Origin: Bacteroidaceae bacterium
Lineage (GTDB): Bacteria; Bacteroidota; Bacteroidia; Bacteroidales; Bacteroidaceae
Assembly: GCA_017429525.1 (NCBI GenBank)
Contig: JAFROT010000048.1
Span: 55,063-119,062, forward strand
Length of the DNA: 64,000 nucleotides
Direction: 5' to 3'
Shown here piece after piece: positions 1 through 64,000 of this stretch. Made by a program: the position numbers and the translations under genes. Within the stretch, counting starts at the first letter, position 1, and each line of letters opens with the position of its first letter. The notes beneath the pieces were generated by a model. It saw nothing but the letters and a program-made list of their open reading frames with translations, made no database searches and was not told the DNA's origin.

Positions 1-2095
1 CCTCGATGCGGTCGGTGGCCGACCAGCGGCGCAGGGGGAGGGTGACGTAGCTGGAGGGCTGATAGTGGGTGGCTACGCTTTGTCCGTTGACGCGAATGTC
101 GAAGCCCTCGGTGGCCCAGTAGGGCACGCGCAGCTTGACGGCGAACGGCTTCTTGGCCTTGGCGAAGCGGATGACGGAGCGCTCGGCGGGCCACTCGCAC
201 TCCTGCTGGATCGTGGCTTTCTTGGCCTCCCACTCAGCGGTCGTGGGCAGGTAGAGGGCTACCCAGAGCGTGTCGGCGCCCACGAAATAGGCGGCTTCCT
301 GGTACTTGACGTGGTTCTCGACGCCGGTGCCGCCGCAGCAGGTCGACTGCGGAGTCTCGTTGCCCCAGGGCTTGGAGGCGTCGAGGCCGACGGCGTACTG
401 GTAGAGCACGGCGTAGTGACGGGGATTGAGCGAGCCGATGATCTGGTTGTAGAGCACGCGCTCGTAGTAGTCCATATAGCTGGCGTCGTTGGGGCGGAAG
501 CAGTTGAGGTCCTTGGTCAACTTGGCCAGGTTGTAGGCGCAGCACGTCTCGTTGAGCGTGGGCTCAGGGTAGGTGGAGCGGTCGCGCCAGTCGGTGCCAA
601 CGTTGGTGCACATGGAGAGGATCTGCGTATAGGGCTGTCGGAACATCTCGCCGTTGCCTACGCCGCCCATGGCGTAGCGGTAGCGCCCCTGGATCATGGT
701 CCAGAAGTTCTGCGCGAGGTTGTAGTAGTAGGGGTTGGCATTGCCTCGGTAGGCGCGCAGGGCTCCCGTGACCATGGGGATATGCTGGTTGGCGTGGCGC
801 GTGCGGATGGCGTCGACGTTCTTGGAGAGGGGCGTGAAGAAGGCAGGGCTGTCGAAGTAGGTGGCGGCCTCGAGCAGATGGGCGCGCTCGTCCTTGTCGC
901 GCACCATCTCGGAGAGGCGTGCCAGCGACTCGGCCATGCCGCCTACCTCGCCGGCGATATACATGTTCCACATTTCGAAGCGATTGCCGGGACGCTGGCG
1001 GCGCTCCTCCTGCGAGCCCTGCTCCTGGACGAAGGTGCGGTAGTGGAGGCGGTTCCAGACCCACAGGCCCATGTCCTTGGCGATGAGGAGTGCCTTGCGG
1101 GCGATGGCCTTGTCGTCGATGTAGTTGGCGATGTCAATGAGTCCGGCCAACTGCTTGTGGACGCTATAGTAGGGCGCCCAGACCCACTGCTCGTTGTTGT
1201 AGGCGCGGTACATCTCGATGAGCACGCAATGCTGGGCGGGGATGGCGTTGAGGTAGCCGTAGCCGTAGTGGGCATAGTCCTGCTTGTAGCGGTCGAAGTC
1301 GGCCCACGTGCCTTTCAGCTGGCGCAGCTCGTCTTCGGGAGCGAGGTCGCGCGCCTCGCGATAGCGCCCCAGGGCCTTGTCGTAGACGAAGGTCCGCTCC
1401 TGGCAGGCGCGCAGCTCGTCGACCATCACGCGCAGATTCTCCTTCAGGCGCTGGCGCTTGGCCTGATCGGTGCAGGAGGCGTATGCCATGGCCATGGCGC
1501 TCATGTAGTGGCCGCTGCCGTGCCCTTTGAGCTTCGTCGTCGGCGAGTCCCATCCGTCGGCCTCGGGGTAGCCGTCGGTGGGCAGACCGTAGGTGTCGCG
1601 ATAGTTGTAGAGCTGTTGGCGCACGTCGAGCGAGAGCAGTTGGTCGACATCCATGTCGCGGTTGTGGGTGAGGCGGTTCTGGCCGTTGATGCTGACGCGG
1701 TTCAGGGGGAGCGGCTCGGCAACGGGCTTGTTGGAGGGCGTGGCGTAAGGAGTGCTGACGACGCTGATGTGGGCGGTGACGGGATAGCCCATCGTGGTCG
1801 TGTTGTCGCCCGTGACGTAGCCACGGACATCGTAGGCGGTGCCTGCGGGCGTCTGCTTGGCGTCGGCCTGGGCCTGCTCGGTGGCGGGGGCGGCGTTCGT
1901 CCAGCGCACGCCGCGCAGCTCGCTAGTGCCGTCGGCGTAAGTGACCTTCAGCTGGAACGGCAGCCGCGGAGCGGTGCCCTCGGGGGTGGTGACGACGACG
2001 GGATCGACAGACTTGATTTCCTTGTAGATGAGTTGTGCATCGGTGGCTGTGGCAGTGGCCGATGCGAGCAGCAAAAAGGCAATGAATCGCTTCAT
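1..2095 (-). CDS. GH127 (DUF1680) beta-L-arabinofuranosidase-like glycosidase, C-terminus outside window
   Basis: From the ATG at 2095 the frame stays open to the window edge (about 698 codons), so the C-terminus is missing. Residues 1-18 are a signal peptide. An Ig-like (Big_4-type) segment follows at about 25-70 (TTPEGTAPRLP, TYADGTSELRGVRW). The remainder matches the DUF1680/GH127 barrel, with NETCCAYNLAKL near residue 513 and STCCGGTGVENHVKY near 585. In characterised GH127 enzymes a cysteine of this Cys-Cys-Gly motif is the nucleophile in a zinc-cysteine site. The likely role is exo-release of L-arabinose from plant glycans in the periplasm. It is divergent from the GH36 gene at 2243, suggesting use of arabinose- and galactose-decorated polymers. 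Family is firm; substrate is inferred. Confidence 0.9.
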   Translation of the reverse strand, partial: MKRFIAFLLLASATATATDAQLIYKEIKSVDPVVVTTPEGTAPRLPFQLKVTYADGTSELRGVRWTNAAPATEQAQADAKQTPAGTAYDVRGYVTGDNTTTMGYPVTAHISVVSTPYATPSNKPVAEPLPLNRVSINGQNRLTHNRDMDVDQLLSLDVRQQLYNYRDTYGLPTDGYPEADGWDSPTTKLKGHGSGHYMSAMAMAYASCTDQAKRQRLKENLRVMVDELRACQERTFVYDKALGRYREARDLAPEDELRQLKGTWADFDRYKQDYAHYGYGYLNAIPAQHCVLIEMYRAYNNEQWVWAPYYSVHKQLAGLIDIANYIDDKAIARKALLIAKDMGLWVWNRLHYRTFVQEQGSQEERRQRPGNRFEMWNMYIAGEVGGMAESLARLSEMVRDKDERAHLLEAATYFDSPAFFTPLSKNVDAIRTRHANQHIPMVTGALRAYRGNANPYYYNLAQNFWTMIQGRYRYAMGGVGNGEMFRQPYTQILSMCTNVGTDWRDRSTYPEPTLNETCCAYNLAKLTKDLNCFRPNDASYMDYYERVLYNQIIGSLNPRHYAVLYQYAVGLDASKPWGNETPQSTCCGGTGVENHVKYQEAAYFVGADTLWVALYLPTTAEWEAKKATIQQECEWPAERSVIRFAKAKKPFAVKLRVPYWATEGFDIRVNGQSVATHYQPSSYVTLPLRRWSATDRIE

Positions 2096-2124
2096 AATTG
2101 TGTGAGTTTCTTAACAATTTGTTG

Positions 2125-2132
2125 CAAAGATA
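2125..2132 (-). promoter_or_regulatory. TAnnTTTG -7 box for the GH127 gene
   Basis: TATCTTTG on the minus strand, 29 nt upstream of the ATG at 2095; it matches the Bacteroidota housekeeping -7 consensus. Confidence 0.65.
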
Positions 2133-2186
2133 GTGCTTTCGTCCGAACTTTTATCAAAAAAGTTGAGGAAAATGACGAAAAAGCTG

Positions 2187-2194
2187 TAACTTTG
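2187..2194 (+). promoter_or_regulatory. TAnnTTTG -7 box for the GH36 gene
   Basis: TAACTTTG with a TTG at 2163-2165 about 21 nt upstream, fitting the -33/-7 layout of Bacteroidota promoters. The start codon is at 2243. Confidence 0.65.
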
Positions 2195-2242
2195 TCGGCG
2201 AAAGCTATCACTTCACATAACCCTAAAGCAAATTCAAAACCT

Positions 2243-4399
2243 ATGAAACGAATCCTGTTTGCAGTCCTGGCCCTCGGCTTGACGCTGACGGCACAGGCCA
2301 AAGACATCTTCGTCAACACGCCGAAGACTACCCTCATGCTGACGGCCAATGACGGTCAGACGCCCCGCATTCATTATTATGGATCGCGCATCACGCCTGC
2401 GCAGGGGCATGAGATCATCGATGCGATGAGCCTCAACTACGACGCCTATCCAGCTTTCGGGCGCGAGAGCTACGACGAGACGGCGCTCAGCGTGACGCAC
2501 GCCGACGGCAACATGACGACCGAGCTCGCCATCACCGGCACGCGCACGGAGGGTGACCTGACCATTATCTCGATGAAGGACAAGAAATATGACTTCTACG
2601 TCGACCTTTACTATCGTGCCAACGACAAGAGCGATGTCATCGAGACGTGGACGGTGCTGCGCAACGGCGAGAAGAAGGCCGTGCGCCTGGAGCAGTACGC
2701 CAGCGGCGTGATGACTTTTCGCCAGGAGGGTGCCTGGCTGACGCATTTCCATGGCACTTGGGCTGCCGAGGGACAGATGACTGAGGAGCCGCTGACGCAG
2801 GGGCTGAAGACCATCGTCAGTCACGACGGCGTCCGTGCTGGCATGAACGATCGCGCCGAGGTGATGATCTCGCTCGACGGCAAGCCGCAGGAAAACAGCG
2901 GACGCGTCGTGGGCGCTGCGCTCTGCTGGACGGGCAACTACAAGCTGCGCCTGGAGACGCGTGGCAAGTACCGCCACACGCTCGTCGCCGGCATCGACGA
3001 CCTGCATACCACCTACACGCTCAAGCCCGGCGAGTCGTTCCAGACGCCTGAGTTGGCGATGACCTACAGCACCGAGGGCAAGGGCGGCGTCAGCCGTGCC
3101 TTCCACCGTTGGGGCCGCGAGGGCAAGCTGCACAACGGCAAGGGTCTGCGCGAGATCCTGCTCAACTCCTGGGAGGGCGTCTACATGAACGTCAACCAGG
3201 AAGTGTGCGAACAGATGATGGACGGCATCCGCGAGCTGGGCGGCGAGCTCTTCGTCGTCGACGACGGTTGGTTCGGCCGTAAGTACCGCCGCACCAACGA
3301 CTCGCAGGGCCTTGGTGACTGGCAGACTGACCTCGAGAAGCTGCCGGGCGGCGTGCCGGCCCTGCTGAAGGCTGCCGAGGACCGCGGCCTGAAGTTCGGA
3401 ATATGGATTGAGCCCGAGATGACCAATTCCAAGAGCGAGCTCTACGAGAAGCACCCCGACTGGGTCGTGGCGCATCCCACGCGCGAGCTGGCCAAGGGAC
3501 GCGGCGGCACGCAGCTCGTGCTGGATATGTCCAACCCAAAGGTGCAGGACTTCGTCGTGGGGATCGTCGACGACCTCGTCAAGGAGAACCCGCACCTCCA
3601 CTATATCAAATGGGATTGTAACATGTCGATGAACAACTTCGGTAGTTCCTACCTGAGCGGCGACCGTCAGAGCCACCTCATCGTTGACTTCCACCGTGGC
3701 CTGCGCAGCGCTCTCGAGCGCATCCGCAAGGCTCATCCTGACCTCGTCATCCAGCTCTGTGCCAGCGGCGGCGGACGCGTCAACTGGGGCTTCATGCCTT
3801 ACTTCGACGAGTTCTGGTGCTCTGACAACACCGATGCCCAGCAGCGCCTGTTCATCCAGTGGGGCACCAGCCATTTCTTCCCGACGATGGCCATGGCGCA
3901 GCACGTCAGCGCATCGCCCAACCACCAGACGGGGCGCGTCATTCCGCTCAAGTTCCGTTTTGACGTGGCTATGACAGGGCGCCTTGGCATGGAGATGAAG
4001 CCCAGCGACCTCAACGACCGCGAGTGTGAGTATGCCAAGAAGGCCGTGGCGTTCTACAAGGAGATCCGTCCTATCGTCCAGCTCGGCGATCAGTACCGCC
4101 TCCTCTCGCCCTACGAGGGCAACGGCTTCTGCAGCGAGATGTTCGTCAGCGAGGACAAGAGCGAGGCCGTATTCTTCTGCTACAAGTTCGAGAACTATGC
4201 CGACCTACATACACCCCGCTGGCACATGGCGGGCCTCGACCCCGACGCTACCTACCGCCTTACGGAGTTTGAGCCCTCCGAGCGGGCCCGCTATTTCGAC
4301 GGCAAGACTTTCAGCGGCCGCTTCCTCATGGAGACGGGCCTCGACGCCTACCTCAGCCGCCAGTTCAGCAGCCGCGTCATCAGGCTGAAGAGAGAATGA
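2243..4399 (+). CDS. GH36 alpha-galactosidase, secreted
   Basis: 718 residues, of the usual size for the family. The frame is open far upstream, but the start is set at the ATG at 2243 because it begins a clear signal peptide (MKRILFAVLALGLTLTAQA) just downstream of a -7 box. Motifs in order: DDGWFGRKYR, GIWIEPEMTN, KWDCNMSMN and CSDNTDAQQR. By family knowledge the Asp of KWD (about residue 458) is the nucleophile and the Asp of SDNTD (about 528) the acid/base. It should remove terminal alpha-galactose from raffinose-type oligosaccharides or galactomannan in the periplasm. It is divergent from GH127. The gene ends just before a very long hairpin. Confidence 0.93.
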   Translation: MKRILFAVLALGLTLTAQAKDIFVNTPKTTLMLTANDGQTPRIHYYGSRITPAQGHEIIDAMSLNYDAYPAFGRESYDETALSVTHADGNMTTELAITGTRTEGDLTIISMKDKKYDFYVDLYYRANDKSDVIETWTVLRNGEKKAVRLEQYASGVMTFRQEGAWLTHFHGTWAAEGQMTEEPLTQGLKTIVSHDGVRAGMNDRAEVMISLDGKPQENSGRVVGAALCWTGNYKLRLETRGKYRHTLVAGIDDLHTTYTLKPGESFQTPELAMTYSTEGKGGVSRAFHRWGREGKLHNGKGLREILLNSWEGVYMNVNQEVCEQMMDGIRELGGELFVVDDGWFGRKYRRTNDSQGLGDWQTDLEKLPGGVPALLKAAEDRGLKFGIWIEPEMTNSKSELYEKHPDWVVAHPTRELAKGRGGTQLVLDMSNPKVQDFVVGIVDDLVKENPHLHYIKWDCNMSMNNFGSSYLSGDRQSHLIVDFHRGLRSALERIRKAHPDLVIQLCASGGGRVNWGFMPYFDEFWCSDNTDAQQRLFIQWGTSHFFPTMAMAQHVSASPNHQTGRVIPLKFRFDVAMTGRLGMEMKPSDLNDRECEYAKKAVAFYKEIRPIVQLGDQYRLLSPYEGNGFCSEMFVSEDKSEAVFFCYKFENYADLHTPRWHMAGLDPDATYRLTEFEPSERARYFDGKTFSGRFLMETGLDAYLSRQFSSRVIRLKRE

Positions 4400-4424
4400 G
4401 GTGGGAGAGAGAAAAGTGAAGACT

Positions 4425-4513
4425 GATAAGTGAAAAGCGAGAAACAAGAGTTTCCTGCAAGTTGTGGTATGCAGGCCTTGCAGGAAACTCTTGTTTCTCG
4501 CTTTTCACTTATC
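4425..4513. repeat. Long perfect hairpin, 37-bp arms
   Basis: Arms 4425-4461 and 4477-4513 are exact reverse complements over 37 bp around a 15-nt loop. The arm starts GATAAGTGAAAAGCGAGAAA. It follows the GH36 stop codon and may end transcription, but it is far larger than a usual terminator and lacks a clear T-tract. Similar GTGAAAA-type arms recur near 15.1 and 15.8 kb. Confidence 0.85.
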
Positions 4514-4535
4514 TGCTTTCTTTGTCAGTAAAATG

Positions 4536-4566
4536 GACAAATTGTCGCTAATGTAGACAAAATGTC
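4536..4566 (+). promoter_or_regulatory. Tandem GACAA-TTGTC palindromes, candidate enhancer sites
   Basis: GACAAATTGTC (4536-4546) and GACAAAATGTC (4556-4566) are spaced 20 bp start to start, about two helical turns on the same DNA face. A further TGTC lies at 4523. They sit 36-66 bp upstream of the sigma-54-like element at 4602, as expected for an activator (enhancer-binding protein) site. No protein can be assigned. Confidence 0.5.
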
Positions 4567-4601
4567 ACTGGTAATGAGTCGATTATGCGTGTCAATGCAC
4601 G

Positions 4602-4618
4602 TTGGCACACCTCTTGCA
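4602..4618 (+). promoter_or_regulatory. Sigma-54-type (-24/-12) promoter for hsp20
   Basis: TTGGCACACCTCTTGCA matches the sigma-54 consensus (TTGGCACG-N4-TTGCW) at every position except A for G at the eighth. GG and GC have the required spacing. No TAnnTTTG box is evident between here and the gene, whose start is about 108 nt downstream. Confidence 0.7.
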
Positions 4619-4726
4619 TAATAATGGGTGACACCGCAAGCGAGACGCAGACAGACAACGGAAGCGGACGCCGAGGCGATCAAAAACAAGAAAGTCTAAC
4701 CATTAAACTAATAGGAGGTTTTAATC

Positions 4727-5149
4727 ATGTTACCAGTTATGTTCAAAAACAGTTGGTTTCCTACAGTATTCGATGATTTCTTCAACAATGATTTCGTAAC
4801 AACGCAGCGTACGGCACCGGCCGTCAACGTCAAGGTCGATGAGAACGCTTACACCATGGAGGTCGCTGCTCCTGGCCTGAAGAAAGAGTTCTGCCGCATC
4901 AGCATCAACGACGAAGGCAGCCTGAACGTAGCCATCGAGAACAAGTTCGAGCACAAGGAAGAGGACAAGAAGGAGCACTATCTGCGTCGTGAGTTCTCCT
5001 ACACCAACTACCAGCAGGCCTACACGCTGCCTGACGACGTCGACAAGAATGGCATCTCGGCCAAGGTCGAGGACGGCGTTCTGACCATCGTACTGCCGAA
5101 GATGAAGAAGGAAGAAGTCAAGGTCTCGCGTCATATCGAGATTGCCTAA
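4727..5149 (+). CDS. Small heat-shock protein, Hsp20/alpha-crystallin family
   Basis: 140 residues, typical for bacterial Hsp20. The alpha-crystallin domain spans about residues 28-132, with MEVAAPGLKKEF at its start and the conserved GVLTIVLPK near the end. The C-terminus contains an IEI (IxI-type) tail that docks between subunits in this family. It is an ATP-independent holdase chaperone. AGGAGG at 4713-4718, 8 nt before the ATG, is a strong Shine-Dalgarno, rare in this window, and implies high translation. The sigma-54-type promoter and paired palindromes upstream suggest inducible control. A strong terminator follows. Confidence 0.93.
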   Translation: MLPVMFKNSWFPTVFDDFFNNDFVTTQRTAPAVNVKVDENAYTMEVAAPGLKKEFCRISINDEGSLNVAIENKFEHKEEDKKEHYLRREFSYTNYQQAYTLPDDVDKNGISAKVEDGVLTIVLPKMKKEEVKVSRHIEIA

Positions 5150-5224
5150 TAGGCAACACTTGCTCGATTTCCCCGCAACGCCCACAGGGCATTCAGCGAG
5201 ATAACCTTACTCCTTAAATCAGCC

Positions 5225-5265
5225 GAAGAGGATGTGCCTAATCACAGGCGCATCCTCTTCTTTTT
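5225..5265 (+). terminator. Rho-independent terminator after hsp20
   Basis: Arms 5225-5238 and 5247-5260 (GAAGAGGATGTGCC and its near-complement) are followed by TTTTT. Confidence 0.88.
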
Positions 5266-5393
5266 GTTCAGGCAATGAAATCAATGATATGCCAGTTGAC
5301 CCGCAAACAGCGGAAAGTCTTGTTTTGTGCCAACTGCGATATTATTGTCACAATATAATATTACCTATTTTTTACTTTCCACTCTTTCGCTTT

Positions 5394-6455
5394 TCACTCT
5401 TCCTGCGAGAGCAGGCAGCGCTCGAGGCTGTCGACCTCGTCGTCGGTGGTGGCCCAGCTGGTGACGAAGCGGCAGGCGGTATGAGCGTCGTCGACGGGTG
5501 CCCAGGGCTCGAAGCCTATGAATTGGCGCAGGCGCGGGAGGTCGTCGTCGGGAATGACGTAGAACTGCTGATTCGTGGGCGAGCCGATATAAGGCGCGTA
5601 GCCGAGGCGGTCGACGAAGAGGTGGCGCAAGCGCATGGCCAGACTGACGGCAGAGCGTCCGAGCGAGATGTAGAGTGGCCCGCCATCGGGAACGGGGCTG
5701 AACAGCGCCTCGAACTGCACGCCTACGACGCGGCTCTTGGCCAGGAGGGCGCCATGGCGCTTGATGCGACTGAGCATGTGAGAGGGCGCATCGCCTCGGG
5801 GGAAGACGACCGCCTCGCCACAGAGGGCTCCGCACTTGGTGCCGCCGACGTAGAAGATGTCCGAGAGGCGGGCGAGCAGCGGCAGGTCGATGTCGGCGCT
5901 GGCGGCAAGACCGTAGGCCAGGCGTGCACCGTCGACGTAGAGCGGAATCTCGTATTCGCGGCAGGTGTCGTGCAGCTCGCGCAACTCGTCGGCCGTATAG
6001 AGGGTGCCCAGTTCCGTCGGGAAGGTGATGTAGACCATTCCGGGACGAACCATATGCTCGGCAGTCTCGTCGGCGAAATAACCCTTCAGCCATTGGCGCA
6101 GGTCGCTGTTGCGGAGCTTGCCGTCGTGGTGGGGGAGGGCGATCACCTTATGTCCGGTGAACTCCACGGCGCCTGCCTCGTGGACGTTGATATGCGCCGT
6201 GTCGCAGCAGACGACGCCCTCGTAGGGCTGGAGCACGCAATCGATGATGGTGGCGTTGGTCTGCGTGCCGCCGGCGAGGAAGTAAACCTGCGCGTCGGCA
6301 GCCTGGCAAGCCTCGCGGATGAGTTGGCGGGCATGCTCGCTGTAGCGGTCGTCGCCATAGCTTTGCGAACGCTCGCCGTTGGTGGTGATGAGATGGCGAA
6401 GCACGGCGTCGTGGGCTCCGTTGTTGTAGTCGCTTTCGAGATGTATCAGGTCCAT
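5394..6455 (-). CDS. ltaE: Low-specificity L-threonine aldolase (PLP-dependent)
   Basis: 353 residues of the beta-eliminating lyase/threonine aldolase fold. The sequence shows ESDYNNGAH at the N-terminus, FLAGGTQTNA for phosphate binding, YVDGARLAYG with the Asp that contacts the PLP ring nitrogen, and YVGGTKCGALCGE with the Schiff-base lysine (about residue 207). It cleaves L-threonine or allo-threonine to glycine and acetaldehyde in the cytosol. It is the last gene of an operon DUF4298 - MutS-like ATPase - ltaE, with a 26-nt gap to the preceding gene. Function is firm; stereospecificity cannot be read from sequence. Confidence 0.92.
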   Translation of the reverse strand: MDLIHLESDYNNGAHDAVLRHLITTNGERSQSYGDDRYSEHARQLIREACQAADAQVYFLAGGTQTNATIIDCVLQPYEGVVCCDTAHINVHEAGAVEFTGHKVIALPHHDGKLRNSDLRQWLKGYFADETAEHMVRPGMVYITFPTELGTLYTADELRELHDTCREYEIPLYVDGARLAYGLAASADIDLPLLARLSDIFYVGGTKCGALCGEAVVFPRGDAPSHMLSRIKRHGALLAKSRVVGVQFEALFSPVPDGGPLYISLGRSAVSLAMRLRHLFVDRLGYAPYIGSPTNQQFYVIPDDDLPRLRQFIGFEPWAPVDDAHTACRFVTSWATTDDEVDSLERCLLSQEE

Positions 6456-6481
6456 GATGTGAGTGTTTAGAGTTGAGCGTT

Positions 6482-8338
6482 TTAGGGCGTAGAGTTGAGT
6501 ATTTGGCGCAGTAGGTGGGTTGCGTTCTGGTTGCGCGCCACGCCTGGCGTGATGCGGTAGGTGTAGGTGATCGAGTCGGCGAGTGAGATCTCGAAACAGA
6601 AAGCGTGGAAGCGGTCGGGCTTCTCATCGGCCATGCGCGAGAGCTCGAGGTCGTGGGTGGCGATGACTCCCGTGACGGGCAGCTGTGCGATGTGCTCCAG
6701 GAAGAGGCGCGAGCCGTTGAGCTTGTCGAGCGAGTTGGTGCCTTTGAGAATCTCGTCGAGGATGATGAGCGTGGGTAGGGGTGTGGTGCTGTCGGCGCCC
6801 GCGTGATCATGTCCTGTCCGTGGGCGTACGGCTTGCAGCAGCTGCCTGAGGCGCAGCAGCTCGGCGTTGAAGTAGGAGATGCCATGCGTCAGGTCGTCGG
6901 TCGTGCGCATGGACGTGAAGAGGGCAAAGCGGCTCAGCCTTAGCGTTTCGGCGAACACAGGCAGCCCTGCGCGGGCCAGCACGACATTGATGCCGATGGC
7001 CCTGAGGAAGGTGCTCTTGCCCGCCATGTTGGCGCCTGTGATGATGTAGTAGTGCTGGTCGGCAAGGCTGAAGTCGTTGCGCACGGCCTTGGCGCCTACG
7101 AAGGGATGCCAGAGGCCGAGAGCCTCTAGCGTGACGCTGCCGTCGTCCAGCCATTCGGCGTCGGTGGCCTGCGGCTCGTTGAAGCAGAACGTGCCCATCG
7201 AGACGAAGGCGTCGAATCGTCCTACGGCTTCGACCCACGAACTCATCTGCCCGACGTACCGCTCCTGCCACCGCAGGAAACGGCGTACGAGGAAATAGTC
7301 GCTCAGCGCAAACACGTTGAACACGATGAAGGCCAGGAAGTTGCCTCTGCGGTCGAGCGCATCGAGTATGGCCGTGAGCTCGCGGAAGCTGGCCTGGGCA
7401 TTGTGGCCGTCAGCTGCGAGGTCGTCACGAAGGCTGACGAGCAGCTGACTGCTGAACTGACTCTCGGCAATCAGCCGTACGAGTCGCTGATAGCGCTCCA
7501 AGGCACTGCGAATGCCCGTGAGGACCTGCGTGGCCTGCCGGAGCGAGTGGCTACAGGCTAAGGTGACGAGGGTAAACTGCGCCGTCGCCCAGAGCATGAG
7601 CTGCCCCTCGGTGAGGCGGTCGAGCAGATAAGCTGCGAAGGCTGCGGCAAAGGCAATGATGGCCGTCCATGCCACCACCGACGACCATCTCGTCAGCGGC
7701 CAGCGCGCCACGCTGACGGCCTTGGCTGCGGCTACGACCTGCCCGACGCGCGTCTCGTCGATAGTGCCTTCGAGGCCGTAGGTGCAGAAGGCGGTGCGCA
7801 GCGGCTCGTTGTCGGCCAGTTCGCGGACTGCCTCGCGGCGACGGGCGATGACCTGCAGGGCGGGCGGTTCGGGCTCGCTGAGCATGGCGGCCAGCGCAGC
7901 CTCGCCTCCCGACGTGACGGCGCGGTTGATGCGTTGGAACAGGGAGGCCGTCCCGAAGAGGTCCAGGTCGACCGCGAACGGGTGCTGGTCGTCCACGAAT
8001 TGTCGGCCGTCGGCAAAGGGCGAGTAGTCGCCGTCGAGGTAGGCTCTTTCGCGCTCATAGACATGCAGTCGCCGCTCGCAGTCGGCACGGCGCTGACTCA
8101 TGCTCACGTCCTGCCAGCGGACAGCCAGGTAAGCCGCCAGCGCCACAGCCCCTGCGGCCAGCCATGTCCATGAACGGCCCCACAAGTCGGGGCCCCAGAT
8201 GCTTGCCGCCACGCAGGCTGCCGCCGCGCCAAACAGCAGCAGCTCGGCCGTGACGAAGCGCTTGCCATAGCCTCGCAGGCGGGCCGTCTCGCTCTTCAGC
8301 GTTGCGATTTTCTCTCCGTAGAAAGCCTTCAGTGGCAT
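6482..8338 (-). CDS. Membrane-associated MutS-like ATPase
   Basis: 618 residues. The C-terminal third is a MutS family ATPase: Walker A GANMAGKST, the following FASMRTTDDL-type segment (here FTSMRTTDDLTHG), Walker B LIILDEILKGTN and switch ATHDLELSR. The mismatch-binding and connector domains of true MutS are absent. Instead, hydrophobic pairs at about residues 33-75 and 220-265 look like membrane spans. Such proteins are widespread in Bacteroidota and annotated as mismatch repair, but mismatch recognition is not supported by the sequence. A DNA- or membrane-linked ATPase of unknown role is the safer call. It is 22 nt after DUF4298 and 26 nt before ltaE. Confidence 0.85.
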   Translation of the reverse strand: MPLKAFYGEKIATLKSETARLRGYGKRFVTAELLLFGAAAACVAASIWGPDLWGRSWTWLAAGAVALAAYLAVRWQDVSMSQRRADCERRLHVYERERAYLDGDYSPFADGRQFVDDQHPFAVDLDLFGTASLFQRINRAVTSGGEAALAAMLSEPEPPALQVIARRREAVRELADNEPLRTAFCTYGLEGTIDETRVGQVVAAAKAVSVARWPLTRWSSVVAWTAIIAFAAAFAAYLLDRLTEGQLMLWATAQFTLVTLACSHSLRQATQVLTGIRSALERYQRLVRLIAESQFSSQLLVSLRDDLAADGHNAQASFRELTAILDALDRRGNFLAFIVFNVFALSDYFLVRRFLRWQERYVGQMSSWVEAVGRFDAFVSMGTFCFNEPQATDAEWLDDGSVTLEALGLWHPFVGAKAVRNDFSLADQHYYIITGANMAGKSTFLRAIGINVVLARAGLPVFAETLRLSRFALFTSMRTTDDLTHGISYFNAELLRLRQLLQAVRPRTGHDHAGADSTTPLPTLIILDEILKGTNSLDKLNGSRLFLEHIAQLPVTGVIATHDLELSRMADEKPDRFHAFCFEISLADSITYTYRITPGVARNQNATHLLRQILNSTP

Positions 8339-8360
8339 GGACCGTGAACGTTGATGGATG

Positions 8361-8672
8361 CTAACGAGCCGGTGCCTCGGAGTGGCGGGGCATGCTTTTC
8401 ATCCGTTCGTGCAGCTTGCGGTTGTCGCAGAGCATATTCCAAATGCCATCCTCCGAGAGTACGCCCCGCTTCAGGCCGTCGGGCAGGCGCCCCTCGCGGT
8501 CGGCGTCATAGTCTTGTTTCCAGAGGTCGCTGCCGTAGTAGTCGTCGAGCTCAGCTATCGCCTTCTGGGCAGCCTCGAAGTGGTCGAGGGCCGTTGTCAG
8601 TTCCCTGATAGCCGCCGAGGCGGTGTCGAGGTGACTTTCCATCAGGCGGATGCGTTCAATCTGTTCTGTCAT
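8361..8672 (-). CDS. DUF4298 family protein
   Basis: 103 residues, small, acidic and helical. It matches the DUF4298 pattern: MTEQIERIRLMESHLD at the start, central LDDYYGSDLWKQDYDAD, then LKRGVLSEDGIWNML. The start at 8672 is chosen because the family begins MxQIERI; the frame also stays open upstream through the leader repeat, adding MSRVKLAPNSAMARKGALL. Function is unknown. It is the first gene of the operon with the MutS-like ATPase and ltaE. Its presumed leader carries two copies of the hairpin repeat. Confidence 0.8.
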   Translation of the reverse strand: MTEQIERIRLMESHLDTASAAIRELTTALDHFEAAQKAIAELDDYYGSDLWKQDYDADREGRLPDGLKRGVLSEDGIWNMLCDNRKLHERMKSMPRHSEAPAR

Positions 8673-8692
8673 AGGCTTTTGTTCTTTTAAAA

Positions 8693-8843
8693 GCGCACCT
8701 TTTCTCGCCATGGCAGAGTTTGGAGCAAGCTTCACTCTGCTCATCTGGCTCAGCGAAAACGTTCGCGGAAAGCGCACCTTTTCTTGCCATGGCAGAGCTT
8801 GAAGCAAGCTTCACTCTGCACATTTGGCTTAGCGAAAACGTTC
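8693..8843 (-). repeat. Leader hairpin repeat, two tandem copies
   Basis: Copies at 8693-8764 and 8772-8843 (72 nt each, 79-bp period). Each contains GCAGAG-TT-TGAAGC...GCTTCACTCTGC, an imperfect hairpin with a 2-nt bulge, flanked by GCGCACCTTTTCTCGCC and CGAAAACGTTC. Related copies lie at 12.2-12.5 kb and 15.7 kb. The block lies between the -7 box at 8862 and the DUF4298 start, so in a 5' leader. Confidence 0.9.
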
Positions 8844-8854
8844 ATTTTTGCGTG

Positions 8855-8862
8855 CAAAGATA
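8855..8862 (-). promoter_or_regulatory. TAnnTTTG -7 box for DUF4298 operon
   Basis: TATCTTTG on the minus strand, 12 nt upstream of the first leader repeat. The implied leader is about 175 nt. Confidence 0.6.
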
Positions 8863-8936
8863 CGCTTTTTCATGCAAACTCACGCGCGAAACACTATTTT
8901 TAACGCGCCTACCGATGGTTTTCGTTGATTTCTTCG

Positions 8937-8944
8937 TATCTTTG
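8937..8944 (+). promoter_or_regulatory. TAnnTTTG -7 box for the thioredoxin-fold gene
   Basis: TATCTTTG, 26 nt upstream of the ATG at 8971. A five-codon reading frame (8958-8975) overlaps that start. Confidence 0.6.
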
Positions 8945-8970
8945 CGGCGCAAAACCATGTCTGTGCTCGC

Positions 8971-9456
8971 ATGAAACAAGTTGTCCTCCTCTTCGCCCTC
9001 ACCTTCTTCTGTCTGTCGTTTCATGCGCAGACGGGAGTCAGGAAAGTCTACGACGAAACCCTTAACCCTCTCCATCAGATTGACCAGGCCGTAGCCAAGG
9101 CCGATTCGGTGGGCAAGCGTGTCGTCTGCCAGGTGGGCGGCAATTGGTGCCCGTGGTGCTTGCGCCTTGCCGATTTCCTGGAGCGCGACGAGGCGCTGCG
9201 GCAGTTCGTCCTCGACAACTTCATCTACATCCACGTCAACTATCGCCCCGGTGCCCCGTCGGATGCGGCTAAGGCTGCGCAGGACTCCACGATGCTTGCG
9301 CGCTTAGGCGACCCGACGCACTTCGGCTATCCCGTCCTCGTCGTGCTTGGCGAGCAAGGGCGCGTCCTCCACATCCAGGAGACCGGCTGTCTCGAGAAGG
9401 AGAAGAGCTACGACCGCGACAAGCTCCTACAGTTCTTCCGCCGCTGGAAGAAGTGA
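8971..9456 (+). CDS. Secreted thioredoxin-fold protein with WCPWC motif
   Basis: 161 residues with a signal peptide (residues 1-19, ending SFHA) and a thioredoxin-like domain. The motif GGNWCPWC near residue 50 supplies a CxxC redox pair. A cis-Pro-like GYPVLVVL lies near 118. The protein resembles the thioredoxin_7/DUF255-type exported disulfide proteins of Bacteroidota. It probably handles disulfide exchange in the periplasm; the partner is unknown. It has its own -7 box and a terminator. Confidence 0.82.
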   Translation: MKQVVLLFALTFFCLSFHAQTGVRKVYDETLNPLHQIDQAVAKADSVGKRVVCQVGGNWCPWCLRLADFLERDEALRQFVLDNFIYIHVNYRPGAPSDAAKAAQDSTMLARLGDPTHFGYPVLVVLGEQGRVLHIQETGCLEKEKSYDRDKLLQFFRRWKK

Positions 9457-9483
9457 GGCAGGACATTTAAGGCGAAAAATGGA

Positions 9484-9518
9484 GAATGAGGATGTGCCTG
9501 GCACACCCTCATTCCTTT
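9484..9518. terminator. Terminator between convergent genes
   Basis: Arms 9484-9498 and 9500-9514 (GAATGAGG...CCTCATTC) followed by CTTTT. Confidence 0.75.
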
Positions 9519-9555
9519 TAGCCGTGCATTTCGCATCATCTCCTATCTCATAGCC

Positions 9556-10026
9556 TTAGTTATTAGCCAGCAATTCGTAGGGGATATCGTCGCAGAGCAT
9601 AGAGCAGCCGGGAGTCTCGGGCTCAGGGTCAGCCACAGGTTCAGCCTGGGCTGTCATCACCTGTGGAACGGGCACGTGGACGATGCGCGTCTGGAAAATG
9701 GTGTCGTGGATCACTTCGCGGATGATGGCGGCCTCTCCCCCCGCGTCTCCTGCCAGGGATGGAGCGGATGCCAGCCCAGACTTGTTGCTATCTCCAGCAG
9801 CAGGAGTGATTGTTCCCTCCCTGGCAGGGGGCGCGGGAGGAGAGGCTGGGCTATGTCTGCCCGCCACAAAACCTATTATCAATGCCGCTGCTGTTGCAGC
9901 CCACCACAAAGGCATAGACCTATTGTTGCTGCGCTTCAGTGGATTAGGCTTCACCTGAAGGCGTGCGTTCTGCTCGTCGCGAAGGTCGCGGGCGGTGCTG
10001 ATGATATCGGAATCCGTGAGTCTCAT
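9556..10026 (-). CDS. Single-pass membrane protein, putative anti-sigma partner
   Basis: 156 residues when started at MRLTDSDIIS (10026); an upstream TTG at 10065 would add 13. One membrane span lies at about residues 38-56 (WWAATAAALIIGFVAG). The N-terminus is cytoplasmic and charged, the C-terminus is Pro/Ala-rich and extracytoplasmic. It follows an ECF sigma gene by about 100 nt, the usual place of an anti-sigma or regulatory membrane protein, but no recognised anti-sigma motif is seen. Residues about 60-98 are encoded by a large palindrome (9731-9846), which looks like an insertion. Confidence 0.65.
   Translation of the reverse strand: MRLTDSDIISTARDLRDEQNARLQVKPNPLKRSNNRSMPLWWAATAAALIIGFVAGRHSPASPPAPPAREGTITPAAGDSNKSGLASAPSLAGDAGGEAAIIREVIHDTIFQTRIVHVPVPQVMTAQAEPVADPEPETPGCSMLCDDIPYELLANN
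9731..9846. repeat. Palindromic element inside coding sequence
   Basis: Arms 9731-9759 and 9818-9846 (29 nt) are inverted repeats with 3 mismatches, GC-rich, containing TCCCTGGCAGG. The element is translated in frame as a Pro/Ala/Gly linker. It resembles the element in uvrA at 20648-20743. Confidence 0.8.
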
Positions 10027-10128
10027 ATCTTTGGCTATTTGTGGGTTAGAATTTATTTGTGTCAATTCTCATATCTTTGTTTATGCGTATTCTTGAAAAC
10101 CTTTTGATGCGAATAGGTGTTCAAGTCT

Positions 10129-10695
10129 TTATTCGTATTCGCGTAGTTGTCGCCTGATCACCTGCATCGTCTTGTGCAGCCGGCTTTTGACGGTGCCCTG
10201 TGGCACGTCGAGCACCGAGGCAATCTGCGGCACGGTGAGTTCCTCCTCGTAGCGGAGGGAGAAGAGCAGGCGCAGGGGTGGCGGCAGGCTCTCGAGCACC
10301 TTGGCCAACGCCTGGCGCAAGGTCTCTCGGTCCATTTCTATTTCGATGTCCTCCGTGCAGATGGGCTCTGCGTCGAGCGTAGCCAGGTAGTCGGCGGCGT
10401 AGGCATTCGTGCGGTAGCGGTTGCGGCAGAGGTTGTAGGCGATCGTGAAGAGCCACGTATCCACCCGTCGCCCCTCCACGTATCGGTCGCGTGCTTCAAA
10501 GAGTCGCAGGAAAGCGTCGTGCGTGGCATCGGCTGCCGCCTCCTCGTCGCCGCCCAGCTGGCGGAAGAAGAAGCCTTGCAGGCGGCGGGCATAGCGCCGG
10601 TACAACTCCTCGAAGGCCGCACCGCTGCCGGCGCCGACGCGCGACATCAGCTGCTCGTCAGTCTGCTGGCGGTATGAATGAAAGAGACTTATCAT
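10129..10695 (-). CDS. ECF-type RNA polymerase sigma factor
   Basis: 188 residues. Region 2 spans about 25-90 (EELYRRYARRLQGFFF, DATHDAFLRLFEA, DTWLFTIAYNLCRN). Region 4 spans about 128-182, with LPPPLRLLFSLRYEEEL and the helix-turn-helix VPQIASVLDVPQGTVKSRL. It would redirect RNA polymerase to stress or envelope genes. It starts 17 nt after the stop of the 473-residue exported protein and is followed by the membrane protein at 9556, suggesting one transcription unit. Confidence 0.9.
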   Translation of the reverse strand: MISLFHSYRQQTDEQLMSRVGAGSGAAFEELYRRYARRLQGFFFRQLGGDEEAAADATHDAFLRLFEARDRYVEGRRVDTWLFTIAYNLCRNRYRTNAYAADYLATLDAEPICTEDIEIEMDRETLRQALAKVLESLPPPLRLLFSLRYEEELTVPQIASVLDVPQGTVKSRLHKTMQVIRRQLREYE

Positions 10696-10711
10696 GGTCT
10701 TCTTCGATTAT

Positions 10712-12133
10712 TCATTTTTCACTTTCAATTGGCTCCGTCTTGATGAGCACATGCGTCTTGGCCTTCTGTTCAGCGCGCTTCCGTTGTTGCATGGTCGCGT
10801 CGTCGTCGGGATTCGCCAAGAGATAGGGTTCCTGCACGACCTCAAAGTGCAGCCCTCCTTCGGCCACTCGCTTGATATGGAACATACCGCCTTCGCGACC
10901 ATAGCCGCCTACGTTCTTCTTCACCATCTGGGCCAGTACGTCGGTGAAGAGGCTGTTGAGCCAGGCGTGGCGCTCGGGCGAATGGGCCTTGTAGTAGGGC
11001 ATGAGATCGTTGAGCAGCAAAAGGTAGTTGAAGGCCAAGAAATCCGATGGCCAACCAAAGCGGCGTCTGTAGCCCGTTTCTTGGTCGGGCCGGAACGAGA
11101 GACGCAGGTACTCCAGGCGGTAGCGCTCTTCGACGTTCCTGCGCTTCGCGGCCAGGTTGTCGTAGGGCTTGGCGCTGTAGCGCATCGTCAGCCCTTCGTT
11201 GTAGAGGCAGGCCTTCAGGTCGTCGGGCAGCCCTTCACCCACGATCATGCGTGAGAGCGAACTGGCAGAGAAATAGACGGGGCGCTGCGCGTGCTGGCAG
11301 ATGTGACGGATGTTGAGGCGCTGCTCTTCGAATTGTTCTTCAGTCTTAGCCCATTCACCTTCAGGGTCGAAGAAGTCCTGCGAGAGACCTGCGCTCTGGA
11401 AGAAAGCCTCGAGGTAAGGGCGATAGCTGGCGCAGTTGTCGTTGTAGAGCAGCTTGTCGCGATGCACGCCCATGACCAGCTGGAGAATCAGTTTGCCCGT
11501 GATATCGCCCTCGGTGGCACCGATGTAGATAGCCCCCTCGTCCATCCCCTGCAGTTCGTTGAAGTGGTATTGCAGCTCCTCGGCAGGGTACAGTCCGCTG
11601 TCGAAGTAGCGGGTGAGCAGACGCGTGAGCTGCGTCGAGTCCTCGCCGGCTTTCTCCCGCATCAGGTAGGAGGCCCAGAGCTCGTAGTCGTCGGCCTGCG
11701 CATCCTCGGGCAGCAGCTCGATGGCGCGGTCGGCAAACTGGTTGCGGAAAGCCACATACTCGGCGATGCCATAGGTCTTTCCCCTATATTTCTCATACTC
11801 GTAGCCGCCCTGGTAGGCGCTACAATAAAAGGTGTAGCTCTCGGGGATGGCCTGCTCCATGCGCTGCATGATGTTGCACGCCCGCCTGTAGGCATCCTGC
11901 TGCTCCCGTGGAGTGATGACCTTACGGGCATTATAGATCTCGAAGAGGTTGCGCCACGCCTGCTCGTCCTTCGGCGATGCCTCTACGCGCTCTTCCCAAC
12001 TCCTGTACATCGAGTCGAGTTTCAAGGTATCGAAACTCCACATTTGTGTGTACGTGAAGCGCTCTTCAGTCTGGGCGCCGGTAGTGATGAATGCCGCAAT
12101 GGCAACTATGAATGAGAGAAATGCTCGTTTCAT
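10712..12133 (-). CDS. Exported protein of unknown function
   Basis: 473 residues with a signal peptide (MKRAFLSFIVAIAAFITTGAQ). The body is mainly helical and rich in Tyr, Glu and Arg, without clear catalytic motifs. The segment RPVYFSASSLSRM followed by LYNEGLTMRYS resembles the C-terminal part of DUF2723 proteins, but this is a weak likeness. It is the first gene of the operon that includes an ECF sigma factor and a membrane protein, so it may be a sensor component or target; this is inference. The presumed leader holds three tandem hairpin repeats. Confidence 0.6.
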   Translation of the reverse strand: MKRAFLSFIVAIAAFITTGAQTEERFTYTQMWSFDTLKLDSMYRSWEERVEASPKDEQAWRNLFEIYNARKVITPREQQDAYRRACNIMQRMEQAIPESYTFYCSAYQGGYEYEKYRGKTYGIAEYVAFRNQFADRAIELLPEDAQADDYELWASYLMREKAGEDSTQLTRLLTRYFDSGLYPAEELQYHFNELQGMDEGAIYIGATEGDITGKLILQLVMGVHRDKLLYNDNCASYRPYLEAFFQSAGLSQDFFDPEGEWAKTEEQFEEQRLNIRHICQHAQRPVYFSASSLSRMIVGEGLPDDLKACLYNEGLTMRYSAKPYDNLAAKRRNVEERYRLEYLRLSFRPDQETGYRRRFGWPSDFLAFNYLLLLNDLMPYYKAHSPERHAWLNSLFTDVLAQMVKKNVGGYGREGGMFHIKRVAEGGLHFEVVQEPYLLANPDDDATMQQRKRAEQKAKTHVLIKTEPIESEK

Positions 12134-12220
12134 TGTCTTGTTTTCTTAGCTTTGTTTTTGAAGTTCTGTTTCGTGAAAGCCGTGTGACGTCGTTTTGCTT
12201 TTCTACTACTGCATACACGC

Positions 12221-12496
12221 GAAAAAGCGAAACGTTCGCTAAAAGCGCACCTTTTCTCGCCATGGCAGAGTTTGAAGCAAGCTTCACTCTGCTCATTTGG
12301 CTTAACGAAAACGTTCACGGAAAGTGCACCTTTTCTCGCCATGGCAGAGTTTGAAGCAAGCTTCACTCTGCTCATCTGGCTTGACGAAAACGTTCACGAA
12401 AGCGCACCTTTTCTCGCCATGGCAGAGTTTGAAGCAAGCTTCACTCTGCTCATTTGGCTTAACGAAAACGTTCGCTAAAAGCGCACTTTTTCTCGC
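12221..12496 (-). repeat. Leader hairpin repeat array, three full copies plus partial ends
   Basis: Full 72-nt copies at 12245-12316, 12324-12395 and 12402-12473, with partial units at 12221-12240 (GAAAAAGCGAAACGTTCGC) and 12481-12496. The period is 78-79 bp. Each unit holds GCAGAG...CTCTGC (for example 12265-12292). Same family and orientation as 8693-8843 and 15671-15740. Confidence 0.92.
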
Positions 12497-12506
12497 TTTT
12501 CGTGAG

Positions 12507-12514
12507 CAAAGATA
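12507..12514 (-). promoter_or_regulatory. TAnnTTTG -7 box upstream of the repeat array
   Basis: TATCTTTG on the minus strand, 11 nt before the array. Transcription from here would place the whole array in a leader of about 365 nt before the ATG at 12133. Confidence 0.6.
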
Positions 12515-12674
12515 GTGAATTGTGGCGAAACGAAGGTTATATACGGGTGGGAAAAGTTGTTTGCATCTCACGCTATTCATCATACAGCTGCTCCGACGTC
12601 GTCATCGAACAGATCGCTGCTCGAATGGAGTCACTGCCACCAATGCCCCAACTTTTAAGCGCTATGTACAATCA

Positions 12675-12740
12675 GTTTTCCAACCAGTTGGAAAACCGTT
12701 AGCTCCTATATGCAATCAGTTTTCCAACCGGTTGGAAAAC
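12675..12740. repeat. Two 22-bp palindromes GTTTTCCAACC(A/G)GTTGGAAAAC
   Basis: 12675-12696 and 12719-12740, 44 bp apart start to start, each preceded by CAATCA. The second is a perfect palindrome. In the remainder of 12515-12886 I see no gene or other structure. Confidence 0.85.
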
Positions 12741-12886
12741 CGGTAAGCAATAGACGTGTAGAGCCTTGTCTATATAGAGGCGCACGCCATGAAGCAGTCA
12801 CGAGCAAGTTGTGGATGAGCCATGACCCCGCCATCGACATTCAGCGGAGGTGAGAGGCCCGTAAGAATGAATCCAGAAAGAAAGCA

Positions 12887-12921
12887 ATGCCCCAACACGC
12901 AAGTTGTGCGCATTGGGGCAT
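12887..12921 (-). terminator. Terminator of the 14.9-12.9 kb operon
   Basis: Arms ATGCCCCAA (12887-12895) and TTGGGGCAT (12913-12921) with an inner CGCA/TGCG pair. On the minus strand it is followed by TTGCTTTCTTTC. Confidence 0.65.
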
Positions 12922-12940
12922 GGTTCGTATTCGTCGGTGT

Positions 12941-14017
12941 TCACTTTCGCTTGCGATAGAGGAAACTGCCGATGGCGAGGAGGGTAATGAGGATGGTGAC
13001 GACGTAGGCCCAGGGATGGCTGACGCGCGAAGTGGCATGAATGACGTAGTCTTTAGGGATGAGACGCTCGCCCGTGAAGGGATAGTGGATGATGCCGTCG
13101 GGGGTGAGCGAGCCCGAGCCTGCATCGGTGATGGTGCCGGGCATCTGCAGCGTGTAGGGGACGGCGAGGGCGAAGATGGTCAGGCGATGCGCCAGCTCGT
13201 CGTTTAGCTGTTTGGAAACAGGCGTTTCGTCGTCGAAGAAGGGGGCGTAGGCGTCGGAGTGGAAGAAGTCGCGCATCAGTTGTGAGAGTTCCGTATTGCT
13301 CAGCCAGAGGTCAGCGCCTTCCTTCATGAGGTAGCTGGCTAACGAGTCTTGCAGCTGCACGAAGCGGTCGCGAGGGACGGGAGGCGCGGTGATGGAGTCG
13401 TAGTGATCGGCTATGAAGTCGAAGATGATATGGCAGAAGTTGTCGTTCAGCCAATGGGTGACCTTCGTCTCCATCTCGCTGAGGCGTTCGGCGGCCTCGG
13501 CACCCGTGAGCCCTGCAATCAGGTTGGGTTCGCCCGTGAACCAGTAGCTGAGGATCTGTACGTCGGCGAATGGCAGCGGGAAGGAGTCGGCAAGCCCTGC
13601 AATCGTCTCGGTGAAGTCGTACTCGGTGTAGAACCAGCGGAAACTACGATGCAGCTGGGCGCGGCTCTTCAACGTGCTGCCTCCCAGCATGAGGGGCATC
13701 TGCTCCGCCATCTCTTCAGCGTTGTCGAACAAGTGGCGGAAGGTGGTAGTCACGGTGTCGCCTGCGCCAATGTCGGTATGCGAGTCGTGGAAGGCTCTGA
13801 TGTTCAGGCATTCGGGCAAGGGTTGCGACCATCCGATGTTGCCCTGGCCCCATGCGGAGTCTCGCTGTGCCTGGGTCATCACGTTGCTGTAGCTGACGGC
13901 ACGGATGCAGGTGCCGTTCTCGTTGATGATGGTATGCAGCCTCACGTGTTGGTCTTGGCATGAGAGGAAGATGGCTGCCGAGAGTAGCAGCAATAAGCGC
14001 GAACTAATGGTTTTCAT
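12941..14017 (-). CDS. Lipoprotein with C-terminal membrane span, unknown function
   Basis: 358 residues from MKTISSRLLLLLS (14017). A lipobox (AIFLSC) near residue 19 indicates lipidation. A hydrophobic segment near the C-terminus (WAYVVTILITLLAIGSFLY) followed by RKRK is a likely membrane anchor, an unusual pairing with a lipobox. The large middle part is exported and not recognised. The start overlaps the preceding membrane-protein gene by 14 nt, and this is the third gene of an ECF sigma operon, so a role in signal sensing at the envelope is plausible but unproven. Confidence 0.65.
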   Translation of the reverse strand: MKTISSRLLLLLSAAIFLSCQDQHVRLHTIINENGTCIRAVSYSNVMTQAQRDSAWGQGNIGWSQPLPECLNIRAFHDSHTDIGAGDTVTTTFRHLFDNAEEMAEQMPLMLGGSTLKSRAQLHRSFRWFYTEYDFTETIAGLADSFPLPFADVQILSYWFTGEPNLIAGLTGAEAAERLSEMETKVTHWLNDNFCHIIFDFIADHYDSITAPPVPRDRFVQLQDSLASYLMKEGADLWLSNTELSQLMRDFFHSDAYAPFFDDETPVSKQLNDELAHRLTIFALAVPYTLQMPGTITDAGSGSLTPDGIIHYPFTGERLIPKDYVIHATSRVSHPWAYVVTILITLLAIGSFLYRKRK

Positions 14018-14360
14018 TGATGTGTTTCTTAACAAAGGTGTAACTTAGGGTTTGTTGCCGTCCACGCTGCATGGAGCGCAAGTAGGCGTCCTTAAGGGCT
14101 GTGCCCTGTGGCAGCTCGGCGGCGTATGACGTGGAGCCCTGCAGTGCTCGTTCGTCCGTGATTTGTTGGTAGATGAACAGCCCAACGAGCCATGCTGCAG
14201 CTAAGGCTGAGATGGCCCTTACTGCCATCCAGACACGGCTGGGACGTTCCATTGGCCTCTCTGGGAGATTGACCATAATGCTGTCTGTCAGCGCCTTGCT
14301 GTCGTCGATAGCGGGCTGTTGCCCTTGCAGGCTGTTGAGGATGTCGTCAATCTTATTCAT
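14004..14360 (-). CDS. Small single-pass membrane protein, putative anti-sigma
   Basis: 118 residues. One membrane span at about 45-65 (VRAISALAAAWLVGLFIYQ), a cytoplasmic N-terminus of about 44 residues and an extracytoplasmic tail. It overlaps the end of the sigma gene by 8 nt (the ATG sits within the last codons) and overlaps the start of the lipoprotein gene, so translation is coupled. Position and topology suggest an anti-sigma factor; no conserved zinc or ASD motif is seen. Confidence 0.65.
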   Translation of the reverse strand: MNKIDDILNSLQGQQPAIDDSKALTDSIMVNLPERPMERPSRVWMAVRAISALAAAWLVGLFIYQQITDERALQGSTSYAAELPQGTALKDAYLRSMQRGRQQTLSYTFVKKHINENH

Positions 14361-14901
14361 ATCCCATTTTCATTAAGCGTTCACGTATGGTTTGTCGCGC
14401 TGCGTAGAGGTTGCTCTTCACTTGCTTGGCTGTGAAGCCGGTGGCCTCCTCCACTTCCTGCGACGAGAGTCCTTCCAACTGGGAGAGCGTAAATACAAGT
14501 CTTTGCTTGGGGCTTAGTTTTTCGGCCAACAGGCGCACGATGGCCACCCACTCGCGGTTCTCCAGATCGTGCTGACCGTCGGCAGAAGCGTAGTGCCGCA
14601 ACACGGCTTCATCCTCTGGCAGGGCGATGATGCGGGCGCGGCCCTTCAGATGGTCGAGGCAGAGGCGGGAGACGATGGCATAGAGCCAGGTGGTGAAGCT
14701 TCGCCGAGAGTCGTACTTGCTGATGTTGAGCCAAACCCGCAGAAAAGTCTCCTGCATGACGTCCTTCGCTTCGTCCTCGTCAGCCAGCATCTTCAGCGCT
14801 ACAGAGAACACCATCCTCTGACACCGCTCAACGAGCTGTCGGAATGCGTCCTTGTCGCCCGTCTGGCATCGGCTGATGAGGATGTTGTCAGTCTGCGTCA
14901 T
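14353..14901 (-). CDS. ECF-type RNA polymerase sigma factor
   Basis: 182 residues when started at MTQTDNILIS (14901); the frame is open further upstream. Region 2: RQLVERCQRMVFSVAL, DVMQETFLRVWLN and FTTWLYAIVSRLCLD. Region 4: LSPKQRLVFTLSQLEGLSSQ and VEEATGFTAKQVKSNLYAAR. It is first in a three-gene overlapping operon with a membrane protein and a lipoprotein, the common layout of membrane-signalled ECF systems. Confidence 0.9.
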   Translation of the reverse strand: MTQTDNILISRCQTGDKDAFRQLVERCQRMVFSVALKMLADEDEAKDVMQETFLRVWLNISKYDSRRSFTTWLYAIVSRLCLDHLKGRARIIALPEDEAVLRHYASADGQHDLENREWVAIVRLLAEKLSPKQRLVFTLSQLEGLSSQEVEEATGFTAKQVKSNLYAARQTIRERLMKMGYE

Positions 14902-15129
14902 CGTTTTTTTTATGGAAGTGCGATTGTTTATGGATTTGCTTTCATTCGTGATACGACTGAAGTGGATAAAAGTCAAAATGGATGGGCCTTTTTTTGCGTT
15001 TCACCAAGAGAATCATTACAAAGATACTTCATTTTACAGATAAAAATCATTGGTGAAAAGTGAAAAGGGCGAAAAGTGAAGAATGAAGAGTAAAGAGTGA
15101 AGAATGAAGAATACAGGTTACCTGGTTAG

Positions 15130-15224
15130 AATGACGAATGATGAATGACGAGTGACGAATAAAAATTACCTTCAGAACTTGCAGGTTACTTGTATTCGTC
15201 ACTCGTCATTCATCATTCGTCATT
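15130..15224. repeat. Long perfect hairpin of AATGACGAAT-type words, 32-bp arms
   Basis: Arms 15130-15161 and 15193-15224 are exact reverse complements over 32 bp, made of degenerate AATGA/GACGA words, with a 31-nt spacer. Further GTGAAGAATGAAG words (15055-15115) and ATTCATCATTCGTC (15241-15260) flank it. It lies in the 413-nt gap between the ECF sigma gene and YbjQ, where I see no gene. Confidence 0.85.
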
Positions 15225-15314
15225 AGAAGGCGTAGCCTTTTATTCATCATTCGTCATTCTTTTCGCTCCTGATGGAGGGAGGAGATGCTGGTGACGGCGA
15301 AGGGGTGGCGAGGC

Positions 15315-15632
15315 TCAGATGACGACGGCCGTTCCGCTGGTGGCTACCATGAGCATGGAGCTGGACTGACCGATGGTCTCGTAGTCGACGTCGATGCCTA
15401 CGATAGCGTTGGCGCCGAGGGCGGCAGCGCGCTGCATCATCTCGTTGATGGCAGTGTCCTTGGCCTCGATGAGCACTTTCTCGTAAGAGCTGCTGCGGCC
15501 GCCGAAGAAGTCGGTGAGGCCTGCCATGAAGTCCTTGATAGCGTTGGCACCGATGATGGTTTCGCCTGTGACGATGCCTTTGTACTCGCGAATGGGATGT
15601 CCTTCGATGGTTGGGGTGGTGGTGAGTAACAT
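15315..15632 (-). CDS. YbjQ/UPF0145 family protein
   Basis: 105 residues, the usual length. Family features are visible: YKGIVTGETIIGANAIKD, the central GGRSSSYEKVLIEAKDTAI and the C-terminal GANAIVGIDVDYE, then SSMLMVATSGTAVVI. The family forms cytosolic pentamers and is often called heavy-metal binding (DUF74), but no biochemical role is secure. It is monocistronic. Its leader contains one hairpin repeat copy. Confidence 0.9.
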   Translation of the reverse strand: MLLTTTPTIEGHPIREYKGIVTGETIIGANAIKDFMAGLTDFFGGRSSSYEKVLIEAKDTAINEMMQRAAALGANAIVGIDVDYETIGQSSSMLMVATSGTAVVI

Positions 15633-15670
15633 GATGGGTTGTTGTTTAGATGTTAAACTTGGATTTTCAT

Positions 15671-15740
15671 CCGACCTTTTCTCGCCATGGCAGAGTTTGA
15701 AGCAAGCTTCACTCTGCTCATTTGGCTTAGCGAAAACGTT
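15671..15740 (-). repeat. Leader hairpin repeat, single copy
   Basis: A 70-nt copy of the unit seen at 8.7 and 12.3 kb, including GCAGAGTTTGAAGC and GCTTCACTCTGC, ending CGAAAACGTT. It lies 39 nt upstream of the YbjQ start. A near-consensus -7 box (TATCCTTG, 15780-15773 minus) precedes it. Confidence 0.88.
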
Positions 15741-15802
15741 TGTTTTTTGCTTCTCTTTTGCCCTTTATGCATCAAGGATAGGAGAAGTGACCCTGGGCGC
15801 CG

Positions 15803-15941
15803 ATTTAAGTGAAAAATGAAAGAATGAAAAGTGAAAAATACAAGTTACCTTTAAGTCCTGAAGGTAATCCTTATTCGTTATTCGTCACTCGTCATTCTTC
15901 ATTCTTCATTCAAAGACGATTCTTTCATTTTTCACTTAAAT
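15803..15941. repeat. Long hairpin with AAGTGAAAAATGAA-type arms
   Basis: Outer arms 15803-15825 and 15919-15941 are exact over 23 bp. Inside are GTTACCT and AGGTAAT plus ATTCGTCACTCGTCATTC words shared with the hairpin at 15130-15224. The rest of the YbjQ-TonB receptor gap holds only the leader repeat and the promoter. Confidence 0.82.
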
Positions 15942-16021
15942 AGTTGCTCTTGGCAAGCAGAGTTGTTGTGCAAAAATTGTTAAATAGGCCATGGCTATTT
16001 GTTGTTCTGTTTTTTTTGTGC

Positions 16022-16029
16022 TACCTTTG
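16022..16029 (+). promoter_or_regulatory. -33/-7 promoter for the TonB receptor
   Basis: TACCTTTG with TTTG at 15998-16001, 20 nt apart. The start codon is 36 nt downstream. Confidence 0.7.
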
Positions 16030-16065
16030 CACCCGTTTTTAGTTCAATCAAGCAAATCATAATTG

Positions 16066-18429
16066 ATGAAAAAAGCCTTATTCTTATTTCTTGTCTTCGT
16101 TATCGCTGCAGCCAGTGCTCGGGCACAGCGTGTCACCGTCTGCGGCCACATCACGGACTCACTCTCGCGCGAGACGCTTATAGGCGCAACCGCACGTGCG
16201 CTCGGTAGCCTCGACGGCACCACGTCCAACTCCTTCGGCTTCTACAGTCTTACCCTGCCAGCCGGCGAGGTCGTCCTTAGCTATTCCTATTCGGGCTATC
16301 AACCTACGGAGTTGCGGCTGAGCCTGAAGCGCGACACGGTCATTAATGTCAGCCTGCGGGCTAAGGACTTGATGCGCGAGGTGGTCGTTGAGGCCGACCG
16401 CACGGATGCCGGCCTGTATGCCACCGGCATGGGCATCACCGATGTGTCTGTAAGCCAGATAGAGCATACACCAGCGCTGCTCGGCGAGACCGACGTCATC
16501 CGCACACTGCAGTTGCTGCCCGGCGTGCAGTCGGGCATGAATGGTATGGCAGGCCTTTACGTCCGCGGCGGAGCGGGCGACGAGAATCTCATCATGCTCG
16601 ATGGCGTGCCTATCTACAAGGTCGACCATCTGTTTGGCTTCTTCTCGGTGTTCACGCCCGAGGCTATGAAGAAGGTGACGTTCTACAAAAGTTCGTTTCC
16701 CGCTCGCTACAATGGCCGCCTCTCATCAATCGTCGACGTGCGTACGCGCGACGGCGATATGCAGCACTACCATGGCACCGCAAGCATAGGCCTGCTCAGC
16801 AGTCGCCTGAATTTCGAGGGCCCGATCATCAAGGACCGCACCTCGTTCAGCCTCTCGGCACGCACCAGCTACTGGAGTTGGGTGGCGCGCCCTTTCATGC
16901 CCAAGGACTCGAAGTTCGGCTATACGTTCTACGACCTTAATGCCAAACTCAACCACCGCTTCTCCGACCGCGACCGCCTCTACCTGAGCTTCTATCAGGG
17001 GCAGGACCGCCTAAAGAGCGACTATGAAGACTACTGGGGGGACCACGGCGAGTACACCGAGCGCTATGGCGACCGAATGCACTGGGGCAATACGTTGGCC
17101 TCGCTGCGCTGGAACCATGTCTTCACCGACCAGCTCTTTGCCAATGCCACTGTCTCGACGAACAACTATAAGATGCGCCTCAAGAGCTACGACAATCTGG
17201 CTGAGCCCAGCGGCGCGGCTGATAATGCTTCGTCAAAATACAATTCGAGTATTCACGACCTAACGGCTCAGATCGACTTCGACTACGACCCGCGTCCGCA
17301 GCACCGCATACAGTTCGGAGCGGCCTATACGCGCCACAACTTCAGACCGGAGACCTCGTCGAACCAGCTGATACAGTCGTCGGCAGGCAAAGTGCTGATC
17401 GACACGGCTTACATTATGCCCGCCCGGAAGATCCCCGCCGATGAGGCTATGGTGTATGCCGAGGACAACTGGCGGGTGACACGTGCCCTGCACCTGACGC
17501 CGGGACTGGCATATACGCTCTTCCACGTCGACGGCACCACATACAGCGCCTTGCAGCCGCGCCTGTCGCTGCGGTGGCAGGCGGCCGAGGCGTGGGCCTT
17601 GAAGGCGGCCTACTCTGAGATGGCGCAGTACATCCACCTGCTCACGTCGATGCCCATCGCCATGCCTACCGACCTGTGGGTGCCCATCACCCGCAATATC
17701 AAGCCGGAGCGGGCCAGCCAGTACTCCTTGGGCGCTTATTTCACAGGCCTTAAGGGCTGGGAGATGTCGGTCGAGGGCTACTACAAGAATCTTCGCAACG
17801 TCCTCGAGTACCGCGACGGCATGAGCTTCTTCGGCTTCTCGGGCTCGTGGGAGAACCTTGTGGCCGTAGGCACAGGACGTGCGGCGGGGCTTGAGTTCCT
17901 GCTTCGCAAGACCAGCGGCCGCACTACGGGTTGGCTGGCATATACGCTGGCCAAGAGCACCCGCAAGTTCAGCCGCGACAGCGGAGTGAACGACGGGCAT
18001 CGCTTCCCCTTCACCTTCGACCGCCGCCACACGCTGAACCTTGTGGTCAACCACAAGTTCTCGCAGCGCCTCGACCTCGACGGCACATGGATGTTCCATT
18101 CGGGCGAAGCAGCTACCCTGGCCACGCAAAAAGGTATAGTGATGAACCCCGACGACGGCACGCTGAAAGAGGTTTACTATGTGCCCTCGCGCAACAACTA
18201 TCGTCTGCCGTGCAGTCACACCCTCTCGCTCGGGCTGAACATTCGCAAGCAACTCAAATGCAAAGCCGAACGGACGTGGAACATCAGCCTCTACAATGCC
18301 TACAACGCCATGAATCCTACGCTCGTCTATCGCAAGGAAGACAACGTGGGCAACTACCGCCACGACAAGCTGACGAAGTACACGCTGCTGCCGTGCATAC
18401 CCTCGTTCACTCTAACTTATAAATGGTAA
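16066..18429 (+). CDS. TonB-dependent receptor with carboxypeptidase-like N-domain
   Basis: 787 residues. A signal peptide ends ASARAQ. A CarboxypepD_reg-like beta-sandwich spans about 22-105 (VCGHITDSLSRETLIGATA), and a plug domain about 110-220 (LYVRGGAGDENLIMLDGVPIY, ARYNGRLSSIVDVRTRDG). A 22-strand-type barrel fills the rest, ending SFTLTYKW with a terminal aromatic. ATG at 16066 is preferred over the adjacent TTG at 16063. It would import a substrate across the outer membrane with TonB energy. The DUF4249 lipoprotein follows by 4 nt, a recurrent pair in Bacteroidota. No SusD is present, so the ligand is probably not a Sus-type glycan. Confidence 0.92.
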   Translation: MKKALFLFLVFVIAAASARAQRVTVCGHITDSLSRETLIGATARALGSLDGTTSNSFGFYSLTLPAGEVVLSYSYSGYQPTELRLSLKRDTVINVSLRAKDLMREVVVEADRTDAGLYATGMGITDVSVSQIEHTPALLGETDVIRTLQLLPGVQSGMNGMAGLYVRGGAGDENLIMLDGVPIYKVDHLFGFFSVFTPEAMKKVTFYKSSFPARYNGRLSSIVDVRTRDGDMQHYHGTASIGLLSSRLNFEGPIIKDRTSFSLSARTSYWSWVARPFMPKDSKFGYTFYDLNAKLNHRFSDRDRLYLSFYQGQDRLKSDYEDYWGDHGEYTERYGDRMHWGNTLASLRWNHVFTDQLFANATVSTNNYKMRLKSYDNLAEPSGAADNASSKYNSSIHDLTAQIDFDYDPRPQHRIQFGAAYTRHNFRPETSSNQLIQSSAGKVLIDTAYIMPARKIPADEAMVYAEDNWRVTRALHLTPGLAYTLFHVDGTTYSALQPRLSLRWQAAEAWALKAAYSEMAQYIHLLTSMPIAMPTDLWVPITRNIKPERASQYSLGAYFTGLKGWEMSVEGYYKNLRNVLEYRDGMSFFGFSGSWENLVAVGTGRAAGLEFLLRKTSGRTTGWLAYTLAKSTRKFSRDSGVNDGHRFPFTFDRRHTLNLVVNHKFSQRLDLDGTWMFHSGEAATLATQKGIVMNPDDGTLKEVYYVPSRNNYRLPCSHTLSLGLNIRKQLKCKAERTWNISLYNAYNAMNPTLVYRKEDNVGNYRHDKLTKYTLLPCIPSFTLTYKW

Positions 18430-18433
18430 GGCC

Positions 18434-19465
18434 ATGAAGAAAGCATTTTTTCTCTTAGCAACAGCAGCTCTGACGGCCATGGTGGCTTGCGAGCACGACA
18501 TAGATATCCGCACCGACCACGAACAGCCACAGCTGAGCCTGCACGGCTACCTCTCGGCCGACTCGGCCGTCAACCACCTCGTAGTGGGCATGACGGGCGT
18601 TGACCAGGCTACCATCGTTCACCAGGCTCATGTGGAAGTCTATGTGAACGGTGAGTTCCGCGAGAAATGCAAAGCCGACGGCGACACGCGCCGCTACCTC
18701 ATCACTACTCCTTTCCATCCGGGCGACCGCGTACGAATCGAGGTGGCTACGACCGACGGCAAGCGCCAAGCCTTTGTAGAGGAAACTGTGCCGCAGCCAG
18801 TCGGTGGTATCAAGGGCGTCAAGGCGCAGCTGGTGGAAGAACATAAGTTCTTGAGCGAATACGGCTACACCGACGAAACGGCCGACGCTTTCGAACTGAG
18901 ACTGACGTTTGCCGACAATCGCGGCTCGACAGATTTCTACCGCTTGGCAGCGCCGCTCGTGGGAGCTATGCGCGAGCATCGCTACGTAGGTCCTGACGGC
19001 GAATACATGGATGACATCGATAGCGTGACGGTGCCGGTGGCGTTCGACTGCACTCAGGATCCCATACTCATGGAGGGCAACACCATAAAGCCCAGCAGCG
19101 ACCTCGATATGCCTACCGTGGGCAACGTCATCAACCGCTACGGCGTGTTCACCGACAAACTCTTCTGCGACAACGAGGCCTCGCTCTGCGTGTATCTGCC
19201 GTTGACGTTCAGGAAGAGCCTTGCCGGAATGTATGACTACGGAACAATCTTCACGCTGCTGGAGGGCACGGCTACAGTGGCCGTCGAGAGCATCACGGAA
19301 AGCGAGTACTACTACCTGAAAGCATTGAATACCAGCGAGTCGGAGACTTACGAGGACAACCACGACCTGTCTGGCCCTATCCGCCTGCCGTCGAACGTAC
19401 ACGGAGGAACGGGCTTCGTCGGCTTCAGGGCATCGGCGTCGGTGAAGTGCACTTTGATTAGGTAA
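18434..19465 (+). CDS. DUF4249 lipoprotein, partner of TonB receptor
   Basis: 343 residues. The signal peptide ends in a lipobox (AMVACE, Cys about residue 19). The N-terminal EHDIDIRTDHEQPQLSLHGYLS followed by a carboxypeptidase-regulatory-like segment (VEVYVNGEFREKC) is typical of DUF4249. These lipoproteins accompany TonB receptors and probably act at the outer membrane as ligand-capture or lid components, by analogy with SusD. The gene starts 4 nt after the receptor stop and ends at a terminator. Confidence 0.88.
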   Translation: MKKAFFLLATAALTAMVACEHDIDIRTDHEQPQLSLHGYLSADSAVNHLVVGMTGVDQATIVHQAHVEVYVNGEFREKCKADGDTRRYLITTPFHPGDRVRIEVATTDGKRQAFVEETVPQPVGGIKGVKAQLVEEHKFLSEYGYTDETADAFELRLTFADNRGSTDFYRLAAPLVGAMREHRYVGPDGEYMDDIDSVTVPVAFDCTQDPILMEGNTIKPSSDLDMPTVGNVINRYGVFTDKLFCDNEASLCVYLPLTFRKSLAGMYDYGTIFTLLEGTATVAVESITESEYYYLKALNTSESETYEDNHDLSGPIRLPSNVHGGTGFVGFRASASVKCTLIR

Positions 19466-19472
19466 ATAAATG

Positions 19473-19510
19473 CAGCCAAGTGAATAGTTGATTTCACTTG
19501 GCTGTATATG
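19473..19510. terminator. Terminator between DUF4249 and uvrA
   Basis: Perfect 12-bp arms CAGCCAAGTGAA (19473-19484) and TTCACTTGGCTG (19493-19504), then a T-rich run. Confidence 0.85.
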
Positions 19511-19561
19511 TTTTTGATGGTTCTTGTATATCAGAGGGGGACTTCACAGGAGCGTGGGCAC

Positions 19562-22515
<2,954 letters not shown>

Positions 22516-22519
<4 letters not shown>

Positions 22520-23250
22520 TCCATACCTCCGCTCTCTCCACCAGTCGTTTCAGCGCTCGTCAGGACGTTGATGTCCTTGCGGATATGGTAGACGCGTCCG
22601 TCGGCTCCTTTAGCCACTACGTTGACGAAGTAAACGCCGTCCTTGACCTTCTTGCCGTTCACCTTGCCGTCCCATTCACCATTGACGTCGTTCCAGGAAT
22701 AGAGCTTCTGTCCCCAGCGATTGAAGATGGTGGCCTTGAACTCGACGATACTCTGATGCTTCTTGACGCGATAGGTGTTGTTCCAGCCGTCGCCGTTGGG
22801 CGAGAAGGCATTCGGCATCTCGAGCTGGCTCTGCTGCACCGAGACGGAGAAGGTGGTGGGCTGTTCGCCTTCGGCAGGATAGGTGATGGTGTCGCCGTCG
22901 AGCACGAAGGTGGCTCTCAGCTCCACAATGAAGGCGCCGCTGTGAAGGAAGGTGTACTCCATGTCCTCTTCGAAGCGGTGGACGATGACGTTGTCGGGGT
23001 CGGAGCTATCGTAGATGAGCCATTCATAGCGGGAGGCGTAGCCGTCATCTCCGTCGGGATTAGCACGGAAGACGCCTTTGACTGGGGCTGAACCAGAGAA
23101 ACTCTCGGCTTCCTCTTCGACCGCCTCGCCATCGTCGTTGGTGTAGCTGAAGGTGGCGGTGGGGGTGCAGGTCTGAGCGCTGACCTGAGTCAGCGGTAGT
23201 GCGGAGATGGCGCTGAAGAGGAGCGCAAGAAGGGTTTTGTTGAAGGTCAT
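22516..23250 (-). CDS. Secreted protein with CHU_C (gliding/T9SS type B-like) C-terminal domain
   Basis: 244 residues with a signal peptide (ending TQVSAQ). A PKD/Ig-like segment covers about 27-135 ([35 protein letters not shown]). The C-terminal domain at about 145-232 shows [28 protein letters not shown] and [17 protein letters not shown]. This pattern is the CHU_C domain used in cell-surface proteins and as a type IX secretion sorting signal. Whether a type IX system is present cannot be judged here. It lies 50 nt after pfkA and overlaps uvrA by 4 nt. Confidence 0.82.
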
Positions 23251-23300
23251 AACAAGGAATGAAACGGCAGTGATGTGAGTGGGGTAGAGAGGATAAGGGA

Positions 23301-24281
23301 TTAGAGGGAGAGGACTTCGAGCGCGGTGATGAGCTCGCGCTTCAGCGGCTTGTCGCTCTTGACGGCGCTGGAGAACGGCACGTAGACGATGTCGTCGTTC
23401 TTGATGCCGATCATGACGTTGCGTTGCCCGTCGAGCAGGGCGTTGATGGCGCCGACGCCCATGCGCGAAGCCAGGATGCGGTCCTGTGCTGAAGGCGAGC
23501 CGCCGCGCTGGAGGTGTCCGAGGATGGAGACGCGGACGTCATACTGCGGATATTCGTTGCGGACGCGCTCGGCATAGTACATAGCGCCGCATTTGGGGCT
23601 CTCGGAGACGATGACAATGCTGGACGACTTGGACTTGCGGATGCCGCGTCCGATGAATTGTGCCAGCTGGTCGACATGGGTCTGCTCTTCGGGGATGATG
23701 GCGGCCTCGGCGCCTGCCGCGATGGCTGAGTTCTGAGCCAGGAAGCCTGCGTCACGACCCATCACCTCGATGAAGAAGATGCGCTCGTGGGAATTGGCCG
23801 TATCGCGAATCTTGTCGACGCATTCCATGATGGTGTTCAACGAGGTGTCGTAACCGATGGTCAGATCGGTGCCGTTCAGGTCGTTGTCGATGGTGCCGGG
23901 GAGGCCGATGCAGGGTACGTCAAACTCTGCAGCAAAATTGCGCGCTCCCGTGAGCGAGCCGTTTCCGCCGATGACCACGAGGGCATCGATGCCCTGCGCT
24001 TTCATGTTCTCGTAGGCCTTTTGACGCCCTTCCTCGGTCATGAAGTCCTTGGACCGAGCGGTTTTGAGAATCGTGCCTCCACGGCCGATAATGCCAGAGA
24101 CGCTCTCGGTGGTAAACTCGCGTATCTCATTGTGGATGAGACCTTCGTATCCGCGATAGATTCCTTTGACGGTGAAGCCGTTGGCAATAGCGGCACGGGT
24201 CACCGCACGGATGGCGGCATTCATTCCAGGGGCATCACCACCGCTGGTGAGCACTCCGATGCAGTTGATATTTCTTCTCAT
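23301..24281 (-). CDS. pfkA: 6-phosphofructokinase
   Basis: 326 residues, the standard length. Motifs: [15 protein letters not shown] at the ATP site, [28 protein letters not shown] with the catalytic Asp of TIDND, and [11 protein letters not shown] for fructose-6-phosphate binding. It phosphorylates fructose-6-phosphate in glycolysis. The GGNGS loop carries Asn where the E. coli enzyme has Asp (GGDGS), a possible effect on metal/nucleotide contact. The gene precedes the CHU_C gene and uvrA on the same strand. Confidence 0.95.
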
Positions 24282-24365
24282 AGTGAATGGGCTTTATGAA
24301 GTTAATGAATGAAATCGATGAAATGGTGAAACTTACTGTATGGTAAAATAATATTGGGCAGCCCG

Positions 24366-25055
24366 TCAGTTCGTCGGCTCAATATCCGTAATCTCCTCGG
24401 CCTCAGCTTCGCGAGGTGCCTCGGCAGTCTCGGCAGCGGACATCTCGGCTTCGAGACGGCGGCGGAACCTATAGAAGCGAATGCCGAACAGGAACTCTGT
24501 GACACCATAGATGATATAGGCGATGCCCAGGATGGTGAAGGGCAGCGCTGCTGCTTCGAGTGGTTTGAGGATGATGAAGATGCCAGCGGCCGTGACCAGC
24601 AACGGCAGGATGAAGAGCGACCATGAGATGGGCGCCAGGTCACGCAAGCGGACAAGGGTGATAATCTGTGTGATGCCGACGAGGATGAGTAGGGCGCCCA
24701 GCACGTACATCAGATAATTGACGAACTGCGCCGGGAAGCAGAGCAGGAAGACGCCGAAGGCTACGGAACCGATGCCTGCAAAGGGGAAGATAGGTGTCAT
24801 CCGCGAAGGGATGATGACGGTATCGGTGGCTGCACCGTCGCCCGCAGGGTTGTCGGCCAAGGCCTGGGCACGGTGCTCTGCCTTGCGCACGCGCGATGAA
24901 TTAATGAAATAACCAATGACTGCGATAATGCCGGAAATGATGAACAAACCGCCGATGATTTGCACCAGCAGGACGGTCATCTCCGTGGGGTTACTCACCA
25001 GCAGAAAGCCGATTAGCATTGCGCATAAAGCGCGGAAAATGGAGCGAGTAAGCAT
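24366..25055 (-). CDS. HdeD/DUF308-type membrane protein
   Basis: 229 residues from MLTRSIFRALC (25055). About six hydrophobic segments are arranged as tandem two-helix repeats (VQIIGGLFIISGIIAVIGYF, YLMYVLGALLILVGITQII, FTILGIAYIIYGVTEFLFGI), characteristic of the DUF308/HdeD family. The C-terminal tail is acidic and Glu/Ala-rich. In enterobacteria HdeD aids acid resistance; here the role is unknown. The -7 box at 25084 gives a short leader. The gene is divergent from NIF3. Confidence 0.82.
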   Translation of the reverse strand: MLTRSIFRALCAMLIGFLLVSNPTEMTVLLVQIIGGLFIISGIIAVIGYFINSSRVRKAEHRAQALADNPAGDGAATDTVIIPSRMTPIFPFAGIGSVAFGVFLLCFPAQFVNYLMYVLGALLILVGITQIITLVRLRDLAPISWSLFILPLLVTAAGIFIILKPLEAAALPFTILGIAYIIYGVTEFLFGIRFYRFRRRLEAEMSAAETAEAPREAEAEEITDIEPTN

Positions 25056-25076
25056 AAAAAGTCCTTTTTTTCGGGG

Positions 25077-25084
25077 CAAAGATA
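25077..25084 (-). promoter_or_regulatory. TAnnTTTG -7 box for the HdeD-like gene
   Basis: TATCTTTG on the minus strand, 21 nt upstream of the ATG at 25055. This supports that start rather than the upstream in-frame one. Confidence 0.6.
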
Positions 25085-25127
25085 GAAAAAGTTTGGCAAT
25101 TATGATTCAAGATTCACAATTTATTTG

Positions 25128-25135
25128 TATCTTTG
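25128..25135 (+). promoter_or_regulatory. TAnnTTTG -7 box for NIF3
   Basis: TATCTTTG, 23 nt upstream of the GTG at 25159. It lies downstream of the in-frame ATG at 25102, which argues against that start. Confidence 0.65.
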
Positions 25136-25158
25136 CACCCACAAAAGCGCATCAAGAC

Positions 25159-25968
25159 GTGAAAATCAAGGAAATCATTGCCGCCCTTGAACGATTCGCG
25201 CCTCTGCCCTTGCAGGAGAGCTATGATAATGCCGGCCTGCAATGCGGACTGACAGAGACGGAGGTTTCAGGGGCCTTATTGTGTCTGGACGTCACTGAAG
25301 AAGTCCTGCGTGAAGCCATCGACTTGGGATGCAACCTTGTCGTGAGTCATCATCCGTTGCTCTTCCACGGGCTGAAGCAGGTGAGCGATGCCAACCTGGT
25401 GCAGCGCTGCATTCGGATAGCCGTGCAGAACGACCTTTGTATCTACTCGGCTCATACCAATCTGGACAATGCCGAGGATGGCGTCAACTTCCGCATCGCT
25501 GAGAAATTGGGACTCATAGACGTGCAGTTCATTGCTCCGCGGACGATGCGCGTCAGCGATGGGGTAGGAGAGCGGACTGTGCGTGCTGGTAGTGGCGTGC
25601 TGGGCTATCTGCCTCAAGCCGAGGACTCATTGGCCTTCCTGCAGCGCGTCAAGCAGGCTTTCGATGTCGAGGCCCTGCAGCATAACGAGTTGCTCGAACG
25701 GCCCATCCAGAGCGTAGCCGTCTGTGGCGGCGCGGGCGACTTCATGCTCGATGACGCAATTCGTGCCGAGGCCGATGCTTTTCTCACGGGTGAGATGCAT
25801 TACCACAACTGGTTCGGACATGAGCAGGAACTGCAAATAGCGGTCCTTGGCCACTACGAGAGCGAGCAGTTCACGCGCGAGATCTTCCGCGAAGTCATCG
25901 AACGTGCCGCCGCTCAGCTGCCCGTCTATGACACTGAAGTCACGACTAATCCGATACAGATACTCTGA
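25159..25968 (+). CDS. NIF3-family dinuclear-metal protein
   Basis: 269 residues with a GTG start. The frame is open upstream, but the -7 box and the family N-terminus (VKIKEIIAALERFAPLPLQESYDNAGLQ) place the start here. Metal-binding motifs are present: SHHPLLF, YSAHTNLDNA and GEMHYHNW with GHYESEQF. The family forms hexameric rings with two metals per subunit; it is often labelled GTP cyclohydrolase I type 2, but the physiological role is unsettled. It lacks the inserted PII-like domain of longer homologues. The zinc-ribbon gene follows after 52 nt and is probably co-transcribed, a common pairing. Confidence 0.9.
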   Translation: MKIKEIIAALERFAPLPLQESYDNAGLQCGLTETEVSGALLCLDVTEEVLREAIDLGCNLVVSHHPLLFHGLKQVSDANLVQRCIRIAVQNDLCIYSAHTNLDNAEDGVNFRIAEKLGLIDVQFIAPRTMRVSDGVGERTVRAGSGVLGYLPQAEDSLAFLQRVKQAFDVEALQHNELLERPIQSVAVCGGAGDFMLDDAIRAEADAFLTGEMHYHNWFGHEQELQIAVLGHYESEQFTREIFREVIERAAAQLPVYDTEVTTNPIQIL

Positions 25969-26020
25969 GGAGGAGTAAAGAATGAATCATTAAATCCTAT
26001 AAAATCATATATTATCGTTT

Positions 26021-26860
26021 ATGGCAAGAGAAAGAAAAGATCCTCAGGACCTCAGCATCGAGGATAAACTGAAGAATTTGTACCAGCTGCAGACCATGCT
26101 CTCCGAGATCGACTCGATCAAGACTCTTCGCGGTGAGCTCCCGCTGGAAGTGCAGGATCTGGAGGACGAGATTGAAGGCCTCACAACCCGCATCGACAAG
26201 ATCCAGGCCGATATCGCCGGCCTGCAGGATGAGATGGCTCGTCGTCGCATCGGCATGCAGGACAATAACGCCAATATCGAGCGCTATACTCAGCAACTCG
26301 ACAACGTCCGCAACAACCGCGAATATGAAAACCTGACGAAGGAGATTGAATACCTTCAGCTCGACAATCAGCTCAACGAGAAGAAACTGCGCGAGGCTAA
26401 CTCGGCCATCGAGGCCAAGCAGGAAGAAATCCGTAGGTGCTCTGATGCTGTCACCGAGCGTCGCGACGATCTCGACGTGAAGAAGAGCGAGCTCGACGAG
26501 ATTATCTCCGAGACGCGCGCTGAAGAAGAGAAACTCCGTGAGCGTTCGAAGAACCTCGAACTGACTATCGAGCCGCGTCTACTCTCTGCTTTCAAGCGCA
26601 TCCGCAAGAACTCACGCAACGGCTTGGGCATCGTCTACGTCCAGCGCGATGCTTGCGGCGGTTGCTTCAACAAGATTCCGCCTCAGCGTCAGCTCGACAT
26701 CCGCATGCGCAAGAAGATCATAGTCTGCGAGTACTGCGGCCGCATCATGATCGACCCAGAACTGGCAGGTGTACAGCTCAACAAACCAGTCGAGGAGAAG
26801 CCTAAGCGCCGTCGTCGTAAAGCCGACAAGAAGGCCGACGAGAAACCGGCTGAGGATTGA
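26021..26860 (+). CDS. Coiled-coil protein with C4-type zinc ribbon (CT398/DUF164 family)
   Basis: 279 residues. Residues about 10-190 form a long charged coiled-coil hairpin. A zinc ribbon at about 213-245 has CGGC and CEYCG pairs. The C-terminus is a Lys/Arg-rich tail (PKRRRRKADKKADEK). The family is called a nucleic-acid-binding zinc ribbon protein; no precise function is known. It follows NIF3 and ends at a terminator. Confidence 0.88.
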   Translation: MARERKDPQDLSIEDKLKNLYQLQTMLSEIDSIKTLRGELPLEVQDLEDEIEGLTTRIDKIQADIAGLQDEMARRRIGMQDNNANIERYTQQLDNVRNNREYENLTKEIEYLQLDNQLNEKKLREANSAIEAKQEEIRRCSDAVTERRDDLDVKKSELDEIISETRAEEEKLRERSKNLELTIEPRLLSAFKRIRKNSRNGLGIVYVQRDACGGCFNKIPPQRQLDIRMRKKIIVCEYCGRIMIDPELAGVQLNKPVEEKPKRRRRKADKKADEKPAED

Positions 26861-26896
26861 TACCTCTGTGCGCTTAGATGAAATTCCTCTTTTTAA

Positions 26897-26936
26897 CAGT
26901 TGGCTGCCATTTTCCGTGCAGCCAACTGCTGTTTTA
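26897..26936 (+). terminator. Terminator after the zinc-ribbon gene
   Basis: Perfect 11-bp arms CAGTTGGCTGC (26897-26907) and GCAGCCAACTG (26918-26928), followed by CTGTTTTAG. Confidence 0.8.
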
Positions 26937-27022
26937 GGCACTTTAGGCATAGAAAATAAAGGAAAGTAGCACTGAAGTATGATTTTTTTTGCTTTAATGG
27001 CTTGTCGTTCAAAGAATTTTTG

Positions 27023-27030
27023 TACCTTTG
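27023..27030 (+). promoter_or_regulatory. TAnnTTTG -7 box for rpsA
   Basis: TACCTTTG, giving a leader of about 60 nt before the ATG at 27097. Confidence 0.65.
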
Positions 27031-27096
27031 CGCCCGACTTTCAAACAACATAAAGTCTAATCTTATCAACATTTATTCATTTTTTTAATTCACTCA

Positions 27097-28896
27097 ATGT
27101 CAAACTTAACAAACATTCAACCTCTCGAGGACTTCGATTGGGAAGGCTACGAGAAGGGAACCGCTCAAGCTGAGCAAAGCCGCGAAGAGCAGGAAGCTGC
27201 TTACGACAAGAGCCTGAACAATGTCGGCGACCACGACGTCGTAGACGGCACTGTCATCGCAATCAACAAGCGCGAAGTCGTTGTGAACATCGGTTTCAAG
27301 AGCGACGGCATCATTTCCGCCAACGAATTCCGCTACAACCCTGACCTGAAGGTGGGAGACACCGTAGAGGTCTACATCGAGAATCAGGAAGATAAGAAAG
27401 GTCAGCTCATCCTCTCTCATAAGAAGGCTCGCGCCACCAAGAGCTGGGAGCGCGTCAATGCCGCTCTGGAGAACGAGGAGATTATCAAGGGCTTTGTCAA
27501 GTGCCGCACGAAGGGCGGTATGATCGTCGACGTCTTCGGCATCGAGGCATTCTTGCCCGGCAGCCAGATTGACGTGAAGCCCATCCGCGACTACGACGTC
27601 TTCGTCGGCAAGACGATGGAGTTCAAGGTCGTGAAGATCAATCAGGATTATCGCAATGTCGTCGTCAGCCACAAGGCCCTCATTGAGGCTGAGCTGGAGG
27701 CGCAGAAGAAAGAAATCATCTCCAAACTGGAGAAGGGTCAGGTGCTCGAGGGTACCGTCAAGAATATCACTTCCTATGGCGTATTCATCGACCTGGGTGG
27801 TGTCGACGGTCTCGTCCATATCACCGACCTCAGCTGGGGCCGTGTCAGCGATCCTCATGAGGTTGTTGAACTCGACCAGAAGCTCAACGTCGTTATCCTT
27901 GATTTCGACGAGGAGAAGAAACGCATCGCTCTCGGTCTGAAGCAGCTCACTCCTCATCCTTGGGACGCTCTCGATCCTAACCTCAAGGTTGGCGATCATG
28001 TCAAGGGTAAGGTTGTCGTCATGGCCGACTACGGTGCATTCATCGAGATCGCTCCGGGTGTCGAAGGTCTCATCCACGTCAGCGAGATGAGCTGGAGCCA
28101 GCACCTGCGTAGCGCTCAGGACTTCATGAAGGTTGGTGACGAGGTCGAAGCAGTCATCCTGACCCTCGACCGCGAGGAGCGCAAGATGAGCCTCGGCATC
28201 AAACAGCTGAAGGAAGATCCGTGGGAGAGCATCGAGGTGAAATATCCCGTTGGCAGCAAGCATACGGCACGCGTTCGCAACTTCACCAACTTCGGCGTCT
28301 TCGTAGAGCTCGAAGAAGGTGTGGATGGCCTGATCCATATCAGCGACCTCAGCTGGACCAAGAAGATCAAGCACCCCAGCGAGTTCACCAAGATTGGTGA
28401 CGAGATTGAGGTCGTTGTCCTCGAAATCGACAAGGACAACCGTCGTCTCAGCCTCGGTCACAAGCAGCTCGAGGAGAATCCTTGGGATGTCTTCGAGACC
28501 GTCTTCACTCGCGACAGCGTGCACGAAGGTACCATCGTCGAGCTCCTCGACAAGGGTGCTGTCATCCAGCTCGAGTATGGCGTCGAAGGTTTTGCTACGC
28601 CCAAGCACCTCGTGAAGGAAGATGGCAGCCAGGCTCAGCAGGGCGAGAAACTTCCCTTCAAGGTCATTGAGTTCAACAAGGACAGCAAGCGCATCATCCT
28701 CTCGCACAGTCGTATTTTCGAGGATGCCGCTCGCACTGAGGCTCGCGAGGCTCGCAAGGCCGAGCGTGCAGCCACCAAGCGTCCTGCTAAGGCTAAGGAA
28801 GAGCAGCCCGTGATCCAGAATCAGGCCGCAAGCACCACCCTTGGTGACATCGACGCTCTGGCTGAGCTCAAGGCTAAGCTCGAGAAAGGCGAGTAA
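27097..28896 (+). CDS. rpsA: 30S ribosomal protein S1
   Basis: 599 residues with six S1 (OB-fold) repeats, recognisable by recurring units such as GTVKNITSYGVFIDLGGVDG, GKVVVMADYGAFIEI and ARVRNFTNFGVFVELEEG, each followed by HITDLSW/HVSEMSW-type strands. S1 binds mRNA leaders on the 30S subunit. Its large size and acidic N-terminus (about 1-45) are normal for Bacteroidota. Codon use is strongly biased to a few codons, as for a highly expressed gene. GC-rich hairpins follow. Confidence 0.97.
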   Translation: MSNLTNIQPLEDFDWEGYEKGTAQAEQSREEQEAAYDKSLNNVGDHDVVDGTVIAINKREVVVNIGFKSDGIISANEFRYNPDLKVGDTVEVYIENQEDKKGQLILSHKKARATKSWERVNAALENEEIIKGFVKCRTKGGMIVDVFGIEAFLPGSQIDVKPIRDYDVFVGKTMEFKVVKINQDYRNVVVSHKALIEAELEAQKKEIISKLEKGQVLEGTVKNITSYGVFIDLGGVDGLVHITDLSWGRVSDPHEVVELDQKLNVVILDFDEEKKRIALGLKQLTPHPWDALDPNLKVGDHVKGKVVVMADYGAFIEIAPGVEGLIHVSEMSWSQHLRSAQDFMKVGDEVEAVILTLDREERKMSLGIKQLKEDPWESIEVKYPVGSKHTARVRNFTNFGVFVELEEGVDGLIHISDLSWTKKIKHPSEFTKIGDEIEVVVLEIDKDNRRLSLGHKQLEENPWDVFETVFTRDSVHEGTIVELLDKGAVIQLEYGVEGFATPKHLVKEDGSQAQQGEKLPFKVIEFNKDSKRIILSHSRIFEDAARTEAREARKAERAATKRPAKAKEEQPVIQNQAASTTLGDIDALAELKAKLEKGE

Positions 28897-28946
28897 TCAC
28901 GACATCAACGTGCTTGAGGCGCAACGCCTTTAGCCCCGCTATCTTC

Positions 28947-29021
28947 AGCGCCCGCGCGCGTACCTTATATATATAAGTGTCGCGTACGGGCGCTCTCTGT
29001 ATCCCTATCGTTTTTAGGGAT
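28947..29021 (+). terminator. Double hairpin downstream of rpsA
   Basis: First hairpin: GCGCCCG at 28948-28954 pairs with CGGGCGC at 28987-28993, around an inner CTTATATATATAAG palindrome. Second: ATCCCTA (29001-29007) pairs with TAGGGAT (29015-29021), with TTTTT in the loop. Probably ends rpsA transcription. Confidence 0.6.
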
Positions 29022-29120
29022 TTTCTCCTCACGTTTTCGGCAATTCCCTTTGCGGTATCACGAAAAATGATTTCCTTTGCACTGTCAATAAGACAAATAA
29101 CCCTCAAAAACGATACAACT

Positions 29121-30041
29121 ATGAAGCGCTTGATGACAACTTTGGCAGTGATGGTGATGATGGTCACCTCCGCCGCAGCAATGAGCTTCTCGAAGGCTCG
29201 CAAGGAAGCCCTCTTCCTCTCCGATAAGATGGCCTATGAGCTTAGCCTGAGTCTCTCGCAGTACGAAGCTGTCTATGAGATCAACCTCGACTACTTCCTT
29301 GGCCTCTATAACCCCGCCGACCTCGATGGCGTCTACTGGCTCCGTCGTAATGCCGACCTGCGTTACGTGCTCAGTGAGTGGCAGTGGTTGCGCTATACCA
29401 CTATCCCTGACTTCTATCGTCCCATGTCGTGGGTTCGTCGTCACACGTTCAGCCTCGTGCTCCGCAACCGCTACTACGATGCAGCCCATTTCTACTACGA
29501 TCGTCCCGCTGTCTACTACAACTTCCGTGGCGGTCACAACACGGGCCATACAAGCTTCTATGCCAACCGCGACTTCCACCGCCCCGCTAGCCCTGGCGCA
29601 ACGATGCACTATGGCAGTTCGTCGCCCGCCAGTCATGGAACGACGCGCGGTAGCACTCGCGGAACGGCAAGCTATCACATCGGCAGCGCTGGTGTAAGTG
29701 GTGGTAATGCAGGTGCAGCTTCGCGTCCTGCCACGACCAACAACGGCAATGCTCGTACGGGCAGCACCCGCAGCAATAACGCAGCTACCCAGTACAATGC
29801 TGATGCTCACCACCACACGCCCTCGACCACGACTCAGCCCGCCACTTCGCGTCCCGAGAGCTTCAGCGGTTCGCAGCGAGGCGCAAGGCGCAGCACCACC
29901 ACAACAACTACTACGACGACCACCTCAACGACCCGCTCTTCCAATAATGCCTCGACATCCCGTGGCTCGAGCAGCGGCAGCTCTCGCAGCACGAACAGTG
30001 GTAGCACCCGTGGCAACAGCGGCGGTTCGCGTGGACGCTAA
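29121..30041 (+). CDS. Exported protein with Ser/Thr/Gly/Arg-rich low-complexity tail, unknown function
   Basis: 306 residues from MKRLMTTLAVMVMMVTSAAA (29121), a signal peptide. The N-terminal part (about 20-150) is Tyr/Arg/Leu-rich (EALFLSDKMAYELSLS, VYEINLDYFLGLY, VLSEWQWLRY). Residues about 160-306 are low complexity: Ser, Thr, Gly, Arg and Asn, with a run of ten threonines near 250 and repeated GSTRG/GSSRS units, which could be O-glycosylated or surface-exposed. No family is recognised. The codon usage of the Thr run varies, so it is not simple slippage of one codon. A terminator follows. Confidence 0.75.
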   Translation: MKRLMTTLAVMVMMVTSAAAMSFSKARKEALFLSDKMAYELSLSLSQYEAVYEINLDYFLGLYNPADLDGVYWLRRNADLRYVLSEWQWLRYTTIPDFYRPMSWVRRHTFSLVLRNRYYDAAHFYYDRPAVYYNFRGGHNTGHTSFYANRDFHRPASPGATMHYGSSSPASHGTTRGSTRGTASYHIGSAGVSGGNAGAASRPATTNNGNARTGSTRSNNAATQYNADAHHHTPSTTTQPATSRPESFSGSQRGARRSTTTTTTTTTTSTTRSSNNASTSRGSSSGSSRSTNSGSTRGNSGGSRGR

Positions 30042-30095
30042 AAGCAGTTAATCGCTATTCTCTTTCACCTGCCTGTGAAGGTGGGTAGATAAACA

Positions 30096-30130
30096 AAAAA
30101 GGCAGAGGACTCATCGTTCTCTGCCTTTTT
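30096..30130. terminator. Bidirectional terminator
   Basis: AAAAAGGCAGAG (30096-30107) pairs with CTCTGCCTTTTT (30119-30130) between convergent genes. Confidence 0.88.
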
Positions 30131-30186
30131 CCTATTGAATAGAAACTATAGATGCAATAGAATAAAAAGACGCTAAAGGAATTTTT

Positions 30187-30900
30187 TCACCGGATATCGC
30201 CCTTTGTGCGGATGACGTCGAAGAGGTAAGAAAGCTTCAGCGCAATGGCTCCGTTGGCAGAGCGGCCGAAAGGGTCTTTCTTGCCGTTGTGGAAAATGTC
30301 GCTGAGGCCGTAGTAATAGCGAGCGTCGAGCAGGAAATGGCCGATACCTGTGCTCACTTCGAGGCCAATACCTCCAGCGAGACCGTATTCGAATTTGTTC
30401 TCCACGTCCTTGCCGTACTGCTGGGTGACGTTGTTGGGGCGTGGCCGGCCCTCCCATGGATCGCTGTAGTGCTCGACGTCACTGAGGAAGTAGCTCAGTT
30501 GGGGACCTACTTGAAAGAAGAACTGGGCGCCACGGCGCTCACGTCCCCAACCCATGCGGGCAAAGATCGGCAACTGGAAATAGCGAATATCGCGACTATA
30601 AGTGTCCTCATTGTATTCAATCAGCTCGCGCCATCCGAGATTAGCGTAGTTCAGTTCCGCTTGAATGGCACAGATGGCAGAGAAATATTTCTCGCAGGTA
30701 TAACGGATGCTGAGTCCCATGGTCTCGCCCCCTTTCCATTGTTGTTTAATTGTAGGGGTGAAGGAGACGCGGTTAATCACGTAGCCGCCGTTGACGCCGA
30801 TGGCCAAGTCGTTACGCGGCAGTCCTACCTGCGCTTGGGCACAGGCGCAGACGATGAATGTGATGATGGCAGTGAGGAATCGGGGTGCAGCAGGACTCAT
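30187..30900 (-). CDS. PorT-like outer-membrane beta-barrel protein
   Basis: 237 residues with a signal peptide ending CACAQA. Alternating amphipathic strands and a terminal IALKLSYLFDV fit the eight-strand OMP_b-brl_2/PorT-type barrel, including GVNGGYVINRVSF, QAELNYANLGW and YGLAGGIGLEVSTG. PorT proteins are linked to type IX secretion in Porphyromonas, but many paralogues have other roles. It is the last gene of the bamD operon, overlapping the preceding gene by 4 nt. Confidence 0.8.
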   Translation of the reverse strand: MSPAAPRFLTAIITFIVCACAQAQVGLPRNDLAIGVNGGYVINRVSFTPTIKQQWKGGETMGLSIRYTCEKYFSAICAIQAELNYANLGWRELIEYNEDTYSRDIRYFQLPIFARMGWGRERRGAQFFFQVGPQLSYFLSDVEHYSDPWEGRPRPNNVTQQYGKDVENKFEYGLAGGIGLEVSTGIGHFLLDARYYYGLSDIFHNGKKDPFGRSANGAIALKLSYLFDVIRTKGDIR

Positions 30901-32042
30901 TGATTACGATAGAGTATTTCTACGGCCTGATAATTCGTGTAGTGTACAATCTCTACGAAGGTGTTGATATGGCCATTGCCATCGCCTTGATTGACGAAGC
31001 GCAGCGGGTTCTGGAATGGTTTGGTGTCAACTGCGACGAGGTTGGCTTCGAACAGTTTGCCATAACGTGCAATGCCATGGAGGAAGTAGTAGCCGAGGTC
31101 GAAGCCGAGGAGGCCGTAGCGGGGGAACGTCGGCGCTATCGGCCACCGGCAGAAGTCCTGAAATTTTTGTTCGAGCTGTAGCGTAAGCGGTTCGTTGGGG
31201 TCGCGGTAGAAGGGCGTGTAGATGTACGTATCGAACTGATAGAAGTCACTTAGCATCTGCGAGGCATAGCTCTGCCAAGCAGGATATCCGAAGAGCGAGA
31301 TGTGCAAGTGTGTGTGTGCAGCGAGGTAGTCGCGCAAGCGATTGCGCAGGGCGTTGATGGCCTGCAGACTAGATGAATTGAGCACCAGAATGTTGTTTTT
31401 TTCGAGTGCTAAGGCATGATTGTAAGCCTCGTCGCTATCATCCACTTTCACTTGCTGGACATAGACTCCACGTTCGTCCATGGCCATTCTGACGCGCTCG
31501 ACAAGGGCTGCACCCTCGTCGTTCTGCTCACCGCAATCCACGATGACCACATTCTCTTCCGGGAAGAGATTTTGAATGAACCAAGCTGCTTCTCGCTGGA
31601 CGATGCTGCGTGGCGCGTTGACCAGATAGTGCTTTGGGTGGCCTTCGACGTGCGTTGATATGCTGGTGAATGGCACCACAAGTCGTGTCCCGTGAAGGTC
31701 GCAGTAGTCAGCCAGCGCAGGCAGTTGAGCCGCATCGAGGGGACCGAATACGATGTCGAGATTGACGAGTTGGCGGGTGGCTATTAGCGAGTCCATGGCA
31801 GCAGCCGTGTTACCCGAGTGCAACGCCACGATGTCAATGGAACATCCTTGGCGTCTGACGCTGTCAGCGGCCATGAGAAGTCCTTGGTAGAACTCGACCA
31901 TCTTAGCGCCTCGTGGTGATTTCTCCTTGAGAGGTAGTACGACTCCCACACGGACGTAGCCTGTCGTCACCTGTGCCATGATGGGCAAGGCGCTGAGGAA
32001 CAGCGTCAGCGTGCAAGCAAGAAATCGGGTGAGGCGGTTCAT
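30897..32042 (-). CDS. Periplasmic-binding-protein-fold (type 1) exported protein
   Basis: 381 residues with a signal peptide (ending LPIMAQ). The core resembles Peripla_BP_6/LivJ: RVGVVLPLKEKSPRGAKMVEFYQGLLMA, then DIVFGPLDAAQLPALADYC and NVVIVDCGEQND. No transporter genes accompany it. The setting among bamD, rpoZ and an outer-membrane barrel suggests an envelope role (compare LpoA-like sensors) rather than amino-acid uptake; this is inference. Confidence 0.75.
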   Translation of the reverse strand: MNRLTRFLACTLTLFLSALPIMAQVTTGYVRVGVVLPLKEKSPRGAKMVEFYQGLLMAADSVRRQGCSIDIVALHSGNTAAAMDSLIATRQLVNLDIVFGPLDAAQLPALADYCDLHGTRLVVPFTSISTHVEGHPKHYLVNAPRSIVQREAAWFIQNLFPEENVVIVDCGEQNDEGAALVERVRMAMDERGVYVQQVKVDDSDEAYNHALALEKNNILVLNSSSLQAINALRNRLRDYLAAHTHLHISLFGYPAWQSYASQMLSDFYQFDTYIYTPFYRDPNEPLTLQLEQKFQDFCRWPIAPTFPRYGLLGFDLGYYFLHGIARYGKLFEANLVAVDTKPFQNPLRFVNQGDGNGHINTFVEIVHYTNYQAVEILYRNQ

Positions 32043-32057
32043 ACTTGAAGTTAGAGG

Positions 32058-32594
32058 TCAACGCAGGCGGTCGAGCGAGCGCACGAGTGCTTCGTCCTTC
32101 AGAATAGCGCGGAAGGCCAGAAAGGCGAGAATCATGGCGATGGCCGGGAAGGCCGCCCAAGGCGTGGGGCGGAATTCTGTGCCAAGGTCGCGCGGCAGGA
32201 TAAAGGCAAAAGCTGTGTAGACTGCATTCCAGCCCATCAAGAGGATGGCGCAGAGCATGGCCAGACGTGCCTGAACGAGACGGAATTTGTAGATGAAGAT
32301 GGTAAATGCTAGGCCTGCGGTCGTCAGCAGTAGCACGGCAAACAGCGCCCACGGCGTGAAGAGGTGGTTCCCTTCGGCATCAGCAGCCAATACGGGTGTG
32401 GCGTCGGTTGCTGATGCGGGAGCGTTGGTAAGTGTGTCGCCAATCTGCGAGGGCATATGAATCCACAGGTTGTAGAGCGTGGCCATGGGCTCGCCCGTCT
32501 CGGGGTGCGTGAACAAGCCGATAGGCAAGCAGAGGCAAGCCATGCAGAGGACGACAGCCAAGAGCAGATAGACGGTCTGAATGCGTTGGATCAT
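32058..32594 (-). CDS. DUF4293 four-helix membrane protein
   Basis: 178 residues beginning MIQRIQTVYLLLAVVL, the signature N-terminus of DUF4293. Four membrane spans at about 7-25, 78-98, 106-128 and 140-160. Function is unknown. The gene is commonly found next to rpoZ in Bacteroidota, as here (30 nt after it). Confidence 0.88.
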   Translation of the reverse strand: MIQRIQTVYLLLAVVLCMACLCLPIGLFTHPETGEPMATLYNLWIHMPSQIGDTLTNAPASATDATPVLAADAEGNHLFTPWALFAVLLLTTAGLAFTIFIYKFRLVQARLAMLCAILLMGWNAVYTAFAFILPRDLGTEFRPTPWAAFPAIAMILAFLAFRAILKDEALVRSLDRLR

Positions 32595-32624
32595 AGTAGG
32601 GATTCCGTGATGAGGGTGAGTGGT

Positions 32625-32963
32625 TTAGAAATCCTCCTCCTCGTTGTCCTTGGCGGGATTGCGATAGTAGATCTTGCCATCGCGGAATTCCTGTGTGGCA
32701 ATCAGGCTGGGCTTAGGCATCTTCTCGTAGAAGCGACTGATCTCAATCTGTTCGCGGTTCTCAAATACCTCGTCGAGGTTGTCATTCGTCGAAGCGAACT
32801 CCTGCAGCTTTTTGGAGATCTCGGTCTTCAGGTCCGAGCTGATCTGATTGGCGCGCTTGGCGATGATGGCTACGCTCTCGTAGATGTTTCCAGTCTCTTC
32901 GCAGAGGTCCATGATGTTCTGGGTTACCGTTGTGGTGGGTGCGTTGGTTTTCTTGTAATCCAT
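32625..32963 (-). CDS. rpoZ: RNA polymerase omega-like subunit (RpoZ/Rpb6)
   Basis: 112 residues, matching the Bacteroidota form of omega: NIYESVAIIAKRANQISSDLK carries the conserved Rpb6/omega core, followed by ISKKLQEFAS and an acidic C-terminus (NEEEDF). It stabilises the beta-prime subunit. Placed between bamD and DUF4293, the usual order in the phylum. Confidence 0.85.
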   Translation of the reverse strand: MDYKKTNAPTTTVTQNIMDLCEETGNIYESVAIIAKRANQISSDLKTEISKKLQEFASTNDNLDEVFENREQIEISRFYEKMPKPSLIATQEFRDGKIYYRNPAKDNEEEDF

Positions 32964-33037
32964 GATGATATTTTAGCTATTTACGATTCTATAGATGCTT
33001 TAGATTCAAAATGATGAATAGGCGTTATGTTCTTCCC

Positions 33038-33883
33038 CTATTCGTCTTCTAGGGGTTGGCCTTTGAGGGCACGCTGGCTCTTGACGAGGTATTCTTGTGC
33101 TTCCTTCAGGTATTTCGATTCGGGGAACTCGTTTGCAAAGCCATAGTACTCGTCTATGGTTTGGCGGAAGCGCTCCAAGCGTTTGTCCTCGACGCTTTGT
33201 CGAGCGAGATGATAGCGTGAGCGAAGGGCCAGCAACATGAACTGTTCGCGCCGTTCGGGCTTGGCGTAAGGATAGTCGCGCAGGGCGTTCTCGGCGCAGA
33301 CGATGCAAGCCTCGTAGTTGGAACCTCCGTGCAGGCTATTGAGCATGTAGCTTCCGAGGTCATAGTAGAGTTTAGCTGCGAGGTAGTCCTTCTCGACCAG
33401 ATGGTCTTGCAGTTCCTGAATCATTTCTTGTGTCTGGTCCTTCAGTCGCGTGTAAGGGTAAGCCTCGAGGAACGTCAACAGCTCGGCGATGGCCGCATTC
33501 GTCGTCGACTGGTCCAGCCGTGGATCGGGAACGGCTTCGAAGAGCGAACGCCCGGCATAATAGTGCGCATCCTCCACGTAGAAGCCTTTGGGATAGCTTT
33601 GGTAGTATTTCTTGAACGCCTGCGCTGCCGACTCGAGGTCGCCGCTCTGATAGGCGCTCTGGGCCATCAGGTAGAGACATTCCTCGCCGTAGCCGCTGCC
33701 TTTCATTGCGGTGACAAGGCTGGTGAACAGCTCATAGGCGCGGGTATATTGCCCACGCACATAACACGCCTTCGCCACTTCGTATTTATATTCGTAGTCG
33801 CCATGCTTCTGTACGGCATTGTATTCGCCGCAACCCGTCAGCACGAGCAAAGCCAGAAGCAACGATGAGAACACTCTTTTCAT
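33038..33883 (-). CDS. bamD: Outer-membrane assembly lipoprotein BamD
   Basis: 281 residues from MKRVFSSLLLALLVLTGC (33883), a lipoprotein signal with Cys at 18. TPR repeats follow: CYVRGQYTRAYELFTSLV, YQSGDLESAAQAFKKYYQSYP and EALRDYPYAK-type helices. The EYNAVQK and KYEVAKACY segments are typical of BamD. It works with BamA to insert beta-barrels. The ORF is open upstream, but the -7 box at 33914 supports this start. First gene of a five-gene operon running to 30187. Confidence 0.92.
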   Translation of the reverse strand: MKRVFSSLLLALLVLTGCGEYNAVQKHGDYEYKYEVAKACYVRGQYTRAYELFTSLVTAMKGSGYGEECLYLMAQSAYQSGDLESAAQAFKKYYQSYPKGFYVEDAHYYAGRSLFEAVPDPRLDQSTTNAAIAELLTFLEAYPYTRLKDQTQEMIQELQDHLVEKDYLAAKLYYDLGSYMLNSLHGGSNYEACIVCAENALRDYPYAKPERREQFMLLALRSRYHLARQSVEDKRLERFRQTIDEYYGFANEFPESKYLKEAQEYLVKSQRALKGQPLEDE

Positions 33884-33906
33884 AGTCTTCGAGAGATAAT
33901 TGCCTG

Positions 33907-33914
33907 CAAAGGTA
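33907..33914 (-). promoter_or_regulatory. TAnnTTTG -7 box for the bamD operon
   Basis: TACCTTTG on the minus strand, 23 nt upstream of the bamD ATG. Confidence 0.65.
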
Positions 33915-33986
33915 CGCCTTTCTGCTGAAATGGCCAAACCAAATGACTTTTTTTAATATAAATTAGGTACGGGCGGGCATCTGCGG

Positions 33987-34033
33987 AGCCAAAATAGTTC
34001 CCGAAAGCCACTTTTGGCTCGATTATTTTGGCT
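33987..34033 (+). promoter_or_regulatory. Repeated AGCCAAAA inverted motifs upstream of uvrB
   Basis: AGCCAAAATA (33987-33996) and TATTTTGGCT (34024-34033) are exact inverted repeats, with AGCCACTTTTGGCT between them. They lie 32-78 nt before the uvrB start and could be an operator; no known consensus is matched. Confidence 0.45.
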
Positions 34034-34064
34034 ATCTCGGCAAAAATGTAGACCTTTGCAGCTC

Positions 34065-36137
34065 ATGACGCAATTTATTCTCACTTCCAAATACGAACCT
34101 ACGGGCGATCAACCCGAGGCCATCGAGCAGCTCACGCAGGGCGTGCTCGACGGCGTGCCTGCGCAGACGCTCCTGGGCGTCACGGGCTCGGGCAAGACGT
34201 TCACGATCGCCAACGTCATTCGCAACGTTGGGCGTCCTACGCTCATCCTTTCCCACAATAAGACGCTGGCTGCCCAGCTCTACGGCGAGATGAAGTCGTT
34301 CTTCCCGCATAATGCTGTCGAGTACTACGTCAGCTACTATGACTACTATCAGCCCGAGGCATACATCCCCTCCACGGATACTTATATCGAAAAGGACCTC
34401 GCCATCAACGACGAGATCGACAAGTTGCGCCTTGCCGCCACTTCAGCCCTGCTCTCTGGACGTAAGGACGTTATTGTCGTCAGTTCCGTCTCGTGCATCT
34501 ATGGTATGGGCAATCCTGCAGCCTTCTACGACAACGTTATTGCGCTGACAAAGGGGCAGACGCTCGACCGCAACATGCTCTTGCGGCGCTTGAACGACTC
34601 GCTCTACACGCGCAACGACGTCAGCCTGTCGCGTGGGGAATATCGCGTCAAGGGCGACACCGTCGATGTCTTCTTGGCCTACTCCGACAATCTCCTTCGC
34701 ATCACTTTCTGGGATGATGAGATTGACGCCATCGAGGAAGTGGATCCCGCCACAGGCACCCGGCTGGGCGAGTTTCAGGAGTACCGCGTCTATCCCGCTA
34801 ATCTCTTCATGACCACCAAGGAGCAGACCCTCGCCGCCATCCATCAGATTGAGGACGATCTGGCCGAACGCGTGCGTTACTTCGAGGAGATAGGCAAGAC
34901 GCTTGAGGCCAAGCGCTTGTATGAGCGCGTCACCTACGACATGGAGATGATACGCGAGTTGGGCCACTGCTCAGGTATTGAGAACTATAGCCGCTACTTC
35001 GATGGCCGCTCGGCAGGTACGCGCCCCTATTGCCTGCTTGACTTCTTCCCCGAGGATTTCCTATTGGTTATCGACGAGAGCCACGTCAGTGTGCCTCAGA
35101 TCTCGGCTATGTACGGTGGTGATCGTGCTCGCAAGACCAATCTCGTGCAGTACGGCTTCCGCCTGCCGGCCGCCATGGACAACCGTCCGCTCAAGTTCGA
35201 GGAGTTCGAAGCGCTCACGCATCAGGTCATCTACGTCAGTGCCACCCCTGCCGACTATGAATTGGCGCAGAGCGAAGGTATTATCGTCGAGCAGGTCATT
35301 CGTCCCACGGGGCTGTTGGATCCCGTCATCGAGGTGCGCCCTACCGTCAATCAGGTCGACGACTTGATGGAGGAGATTCAGCAGCGCATCGAGCAGGACG
35401 AGCGCACCTTGGTCACCACGCTCACTAAACGCATGGCCGAGGAACTGACTGAGTACTTGCTGAACAACGGCATCAGCGCCCGCTATATCCACAGCGATGT
35501 CGACACGCTGGAGCGTGTTCAGATTATGGACGACCTGCGTGCTGGCAAGTTTGACGTCCTTGTGGGTGTCAATCTCTTGCGCGAAGGGCTCGACTTGCCC
35601 GAGGTCTCGCTCGTCGCCATCCTCGATGCCGACAAGGAAGGTTTCCTCCGCAGCCACCGCTCGCTCACGCAGACCGTAGGGCGTGCAGCCCGCAACATCC
35701 ATGGCAAGGCCATCATGTATGGCGACACCATCACGGGCTCCATGCGGCAGACCATCGACGAGACCAATCGCCGACGTGAGAAGCAGCTGCGCTACAACGA
35801 AGAACATGGCATTACGCCCACTCAGGTGCGCAAGGATCGAACGATGGGCGACCTCGTCTCGGCTCATCAGGAGCTCAGCGCCGATCGCGACCGCCGTGCT
35901 TACGTCGAGCCCGAGCGCCCAGTGGAGGTCAATGTCCGTCTGCGTCCTGTCGAGGGCGAACCCGTCGCTGCCGAAGCGGGAGCCGAATACCTTACCCGCG
36001 ACGAGATGCGTAAGCTCGTCGACCGTCTGCGTCGTCAGATGCAGGATGCCGCCAAGAAACTCGATTTCATCACCGCTGCTCAGTTGCGCGACCAGATGCT
36101 TTCCCTCATGACCCAACTCGATGAGGCTGAGGCTTGA
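34065..36137 (+). CDS. uvrB: Excinuclease ABC subunit B
   Basis: 690 residues starting MTQFILTSKYEPTGDQPEAI (34065); the frame is open 17 codons upstream, but this is the family N-terminus. Helicase motifs: GVTGSGKTFTIANV (Walker A), the beta-hairpin VEYYVSYYDYYQPEAYIP, DESHVSVPQ (motif II) and QTVGRAARN (motif VI). A C-terminal UVR motif lies at about 645-685. It verifies damage after UvrA loading and recruits UvrC. CTTTG lies directly upstream of the start, so the leader may be very short. Confidence 0.97.
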   Translation: MTQFILTSKYEPTGDQPEAIEQLTQGVLDGVPAQTLLGVTGSGKTFTIANVIRNVGRPTLILSHNKTLAAQLYGEMKSFFPHNAVEYYVSYYDYYQPEAYIPSTDTYIEKDLAINDEIDKLRLAATSALLSGRKDVIVVSSVSCIYGMGNPAAFYDNVIALTKGQTLDRNMLLRRLNDSLYTRNDVSLSRGEYRVKGDTVDVFLAYSDNLLRITFWDDEIDAIEEVDPATGTRLGEFQEYRVYPANLFMTTKEQTLAAIHQIEDDLAERVRYFEEIGKTLEAKRLYERVTYDMEMIRELGHCSGIENYSRYFDGRSAGTRPYCLLDFFPEDFLLVIDESHVSVPQISAMYGGDRARKTNLVQYGFRLPAAMDNRPLKFEEFEALTHQVIYVSATPADYELAQSEGIIVEQVIRPTGLLDPVIEVRPTVNQVDDLMEEIQQRIEQDERTLVTTLTKRMAEELTEYLLNNGISARYIHSDVDTLERVQIMDDLRAGKFDVLVGVNLLREGLDLPEVSLVAILDADKEGFLRSHRSLTQTVGRAARNIHGKAIMYGDTITGSMRQTIDETNRRREKQLRYNEEHGITPTQVRKDRTMGDLVSAHQELSADRDRRAYVEPERPVEVNVRLRPVEGEPVAAEAGAEYLTRDEMRKLVDRLRRQMQDAAKKLDFITAAQLRDQMLSLMTQLDEAEA

Positions 36138-36247
36138 GACCCTCGAAGTCCCAGCGTATGCGATCTTTCACTTATTGGTACACTTTTTTTAGAGAAGCAA
36201 TTCTCTGTTTATTCATTTATTATTAATCAGCTAAACAAACAAAAGTA

Positions 36248-36979
36248 ATGAAAAGAAGCTTCACCCTTCTTGCAGCTGCGCTCTGCCTGAGCCTGACTGC
36301 ACATGCCCAACTCAACGTCCAGTTACATTACGACCTGGGTCACGACTTCTATGGTAAGGAGCTTTCCAACCGCCCGCGCGTGACAGCGACCGTTGAGAAT
36401 TTCACCCCCGACCGATGGGGTAGTACGTTCTTCTTTATCGATGCCGACCTGGGCGACAACGTCGTCAAGAGCGCCTATGGCGAGTTCGCTCGCGAACTGC
36501 GCTTCTGGAAAGCTCCCTTCGCCGCCCATCTCGAGATCAACGGAGGTCTCAATGGTGCCACGGGCAGCTTCGACAACTCCTATCTTGTCGGTCCTGCCTG
36601 GAACTGGGCTTCCAAGGACTTCAGCCGAACCTTCTCCGTGCAGCTGATGTACAAGTACCTCTCCCACCGCCATCGCCACGGAGGTACCTCCCATAGCGTA
36701 CAGCTCACCGAGGTCTGGGGTTTGCAGTTCGCGCGTGGCCTGCTCACTTTCTCTGGCTACCTCGACCTTTGGTACGACCGCGGTGTCAGCGGCAACTGGG
36801 TCCTCATGGGCGAACCCCAGTTCTGGGTCAACCTTTGGCATCTGCCCCGCATTGCCGACGATGTCCGCTGGAGCGTAGGTACCGAATGGGAAATCTCCAA
36901 CAACCTCGTTTGGCCTGCCGATGGCATCAACAATCGCTTCTACCTCATCCCGACGTTAGCGATGAAGTGGACGTTCTGA
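36248..36979 (+). CDS. DUF5020 outer-membrane protein
   Basis: 243 residues with a signal peptide (ending LTAHAQ). Beta-rich, with motifs LNVQLHYDLGHDFYG, RWGSTFFFIDADLG and FYLIPTLAMKWTF at the C-terminus, ending in an aromatic. It resembles the DUF5020 family, related to Tsx-like nucleoside channels, so a small outer-membrane channel is likely. Substrate unknown. Single gene, 110 nt after uvrB. Confidence 0.82.
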   Translation: MKRSFTLLAAALCLSLTAHAQLNVQLHYDLGHDFYGKELSNRPRVTATVENFTPDRWGSTFFFIDADLGDNVVKSAYGEFARELRFWKAPFAAHLEINGGLNGATGSFDNSYLVGPAWNWASKDFSRTFSVQLMYKYLSHRHRHGGTSHSVQLTEVWGLQFARGLLTFSGYLDLWYDRGVSGNWVLMGEPQFWVNLWHLPRIADDVRWSVGTEWEISNNLVWPADGINNRFYLIPTLAMKWTF

Positions 36980-37054
36980 TGTCCTTAGCCCCCAATTTAC
37001 TGACGAAAACGCAATTTTTCACTCATTTATACGTTGAAATTGCAAAATAGTTGC

Positions 37055-37062
37055 TACTTTTG
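37055..37062 (+). promoter_or_regulatory. TAnnTTTG -7 box for the nitrilase-iorAB unit
   Basis: TACTTTTG with a TTG at 37034-37036 upstream, giving a leader of about 60 nt to the ATG at 37129. Confidence 0.6.
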
Positions 37063-37128
37063 CATCAGATTTGCGCAGGCAGCCCCCTCTGCCCTTACGG
37101 CAAGCCGCTGCCTGTGCACTTCGAAGTC

Positions 37129-37869
37129 ATGAGAGTAACTGCTTTGCAACGCGACATTGTATGGGCTTCGCCGCAGGAGAACTTGCGGCGGGCGGAGGCT
37201 GCCATGGCTGCGCTCCCGCCAACTGACCTCATCTGCCTGCCCGAGATGTTCGCCACCGGCTTCGGCGCTGCGCCCGAGGATGTGGCCATGGATGCCGATG
37301 GCGGCTTCGTCCTCGAGTGGATGCGCTGCATGGCGCGGCAGCACGACTGTGCCGTGGCCGGTAGCGTGGCCGTCGAACGTCGCAACCGCCTCTACTTCGT
37401 CATGCCCGATGGCTCAGAGCGCCACTACGACAAGCACCACCTCTTTCTCTATGGGGGTGAGCGTGGTTTCGAGGCAGGGCAAGAGCGCGTTGTCGTCGAG
37501 TGGCGCGGTGCGCGCTTTCTCCTCATGGTTTGCTACGACCTTCGCTTCCCCCTCTGGAACCGTTGTCGCGAGGACTACGACGTCGCCCTCTACGTAGCCA
37601 GTTGGCCCACGGCGCGCATCTCGCAGTGGGCTACGTTGCTTCGTGCTCGTGCGATCGAGAACCAGTGCTATGTCGTCGGTGTCAACCGCGTAGGCTCCGA
37701 CCCTGTGTGCGACTATCCGGGCCAGACGGCTATTATCCATCCCTTCGGCCACGATATTGCAGCCTGTCCGACGGCTGATGAGGCTGTCATCTCGGCCGAA
37801 CTTGACATGGAGGCCCTCCGTCATTTCCGTGACAAGTTCCCCGTGCTCCGGGAGCGCGATGTAAAATGA
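37129..37869 (+). CDS. Carbon-nitrogen hydrolase, omega-amidase-like
   Basis: 246 residues from MRVTALQRDIVW (37129). The nitrilase catalytic triad is visible: Glu in CLPEMFATGF, Lys in YDKHHLF and Cys in MVCYDLRFP. The short form without extra domains, plus CYDLRFP, resembles omega-amidases (YafV/Nit2), which hydrolyse alpha-ketoglutaramate and similar keto-acid amides made by glutamine transaminases. Next to iorAB and an aminotransferase this fits removal of the product of glutamine-dependent transamination of aryl-pyruvates; that link is inference. Its stop overlaps an in-frame ATG of the iorA frame. Confidence 0.87.
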   Translation: MRVTALQRDIVWASPQENLRRAEAAMAALPPTDLICLPEMFATGFGAAPEDVAMDADGGFVLEWMRCMARQHDCAVAGSVAVERRNRLYFVMPDGSERHYDKHHLFLYGGERGFEAGQERVVVEWRGARFLLMVCYDLRFPLWNRCREDYDVALYVASWPTARISQWATLLRARAIENQCYVVGVNRVGSDPVCDYPGQTAIIHPFGHDIAACPTADEAVISAELDMEALRHFRDKFPVLRERDVK

Positions 37870-37955
37870 AAGGTGGTCAGCGAAACATTAGTCGCCAGAC
37901 TTCTGATGGTAGCGCCCCTTTTTCTTCCGTTTACGTTCAATATAATCTGAATATG

Positions 37956-39608
37956 ATGAAACAACTCTTACTGGGCGACGAGGCCATAGCCTTAGGCGCC
38001 ATCCACGCAGGTCTCTCGGGTGTCTATGCCTACCCGGGCACTCCGTCCACAGAGATCACAGAGTTCATTCAGGGCAACGCCCTGGCCCGCGAGCGTGGCC
38101 TCCACTCACGCTGGTGTACCAACGAGAAGACGGCTATGGAGGCCGCCCTCGGCATGTCGTTCATGGGCAAGCGAGCCCTCGTCTGTATGAAGCATGTAGG
38201 TCTCAACGTCTGTGCCGACCCCTTCGTCAACAGCGCCATGACGGGTGTGGGCGGAGGCGTCGTAGTGCTCGTGGCCGACGACCCTTCTATGCATTCCAGC
38301 CAGGACGAGCAGGACTCACGCCACTATGGTCGCTTCGCCATGATTCCCACCTTCGAGCCGTCGTCCCAACAGGAAGCCTACGACATGATGGCTGTGGCCT
38401 TCGACTACAGCGAGCGCCAGTGTCTGCCCGTGCTCATGCGCGTCACCACCCGCATGGCCCACTCCCGTGCCGTCGTTGAGGTGGCCGACGAGGCTCGTCC
38501 CGAGAACGCTATCAATTACGATGCCCAGGCAGCCAACTGGGTCCTCCTGCCCGCTAATGCCCGACGACGCAACGACATCGTCTGCGCCCAGCAGCCGCAG
38601 CTCGAGGCCGATGCCGCCGTTTCGCCCTATAATGTCCTCACCGATGCGCCCGACCATTCGCTCGGCATCATCGCGAGCGGCATCGCTTACAACTATGTCT
38701 GCGAGTGCTTTGCCGATGGTTGCCCCTATCCGCTTCTCAAGATCTCGCAATACCCGCTGCCCAAGACGCTGGTGCGCCGACTTCTGGACGCCTGCCAGCG
38801 CGTTATTGTCGTCGAAGAGGGTCAGCCCTTCATTGAAGAGCAGGTGCGTGGCGTTGCCGAGAGCCGTCACATCCTGGGCCGACTCACAGGCGAGCTTCCC
38901 CGCACGGGCGAGCTCACGCCCGATTGCGTCGCCAAAGCGCTCAAGGCACAATTGGCAATCAACGATGGGCAATGCGCCGACACCAAGGACAGTCATGCTC
39001 ATGCTCCCTTGTCCATAGAAAACAAGCCGCTAGTCGTCCCTCGTCCGCCTGCCCTCTGCCAGGGATGTGGTCATCGCGATGTCTACACGGCCCTCAATCA
39101 GGTCCTGCAGGAGTACGACCACGCCCGTGTCTTTGGCGACATCGGCTGCTACACCCTCGGCTTCCTGCCCCCCTATCGTGCCATCCATTCGTGCGTCGAT
39201 ATGGGCGCCAGCATCACCATGGCCAAAGGCGCTGCCGACGCGGGTCAGTGGCCCGCTGTAGCCATCATCGGCGACAGCACCTTCACTCATTCTGGCATGA
39301 CCGGACTCCTTGATGCCATCAACGAGAATGCCGACATCACCGTCATCATCTCCGACAACCTCACCACAGCCATGACAGGCGGTCAGGATTCAGCTGGCAC
39401 CAACAAGTTCGAAGCAATCTGCCGTGGCCTCGGCGTGCCCGACGAACACCTCCACGTGGTCGTTCCTCTGCCCAAGAACATGCCTGAGATCACGCGTATC
39501 ATCCGCGAGGAAATCAACTACCATGGCGTCTCCGTCATCATTCCCCGTCGCGAGTGCATCCAGACTTTCAAGCGCCACGCCAAGGAAAAGAAGAATAGTA
39601 AACAGTAA
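37956..39608 (+). CDS. iorA: Indolepyruvate:ferredoxin oxidoreductase, alpha subunit
   Basis: 550 residues from MKQLLLGDEAIALG; an in-frame ATG at 37866 overlapping the previous stop would add 30. The N-terminal pyrimidine-binding domain has AYPGTPSTEITEF, the C-terminal TPP domain has CQGCGHRDVYTAL, DIGCYTLGF and GDSTFTHSGMTGL (GDS...N metal site). The enzyme oxidatively decarboxylates aryl-pyruvates to aryl-acetyl-CoA with reduction of ferredoxin. The C-terminal CxxCxxC ferredoxin domain of archaeal IorA is absent: the protein ends in a Lys-rich tail. iorB follows after 15 nt. Confidence 0.92.
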   Translation: MKQLLLGDEAIALGAIHAGLSGVYAYPGTPSTEITEFIQGNALARERGLHSRWCTNEKTAMEAALGMSFMGKRALVCMKHVGLNVCADPFVNSAMTGVGGGVVVLVADDPSMHSSQDEQDSRHYGRFAMIPTFEPSSQQEAYDMMAVAFDYSERQCLPVLMRVTTRMAHSRAVVEVADEARPENAINYDAQAANWVLLPANARRRNDIVCAQQPQLEADAAVSPYNVLTDAPDHSLGIIASGIAYNYVCECFADGCPYPLLKISQYPLPKTLVRRLLDACQRVIVVEEGQPFIEEQVRGVAESRHILGRLTGELPRTGELTPDCVAKALKAQLAINDGQCADTKDSHAHAPLSIENKPLVVPRPPALCQGCGHRDVYTALNQVLQEYDHARVFGDIGCYTLGFLPPYRAIHSCVDMGASITMAKGAADAGQWPAVAIIGDSTFTHSGMTGLLDAINENADITVIISDNLTTAMTGGQDSAGTNKFEAICRGLGVPDEHLHVVVPLPKNMPEITRIIREEINYHGVSVIIPRRECIQTFKRHAKEKKNSKQ

Positions 39609-39623
39609 ATGGTTAAATTGTAA

Positions 39624-40193
39624 ATGAAAGTTGATATTATTCTCTGCGGCGTGGGAGGACAAGGCATCCTCTCTATCGCCACCATCATCGGCGAGGCAGC
39701 CATGAACGAGAACCTCTATATCAAGCAGGCCGAGGTCCACGGCATGAGCCAGCGCGGCGGCGACGTACAGTCCAACCTGCGTATCTCCAGCAGTCCTATC
39801 GCCAGCGACCTTATCCCCCGCGGCAAGGCCGACGTCATCATCTCCATGGAGCCCATGGAAGCCCTGCGCTACGCCCCCTGTCTCGCCCCCGACGGCTGGG
39901 TCATCACCTCCAGCGTGCCCTTCGTCAACATCCCCAACTATCCCGATGTCGACAGCCTTCATCAGGCCCTTGCTGAGTTGCCGCATGTCGTCAGTCTTGA
40001 CATTGAGCAGTTGGCCAAGGACGCTGCCATCCCTCGTTCTGCCAATATGATTCTTCTCGGTGCCGCCCAGCGTGCGCTCGGCATTGATTTCGATAAGCTC
40101 TGCGATGCCGTCCGTCGCGTATTCGCTCGTAAGGGCGATGCCGTTGTCGAGGCCAACCTCCGAGCCCTCGCCATAGGACGAGATGCCCGCTGA
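39624..40193 (+). CDS. iorB: Indolepyruvate:ferredoxin oxidoreductase, beta subunit
   Basis: 189 residues, the gamma-domain-type subunit of 2-oxoacid:ferredoxin oxidoreductases. Motifs: DIILCGVGGQGILSIATIIG, AEVHGMSQRGGDVQSNLR and IISMEPMEALRY. It pairs with IorA to form the active enzyme. A terminator-like hairpin follows at 40249. Confidence 0.93.
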   Translation: MKVDIILCGVGGQGILSIATIIGEAAMNENLYIKQAEVHGMSQRGGDVQSNLRISSSPIASDLIPRGKADVIISMEPMEALRYAPCLAPDGWVITSSVPFVNIPNYPDVDSLHQALAELPHVVSLDIEQLAKDAAIPRSANMILLGAAQRALGIDFDKLCDAVRRVFARKGDAVVEANLRALAIGRDAR

Positions 40194-40248
40194 GCTGTCC
40201 TGTAGCACCGACTGGCTTCCCTCCCTGTCGTCAGCCGTACTCCGTATG

Positions 40249-40286
40249 CCCCTGTTGCCATTCCGTATGGTAGCAGGGGTTTCTTT
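40249..40286 (+). terminator. Terminator after iorB
   Basis: CCCCTGTTGCCAT (40249-40261) pairs with ATGGTAGCAGGGG (40267-40279) with two wobble or mismatch positions, then TTTCTTTG. Confidence 0.65.
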
Positions 40287-40433
40287 GTGCTTATGTTTTT
40301 TTGCATACATACAGTCGAGCTCGCCCAGTTGACTTGTTATTGTCTGTTTGTCGAACTGACGATAGCGCTGTAGCGAACGGCCGTGTCAGGAGATTGTTCA
40401 GGAAGAAACGAAGACGTCATGAGGTCGACTTCG

Positions 40434-40584
40434 TTATTCGGTCGCGACCGAATAACGGATACATACGGTCGCGCAGGTTGATACATATGGTCGCGCAGGC
40501 CGATGCGAACGGTCGCGCAGGCCGATACGTATGGACGCGTAGGCCGATACATATGGACGCGCAGGCCGATGCGAATAGAAACGG
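40434..40584. repeat. 22-bp palindrome followed by a 22-bp tandem repeat array
   Basis: 40434-40455 is a perfect 22-bp palindrome (TTATTCGGTCG and its complement). From 40458 five 22-bp units follow, consensus GATACATATGGTCGCGCAGG plus CC: 40458, 40480, 40502, 40524 and 40546, then a partial at 40568. Units differ by a few bases. No gene is seen in the 550-nt gap. Confidence 0.9.
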
Positions 40585-40707
40585 TTCTTGAGGCGCATCG
40601 TGAAGGATGGTGCTGCAAATAGATGCTGACGGCAAGATAGATGAGGGTTATTTCGGCGTTTTGTGCAATTTCTTTGCATTTTGTTCGTCTATATGGTATA
40701 AAAGATA

Positions 40708-40715
40708 TAACTTTG
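40708..40715 (+). promoter_or_regulatory. TAnnTTTG -7 box for the aminotransferase
   Basis: TAACTTTG, 28 nt upstream of the ATG at 40744. Confidence 0.6.
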
Positions 40716-40743
40716 CAGTCGATTTAACCAAAACGATAATAAA

Positions 40744-42066
40744 ATGAAAGATAGCACAGTGACGCCTATTGCACGTGAGGTGGTTGATAACCTGATTGCA
40801 CAGTTGGGCATTCAGGACTTCGCCAAAGCTACAATACGTGAGGTCAAGCAGGTGGCTGCCATGGCCGAACGTCAGAGTGGCGTAGAGTTTATCAAGATGG
40901 AGATGGGCATCCCCGGTCTGCCCGCCGCACGCGTGGGCGTGGAGGCTCAGGTGAAGGCGCTGGAGGCAGGCATAGCTCATTCCTATCCCGACATACAGGG
41001 CCTGCCGGAGTTGAAGCGCGAGGCCTCACGGTTCGTGAAGGCATTCATCGGCGTGGACATCGCGCCCGAAGGTTGTGTGCCCGTCAGCGGAAGCATGCAA
41101 GGCACGTTTGCCTCCTTCCTGACCTGCTCGCAGGCCGACCGCCATCGGGATACGGTGCTGTTCATCGACCCTGGTTTCCCCGTGCAGAAGATGCAGTTGC
41201 AGGTGCAGGGCGTCCGCTATGAGACATTCGATGTCTACGACTATCGCGGCCCGCGACTCCGCGACAAGCTGGAGAGCTATCTGAAGCAAGGACGCATCTG
41301 CGCCATCGTCTACAGCAACCCCAACAATCCCGCCTGGATCTGCCTGACAGAGGAGGAGTTGCAAGTGATAGGCGAGCTGGCCACGCAGTACGATGCCATC
41401 GTGATGGAGGACTTGGCTTACTTCGCCATGGACTTCCGCGAGGATCTCAGCGTGCCTTTCGAACCGCCTTACCAGCCTACGGTGGCACGCTATACGGACA
41501 ACTATCTGCTGCTCATCAGCGGTTCGAAGGCATTCTCTTATGCAGGCGAGCGCATCGGCGTGGTTTGCATCAGCGATGCGCTGTTCCACCGTCACTACGA
41601 CGACCTCTGTGCGCGCTACGAGGGTCTGCCCTTCGGCCTCGTCTTCTCGACGCGAATGTTGTACGCCCTCTCGTCGGGCACCAGCCATTCGGCGCAGTAC
41701 GCGTTGGCTGCCATGTTCCGGGCTGCCACCGACGGCGAATACCACTTCCGCGACGAGGTGAAAGTCTATGGTGAGCGTGCCCACAAGCTGAAAGAAATCT
41801 TCCTGCGCCATGGCTTCCACATCGTTTACGACCGCGATCTTGACCGTCCCGTGGCCGACGGATTCTACTTCACCATCGGCTACCGCGATATGACCAGCGG
41901 CGAGCTCGCGCGCGAACTTATGTATTATGGCGTCTCGGCCATCTGCCTCGTCACAACGGGCTCACATCAGGAGGGGCTCCGCGTCTGTACGTCCTTCATC
42001 GAGGATCATCAGTACGACGAACTCGACCGCCGCATGACGATCTTCGAGAAGAACAATGCACGCTAA
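40744..42066 (+). CDS. PLP-dependent class I/II aminotransferase
   Basis: 440 residues. Fold-type I features: SYPDIQGLPELKREAS, SNPNNPAW, the Asp in MEDLAYFAMD and the Schiff-base lysine in SGSKAFSYAGERIG (about residue 262), with Arg near the C-terminus (EGLRVCTSF) for the carboxylate. The Tyr/Phe-rich active-site loops and the location between iorAB and the porin/symporter genes suggest an aromatic or branched-chain amino acid substrate, feeding keto acids to IorAB; substrate is inferred. A G/C-rich hairpin follows. Confidence 0.88.
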   Translation: MKDSTVTPIAREVVDNLIAQLGIQDFAKATIREVKQVAAMAERQSGVEFIKMEMGIPGLPAARVGVEAQVKALEAGIAHSYPDIQGLPELKREASRFVKAFIGVDIAPEGCVPVSGSMQGTFASFLTCSQADRHRDTVLFIDPGFPVQKMQLQVQGVRYETFDVYDYRGPRLRDKLESYLKQGRICAIVYSNPNNPAWICLTEEELQVIGELATQYDAIVMEDLAYFAMDFREDLSVPFEPPYQPTVARYTDNYLLLISGSKAFSYAGERIGVVCISDALFHRHYDDLCARYEGLPFGLVFSTRMLYALSSGTSHSAQYALAAMFRAATDGEYHFRDEVKVYGERAHKLKEIFLRHGFHIVYDRDLDRPVADGFYFTIGYRDMTSGELARELMYYGVSAICLVTTGSHQEGLRVCTSFIEDHQYDELDRRMTIFEKNNAR

Positions 42067-42075
42067 GCATTGAAG

Positions 42076-42125
42076 CACGGAGGCGCAGAGCATAAACGAG
42101 AGCTTTGCCTCGCTGCGTCTCCGTG
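42076..42125 (+). promoter_or_regulatory. Stable hairpin between aminotransferase and porin
   Basis: CACGGAGGCGCAG (42076-42088) pairs with CTGCGTCTCCGTG (42113-42125) with a single G-U wobble. No T-tract follows, so attenuation, mRNA end protection or processing are possible. Confidence 0.55.
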
Positions 42126-42198
42126 TCCTACAAGCGACCTTTCCCTTATCAGGCTTTTCATTACGTTTATTCTTCCTATTTCTTACAACTCAAACCAA

Positions 42199-43281
42199 AT
42201 GAAACAAAGAACGTTTTTCGCTAAGGCGACGCTGGCGGTGGCACTGGCCATCTTCAGCAGCACGGCGGCCATGGGACAACAACCGACGGCTGCACCTCAG
42301 ACTGCTACCGACTGGAAGCAAGAACTAATCAGCCGGATCCAAATCCATGGCTATGCACAAGGTGGCTATACCCTCAGTCACCGCGATGGGCAGACCACCA
42401 ACACTTTCGACATCAAGCGCGTACTCTTCTGGGCTAACGCCCGCATCACCGACCGCTGGTCGTTTCTCTTCATGCACGACTTCTCGAGTGTCGTACAGGA
42501 ATTCTACACCGACTACCGTCTGACCAAGAACAAGGCTTTGACCATCCGCCTGGGTCAGTTCAAGAACGGGCTGTCACTCGAGAATCCCCTCTCCCCAACC
42601 TCTATGGAAGCCATTGACGTCTACTCCGAGGCCGTCACGTTCCTGACGGGCTGCGGCAGCGACCCGTTACTCGGCGTGCAATATGGTCGCGACCTTGGCC
42701 TCTCGCTCTACGGCCAGACCAACGACGGGCACCTGCGCTATGAACTGCAAGTGATGAATGGGCAGGGAATCAATCGCAAGGACGGCAACAATACCAAGGA
42801 CTTTATCGGCCGACTGGAGTATAGCCCTGTCGAGGAGCTTCGTCTTGTGGCTACAGGGCAGGTAGGACGCGGCCATGCCGTCGCGGCCTCGCTCTACAAC
42901 CCCGACATCCAGGCAGGCGACAACTATAAGCGCAACCGTTGGACGGTTGGTGCCTACTATAAGTCGAAGGCTTTCAGCGTCCACGGCGAATACCTCGAGG
43001 GCTATGACGGCAAGGCTGTCAGCCGAGGGGCCTATCTCACGGGTGCTGTTCCGTTGGGCACGCCCAAAGTGGAGTTCGTGGGGAGCTACGACTTCTTTAA
43101 TTTCAACACGTCTTTAGGGCTTGACCAGCACAAAGCTATAGCGGGTCTGCAGTACTGGTTCTATGGCAAATGCCGTCTACAGCTGCAGTATGTCTACAAG
43201 AGCGCATACGTCGCCGGTGGCCAATTCATCCACGGCGCCAATCACGCCCTGATGTGCCAGATGCAGGTGAGGTTTAATTAA
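42199..43281 (+). CDS. Phosphate-selective porin O/P-type outer-membrane porin
   Basis: 360 residues from MKQRTFFAKATLAVALAIF (42199), signal peptide ending AAMGQ. Beta-barrel features of the OprP/OprO family: GYAQGGYTLSHRDGQTTNTF, FDIKRVLFWANARITDRW, KALTIRLGQFKNGLSLENPL and a C-terminal MQVRFN. It should form a trimeric anion-preferring pore. Just 12 nt precede the Na+ symporter gene, so the two likely supply one solute across both membranes. Confidence 0.88.
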   Translation: MKQRTFFAKATLAVALAIFSSTAAMGQQPTAAPQTATDWKQELISRIQIHGYAQGGYTLSHRDGQTTNTFDIKRVLFWANARITDRWSFLFMHDFSSVVQEFYTDYRLTKNKALTIRLGQFKNGLSLENPLSPTSMEAIDVYSEAVTFLTGCGSDPLLGVQYGRDLGLSLYGQTNDGHLRYELQVMNGQGINRKDGNNTKDFIGRLEYSPVEELRLVATGQVGRGHAVAASLYNPDIQAGDNYKRNRWTVGAYYKSKAFSVHGEYLEGYDGKAVSRGAYLTGAVPLGTPKVEFVGSYDFFNFNTSLGLDQHKAIAGLQYWFYGKCRLQLQYVYKSAYVAGGQFIHGANHALMCQMQVRFN

Positions 43282-43293
43282 ATTGTAAAGAAG

Positions 43294-44817
43294 ATGTTCA
43301 TCAAAGTTATCCTGACCATCATCTTCCTGGTCGTGATGGTAGGCGTGGGAATCTATTCCCGCAAGCAGGCCAGCTCGGTCGACGGCTTCGTGCTGGGCGG
43401 CCGCTCCGTAGGTCCTTGGTTGACGGCTTTTGCCTACGGCACTTCCTATTTCTCGGCTGTCGTCTTTGTAGGCTATGCCGGTCAGTTCGGATGGAAATAC
43501 GGCCTTTCAGCTACATGGATTGGCGTGGGCAATGCCGTCATAGGCTCGCTGTTGGCATGGCTCCTGCTGGGCCGCCGTACCAAGCTGATGACGCAGCACA
43601 TAGAGAGCCGGACGATGCCTGATTTCTTCGGCACTCGCTACGAGAGTCAGCAGCTACGCGTCGTGGCCTCGGTCATCGCTTTCGTCTTCCTGATCCCTTA
43701 CACCGCAGGCGTCTACAAGGGCATCTCTACACTCTTCGAGATGGGCTTCGGCATCCCCTACGAATACTGCGTCGTAGCCATGGCGGCGTTCACGGCGGTT
43801 TATGTCATCTTCGGTGGTTACAAGGCCACGGCGATGAACGACTTCATCCAGGGCATCATCATGCTGTTTGGCATCGTCACCGTCATCGCTGCTGTGCTGA
43901 ATGCACAGGGTGGCTTCACAGCAGCTGTGGAGAAACTGGCCCATTTGCCCTCCGATGCCGACCCGTCGGTCAATGGTGGCTTCGCCTCGTGGCTGGGTCC
44001 CGATCCGTGGGGACTGCTGGGCGTGGTCATCCTGACCTCGCTTGGCACCATGGGCTTACCGCAGATGGTAGGTAAATTCTACTCGATTACCGATGAGAAA
44101 GCCATACGCCGCGGCACAATCATCAGCACCGTATTCGCCTTCATCGTGGCGGGTGGCTGCTACTTCCTCGGTGGCTTCGGGCGGCTATACGACCCCGTTA
44201 TCGCGTCCAACGGGAAGATAGCCTTCGACTCTATCGTTCCCGCCATGCTGGTGACGCTTCCCGATGCCCTCATCGCCCTCGTCGTGCTGCTTGTGCTATC
44301 GGCCTCGATGTCTACGTTGGCCTCGCTCGTACTGACCAGCTCCAGCACGATGACCCTCGACCTCATCTATCGCGACAAGAAAGCCCTTCCGGGCGAAGTG
44401 GAAGAGGGTAGTATCGACGATACCGTCTCAGAGAAAGTGGAGCGTCGCAAGGTTGTCGTGATGCGTGTGCTGATTGTTTTCTTCATCGTGATCTCTCTGA
44501 TGATTGCCTTGAACCCGCCCACCTTCATAGCCCAATTGATGGGTATCTCGTGGGGGGCGCTGGCCGGCGCTTTCCTGGCTCCTTTCATGCTGGGCTTGTA
44601 TTGGCGTGGTGTCACGCCCGCGGCGGTCTGGGCTTGCTTCATCTGGGGCGTAGGGCTGACGGTGGTCAATATGCTTCTGGACAATCCAATCAACCCCATC
44701 AATTGCGGCGCTATTGCCATGGTGGGCGGTTTCCCCATCGTCTGGTTGGTGAGTCTGGTCACGCGCAAGCTGCCTAAGGCAGACGTCGACCGCATGTTTG
44801 CATGCTATAAGAAATAA
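43294..44817 (+). CDS. Sodium:solute symporter (SSS family)
   Basis: 507 residues with about 13 membrane segments. Family motifs: GVGIYSRKQASSVDGFVLGGRSVGP-type N-terminus, FAYGTSYFSAVVFVGYAG around helix 2, YVIFGGYKATAMNDFIQGIIM (the conserved sodium-symporter signature) and GTMGLPQMVGKFYSITDEKA. It couples Na+ entry to uptake of a small organic solute. PutP- and PanF-like transporters share these features, so substrate is open; the context of aryl-acid genes makes an amino or aryl acid plausible. Confidence 0.9.
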   Translation: MFIKVILTIIFLVVMVGVGIYSRKQASSVDGFVLGGRSVGPWLTAFAYGTSYFSAVVFVGYAGQFGWKYGLSATWIGVGNAVIGSLLAWLLLGRRTKLMTQHIESRTMPDFFGTRYESQQLRVVASVIAFVFLIPYTAGVYKGISTLFEMGFGIPYEYCVVAMAAFTAVYVIFGGYKATAMNDFIQGIIMLFGIVTVIAAVLNAQGGFTAAVEKLAHLPSDADPSVNGGFASWLGPDPWGLLGVVILTSLGTMGLPQMVGKFYSITDEKAIRRGTIISTVFAFIVAGGCYFLGGFGRLYDPVIASNGKIAFDSIVPAMLVTLPDALIALVVLLVLSASMSTLASLVLTSSSTMTLDLIYRDKKALPGEVEEGSIDDTVSEKVERRKVVVMRVLIVFFIVISLMIALNPPTFIAQLMGISWGALAGAFLAPFMLGLYWRGVTPAAVWACFIWGVGLTVVNMLLDNPINPINCGAIAMVGGFPIVWLVSLVTRKLPKADVDRMFACYKK

Positions 44818-44853
44818 CCGAGAAAACAGAACTTAATCATAACCCAAGAAACA

Positions 44854-45483
44854 ATGAACAGAATCATGATTATGGCTGTGGGAGCGTTGATGAGCCTCGT
44901 AGTCAATGCACAAGAAGTCATCAAACTGCCAGCCCCCGAACGCACAGCCACCACGGTGAGTGTTATGGACGCGTTGGCTCAGCGTCAGTCGGTGCGTAGC
45001 TTCTCGTCGCGCGAACTCAGCGACGAGCAGTTGTCGTTGCTGCTGTGGGCTGCCAACGGCGTCAATCGCAAGGATGGCCGGCTGACCGCTCCTACGGCGA
45101 TGAACCGACAGGATATCCAGCTCTACGTATGTCGCAAGGACGGAGCCTACAGCTACGATGCTCGTAGCCACTCGCTCACGCGCGTCACTCGCGAGGACCT
45201 TCGCCCTGCCGTGGCTGGTGACCGTCAGCCGTTCGTGTTGGATGCCCCCATTTGCCTGGTCATCGTCAGCGATCAGCGCAAGTTCGGTCAGCGCCCTTCA
45301 CGCGATTTCAGCTGTATAGATGCTGGCTACGTCTCGCAGAACATCTATCTCGCAGCGACCGCAATGGGCCTGGGTACCGTAGCGCGTGCAATGATGGACA
45401 AGGAGCGAGTCGTCAAGGGACTTGGCCTGGTAGAGGAGCAACTGCTGTTGCTGAATCATCCTGTCGGTTACGTCAAGGAATGA
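44854..45483 (+). CDS. Exported nitroreductase-family flavoprotein
   Basis: 209 residues with a likely signal peptide (MNRIMIMAVGALMSLVVNAQ). The FMN-binding nitroreductase fold is seen in ALAQRQSVRSFSSRELSDEQLSLLLWAANGVNR, DRQPFVLDAPICLVIV and the C-terminal AATAMGLGTVARAM. It is related to SagB/ThcOx-type oxidoreductases. A signal peptide is unusual for this family and suggests periplasmic reduction of an unknown compound. It lies 36 nt after the symporter and 4 nt before the thioesterase. Confidence 0.82.
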   Translation: MNRIMIMAVGALMSLVVNAQEVIKLPAPERTATTVSVMDALAQRQSVRSFSSRELSDEQLSLLLWAANGVNRKDGRLTAPTAMNRQDIQLYVCRKDGAYSYDARSHSLTRVTREDLRPAVAGDRQPFVLDAPICLVIVSDQRKFGQRPSRDFSCIDAGYVSQNIYLAATAMGLGTVARAMMDKERVVKGLGLVEEQLLLLNHPVGYVKE

Positions 45484-45487
45484 TGCA

Positions 45488-45898
45488 ATGGACGAACAGA
45501 AACTGAAAGACTTCTTCGTCCACGACGAGTTCGCACGGCAGAACGGCATCACTATCGTCGAAGTGTGCGAGGGCTACGCTCGCACGCAGGTGTCTATTGA
45601 GCCTCGTCACTTGAACGCAGGTGGCGGTGTCCAGGGCGGCGTGCTGTTCACGTTGGCAGATCTGGCCTTCGCTGCTGCGACCAACAGTCATGGCACGCTC
45701 ACCGTCACTACAACGGCCAATATCACTTTCGTCCATAGTGTTGGCGTGGGCGCTCTCGTCACGGCCGAAGCACATGAAGTCGTGGATCATCGCCGACTGC
45801 CTTTCTGCGAGGTACGCATCACAGACCGTGATGGTCGGCTATTAGCCGTCTTTACCGCCAGTGGTTATCGCAAGGAAGGAACGCAGTTGCCGTTCTGA
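45488..45898 (+). CDS. PaaI-family hotdog thioesterase
   Basis: 136 residues of the hotdog fold: LNAGGGVQGGVLFTLADLAFAAATNS carries the conserved Asn-Gly and Asp/Glu region of PaaI enzymes, followed by TTTANITFVHSV. PaaI hydrolyses aryl-acetyl-CoA thioesters to free acids. It is the last gene of the porin-symporter-nitroreductase unit and makes biochemical sense beside phenylacetate-CoA ligases and iorAB. Confidence 0.88.
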   Translation: MDEQKLKDFFVHDEFARQNGITIVEVCEGYARTQVSIEPRHLNAGGGVQGGVLFTLADLAFAAATNSHGTLTVTTTANITFVHSVGVGALVTAEAHEVVDHRRLPFCEVRITDRDGRLLAVFTASGYRKEGTQLPF

Positions 45899-45925
45899 GG
45901 TGGCGCAGGCGGGGGGGATGGAGAT

Positions 45926-46042
45926 GTGGCGATAGAATCGCCACGGAAAGGATGGGACGTGCCTTGCATGGGTAACCTTGTTTACATATAAACGCAGAGG
46001 CCTTGACGAGTGTTCGTTGAGGAATCTGCGTTTATACGTGTA
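45926..46042 (+). terminator. Hairpins downstream of the PaaI gene
   Basis: GTGGCGAT-AGA-ATCGCCAC (45926-45944), then TACATATAAACGCAGA (45983-45998) pairing with TCTGCGTTTATACGTGTA (46025-46042). A T-run lies at about 46070. The remaining bases to 46165 show nothing else. Confidence 0.6.
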
Positions 46043-46165
46043 GATAGTGAGATACGGGCTTTTTTTGTAAGGCGCCTATGCGCTCCTGTTAGTCGTCTGC
46101 ACGTGATGGAGGGGAGCGTCTGTTTCTGAGGGCCTTTGTCCTTAGGAGGTCGTCCCCGTAATCTC

Positions 46166-47347
46166 CTATCTTCTGATGACCTTGTGAGCTACCCCCTTGT
46201 GTACCTCGATGACGCAGCCACGGCGATTGTTGCTGGCTTTCATCCCCTGAAGGTCATAGACCTGTGAGGGCAAAAGGGTGGGAGAGGAGGGCACGGTAAT
46301 GGCATCAGTAGGGTCGAAGAAGGGTTTGAGCGCTGCTCCAGGGCGACCTTGGGACGTGAATGCGCCTTTGCCGTAAGCATTCCATCCGAGTTTGCTGTAG
46401 TAGGCAGGCTTCCACCAACCATAGACCTCGGGTTCCCAATAGAAGATGCCTGCGCATGATGACAGGGCTTTCACCTTCTCGAATAGGTCGCTCATCACTT
46501 GTTGGGCTATTGTCTCGTTGGTGGCGTTGTAGCCTGTCTCAACAATCATCACGGGCACGCCGAACGTGCTGGCCAGCGATTGGATGTTGGCCGCTGTTTT
46601 GGAGTTCTCATTCTGCCAGTTGCTCTCGGGATAGTGGGAGAGCCCGATCATGTCGAATTTGCCACCATATTGCTTGAACGACTTGAAGAACCAAGCGTTA
46701 TCATCGGGACCTTTGTCGATGTGAATGATGACTTTGGCCTCAGGTAGCACGCGTTTCACGGCCTCGTAGCCAGCGTTGCTGAGGGCGATATAGTTTGCCC
46801 AGGCAGCACTTCCCGATTTGTTCCAGTCGATCTTGCCAGAGTCCCAAATCATGCCCGAGCGAGTCTCGTTGCCCACTTGCACCCATGCAGGCTCTATGCC
46901 TTCAGCTTTGAGGGCACTGAGGACGTCCGTGGTATGGTCGGCCACAGCCTGCTTCAGTTGCTCAAGTGAATAGTTGGTCCACGTCGACGGCTTGTTCTGC
47001 CGCCCAGGGTCGGCAAAGAAGTCGCTATAATGGAAATCAATCAAAAGCGAAAGCCCTTGAGCATGAGCACGACGCGCCTTCACGAGAACGTCGGCCTTGT
47101 CAGACCAAGCCCCATAACCAGACTGAGGATTAACCCACACACGCAAACGTATGGCGTTCATCCCAATCTGCCGCATCAGTGCCATCAACTCGGTTTGCTG
47201 CCCGTCGGTATTGTAGAATTGCTTGCCGCTGGCCTCCATCTCTGTGCACCAGCTAACATCAGCCCCCCGCGCAAAGGCGGGTGACTGAGCATGGATGGAA
47301 GCGTAAGAGAAGGCGAGCAGCGCAAGGAGAGCGCAGCGCCTAATCAT
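46166..47347 (-). CDS. GH53 endo-beta-1,4-galactanase
   Basis: 393 residues with a signal peptide (ending ASIHAQ). GH53 motifs: FARGADVSWCTEMEASG, AIRLRVWVNP, LLIDFHYSDFFADPG, WVQVGNETRSGM (acid/base Glu) and VMIVETGYN (nucleophile Glu), with WEPEVYGWW near the end. It hydrolyses beta-1,4-galactan of pectic arabinogalactan. The last 35 residues (VYDLQGMKASNNRRGCVIEVHKG) resemble the C-terminal sorting tails common on Prevotella secreted enzymes. Its ATG overlaps the stop of the ACT-domain gene (ATGA), an odd operon partner. Confidence 0.94.
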   Translation of the reverse strand: MIRRCALLALLAFSYASIHAQSPAFARGADVSWCTEMEASGKQFYNTDGQQTELMALMRQIGMNAIRLRVWVNPQSGYGAWSDKADVLVKARRAHAQGLSLLIDFHYSDFFADPGRQNKPSTWTNYSLEQLKQAVADHTTDVLSALKAEGIEPAWVQVGNETRSGMIWDSGKIDWNKSGSAAWANYIALSNAGYEAVKRVLPEAKVIIHIDKGPDDNAWFFKSFKQYGGKFDMIGLSHYPESNWQNENSKTAANIQSLASTFGVPVMIVETGYNATNETIAQQVMSDLFEKVKALSSCAGIFYWEPEVYGWWKPAYYSKLGWNAYGKGAFTSQGRPGAALKPFFDPTDAITVPSSPTLLPSQVYDLQGMKASNNRRGCVIEVHKGVAHKVIRR

Positions 47348-47751
47348 AGGGCTATGCTTTTGAGTTTGTTCTGCTCGATGACCCGAGCTGCATGAGCGTT
47401 GTCATCGGTGCGGAAGATGAGGATGCCCTTGCCACGGAGCAGGAACGAGTACATGTAGGTGATGCTGATGCCCGCCTCGCTGAACATCTTGACTGCATCG
47501 GCTGCGCGACCGGGCTGGTCGTCGAGTTCGATGGCGAAGACATCGCTGATGGCCACGGCAATGCCCGCTTGCTTCAGTTCCTCACAAGCGCGTGTAGGTT
47601 CGCTGCAGATGATGCGATAGATACCGTACTCAGCTGTGTCAGCGATGGTAGAGGCGATGATCTGGATGTTTGCCTGCTTCAGCACGTCGAGCACTTTGAT
47701 GAGTGTGCCCGAACGGTTCTCGATGAAAATGGATAGTTGTGGAATGGTCAT
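47344..47751 (-). CDS. Tandem ACT-domain protein
   Basis: 135 residues from MTIPQLSIFIENRSGTLIKV (47751). Two ACT-like units: residues 1-68 (IFIENRSGTLIKVLDVLKQANI) and 69-135 (FAIELDDQPGRAADAVKMFSEAGISI). Such small ACT proteins accompany phenylacetate-CoA ligase and IorAB genes in many anaerobes and probably sense an aromatic amino acid. It lies 40 nt after paaK and overlaps GH53 by 4 nt. Confidence 0.87.
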   Translation of the reverse strand: MTIPQLSIFIENRSGTLIKVLDVLKQANIQIIASTIADTAEYGIYRIICSEPTRACEELKQAGIAVAISDVFAIELDDQPGRAADAVKMFSEAGISITYMYSFLLRGKGILIFRTDDNAHAARVIEQNKLKSIAL

Positions 47752-47791
47752 ATTACTGGAAGTTTTAAAGTTTAAAAGACCTCTCTGTTTT

Positions 47792-49108
47792 CTACTGATA
47801 TACTTTTCGCTTGTCGACGACGCGGACGGCTTTGCCCTCACTCACGGGCAGGGTGCCCTTGGCTACGATACGCACGCGCGGTTTCAGCAGGATCTCGTCG
47901 CCGACGCGGTGGCGGATTTCCTTTGCCAGGTTCTCTATCAGCGAGTAGTTGTCAGTGGGCTCGGCCAACTCTACTTCGATAATCATCTGGTCGTTGTTGT
48001 CCTCGGTGACGAGGGTGATGAGGTAGTTGTTGCCCAGCTCGGGGAATTGCATCAGAATCTTCTCAACCTGGATGGGGAAGATGTTCACGCCGCGCAGCAC
48101 AATCATGTCATCCGAACGCCCGCGCATACGGTCCAGACGGATGTGGTTGCGTCCACAGGGGCACGAACGTCCCAGCACCCTTGTGAGGTCGCGTGTGCGA
48201 TAACGCAGCAGAGGCATGGCCTCGCGGCAGAGCGTTGTCAGCACCAGCTCGCCTATCTCGCCGTCGGGCACCGGCTCCAGCGTCTCGGGGTCCACGATCT
48301 CCACGATGTAGTAGTCTTCCCAGAAGTGAAGCCCGTTCTGCTCTTTGCACTCGAAGCCCACACCCGGTCCGCACATCTCGCTCATGCCAAACGAGTTGTA
48401 AGCCTTCACGCCCATCATCTCCTCGATGCGCTGGCGTTGTTCCTCAGAGTGAGGCTCGGCGCCGATGGCCAGCACCTTCAGCTTCGTATCACGCCGCGGA
48501 TCCACGCCCTGTTCCTTCATCACCTCATACAGACGGGTGACATAACTGGGTATGGCGTGTATGGCCGTGGTGCCGAAATCCTTGATGAACTTGATTTGTC
48601 GCAGGGAGTTGCCGGCAGCCGCAGGCACGGTCAGCATACCAAGGCGTTCAGCACCATACTGGAAGCCAAGACCACCCGTGAACATACCATAGCCACTGGA
48701 GTTCTGGAACACATCGTCGGGGCGCAGCCCCACCATCCACAGGTTCCTCGCCACTTGGTTTGCCCATTCGTCCAGATCCTTCTGCGTGTGCAGGATGACG
48801 GTCGGATTGCCCGTAGTGCCAGAGGAGGAATGCAGGCGCACACAGTCGCGAAGCGGCACACACGCCATGCCGAAGGGATAGCTCTCGCGCAAGTCTTGCT
48901 TGGTCGTGAACGGCAGCTTGCGCACGTCGGCCAGCGACTGAATGTCGTCAGCGGTGATGCCAGCCTCCTCGAACTTCTTCTGGTAGAAATCGTTCGTTAG
49001 GCAGTGGCGCACGGCCTGTTTCAGACGTTCCAGCTGCAAAGCCTCAATCTGTTGGCGCGACATTGTCTCGCGCTCCGGATTGAAGTAAGGTGAATTGACG
49101 TTAATCAT
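47792..49108 (-). CDS. paaK: Phenylacetate-CoA ligase (second copy)
   Basis: 438 residues. AMP-forming acyl-CoA synthetase motifs of the PaaK group: RLHSSSGTTGNPTVILHT (P-loop), FGMSEMCGPGVGFEC, LRYRTRDL and GRSDDMIVLRGVNIFP (hinge). It activates phenylacetate or related aryl acids to the CoA thioester using ATP. About 50% alike by eye to the paralogue at 50433. Both could also run in reverse of IorAB, capturing exogenous aryl acids for reductive carboxylation. Confidence 0.93.
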   Translation of the reverse strand: MINVNSPYFNPERETMSRQQIEALQLERLKQAVRHCLTNDFYQKKFEEAGITADDIQSLADVRKLPFTTKQDLRESYPFGMACVPLRDCVRLHSSSGTTGNPTVILHTQKDLDEWANQVARNLWMVGLRPDDVFQNSSGYGMFTGGLGFQYGAERLGMLTVPAAAGNSLRQIKFIKDFGTTAIHAIPSYVTRLYEVMKEQGVDPRRDTKLKVLAIGAEPHSEEQRQRIEEMMGVKAYNSFGMSEMCGPGVGFECKEQNGLHFWEDYYIVEIVDPETLEPVPDGEIGELVLTTLCREAMPLLRYRTRDLTRVLGRSCPCGRNHIRLDRMRGRSDDMIVLRGVNIFPIQVEKILMQFPELGNNYLITLVTEDNNDQMIIEVELAEPTDNYSLIENLAKEIRHRVGDEILLKPRVRIVAKGTLPVSEGKAVRVVDKRKVYQ

Positions 49109-49179
49109 TTCTTTTTTATATAATACAAATTTCTCACATGTTATTTCCGACCTGCGAATGTTGAAGATTTAATCAGGTC

Positions 49180-50409
49180 TCACTGCTTGGTCTTCACCAT
49201 GTAGGACGTGGTAGTCTCTTCTTCTCCGTCCTCGTTGACGGTCGTCTTTCCGAGTTCTATCTTACATCCTGAGCGGTCGATGAAGGCGGTGTTGGTGCGT
49301 CGTCCCATAGATGCCCCCTCACGTTTCACCTTCTCATTCCATCTGTCCATCTCTTCGATCTGGGCTGCGATGAGTGTTTCCACGGAATCCTTTGTCTCTG
49401 GTAGACATTCGATGCCATTCCTGTCCAACGACCGGACGTCGCCGTCATAGTCGCGTATGAGCGAATCGCCCTCTAACTGCCAGGTTCCCTCCATGACTCT
49501 GGTGTATTTGAGCCTGCCGATGTAGCTTGTGGCTGAAGCATAATACTGGTAGAGGTGCCTGAACCGATGGTCGCCCATGAACTCTATCACCTCCTCGGAG
49601 TTTCCCGCTGCTGACGGTGCCGACCACGTTCCCAGCAGCTGCTTCTCTGACACGCGGTTGCCGGTTCGTTTCTGCTTATTGAGATATTCTTCCAGTTCCT
49701 CGTCGGTGATGCTCATGATGAACTTGCACTGGTCGCTCTTCTGTTGCCAGTCATTGGCTTTGGAGTAGAAGATGCGGCTGCGTGAGGGAGAGAGGTTCAA
49801 GAAGAGTTTCACCTTTCGGGAGGGCAACCATTCCTTCAGGGCAGCTGCGATGGTTGCGGCATTCCATTCGTCGGCATTCATCATCGCCTGGTATCGCTCC
49901 TCGTTGGAGATGGGGAAGCGGAAACCTATATCGTTCTCTATCTGTTCGTCGTAGAACCGCCGCGACTGGTAGAACGACTGCACGATGCTGATGAACAGCG
50001 CGTTGTCGATGTTCTTCCACGTCTGTTGGCTGCTGTTGAAGATTCGCTCCTTGGAACCATCAATCATGTAGATGTCACCCTCGATGAGATACTGAAAGGC
50101 CTCGAGCAGCGTGTCTTCCGGGACCTGCTCTATCTGGTCCAGATGACGTTCCACGTACCTGGCCAGTTCGTAATGCTCTTCCTCCCACTTGGCCAGCTCC
50201 TTGAAAGCGGTCACATTCTCGTCAATGTCGCTGATGACCATCATAGCCATCTGACGGCCGTCACGCCGCTCCTTCCAATTCTCAATCCACTGGCCTGTGC
50301 CGAAAGTAAGGACGATGGAAAGGGTAGTGGCGATGGTGGTCAAGAGCAGCTCCTTTATGGTGCTGTTCCGCGTGACGCGACGTCGAATGACAGAAGTCTT
50401 CAGTTTCAT
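49180..50409 (-). CDS. Membrane-anchored protein of unknown function
   Basis: 409 residues. An N-terminal span at about 20-42 (LLLTTIATTLSIVLTFGTG) is followed by ENWKERRDGRQMAMMVISDI and a long helical part. A C-terminal region (about 250-340) with LLGTWSAPSAAG and EGTWQLEGDSLIRDY looks like a lipocalin-type beta structure. I do not recognise the whole protein; the N-terminal layout occurs in Bacteroidota membrane proteins of the DUF6090 kind. It lies 23 nt after one paaK and 71 nt before the other, so it interrupts a paralogous pair. Confidence 0.6.
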   Translation of the reverse strand: MKLKTSVIRRRVTRNSTIKELLLTTIATTLSIVLTFGTGQWIENWKERRDGRQMAMMVISDIDENVTAFKELAKWEEEHYELARYVERHLDQIEQVPEDTLLEAFQYLIEGDIYMIDGSKERIFNSSQQTWKNIDNALFISIVQSFYQSRRFYDEQIENDIGFRFPISNEERYQAMMNADEWNAATIAAALKEWLPSRKVKLFLNLSPSRSRIFYSKANDWQQKSDQCKFIMSITDEELEEYLNKQKRTGNRVSEKQLLGTWSAPSAAGNSEEVIEFMGDHRFRHLYQYYASATSYIGRLKYTRVMEGTWQLEGDSLIRDYDGDVRSLDRNGIECLPETKDSVETLIAAQIEEMDRWNEKVKREGASMGRRTNTAFIDRSGCKIELGKTTVNEDGEEETTTSYMVKTKQ

Positions 50410-50432
50410 TGGTGAAGGAATAGGATAATGAG

Positions 50433-51740
50433 TTAGAGCTTACGTTTGTCAATCACATGTGCGCTCTTGCCCTGACTGCGTTCGATGGTATTGGGTGCCT
50501 TCAGCTGCACTTTGGCAGCGATGCTGAGTACGCTCTTCAGTTTCGAAGCCAGTTTCTTCTCGAGGGAGTCGATGGCGGCAGGCGTGTCGAAGATTCCTGT
50601 GAAGTATTCTTGGCGAATCTCCACCTGCACTTGTAGCGTGTCGAGGTTGTTCACGCGGTCGACAATCATCATATAGCGTGGCGCGAATTCGGGCATCGAC
50701 AGAACGACGCTCTCCACCTGCGAGGGGAAGACGTTGATACCGCGGATGATGAGCATGTCGTCCGAGCGACCTTGGATGCGGCTCATGCGGACTGCCGTGC
50801 GGCCGCAGTCGCAAGTGCCGGGCAACAACGAGCAGAGGTCGCGAGTGCGGTAGCGCAGCACGGGCATGCCTTCCTTGGTCAGCGTCGTGAACACCAGTTC
50901 GCCTGTCTGTCCGGCAGGCAGTGGCTCCAGGGTCACGGGGTTGATGATTTCGGGATAGAAATGATCCTCACAGATGTGTGAGCCGTGCTGCATCTGACAT
51001 TCGTAGCTGACGCTGGGACCCATCACCTCGGAGAGACCATAGAGGTTATACCCCTTCAGCCCCAGGCGGTCTTGTATCTCCTGGCGCATCTGCTCAGTCC
51101 AAGGTTCAGCGCCAAAGGCACCTATGCGCAGACGGATATCGTCTTTACGAATGCCCAACTTGTCCATCGTCTCGGCCAGGTAGAGGGCGTACGAAGGGGT
51201 GCAGGCGATGCCGGTGATGCCGAGGTCGCGAATCAGTTTGAGGTGCTTTTCGGTATTGCCCGTTCCAGCAGGGATCACGCTGGCGCCGATATGCTCCACG
51301 CCATAATGAGCGCCCAGTCCGCCCGTGAACAGACCGTAGCCGTAAGAGACCGAGAAGAGGTCGTCGCGCGTCACGCCATAAGACGTCAGGCAACGAGCCA
51401 TACACTCGCTCCAGACACCGATGTCCTTGCGCGTGTAGCCCACGATGGTGGGGTTGCCGGTCGTGCCGCTGCTGGCATGCACACGGATGATTTCGCTCTG
51501 TGGCGCTGCTTGCAGTCCGAAAGGATAGTTGTCGCGCAGGTCTTTCTTCGTCGTGAAGGGTAGCTTGCGGATGTCCTCGATCGTTTGAATATCATCGGGA
51601 CGAATATCCATCTCTTGCAGCTTGTTGCGGTAGAAAGGTACGTTGTGGTAGACGTATTCTACAATCTTGTGCAGGCGTTTGCCTTGGAGCGCGCTCATCT
51701 CGTCGCGACTCATACATTCTTTGTTCGGGTTCCAGATCAT
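50433..51740 (-). CDS. paaK: Phenylacetate-CoA ligase (first copy)
   Basis: 435 residues with the same motif order as the second copy: RVHASSGTTGNPTIVGYT, YGLSEVMGPSVSYEC, LRYRTRDLCSL and GRSDDMLIIRGINVFP. First gene of the operon paaK - membrane protein - paaK - ACT - GH53, driven from the -7 box at 51782. Sequence differences around the acyl pocket suggest the two copies may prefer different aryl acids (for example phenylacetate versus indoleacetate); that is inference. Confidence 0.93.
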   Translation of the reverse strand: MIWNPNKECMSRDEMSALQGKRLHKIVEYVYHNVPFYRNKLQEMDIRPDDIQTIEDIRKLPFTTKKDLRDNYPFGLQAAPQSEIIRVHASSGTTGNPTIVGYTRKDIGVWSECMARCLTSYGVTRDDLFSVSYGYGLFTGGLGAHYGVEHIGASVIPAGTGNTEKHLKLIRDLGITGIACTPSYALYLAETMDKLGIRKDDIRLRIGAFGAEPWTEQMRQEIQDRLGLKGYNLYGLSEVMGPSVSYECQMQHGSHICEDHFYPEIINPVTLEPLPAGQTGELVFTTLTKEGMPVLRYRTRDLCSLLPGTCDCGRTAVRMSRIQGRSDDMLIIRGINVFPSQVESVVLSMPEFAPRYMMIVDRVNNLDTLQVQVEIRQEYFTGIFDTPAAIDSLEKKLASKLKSVLSIAAKVQLKAPNTIERSQGKSAHVIDKRKL

Positions 51741-51774
51741 GTTGTTTTTGTGTTGTTAAATGGTGAATCCCGCA

Positions 51775-51782
51775 CAAAGGTA
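51775..51782 (-). promoter_or_regulatory. TAnnTTTG -7 box for the paaK operon
   Basis: TACCTTTG on the minus strand, 34 nt upstream of the first paaK start. Confidence 0.65.
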
Positions 51783-51847
51783 CAACTAATTCTGTGTATT
51801 TTTGGCAAAAAGTAAGAAAAAGATTCATTGGAGCCACAAAAAAGTAT

Positions 51848-51855
51848 TAAATTTG
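51848..51855 (+). promoter_or_regulatory. TAnnTTTG -7 box for the ADP-forming synthetase
   Basis: TAAATTTG, 32 nt upstream of the GTG at 51888; divergent from the paaK promoter. Confidence 0.6.
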
Positions 51856-51887
51856 CCGCGTGATAAACAAAATATTAATTGAAAGCC

Positions 51888-53948
51888 GTGATTAATCAAC
51901 AATTATTACAGCCTGAGAGCATCGTCGTCATCGGTGGCTCCAACAATACCCATAAGCCAGGTGGTGCCATCGTTCGTAACCTCATCAGCGGTGGCTATGC
52001 AGGGACGCTGCGCATTGTCAATCCCAAGGAAGATGAGGTGCAGGGCATCAAGGTCTTTCACGACGTGAAGGAACTGCCTCCCACCGATCTGGCCATCCTC
52101 GTCGTAGCCGCCAAGTATTGTCCGGACTACGTTGAATACCTCGCCGCCGAAAAGCACGTGCGCGCGTTCATTATTATTTCAGCCGGATTCAGCGAGGAGA
52201 CTGCCGAGGGCGCTGTGCTGGAGCAGCGTATCCTTGATGCATGTGAGCATTATGGCTGTGCCCTTGTGGGCCCCAACTGCATCGGACTCCTCACGCGCTG
52301 GCACCATTCAGTGTTCACTAAGCCCATCCCCCGCCTCACCCCAAAGGGCGTTGACTTCATCTCTGGCTCGGGCGCTACGGCTGTCTACGTGCTTGAGAGT
52401 GCGGTGACCAAGGGGCTCCCGTTCAATTCCGTCTGGTCAGTGGGCAATGGACATCAGATCGGCATTGAGAGTGTGCTCGAATACATGGACGAGCATTTCG
52501 ATGCCGAGCGCGATTCGTTGGTCAAGCTGCTCTATATCGAGAATATTGCCGACCCTGACAAACTTCTCTTCCACGCGACTTCCCTCATTCGCAAGGGCTG
52601 CCGTATTGCTGCCATCAAGGCGGGCTCGTCGGAGAGCGGAAGTCGTGCTGCCTCGAGCCATACAGGAGCCATTGCCTCGAGCGACTCGGCCGTCGAGGCG
52701 CTGTTCCGCAAGGCGGGCATTGTGCGTTGCTTCTCGCGCGAAGAGCTGACCACGGTAGGCTGTATCTTCACCCTGCCGCGGTTCACGGGCAAGAACTTCG
52801 CCATCGTCACGCACGCGGGTGGGCCAGGAGTGATGCTGACCGATGCGTTGTCCAAAGGTGGCATGAACGTGCCCGCATTGACGGGACCCGTGGCCGACGA
52901 GCTGAAAACCAAGCTCTTGCCAGGCTCGTCCGTGGCCAATCCCATTGACATCCTGGCCACAGGAACGCCCGAACACCTCGGCATCGCCATCGACTATTGC
53001 GAAAAGCGCTTCACCGACATTGATGCTATTATGGTCATCTTCGGCACGCCAGGACTTGTACAGCTCTACGAGGCATACGATGTCCTGCACAAGAAGATAC
53101 AAGAGTGCCGCAAACCGATTTTCCCCATCCTTCCGAGCGTGAACACGGCTGGCCCTGAAGTGCATGAGTTCTTGAAGAAAGGACATGTCAACTTCTCCGA
53201 CGAGGTCACCCTGGCCACGGCGCTGACGCAGGTCATGAAGACGCCTGCGCCTGCCGACCAGAATGTCGTTGTCAACGGGGTCGACGTGCCGCGCATCCGT
53301 CGCATCATAGATGGAATAGATGCCGATGGCTATATCTCGCCTGCTTTGGTTCACGAGTTGCTCGAGAGCGCCGGCATACCGACGGTGCCTGAGTTCGTCA
53401 GTGCCGAGAAGGCCGATTTGTTGGCTTTTGCCGAGAAATGTCATTATCCTGTTGTGGCTAAGGTTGTAGGTCCTGTCCACAAGAGCGATGTCGGAGGCGT
53501 TGCCCTTAATATTCGCAGCAAGGAGGTCCTCAGTGCCGAGTTCGACCGTATGATGCGCATAGAAGGAGCTAAGGCTGTCATGGTGCAGAAGATGCTGAAA
53601 GGCACGGAACTGTTCATCGGTGCCAAGTATGAGACGCATTTCGGGCATGTCGTCCTCTGTGGACTCGGAGGCATCTTCGTCGAGGTGCTCAAGGACGTCT
53701 CCAGTGGCCTGGCGCCACTCTCCTACGAGGAAGCCTATTCGATGATTCGTTCGTTGCGCGGCTACAAGATCCTGAAGGGCACACGTGGACAGCAAGGCAT
53801 CAACAAGCGCAAATTTGCAGAAATCATTGTGCGACTGAGTACACTCCTTCGTTTTGCCACCGAGATCAAGGAGATGGACATCAATCCCTTGCTGGCTGAT
53901 GCCGATGACATCGTTGCCGTAGATGCCCGCATCTTGGTGGAGAAGTGA
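51888..53948 (+). CDS. Acyl-CoA synthetase (ADP/NDP-forming), fused alpha-beta
   Basis: 686 residues with a GTG start at 51888 (a TTG at 51879 is the alternative; no ATG is near). The alpha half has a CoA-binding Rossmann domain (ESIVVIGGSNNTHKPGGAIVR), GPNCIGL, SGSGATAVYVLE and the phosphohistidine region ASSHTGAIASSD. The beta half is an ATP-grasp domain (YPVVAKVVGPVHKSDVGGV, GTELFIGAKYE, EMDINPLL). It converts acyl- or aryl-acetyl-CoA plus ADP and phosphate to acid, CoA and ATP, so it could conserve the energy released by IorAB. Divergent from paaK and followed by GH43. Confidence 0.9.
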   Translation: MINQQLLQPESIVVIGGSNNTHKPGGAIVRNLISGGYAGTLRIVNPKEDEVQGIKVFHDVKELPPTDLAILVVAAKYCPDYVEYLAAEKHVRAFIIISAGFSEETAEGAVLEQRILDACEHYGCALVGPNCIGLLTRWHHSVFTKPIPRLTPKGVDFISGSGATAVYVLESAVTKGLPFNSVWSVGNGHQIGIESVLEYMDEHFDAERDSLVKLLYIENIADPDKLLFHATSLIRKGCRIAAIKAGSSESGSRAASSHTGAIASSDSAVEALFRKAGIVRCFSREELTTVGCIFTLPRFTGKNFAIVTHAGGPGVMLTDALSKGGMNVPALTGPVADELKTKLLPGSSVANPIDILATGTPEHLGIAIDYCEKRFTDIDAIMVIFGTPGLVQLYEAYDVLHKKIQECRKPIFPILPSVNTAGPEVHEFLKKGHVNFSDEVTLATALTQVMKTPAPADQNVVVNGVDVPRIRRIIDGIDADGYISPALVHELLESAGIPTVPEFVSAEKADLLAFAEKCHYPVVAKVVGPVHKSDVGGVALNIRSKEVLSAEFDRMMRIEGAKAVMVQKMLKGTELFIGAKYETHFGHVVLCGLGGIFVEVLKDVSSGLAPLSYEEAYSMIRSLRGYKILKGTRGQQGINKRKFAEIIVRLSTLLRFATEIKEMDINPLLADADDIVAVDARILVEK

Positions 53949-53982
53949 AGGCGTGAGGTTTCCCTTTAGTTGAATCCTTTGA

Positions 53983-55563
<1,581 letters not shown>

Positions 55564-55628
55564 CGGCGAGGTCGCCTCGTGGGTAGAGACAGGCGGGTAG
55601 CTCGGTGGCTATGAATCGCTTTTTAGTG

Positions 55629-55636
55629 TACATTTG
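55629..55636 (+). promoter_or_regulatory. TAnnTTTG -7 box close to an ATG
   Basis: TACATTTG, ending 8 nt before the ATG at 55644. If used, the transcript would start at or near the start codon. Confidence 0.5.
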
Positions 55637-55643
55637 CAAAGTC

Positions 55644-56621
55644 ATGCGTAAGTCCTGCACCATTCCGTCGATTGCCTTGATTCTGCTGCTGATGCTCTGT
55701 TCCGCTCAGACACCACCTGAACGGCGGTCACTGCGTGTCATGTCATGGAATGTTGAGAACCTCTTCGACACACTCGACGACGAAGGTTTTCGCGACGAGG
55801 AGTTTCTGCCTCAGAGTGATCATCGCTGGACCAGTCATTGCTACTGGCAGAAACTGACCGACGTGGCGCGTGTCTTTGCTGCGGTGTCTGACGATGATAG
55901 GCTTCCCGATCTCGTGGGCTTGTGCGAAGTCGAGAACGACAGCGCCATGACGGCCCTGACTCGCCGTAGCGTCCTCCGCCATCTGCACTACGACTACGTG
56001 ATGACGCATAGCCCCGACGCTCGTGGCATTGATGTCGCCCTCCTCTATCAGCCCGCTCGTTTTCGGCTTCTCAGTCATCGCAGTATTCGTATTCCGAGCA
56101 GTGAGCATGGCTTGCGTGCGACGCGAGATATCCTCTACGTCAAGGGGTTGGTCGCTACGGCATCGGGCACCGACACGCTTCATGTTATGGTCGTCCATCT
56201 GCCCAGCCGTGCAGGCGGTCATACCGGCGACCAGAACCGCCGATTGGCAGCGGCCACTCTCTGGGGCGCCGTCGACAGTCTGCTCAATAGAGCGGTGTCG
56301 GGTGCTGCCCCGCCTATTGTCATCATGGGAGACTTCAACGCGCCGGCCAAGGATCGCATATTCCGGCAGTCTCCCATGCGCCTCACAGACGATCCGAAGT
56401 CGCCCGGGACCTATAGCTTCCGCGGCATTTGGCAGTGGATCGACCACATCCTCGTCACGCCTTCCATGACGACCACTGTCGCTCGCCCCGTGCGTCTGCC
56501 TTGGCTACTCGAGGAGAACAAAAGCTACGGCGGGCAGACGCCTCGGCGCACCTTCCGCGGACCTTCGTACCACGGCGGCATCAGCGACCATCTGCCCGTC
56601 GTCATCGACATCGAATTCTGA
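55644..56621 (+). CDS. Secreted endonuclease/exonuclease/phosphatase-family hydrolase
   Basis: 325 residues from MRKSCTIPSIALILLLMLC (55644), a signal peptide that may be a lipoprotein signal; upstream in-frame starts would bury it. EEP fold motifs: VMSWNVENLFDTLDD, VGLCEVEND (metal Glu), VVHLPSRAGG, PIVIMGDFNAP (Asp/Asn), QWIDHILV and ISDHLPVVIDI with the terminal Asp-His. It cleaves phosphodiesters, of DNA or of phospholipid/inositol type, outside the cytoplasm; substrate open. Confidence 0.85.
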   Translation: MRKSCTIPSIALILLLMLCSAQTPPERRSLRVMSWNVENLFDTLDDEGFRDEEFLPQSDHRWTSHCYWQKLTDVARVFAAVSDDDRLPDLVGLCEVENDSAMTALTRRSVLRHLHYDYVMTHSPDARGIDVALLYQPARFRLLSHRSIRIPSSEHGLRATRDILYVKGLVATASGTDTLHVMVVHLPSRAGGHTGDQNRRLAAATLWGAVDSLLNRAVSGAAPPIVIMGDFNAPAKDRIFRQSPMRLTDDPKSPGTYSFRGIWQWIDHILVTPSMTTTVARPVRLPWLLEENKSYGGQTPRRTFRGPSYHGGISDHLPVVIDIEF

Positions 56622-56681
56622 AAAACACCACTTATTCAGAGAAATAAATACAATTGGCCTGAATGATTGCTTCACCGGAGC

Positions 56682-56811
56682 CATCGCGTATATATCTTCA
56701 GGTCATCGCGTATATATGTGCAAGCCTTCACGTATATACGTACAAGCCTTCACATATATATGTACAAGCCTTCACATATATATGTATAGGTCTTCACATA
56801 TATATGTACCC
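56682..56811. repeat. 22-bp tandem repeat array with ATATATGTA core
   Basis: Six 22-bp units begin at 56682, 56704, 56726, 56748, 56770 and 56792 (last partial). Consensus CTTCACATATATATGTACAA plus GC. Both the period and the core resemble the reverse complement of the array at 40458. The rest of the 323-nt gap holds only the terminator below. Confidence 0.9.
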
Positions 56812-56884
56812 TATTCAAGTTTCGGTTGTCATGAAGAAGTCCTTCGCGTTTGCTTGTCACGAGAGAGCAAAGAGTAAAAACGAG

Positions 56885-56920
56885 CGAGAGGAGGGCAACT
56901 CGCTGGCTGTCCTCCTCTCG
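56885..56920 (-). terminator. Terminator for the 61.9-56.9 kb operon
   Basis: Perfect 10-bp arms CGAGAGGAGG (56885-56894) and CCTCCTCTCG (56911-56920), downstream of the DUF2807 gene on the minus strand. Confidence 0.6.
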
Positions 56921-56944
56921 TCCATTAAGGTCTTGTCAGTCCTG

Positions 56945-57937
56945 TCAGAATTGGTTGAGGTGGCTGGTGTCGATGTTCGTCGCTACGCCGCCGCGCTCTA
57001 TCTCTACTTTGTCGGCAGTGCCGCTCAGGTTGATCTTCGAGGCTCCATCGCAGTTGGACTGAACACTCGCGCAGTCGAGATGGGCATCGAGTTTTGAGGC
57101 CCCTGTGCACCATGTACGTAGGGCATTGCCCTTGAAACTGACCTCGCCTTTGCTGGCGCCTGAGAAGCCTACTTGCAACAACTCGCAGTCCTTGGCTGAG
57201 AGGGTGAGTTTGGAAGCGCCATAGACATTAAAGGTGGCCTTTTCTTTGACCGCGAAGGATGGATGTGTAGCCTTGCTGGCGCCGCCCAGGTGGGTGGCCC
57301 CTTTTTCGGCAGTCAGCTTCCGGATGTCAACCTGGCTGGAACCGCTCATGCTGGCCTCGTATTCCTTGCAGGCGACGCTGCCCACATGCACTTCTGAACA
57401 GCCACTGATACTCATCTTCAGGCTTTGACTCTCAATGCTATTGGCTTTCAGCTTTGAGACTCCTTCAAGTCGTACATACAAGAAATCGGGCATCATCGCC
57501 GTCGTCTCGAAGGTCGAGACGCCGCTGAGCAGAATGTTCTCCAGGCATGGGGCTGTCAGCTGGAGGATGAAGTTGTGCTTGCCGTCGGGACGGTCTTTCT
57601 GCTTGACGTTGTTGAATTTCTTGCTGCGCTTGGCACTCACTTTGAGTTGGCCGCCTGTGGACGTGACCTCCATCTCATCAAGCAGATCGGCTCGACCCGT
57701 CAGCTTGACGCTGTAAGCATTGCCTTGAGTATAGACCACCTTCACGACGTTGCTGACATCGAGAATAGTAAAGTCGCTGAGGTCATACGTGCGCGTCGTG
57801 AACAAGCTCCCTTTCGCTGAAGGTGCTGTAGTTGAAGGTTCGAGCGTGCGCTGAGCCGGCGAGGGAGTCTTTGCCATGGCGCATGAAAGGCTGGCGATTG
57901 TCGCGATAGCTGCGACTAAGAGAACAAATTTCTTCAT
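56945..57937 (-). CDS. DUF2807 (head GIN) exported protein
   Basis: 330 residues with a signal peptide (MKKFVLLVAAIATIASLSCA; the Cys may be lipidated). The beta-helix-like DUF2807 pattern shows FTILDVSNVVKVVYTQGN, LLSGVSTFETTAM, then repeated SGCSEVHVGS, SGSSQVDIRKL and GASKLTLSAKDC strands. These proteins are putative surface adhesin-like beta-solenoids. It is the last gene after the ECF sigma, anti-sigma, barrel and DUF5024-like genes. Confidence 0.88.
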   Translation of the reverse strand: MKKFVLLVAAIATIASLSCAMAKTPSPAQRTLEPSTTAPSAKGSLFTTRTYDLSDFTILDVSNVVKVVYTQGNAYSVKLTGRADLLDEMEVTSTGGQLKVSAKRSKKFNNVKQKDRPDGKHNFILQLTAPCLENILLSGVSTFETTAMMPDFLYVRLEGVSKLKANSIESQSLKMSISGCSEVHVGSVACKEYEASMSGSSQVDIRKLTAEKGATHLGGASKATHPSFAVKEKATFNVYGASKLTLSAKDCELLQVGFSGASKGEVSFKGNALRTWCTGASKLDAHLDCASVQSNCDGASKINLSGTADKVEIERGGVATNIDTSHLNQF

Positions 57938-57957
57938 GTCTATGTTTGAGTTAAATT

Positions 57958-58362
57958 TTACTTGTTTTTCATTCTGATGACGATGGTCACTTTACCGTCG
58001 CGAGCCTGCATGGGGTTCTGGCCGGTATACTGGAGCATGTAGATGCGGTTCCGCTGTTCGCCCTCTACGGCAAGAATCAAGGTGTGACGCTCACCGTCTT
58101 CCTCTTTATGCGTGAAGCGGCCTGTTGCGCGCTCCGCCTCAAAAGTCTCCTTGCACTTGCTGATGTCGATACCCTTCGTGAGTTCACGCACTTTCACTAC
58201 GCGGGTGACTTCGCGAGTGTCTGGATTGCGCTCTACGACGCTTGTGTATTTGCTCCTGCCGAGTGTGCTCTCGTTGTCTACAAAGCGGTCGATGCGGTTC
58301 TGAGCCGTAGCCGTCAGCGTCGCAAATGTGAGCGTCAGCAGTATCAGTAGTCTCTGTTTCAT
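57958..58362 (-). CDS. DUF5024-like exported protein
   Basis: 134 residues with a signal peptide (MKQRLLILLTLTFATLTATAQ). Residues 1-67 are almost identical to the N-terminus of the neighbouring barrel gene; residues 68-134 (CKETFEAERATGRFTHKEEDG, RIYMLQYTGQNPMQARDGKVTIVIRMK) are its own. It resembles DUF5024; the function is unknown. It lies 20 nt before the DUF2807 gene and shares its likely surface role. Confidence 0.75.
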   Translation of the reverse strand: MKQRLLILLTLTFATLTATAQNRIDRFVDNESTLGRSKYTSVVERNPDTREVTRVVKVRELTKGIDISKCKETFEAERATGRFTHKEEDGERHTLILAVEGEQRNRIYMLQYTGQNPMQARDGKVTIVIRMKNK

Positions 58363-58508
58363 CGCGATATCAATTATATATTATTACATAGGCTGCGCGG
58401 CATAGCCGATAGGCCGTATTTTGAATTTTTAACGAACTATTGTTTTAACAAACTCATAAGATTAAAATTTAAAAATTAAACAATATACAAGAACTTAACG
58501 TTCTATTT

Positions 58509-60806
58509 TTATTTTTCTCCAGACATTTCTCTGTTATATTTTTTCACACTTTTCCCTCCGTTGAATCTGTAGGCAATGGTGAGCATAATGGAATGCTCCA
58601 TTCTTTTATAATTATTCGTAACCCGATAGCCCGTCATTGCATCCGAAGACACGGAGCGTCTTGAATACCCGTCGCAGAAGATACGTGGGGATACATATTG
58701 TATGCTTGTATTCATCCGTTGCTTGAAGAAGTCTTTTCCTGCGTAGAAAACAAGAAAGTCCATTTTTGAGGTATTCCATCCTTGCACGGAAGCATCATAG
58801 CTGTTGTTGAGGTTGTAGCCCAATTGCAATGTCAGGAATCGCTTGTTGTTATAATACCTCACGTTGAAGCCTCCCTTGAACCCATCGTTGCTGTTTTTGT
58901 ATTTCCCATATTCAGCTCTCTTGAACTGATATCCTACATTGCCACTGATGGTGAATGCCTTGATGCGCTTATAGATGTAGAACGAGGTCCAGAACTCACG
59001 GTAGGTGGTGTTCTGTGGCATGTAGGTGACATAGGTGCCGTATTCTCCCGATGAAAGCGTCCCCTCTCCTGCCTCGGCCACGGTGTCGAACATGTTCGGC
59101 GAATAATTGTAGCCTGCCTGGATGTTAAACGTCTTGAAGAAGTCGAGCCACAGCCGTGTGGAGTGATAGACCTGTGTGCGCAGGGCGGGATTTCCGCTTC
59201 TGTAGGTCAGTGAATCGCTGAAGTAACCGTATTCGGTCACCTGGTCCAGCTGCGGGTGAGTGACGTTGCACCAATAGTTGAGGCGCATCCACAGCCATTT
59301 GCTCCATCTGTGATAGGCCATGCCGCTGAGTTTGTACACCATATTGTTGTCTTCATAGCTGCGGCTCTCTGTATGCACATGTTCGGCTGAAGCGCTGAAG
59401 TTGAGGTCTGTGTCATCACTGACTCGGTAAGAGAGCCACGTCCAGAACTCATTGCGCCGATAGGTGTTCTCGCTCAACATGTCGCCTGTCTGCCGGTCTT
59501 TCTGCTCATAGTCCTTCCATGTGAAGTTGTAGCCTGCACTGACGTAGAACTTGTTGTTGAGGAAACGACGGTTGACCTCGCTCTTAGTCCACACGTAATC
59601 CATGTGGCAACGGTAGGGGTAGCGGGTGGCATAGCCTGAACTTTGGCTATAGTCCCTGTCTGATGTCCAGCCGTCGTTGATGTAGTTGAAGTCGTATGTA
59701 TAGTTCCATACACCGCTTCGTCCACGGTAGTAGAGTCCCAGCGTGTGACGTGAGCTGTTCACCCTGCTTGTCAGGTTGGCGCTGATGGTGTCGCGCCTGT
59801 CGCTTTCCGTACACCACCGTCCTATGGTACTATGGCTGTAGGTGTCTGTTGCATCGGGGGAATAGTTGTAGGATGCCGATACCGAATGGTTATTGTTGAT
59901 TTGGTAATCCACAGCGGCGTATGCATTGTGTATGCGGTAGAAATTCTTGGTGCCGTAGGGAGTCAGCATGGTTTCCTGCAACTTGTTCACATGATTGTTC
60001 ATGACAGCTTCTATGGTGTTGTTGCGTTCGCTCTGCTGATATTTGAAGTTATAGCTTCCCACAAAGTTCCACTTGTTTTTGGTGTAGGTGAAAGAGGCAG
60101 AAGAATAATTTCCAGTCAGGTGCTTATCTTTTCCGTTGCCGTCTGTGGGTAGGACTGATACCTGCTGAAACGCATTCCCTTCATATCCCTCATAATCAGG
60201 CTTGCTATGCAAGTTTATAAGCACGTCATAGTTGGCATATTTCCCCGTAGGGTTGGGCACCACATCCACCCTGTCAAAACGCAGGTGGTGCAGTTCCTTG
60301 ATGTATTCTGGCGACTTCTCGATACTGTCCATCAGGATGAGGATGTTCTTTGAGCCGTAATAGGTAAGTTCGTTATTGGAATAGTCACAGTCTATTCCGG
60401 CAATGTTTCCCAGCATCTGTGCCGTATTCCGGGCTCCTTTGCGCATGGCACGTGTGATGCGAACCACATCACGGTCGGCACGGTGGGTGGTATTGTCACC
60501 CGTTATGACCACGGAGTCCAGAGTCAGTGTTGTGTGATAGAGCCCGCTGTCTTGCTGATGGGTTAGCGTATCTTGTTCAGGGATCTTCCATAGCATGTAT
60601 TGGTCGATGTCGATACCCTTCGTGAGTTCACGCACTTTCACTACGCGGGTGACTTCGCGAGTGTCTGGGTCGCGCTCGACGACACTTGTGTACCTGCTCC
60701 TACCGAGTGTGCTCTCGTTGTCGACAAAACGGTCGATGCGGTTCTGAGCCGTAGCCGTCAGCGTCGCAAGCGCGAACGTCAGCAGTATCAGTAGTCTCTG
60801 TTTCAT
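58509..60806 (-). CDS. TonB-receptor-like outer-membrane barrel with borrowed N-terminus
   Basis: 765 residues (ATG at 60806). Residues 1-67 match the neighbouring DUF5024-like protein. A plug-like segment follows at about 90-200 (LDSVVITGDNTTHRADRDVV, AQMLGNIAGIDCDYSNNELTYYG, ILILMDSIEKSPEYIKEL), then a large Tyr/Asn/Ser-rich barrel of the OMP_b-brl_3 type. Usual relatives start with a carboxypeptidase-regulatory domain; here that slot is taken by the copied segment. Base composition is visibly lower in GC than neighbouring genes. Likely an outer-membrane receptor or channel controlled by the upstream ECF sigma factor. Confidence 0.8.
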   Translation of the reverse strand: MKQRLLILLTFALATLTATAQNRIDRFVDNESTLGRSRYTSVVERDPDTREVTRVVKVRELTKGIDIDQYMLWKIPEQDTLTHQQDSGLYHTTLTLDSVVITGDNTTHRADRDVVRITRAMRKGARNTAQMLGNIAGIDCDYSNNELTYYGSKNILILMDSIEKSPEYIKELHHLRFDRVDVVPNPTGKYANYDVLINLHSKPDYEGYEGNAFQQVSVLPTDGNGKDKHLTGNYSSASFTYTKNKWNFVGSYNFKYQQSERNNTIEAVMNNHVNKLQETMLTPYGTKNFYRIHNAYAAVDYQINNNHSVSASYNYSPDATDTYSHSTIGRWCTESDRRDTISANLTSRVNSSRHTLGLYYRGRSGVWNYTYDFNYINDGWTSDRDYSQSSGYATRYPYRCHMDYVWTKSEVNRRFLNNKFYVSAGYNFTWKDYEQKDRQTGDMLSENTYRRNEFWTWLSYRVSDDTDLNFSASAEHVHTESRSYEDNNMVYKLSGMAYHRWSKWLWMRLNYWCNVTHPQLDQVTEYGYFSDSLTYRSGNPALRTQVYHSTRLWLDFFKTFNIQAGYNYSPNMFDTVAEAGEGTLSSGEYGTYVTYMPQNTTYREFWTSFYIYKRIKAFTISGNVGYQFKRAEYGKYKNSNDGFKGGFNVRYYNNKRFLTLQLGYNLNNSYDASVQGWNTSKMDFLVFYAGKDFFKQRMNTSIQYVSPRIFCDGYSRRSVSSDAMTGYRVTNNYKRMEHSIMLTIAYRFNGGKSVKKYNREMSGEK

Positions 60807-60849
60807 CACGATATCTGTTTTTTACGTTACATTATGATCAATTGCTCTT

Positions 60850-61329
60850 CTATTCGTTCAGCATCCTTTCCAGCAAATTCTGCAGCTCCGTGTCGTCTGC
60901 AGCTTGCATGATCTCCTGTTCGGCCTCTTGGGCAACATCAGCCTTCGGGATGCCTGCCTCCGCGATGTCGGCCATCGCCAAAGCTTCGCGTATGTCAGCA
61001 CGGATGGCATGCAGGTTGTCCTGGCGTTGACCTCCCATTTCAACGTAACTTCCTTCATAGCGGGCCAACTCCTGTCGCTCGGTCAGGCGGGGAAGTAGGA
61101 TGAGGACCACGGCGACGACAGCTGCGGCTGCGGCCATCGGCCACCAGCGGGCGATGAGCGAAGGCCTTTTCTTCTCACGTCTTGTCCTCGATGCCTCCGC
61201 TTGTTCGCGTACGGCAGCCATCAGGCGTTCCGTCATTCCGTCGGGCTGCTTGATTCGGCTTTGCTCGCGTTGGAGGGCCATCCGCAGAGCCTTGTCGTGG
61301 GTGCTGTTATTGTCTGTCATTGCTTTCAT
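60850..61329 (-). CDS. Single-pass membrane protein, putative anti-sigma factor
   Basis: 159 residues; the ATG at 61329 overlaps the sigma stop (ATGA). A cytoplasmic N-terminus of about 60 residues (DGMTERLMAAVREQAEASRTRREKKRP), one membrane span at about 64-83 (WWPMAAAAAVVAVVLILLP) and an acidic extracytoplasmic tail. Position and topology suggest anti-sigma activity; no diagnostic motif is visible. Confidence 0.7.
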   Translation of the reverse strand: MKAMTDNNSTHDKALRMALQREQSRIKQPDGMTERLMAAVREQAEASRTRREKKRPSLIARWWPMAAAAAVVAVVLILLPRLTERQELARYEGSYVEMGGQRQDNLHAIRADIREALAMADIAEAGIPKADVAQEAEQEIMQAADDTELQNLLERMLNE

Positions 61330-61874
61330 TGGGCGTTTTTGATGAGAAGGGATAAACGTTTGCGGGCTCGGTAGAGGCGGGTCGTGACGTTGGTTACTGT
61401 CGTTCCCAGCACGTAGGCAATCTCGCGAGTTGAGCGTTCTTCGAGATAGAACAGGGTGATGGCGGTCCGGTCGTCAGGTGCGAGGTGCGTCAGCGCTTCT
61501 TCCAGTTGTGCGATGCGCGACTCCGTGACTTCGTTGAGGGTGCGGTCTGCTTCCTCGTCCGTAATGCTTTCCGCCAGTCGCTCGTCTATCGGTAGCGCTA
61601 CCGTTCGCTGTCGGCGCAGATGCATCAGCGCAGCGTTGTAGGCGATGCGGTAAAGCCAGCTCCCGAAGTCGGCTTCTTCGCGATAGGTGCTGAGGCGCGT
61701 ATAGGCTTGGACAAAAGTCTCTTGCACCAGGTCCTCGGCCTCGGCTTCGTTGCCCACGAGTCGCACCACAAGACCATAGACCTTGGCCTCATAGCGTTCC
61801 AGCAAGTGTGCGAAGGCATTTACGTCGCCGCCGACGACTTGCTGGATGACTCTTGCATCGTCTGTCTTTGCCAT
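61326..61874 (-). CDS. ECF-type RNA polymerase sigma factor
   Basis: 182 residues from MAKTDDARVIQQ (61874); a GTG at 61910 would add 12. Region 2: HLLERYEAKVYGLVVRLVGN, DLVQETFVQAYTRL and FGSWLYRIAYNAALMHL. Region 4: LAPDDRTAITLFYLEERSTREIAYVLGT followed by TNVTTRLYRARKRL. It leads an operon with an anti-sigma-like protein, the chimeric barrel, a DUF5024-like protein and DUF2807. Confidence 0.9.
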   Translation of the reverse strand: MAKTDDARVIQQVVGGDVNAFAHLLERYEAKVYGLVVRLVGNEAEAEDLVQETFVQAYTRLSTYREEADFGSWLYRIAYNAALMHLRRQRTVALPIDERLAESITDEEADRTLNEVTESRIAQLEEALTHLAPDDRTAITLFYLEERSTREIAYVLGTTVTNVTTRLYRARKRLSLLIKNAQ

Positions 61875-61923
61875 TCTATCCTTTAGATGCACGTCCTCGA
61901 TTTTTGTCACACCTCAGAAGCAA

Positions 61924-61949
61924 AAAAAAGAGGCCGAAGCCCCTTTTTT
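61924..61949 (-). terminator. Terminator with UUCG tetraloop after the DUF4252 pair
   Basis: On the minus strand GGGGC-TTCG-GCCTC, flanked by A and T runs and ending in TTTTTTTT; a C(UUCG)G loop is especially stable. Confidence 0.85.
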
Positions 61950-61951
61950 CT

Positions 61952-62437
61952 TTATTTTGATATCCGGCCGATGTTGTCTTCGACGACCTTTTCCACGTCT
62001 TCGAGGCGAATCTTGCCCGTTATCTGAACAATTTGGCAGTCATCGCGGTCGGCTGAGGCAATCAGGATCTCGCGGACGTAATCCTCGTCGGCACGCATCA
62101 GCACGCGCGTCTGTTCGTCCTTCTCGTTGGTCTGCACGAAAGGTTCATAGCCGTTGTTGTCGGCATTGGCAATACGCTTGAGGAAGCGGTTGCGTACCGA
62201 CTGCGAGCAGTCCGAGAGGTCGAGGATGCGCACAGAACTGATGCTCCGTGCCAGCTTGCCGCCATCGCTCTTCGGGATGGCGGCTGTCCCTATCTTGAGC
62301 AACATCTTGGGGATGCTGAAATATTCAGCTCCGCGCTCGTCGCGGAATTCGCTCATGATGTCGCTGTAGGTCTTGCTGCTGCGACAGCCCGTGAGGATGG
62401 CAGCGAATGTGATGATTAAGAGGCTGGTTTTCTTCAT
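61952..62437 (-). CDS. DUF4252 lipoprotein
   Basis: 161 residues; lipobox ILTGC with Cys at about 18. The DUF4252 pattern is seen in EYFSIPKMLLKIG, SSVRILDLSDCSQSVRNRF and CQIVQITGKIRLEDVEKVV. The family is found almost only in Bacteroidota, often beside ECF sigma genes. Function unknown. Second of two tandem paralogues in this operon. Confidence 0.88.
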   Translation of the reverse strand: MKKTSLLIITFAAILTGCRSSKTYSDIMSEFRDERGAEYFSIPKMLLKIGTAAIPKSDGGKLARSISSVRILDLSDCSQSVRNRFLKRIANADNNGYEPFVQTNEKDEQTRVLMRADEDYVREILIASADRDDCQIVQITGKIRLEDVEKVVEDNIGRISK

Positions 62438-62473
62438 CTTTGTCAGTACTTGGTTTGTGCTTATCCGTTATGG

Positions 62474-62926
62474 CTAATTCGTGATGCTCTGGATGTCCTC
62501 CACGCTTATCGTTCCTGTGATGACGATGACGCTCAGGTCGCTCTCGTCGCCCGCGAAGACGACATACGAGTTACGCCCTTTCGAGAGCTCACGCAAGTAG
62601 ATGGTTGCGCTGTCCTTGCCGCTCTCCTTCACCTCCATCAGCGCCTCGTAGTTGTCGCGCTTGAAGATCTCCTGGCAGCCTTTGCGCAGGCGGGCTGACG
62701 CTTTCGCGTTCTCCGACGTCAGGATCTGTACGCTCTCCAGCTTCTGGCTGAGCTTCTTCAGGTCCATATTCCCTGCGTCCAGTTTAGGCAGCAGGCGGAT
62801 CATGGTCTTCGATACGTAGACACTTGTGATGCCGTCTACGTTGCCGAAGTGGTCAATGAATTCCTTCTGGGCGAAGGTCGTGGCCGTGCTGACGAGCAGA
62901 GCCATTGCAATGATCAATCTTTTCAT
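62474..62926 (-). CDS. DUF4252 exported protein
   Basis: 150 residues from MKRLIIAMALLVSTATTFAQ (62926), a non-lipoprotein signal peptide. DUF4252 motifs: GITSVYVSKTMIRLLPKL, LESVQILTSENAKASARLR and SVIVITGTISVEDIQSI. Paralogous to the lipoprotein at 61952 (36 nt downstream). The two differ in membrane attachment, one soluble and one lipidated, so they may form a pair at the outer membrane. Confidence 0.87.
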   Translation of the reverse strand: MKRLIIAMALLVSTATTFAQKEFIDHFGNVDGITSVYVSKTMIRLLPKLDAGNMDLKKLSQKLESVQILTSENAKASARLRKGCQEIFKRDNYEALMEVKESGKDSATIYLRELSKGRNSYVVFAGDESDLSVIVITGTISVEDIQSITN

Positions 62927-62972
62927 ATTCTTAAATGGATTTATATTCAACGTCTTGTTAGTAGTTAAGTCC

Positions 62973-63386
62973 CTATCGCAGTCCTCTGATGCGTTCGGTG
63001 AAGACAGAAGTTTCCTTCTCGGCTTTCTCCATGCCTTTGACGCCTTTGTTCAGCGTCGTGGCCAGCAGGTTCAGCGCCCGCTCGGTCTGTATGCGCGCTT
63101 CCTCGGGGTCGTTCACCTCAATCACGTGTCCTCCGCCTCTTGGCGCCAGCACGATGAAGGCCAATCCCGCAGTCACCGCTGCCACCGCTAACCCAGCTGC
63201 CCATCGGCTTGCGTTCGAAAGCGTGCGGCGATTATGCCGACGCTTTCTCGCCTCTTGCTCCTCTGCTTCCAGCCGGTCAACCAGTGCGCTCAGCCGCTGT
63301 TCCATTCCCTCGGGAATCTGTATCTCTTGCCGCTCTGCCGCATCGGACATGGCGGTCCTGCCTGGCGTGTCATGAATCTCTTTCAT
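62973..63386 (-). CDS. Single-pass membrane protein, putative anti-sigma factor
   Basis: 137 residues; its ATG overlaps the end of the sigma gene by 4 nt. Cytoplasmic N-terminus with a charged helix (MEQRLSALVDRLEAEEQEARKRRH), a membrane span at about 61-80 (RWAAGLAVAAVTAGLAFIVL) and an extracytoplasmic tail. Assigned as anti-sigma only from position and topology. Confidence 0.7.
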   Translation of the reverse strand: MKEIHDTPGRTAMSDAAERQEIQIPEGMEQRLSALVDRLEAEEQEARKRRHNRRTLSNASRWAAGLAVAAVTAGLAFIVLAPRGGGHVIEVNDPEEARIQTERALNLLATTLNKGVKGMEKAEKETSVFTERIRGLR

Positions 63387-63874
63387 CGTCGTAATAATTG
63401 TTGAAGTTTACGTTTTCCGCGGCTCAACAGCACGCGCACGTTCACGGCGCTGAAGCCCGTCTCTTGCTCTATCTCTTGTGGTGAGCGGCCTTCGACGATG
63501 CTCATCTCCGTCACACGTCGTTGGTGCTCGGGCAGCGTCCTGATGGCGTCCTCCACTTCGGCCACGGCTTCTGCCGTCTCCAGTGCCGTCGAGGCTTCGT
63601 GCTCGTCGGCCATCGTCACCTCTTCAGCGCTACGCTCACTCTCCGTGAGGCGTCCGCGGCGCAGGGTGTCGATGCACAGGTTACGCGTGAGTGTCGTGCA
63701 GAACGAGGGCAGACCCTCTTCGACGTTCACTCGGTCGCGCATCTGCCAAAGGCGGATGAACGCCTCCTGCACCGCATCCTCGGCATCCTGAGGATTGCCG
63801 AGCAAGGCGAAGGCTGTGCGATACATCTGTCCGCTCAGTGGGAGGAAGAGTTCTTTGAACGTCGTTGCTGTCAT
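63383..63874 (-). CDS. ECF-type RNA polymerase sigma factor
   Basis: 163 residues from MTATTFKELFLPLS (63874). Region 2: MYRTAFALLGNPQDAEDAVQEAFIRLW and LPSFCTTLTRNLCIDTLR. Region 4: LPEHQRRVTEMSIVEGRSPQEIEQETGF and AVNVRVLLSRGKRKL. First gene of a four-gene operon with an anti-sigma-like protein and two DUF4252 proteins. Confidence 0.9.
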   Translation of the reverse strand: MTATTFKELFLPLSGQMYRTAFALLGNPQDAEDAVQEAFIRLWQMRDRVNVEEGLPSFCTTLTRNLCIDTLRRGRLTESERSAEEVTMADEHEASTALETAEAVAEVEDAIRTLPEHQRRVTEMSIVEGRSPQEIEQETGFSAVNVRVLLSRGKRKLQQLLRR

Positions 63875-63904
63875 TCTTTTAGGGAGAGCCTTTTTCTGTG
63901 TTGA

Positions 63905-64000
63905 CGAGTTCTTTAATTCGTCTTTCGTCATTCATCATTCATCATTAATCATTCATCATTCTTCATTCGTCATTCGTCTTTCGTCTTTCTTCATTCATCA
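63905..64000. repeat. ATTCATCATTCGTC-type repeat words at the window edge
   Basis: Roughly a dozen degenerate 7-10-nt words (TTCATCATTC, TTCGTCTTTC, ATTCTTCATT) run to the end of the window. They match one arm of the hairpins at 15.1-15.9 kb; the other arm is presumably beyond the edge. Confidence 0.7.

Follow-up and report, generated by a model that had tools for sequence, protein, structure and literature searches.

A small structured repeat of Bacteroidaceae, probably a non-autonomous mobile element with polar insertion

The hairpin unit that recurs in front of three genes in a 64-kb stretch of DNA from a Bacteroidaceae bacterium (here, the window) is very probably a small, non-autonomous, structured mobile repeat of ~78 nt with polar insertion, and the repeat is apparently undescribed. 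The unit inserts just 3′ of AAC and itself ends in AAC. Scanning the window with the core hairpin (≤3 mismatches) recovered exactly six copies, compared with none in 100 shuffles, confirming the six-copy repeat of a first-pass annotation, which had put the unit length at 72 nt rather than the ~78 nt found here. The copies form three arrays of two, three, and one units. As had been claimed, every copy is oriented alike toward its downstream gene: all six lie on the minus strand, and the genes 3′ of the three arrays, on the same strand, encode DUF4298, a 473-aa protein, and YbjQ (Table 1). The TAnnTTTG box reported upstream, which we take to be the Bacteroidetes −7 box, is present as a perfect TATCTTTG before two arrays; the YbjQ array has only TAAAGGGC, for which "near TAnnTTTG" was generous. 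Window copies were entered by hand, with ends ~2 nt off those of the covariance model (CM). One more good copy was found elsewhere in the source genome (C50:4722-4805; assembly 86% complete), and three of the four genomic sites fall within 7.1 kb, which has a chance of ~6e-5 under random placement.

Table 1. Element copies and adjoining features in the window
Feature	Position	Strand	Evidence
DUF4298 gene, downstream of array 1	8361..8672	-	PF14131, E 2.1e-25
Element copy 2, DUF4298 leader array	8679..8764	-	CM R1, 79.5 bits
Element copy 1, DUF4298 leader array, adjoining promoter-like box	8768..8843	-	CM R1, 75.1 bits
TATCTTTG, -7-box-like, upstream of DUF4298 array	8855..8862	-	Sequence
473-aa exported protein gene, downstream of array 2	10712..12133	-	ORF; no Pfam match at E 0.01
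Element copy 3, 473-aa leader array	12232..12316	-	CM R1, 100.7 bits
Element copy 2, 473-aa leader array	12322..12395	-	CM R1, 81.3 bits
Element copy 1, 473-aa leader array	12396..12473	-	CM R1, 83 bits
Stub AAAGCGAGAAAAAGTGCGCTTTTAGC, directly before first GAAC; similar stub in two element-free orthologs	12474..12499	-	
TATCTTTG, -7-box-like, upstream of 473-aa array	12507..12514	-	Sequence
YbjQ gene, downstream of array 3	15315..15632	-	PF01906, E 1.4e-38
Single element copy, YbjQ leader	15656..15741	-	CM R1, 94.6 bits

The modal unit is 78 nt (74 of 138 units) and folds into three nested stems plus a small 3′ tail hairpin. The consensus has the 5′ end GAACGTTTTCG and the 3′ end RYYYCAAC, the left junction reads AAC/GTTTTCG (slashes mark junctions), and no terminal inverted repeats were found at the element ends. 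Overall, 92.2% of cells are paired and 17 of 27 pairs are altered on both sides (controls, 0 of 500 shuffles and 32.5 to 46.6% paired in sliding comparisons), which bears out the earlier description of a structured unit with compensatory stem changes. On the sense strand, G-T outnumbers A-C in the core stems (118:83, p = 0.016, with cells that are not independent), but one alignment has the opposite ratio in its outer stem (11:26). The terminal RYYYAAC pairs with a partner 3 nt upstream, in the tail hairpin. This hairpin covaries freely (GGAT with ATCC, GAAT with ATTC, GAGC with GCTC, GGAC with GTCC, and CCAT with ATGG), and the terminal AAC follows its 3′ arm without a gap. A search of positions 8000 to 16200 against Rfam 15 returned 14 matches at E up to 5, all under the gathering score and none overlapping the copies, and our literature search found no description of the element, in line with the earlier statement that no named family was known. 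A tRNA-like identity was rejected, with no ARAGORN prediction in 8000 to 16000.

The element was detected in 115 of the 139 genomes of the genus (E 1e-3) and in 157 of 399 genomes of the family, representing 18 of 30 genera (E 1e-5). Carriers include many gut and rumen bacteria of the family Bacteroidaceae, as well as plasmids of Bacteroides, Parabacteroides, and Phocaeicola. Copies per genome are lower bounds, with up to 32 candidates scored per genus genome and up to 11 per family genome. The exact or nearly exact core pattern was found in neither genome contigs nor viral contigs (0 each); a looser pattern recovered at least 119 stretches, and four viral contigs. One match (L161:4546) was left out of a set of 121, and nine partial, cut, or weak ones out of 183. 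Based on shared 14-mers in 60-nt flanks and a minimum flank length, 255 arrays were reduced to a non-redundant set of 193, which keeps two of the three window arrays. Genes were called with a purpose-made codon-based caller, and both neighbors were defined for 107 of these arrays. The arrays cluster, with another array present at 20 of 117 anchored loci.

Filled and empty versions of the same sites define the point of insertion. Within a GH2-like gene (L090; frame ...ERQKL/NFN...), the filled site reads GAGCGACAGAAGCTCAAC/GTTTTCG...GAAGCTC/AACTTCAACG, and all 19 orthologous loci (76 to 81% identical) are empty and read straight on. On plasmid pMMCAT (L438), the element lies within a region matching IS1380-family transposase genes, a transposase relic. 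The filled version reads GATGAAAACGAAG/GTTTTCG...ATGAAATGGAAC/TTTTGTG; the corresponding sequence is GATGGAAACGAAC/ATTTGTG in the two most similar copies without an interruption (94.7 and 95.4% identity over the left part). AAC is present in two of five uninterrupted copies; because the filled left side reads AAG and the more distant copies have GAC (L442 and L465) or TAC (L443), the evidence for AAC at this site comes from the two closest copies and from the right junction. We also observed the element as a passenger, in one species group, of a ~240-nt MITE with the terminal inverted repeat CCCAAATCGGTCATTAG, where the empty site GGAAC/CCCATT becomes GGAAC/element...TTCAAC/CCCATT; a second MITE position is less clean, its empty version reading GCAC. 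The element itself is, like a MITE, non-autonomous, small, and dispersed but has no terminal inverted repeats. Copy number differs at single sites, with one copy in L154 and two in L158, one in L155 and L156 and two in L118 and L150, and one in L094 and three in the window. In a profile over the 193 arrays, the targets resemble AAAANSAAC.

Insertion is polar, directly 3′ of an AAC that follows an A-rich stretch (roughly AAAANSAAC), and the element ends in its own version of the target motif (RYYYCAAC). In the mechanism that we propose, a second element can insert after the first because this end mimics the target, giving head-to-tail arrays. A need for the strand to fold during mobilization may explain why compensatory changes preserve the stems and tail hairpin, and a nuclease or recombinase acting in trans would cut and join the folded single strand in an IS200/IS605- or REP-like manner. 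The three window insertions may reflect local hopping into AAC targets that lie in A-rich sequence on the sense strand, close to promoters and start codons, and any effect on expression would be secondary. Across 225 loci, no recurrent neighbor gene emerged as a candidate enzyme beyond shared orthologous loci; the largest neighbor families, an ECF sigma factor and an aminotransferase-like gene (identified by eye), reached 6 of the 225 and came mostly from orthologous loci.

The tail hairpin resembles the sequence before the target AAC more than in permuted pairings (z = 2.0 to 4.3; 82 arrays kept after removal of alike flanks, from 108 compared and 102 parsed). At L090, the native target is GAGCGACAGAAGCTC-AAC and the tail reads GAGC-GAA-GCTC-AAC, making the 3′ arm identical to the target and the 5′ arm complementary to it. 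These resemblances raise the tentative and rather improbable idea of a self-adjusting target guide, in which the 5′ arm of the tail would pair with the target strand and insertions would copy target bases, thereby reprogramming the tail. The plain alternative is a target duplication of ~10 nt that decays on one side. Consistent with a duplication, GAAGCTCAAC (10 nt) occurs on both flanks at L090, and the MITE site shows a match of 9 of 11 nt. A long target-site duplication as a rule seems unlikely, as 53 of the 82 arrays have different bases next to AAC on the two sides, close to the 55.5 obtained with permuted pairs.

Relative to genes, a sense start lies no more than 100 nt from 45 of the 193 arrays, whereas 51 follow a sense gene at a distance of up to 100 nt and 6 are within genes; 27 neighbors within 100 nt are antisense, and the set as a whole is biased toward the sense strand (++ 52, -- 17). 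Most copies thus fall outside leaders, the outcome that the first-pass annotation had itself named as contrary to leader specificity. It had also argued that random insertion would not choose orientation so consistently, but the target motif is itself sense biased in 5′ regions (87:33), and arrays do not differ from it (45:11, p = 0.35). Leader position and orientation are therefore largely explained by the sense bias of AAAANSAAC-like motifs near gene starts. Behind genes, the sense bias of arrays (51:16) exceeds that of the motif (63:45, p = 0.022). TAnnTTTG boxes within 60 nt upstream number 20 per 193 arrays versus 6, 7, and 7 in three mirrored controls, and only 10 of the 193 combine such a box with a sense start within 150 nt. 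Given the sense excess behind genes and the upstream box enrichment, there may be selection for a role in transcripts. Two other earlier suggestions appear unlikely: a mobile promoter-leader cassette, as 3 of 193 arrays contain a −7 box in sense and 5 contain one in antisense, and a leader-peptide system, as 29 of 138 units have an open ATG frame. All six within-gene arrays are in the sense orientation, with the frame open through the element; at L327, the frame stops soon afterward and the gene looks cut short. Rickettsia palindromic elements are short palindromic repeats that likewise insert inside genes and keep the frame open, but they differ in host phylum and sequence, and the present element is mostly intergenic.

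A structured RNA that regulates in cis from 5′ leaders, either like a riboswitch or by binding a protein, and that spread as a leader module would account for the stem covariation, the sense bias and box enrichment, the excess of G-T over A-C in most stems, and the leader position of all three window arrays. We nevertheless consider it very unlikely, given that arrays behind or inside genes outnumber those near a sense start, that the downstream genes are unrelated, and that empty sites occur within a reading frame, in a transposase relic, and in a MITE. Leader association is also not conserved among orthologs. The element was found in 0 of 29 DUF4298 leaders, in 0 of 29 YbjQ leaders (G106 has a copy downstream of the gene), and in 26 leaders of the 473-aa gene as one clear and two weak matches (25 bits; L210 and L211), counting loci with at least 250 nt of upstream sequence (three of 30 fall short). 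The earlier proposal of a structured regulatory RNA thus stands as regards structure, sense bias, and box enrichment and fails on leader specificity and ortholog conservation. It is somewhat more plausible, though still doubtful, that some copies of a mobile repeat were co-opted as mRNA structures, 5′ or 3′, affecting stability, attenuation, or translation. Such co-option would fit the sense bias behind genes and the element copies upstream of 473-aa homologs in G000, G034, G040, and G131. Homologs in G082, G059, G006, and G092 have no upstream element, and the 473-aa gene was rejected as a conserved partner. The closest orthologs (79 to 86% identical) also lack the element and conserve the native leader, which argues against co-option, but the two closest retain a stub resembling the element's right end, so loss there is as possible as non-insertion. 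Regulation at individual leaders is possible.

Among known mobile systems, the closest comparisons are with elements moved by Y1 (HUH) transposases. IS200/IS605-type elements lack terminal inverted repeats and integrate 3′ of a short, fixed target that they do not duplicate. The present element shares with them polar insertion, a related right-end sequence, subterminal hairpins, and the lack of inverted repeats, and both its head-to-tail arrays and the tail arm complementary to the terminal RYYYAAC would suit a REP/RAYT or IS200/IS605 satellite. It differs in its AAC target in A-rich context, in having a single composite hairpin in place of separate hairpins at the two ends, and in having AAC on both sides at its sites, with 10 nt at L090 pointing to a possible short target duplication; a duplication longer than AAC, if real, speaks against an IS200-like route. 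Peel-and-paste single-strand transposition is described for IS200/IS605 (PMC6006769), and among REP/REPINs with RAYT (TnpAREP), "atypical secondary structures" are described for subclass 2.6 of Bacteroidetes (PMC6006769, PMC3733652). The element is like REP/REPINs in being short, non-coding, structured, mostly intergenic, and better conserved in structure than in sequence, but its ~78 nt exceed the 20 to 65 nt of REP hairpins, its fold has three parts, the conserved GTAG/CGTC foot is absent, and it is often single or head to tail. A Y1 satellite is unlikely because copy number is also unrelated to Y1 genes: across the genus, the median is 3 copies both in the 36 genomes that match PF01797 and in the 103 that do not (p = 0.55). 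In 20 genomes chosen for the element, PF01797 matched in 8 at E 1e-3 (7 over the cut-off) and not in 12. Most assemblies are incomplete; of the four among the 20 that are 99% complete, G417 and G241 have a match and G306 and G170 have none. No full element adjoins any of 30 Y1 loci, where we found one 28-nt inner-hairpin match (24 bits, L178), and neither tnpA nor tnpB was seen with the element; tnpA did not track it in the genus genomes, the 20 chosen genomes, the Y1 loci, or the neighbors. An integron-like cassette, in which a tyrosine recombinase would recombine a folded attC-type site at secondary AAC/GTT sites, is highly improbable. Integron attC sites are folded, with an RYYYAAC...GTTRRRY (R″/R′) pair enclosing the hairpin. 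The right end of many copies fits RYYYAAC, AAC occurs at both junctions, and the units are folded and form tandem arrays, but no R″/R′ pair encloses the main hairpin, the RYYYAAC partner lying 3 nt away in the tail hairpin. Integron integrase (TIGR02249) was over the curated cut-off in 0 of the 20 genomes, with tyrosine recombinases matching below it in all 20.

We conclude that Prevotella-type bacteria very probably harbor a widespread and apparently undescribed small mobile repeat, moved, we infer, through a single-stranded intermediate by an enzyme acting in trans and by local hopping. For annotation, the case cautions that target preference can be enough to place one hairpin in several leaders. 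If the guide idea is true, it would represent a new base-pairing mode of insertion. More broadly, the element may explain some of the spurious short open reading frames, contig breaks, and otherwise unexplained leader hairpins in these genomes.

Six copies of one unit lie in three arrays in the window, as the first-pass annotation had noted, and all are on the minus strand; the length of 72 nt given there needs correction, since the modal unit is 78 nt (74/138 units). The sense consensus from 34 copies, GAACGTTTTCGTTAAGCCAAATGAGCAGAGTGAAGCTTGCTTCAACTCTGCCATGGCGAGAAAAGGTnGGATGAAATCCAAC, is predicted to form outer and middle stems (the latter GCCA/TGGC), an inner hairpin of 11 bp, and a short tail hairpin (GGAT-GAA-ATCC) that abuts the terminal AAC on its 5' side. 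Pairing held in 92.2% of cells across the 34 distinct copies, the same sequences from which the structure was read, and reached only 32.5 to 46.6% when partners were slid by 1 to 3 columns. The compensatory stem changes that had been proposed as a check were present: 17 of the 27 pairs changed on both sides, and 0/500 shuffles matched any of five structure measures. Because the fold was derived from the copies on which it was scored, the sliding control is biased toward it; the double-sided changes in 9 of 11 inner pairs go further. On the sense strand, G-T exceeded A-C 118:83 in the core helices (251 distinct rows), and one alignment showed the opposite ratio in its outer stem (11:26). The slight G-T excess suggests that the sense strand, as either RNA or single-stranded DNA, is the folding strand.

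Based on three agreeing comparisons of filled and empty sites, we conclude that the unit inserts just 3' of AAC and itself terminates in AAC (hyphens mark junctions below). At L090, a locus in genome G076, the element separates ...ERQKL from NFN... in a reading frame whose product, judged by eye, resembles a GH2 enzyme, and all 19 orthologs at 76 to 81% identity are uninterrupted and without it. An empty example (L459) reads GAGCGACAGAAGCTC-AATTTTAAT, and the filled site reads GAGCGACAGAAGCTCAAC-GTTTTCG...GAAGCTC-AACTTCAACG, with the frame staying open. On plasmid pMMCAT, the element interrupts a region matching IS1380-family transposase genes on other plasmids; the filled site reads GATGAAAACGAAG-GTTTTCG...ATGAAATGGAAC-TTTTGTG, the two closest of the five uninterrupted IS1380-type copies examined read GATGGAAACGAAC-ATTTGTG, and the other three have GGAC (two) or GTAC (one) at the target. 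In one species group, the element occupies one of two alternative positions in a MITE of ∼240 nt whose terminal inverted repeats are CCCAAATCGGTCATTAG/CTAATGACCGATTTGGG. A clean pair reads GGAAC-CCCATT when empty and GGAAC-element-CCCATT when filled, the element ending in TTCAAC; the empty version of the second position reads GCAC. In the profile of 193 arrays, positions -5 to -2 of the left flank are rich in A, the base immediately 5' of AAC is mostly G or C, and the right end mostly reads YYCAAC. Since this end recreates the target, an additional unit can insert behind the first; unit number at one site varies (1 versus 2 or 3 units).

The arms of the tail hairpin covary freely, and the 3' arm continues into the terminal AAC. 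In 82 arrays, identity between the left flank and the array's own tail was above that of permuted pairings (z 2.0 to 4.3 over 2 to 20 positions), a likeness carried mostly by L090, L137, L123, L108, L078, L112, L128, L094, and the window. L090 is the clearest case because its empty orthologs have GAAGCTC-type sequence natively before AAC; the 3' arm of the tail is therefore identical to the target, and the 5' arm, GAGC, is its complement. The likeness could arise from a guide that base-pairs with the target, from a duplication of ∼10 nt now decayed at other sites, or from an A-rich composition common to both.

Of the 139 genomes of the genus, 36 have a Y1 transposase (PF01797), and the median element copy number was 3 both with and without it (p 0.55). 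Among 20 genomes chosen because they carry the element (4 to 30 matches each), a PF01797 match at E 1e-3 was missing in 12; the four that were 99% complete comprised two with Y1 genes and two with none. The integron integrase scored above its cut-off in 0/20 genomes, and no gene family recurred among the neighbors of elements. PMC6006769 mentions “atypical secondary structures” that accompany Y1 genes of subclass 2.6 in Bacteroidetes; our element may be identical with some of them, although no full copy was found at any of 30 Y1 loci. Search listings on small repeats, IS200, and leaders in Prevotella, Bacteroidetes, and Bacteroidales contained no description of the element.

The genome to which the window belongs, 86% complete and in 56 contigs, has 7 good copies, 6 of them inside the window. 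The element was detected in 66 of the 139 genus genomes by blastn and in 115 by covariance model, which gave up to 30 matches, a lower bound, in the richest member (G111). Family-wide, it occurs in 157 of 399 genomes and 18 of 30 genera. Hosts among the matches listed include Prevotella conceptionensis, Hoylesella loescheii, Xylanibacter rodentium, Palleniella, Leyella lascolaii, and rumen MAGs labelled Bacteroidaceae or Prevotellaceae. Also among the matches listed, good copies at L259, L270, L309, and L280 are in records titled Bacillota or Ruminococcus flavefaciens MAGs, which may represent mislabelled bins, mixed bins, or real spread. Four IMG/VR contigs have a match, as do 26 plasmid records, 24 of them from Bacteroides, Parabacteroides, and Phocaeicola, all at 84.6% identity (the one inspected was pMMCAT), and one each from Prevotella nigrescens and Segatella hominis.

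Three of the four genomic sites lie within 7 kb (p ∼6e-5). Elsewhere, 20 of 117 anchored loci had a second array, giving 21 extra arrays in 0.85 Mb versus ∼9 expected even at the density of the richest genome (30 matches in 2.8 Mb). Based on both results, the three window arrays are best read as the probable outcome of local hopping. Other clusters and repeats are listed in the table.

Locations of the conserved leader, MITE-bearing loci, element clusters, and other repeats
Feature	Location	Strand	Remarks
Native 5' leader of 473-aa gene	window 12117-12236	-	DNA-level conservation, L199-L204
Two copies of 40-nt palindromic unit (GTTTTCCAACCAGTTGGAAAAC)	window 12662-12745		between 473-aa array and next gene
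MITE-bearing loci	L120, L132, L141, L142, L144, L146, L148, L156, L166		
Two two-unit element arrays	L097 2421-2584 and 8337-8500		inverted to each other, 5.8 kb apart; ∼235 nt common at 97% identity, reaching past element ends
Element cluster	G417 contig 3, 1.59-1.72 Mb (L384-L387)		6/7 listed positions within 130 kb; near-complete 2.5-Mb genome, 11 matches total
Low-complexity GAATGAAGAATGACGA-type repeats	window 15087-15267, 15862-15918, 63912-63989, 4418-4520		long inverted repeats between genes; in one example, arms of 88 nt are separated by 5 nt
Diverged tandem repeats of 22 nt, two arrays (GATACATAYGGWCGCGCAGGCC; AGCCTTCACRTATATAYGTACA)	window 40458-40597 and 56679-56810		

Leader placement is not kept among orthologs. 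At 30 loci each, window included, the element precedes DUF4298 and YbjQ in the window only, and the YbjQ ortholog of G106 has a copy downstream of the gene. Among 26 other loci of the 473-aa gene with at least 250 nt upstream, we found a clear element in G034 and weak 25-bit matches in L210 and L211; more distant homologs in G040 and G131 have the element upstream too. The promoter-like box is retained in element-free orthologs G082 and G006, and a stub matching the element right end, GCGAGAAAAGGTGCAnTT...TGAACG, in element-free G082 and G059. Either the element was lost there between direct repeats or the leader was targeted through similarity. The native leader 3' of GAAC (GTGTATGCWGTWRTAGAAARGCRA...GACGTC) is conserved in all seven aligned species with or without the element, and the operon thus owns a conserved leader independent of it. 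This DNA is strongly conserved although the proteins are 59 to 86% identical to that of the window; an ECF sigma gene is next, and a regulatory leader in its own right is possible. In different species (L074, L096, L109, L130, and L352), several copies lie near apparent ECF sigma/anti-sigma operons, a proximity that shared descent may explain.

The first-pass annotation had placed the copies in presumed 5' leaders and regarded their consistent position and orientation as unlike random insertion. We reduced the surroundings of 255 arrays to 193 with unrelated flanks. Within 100 nt, 45 had a sense gene start downstream and 51 a sense gene end (or overlap) upstream, and antisense neighbors numbered 11 on the downstream and 16 on the upstream side; 6 arrays were inside genes, every one sense. 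Leader specificity is not supported by these counts. Intervals were sense-sense versus antisense-antisense at 52:17 (p 3e-5). TAnnTTTG is the Bacteroidetes -7 box, and promoter-proximal sites are enriched, since 20 such boxes lie 0 to 60 nt upstream in sense, whereas three mirrored controls gave 6, 7, and 7. The earlier claim of a box before the copies stands to that extent; box and sense start within 150 nt coincide in only 10/193 arrays.

Target sites themselves are sense-biased. When AAC sites in the same loci were scored by flank profile with elements masked, high-scoring sites were sense versus antisense at 87:33 in the 100 nt before genes, 499:178 within genes, and 63:45 behind genes. 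The ratios seen for the arrays, 45:11 before genes and 6:0 within them, did not differ from this bias (p 0.35 for each), so target preference explains most of the leader and orientation pattern. The 51:16 behind genes exceeded it (p 0.022); selection acting on transcripts may contribute to the leftover excess there and after promoters.
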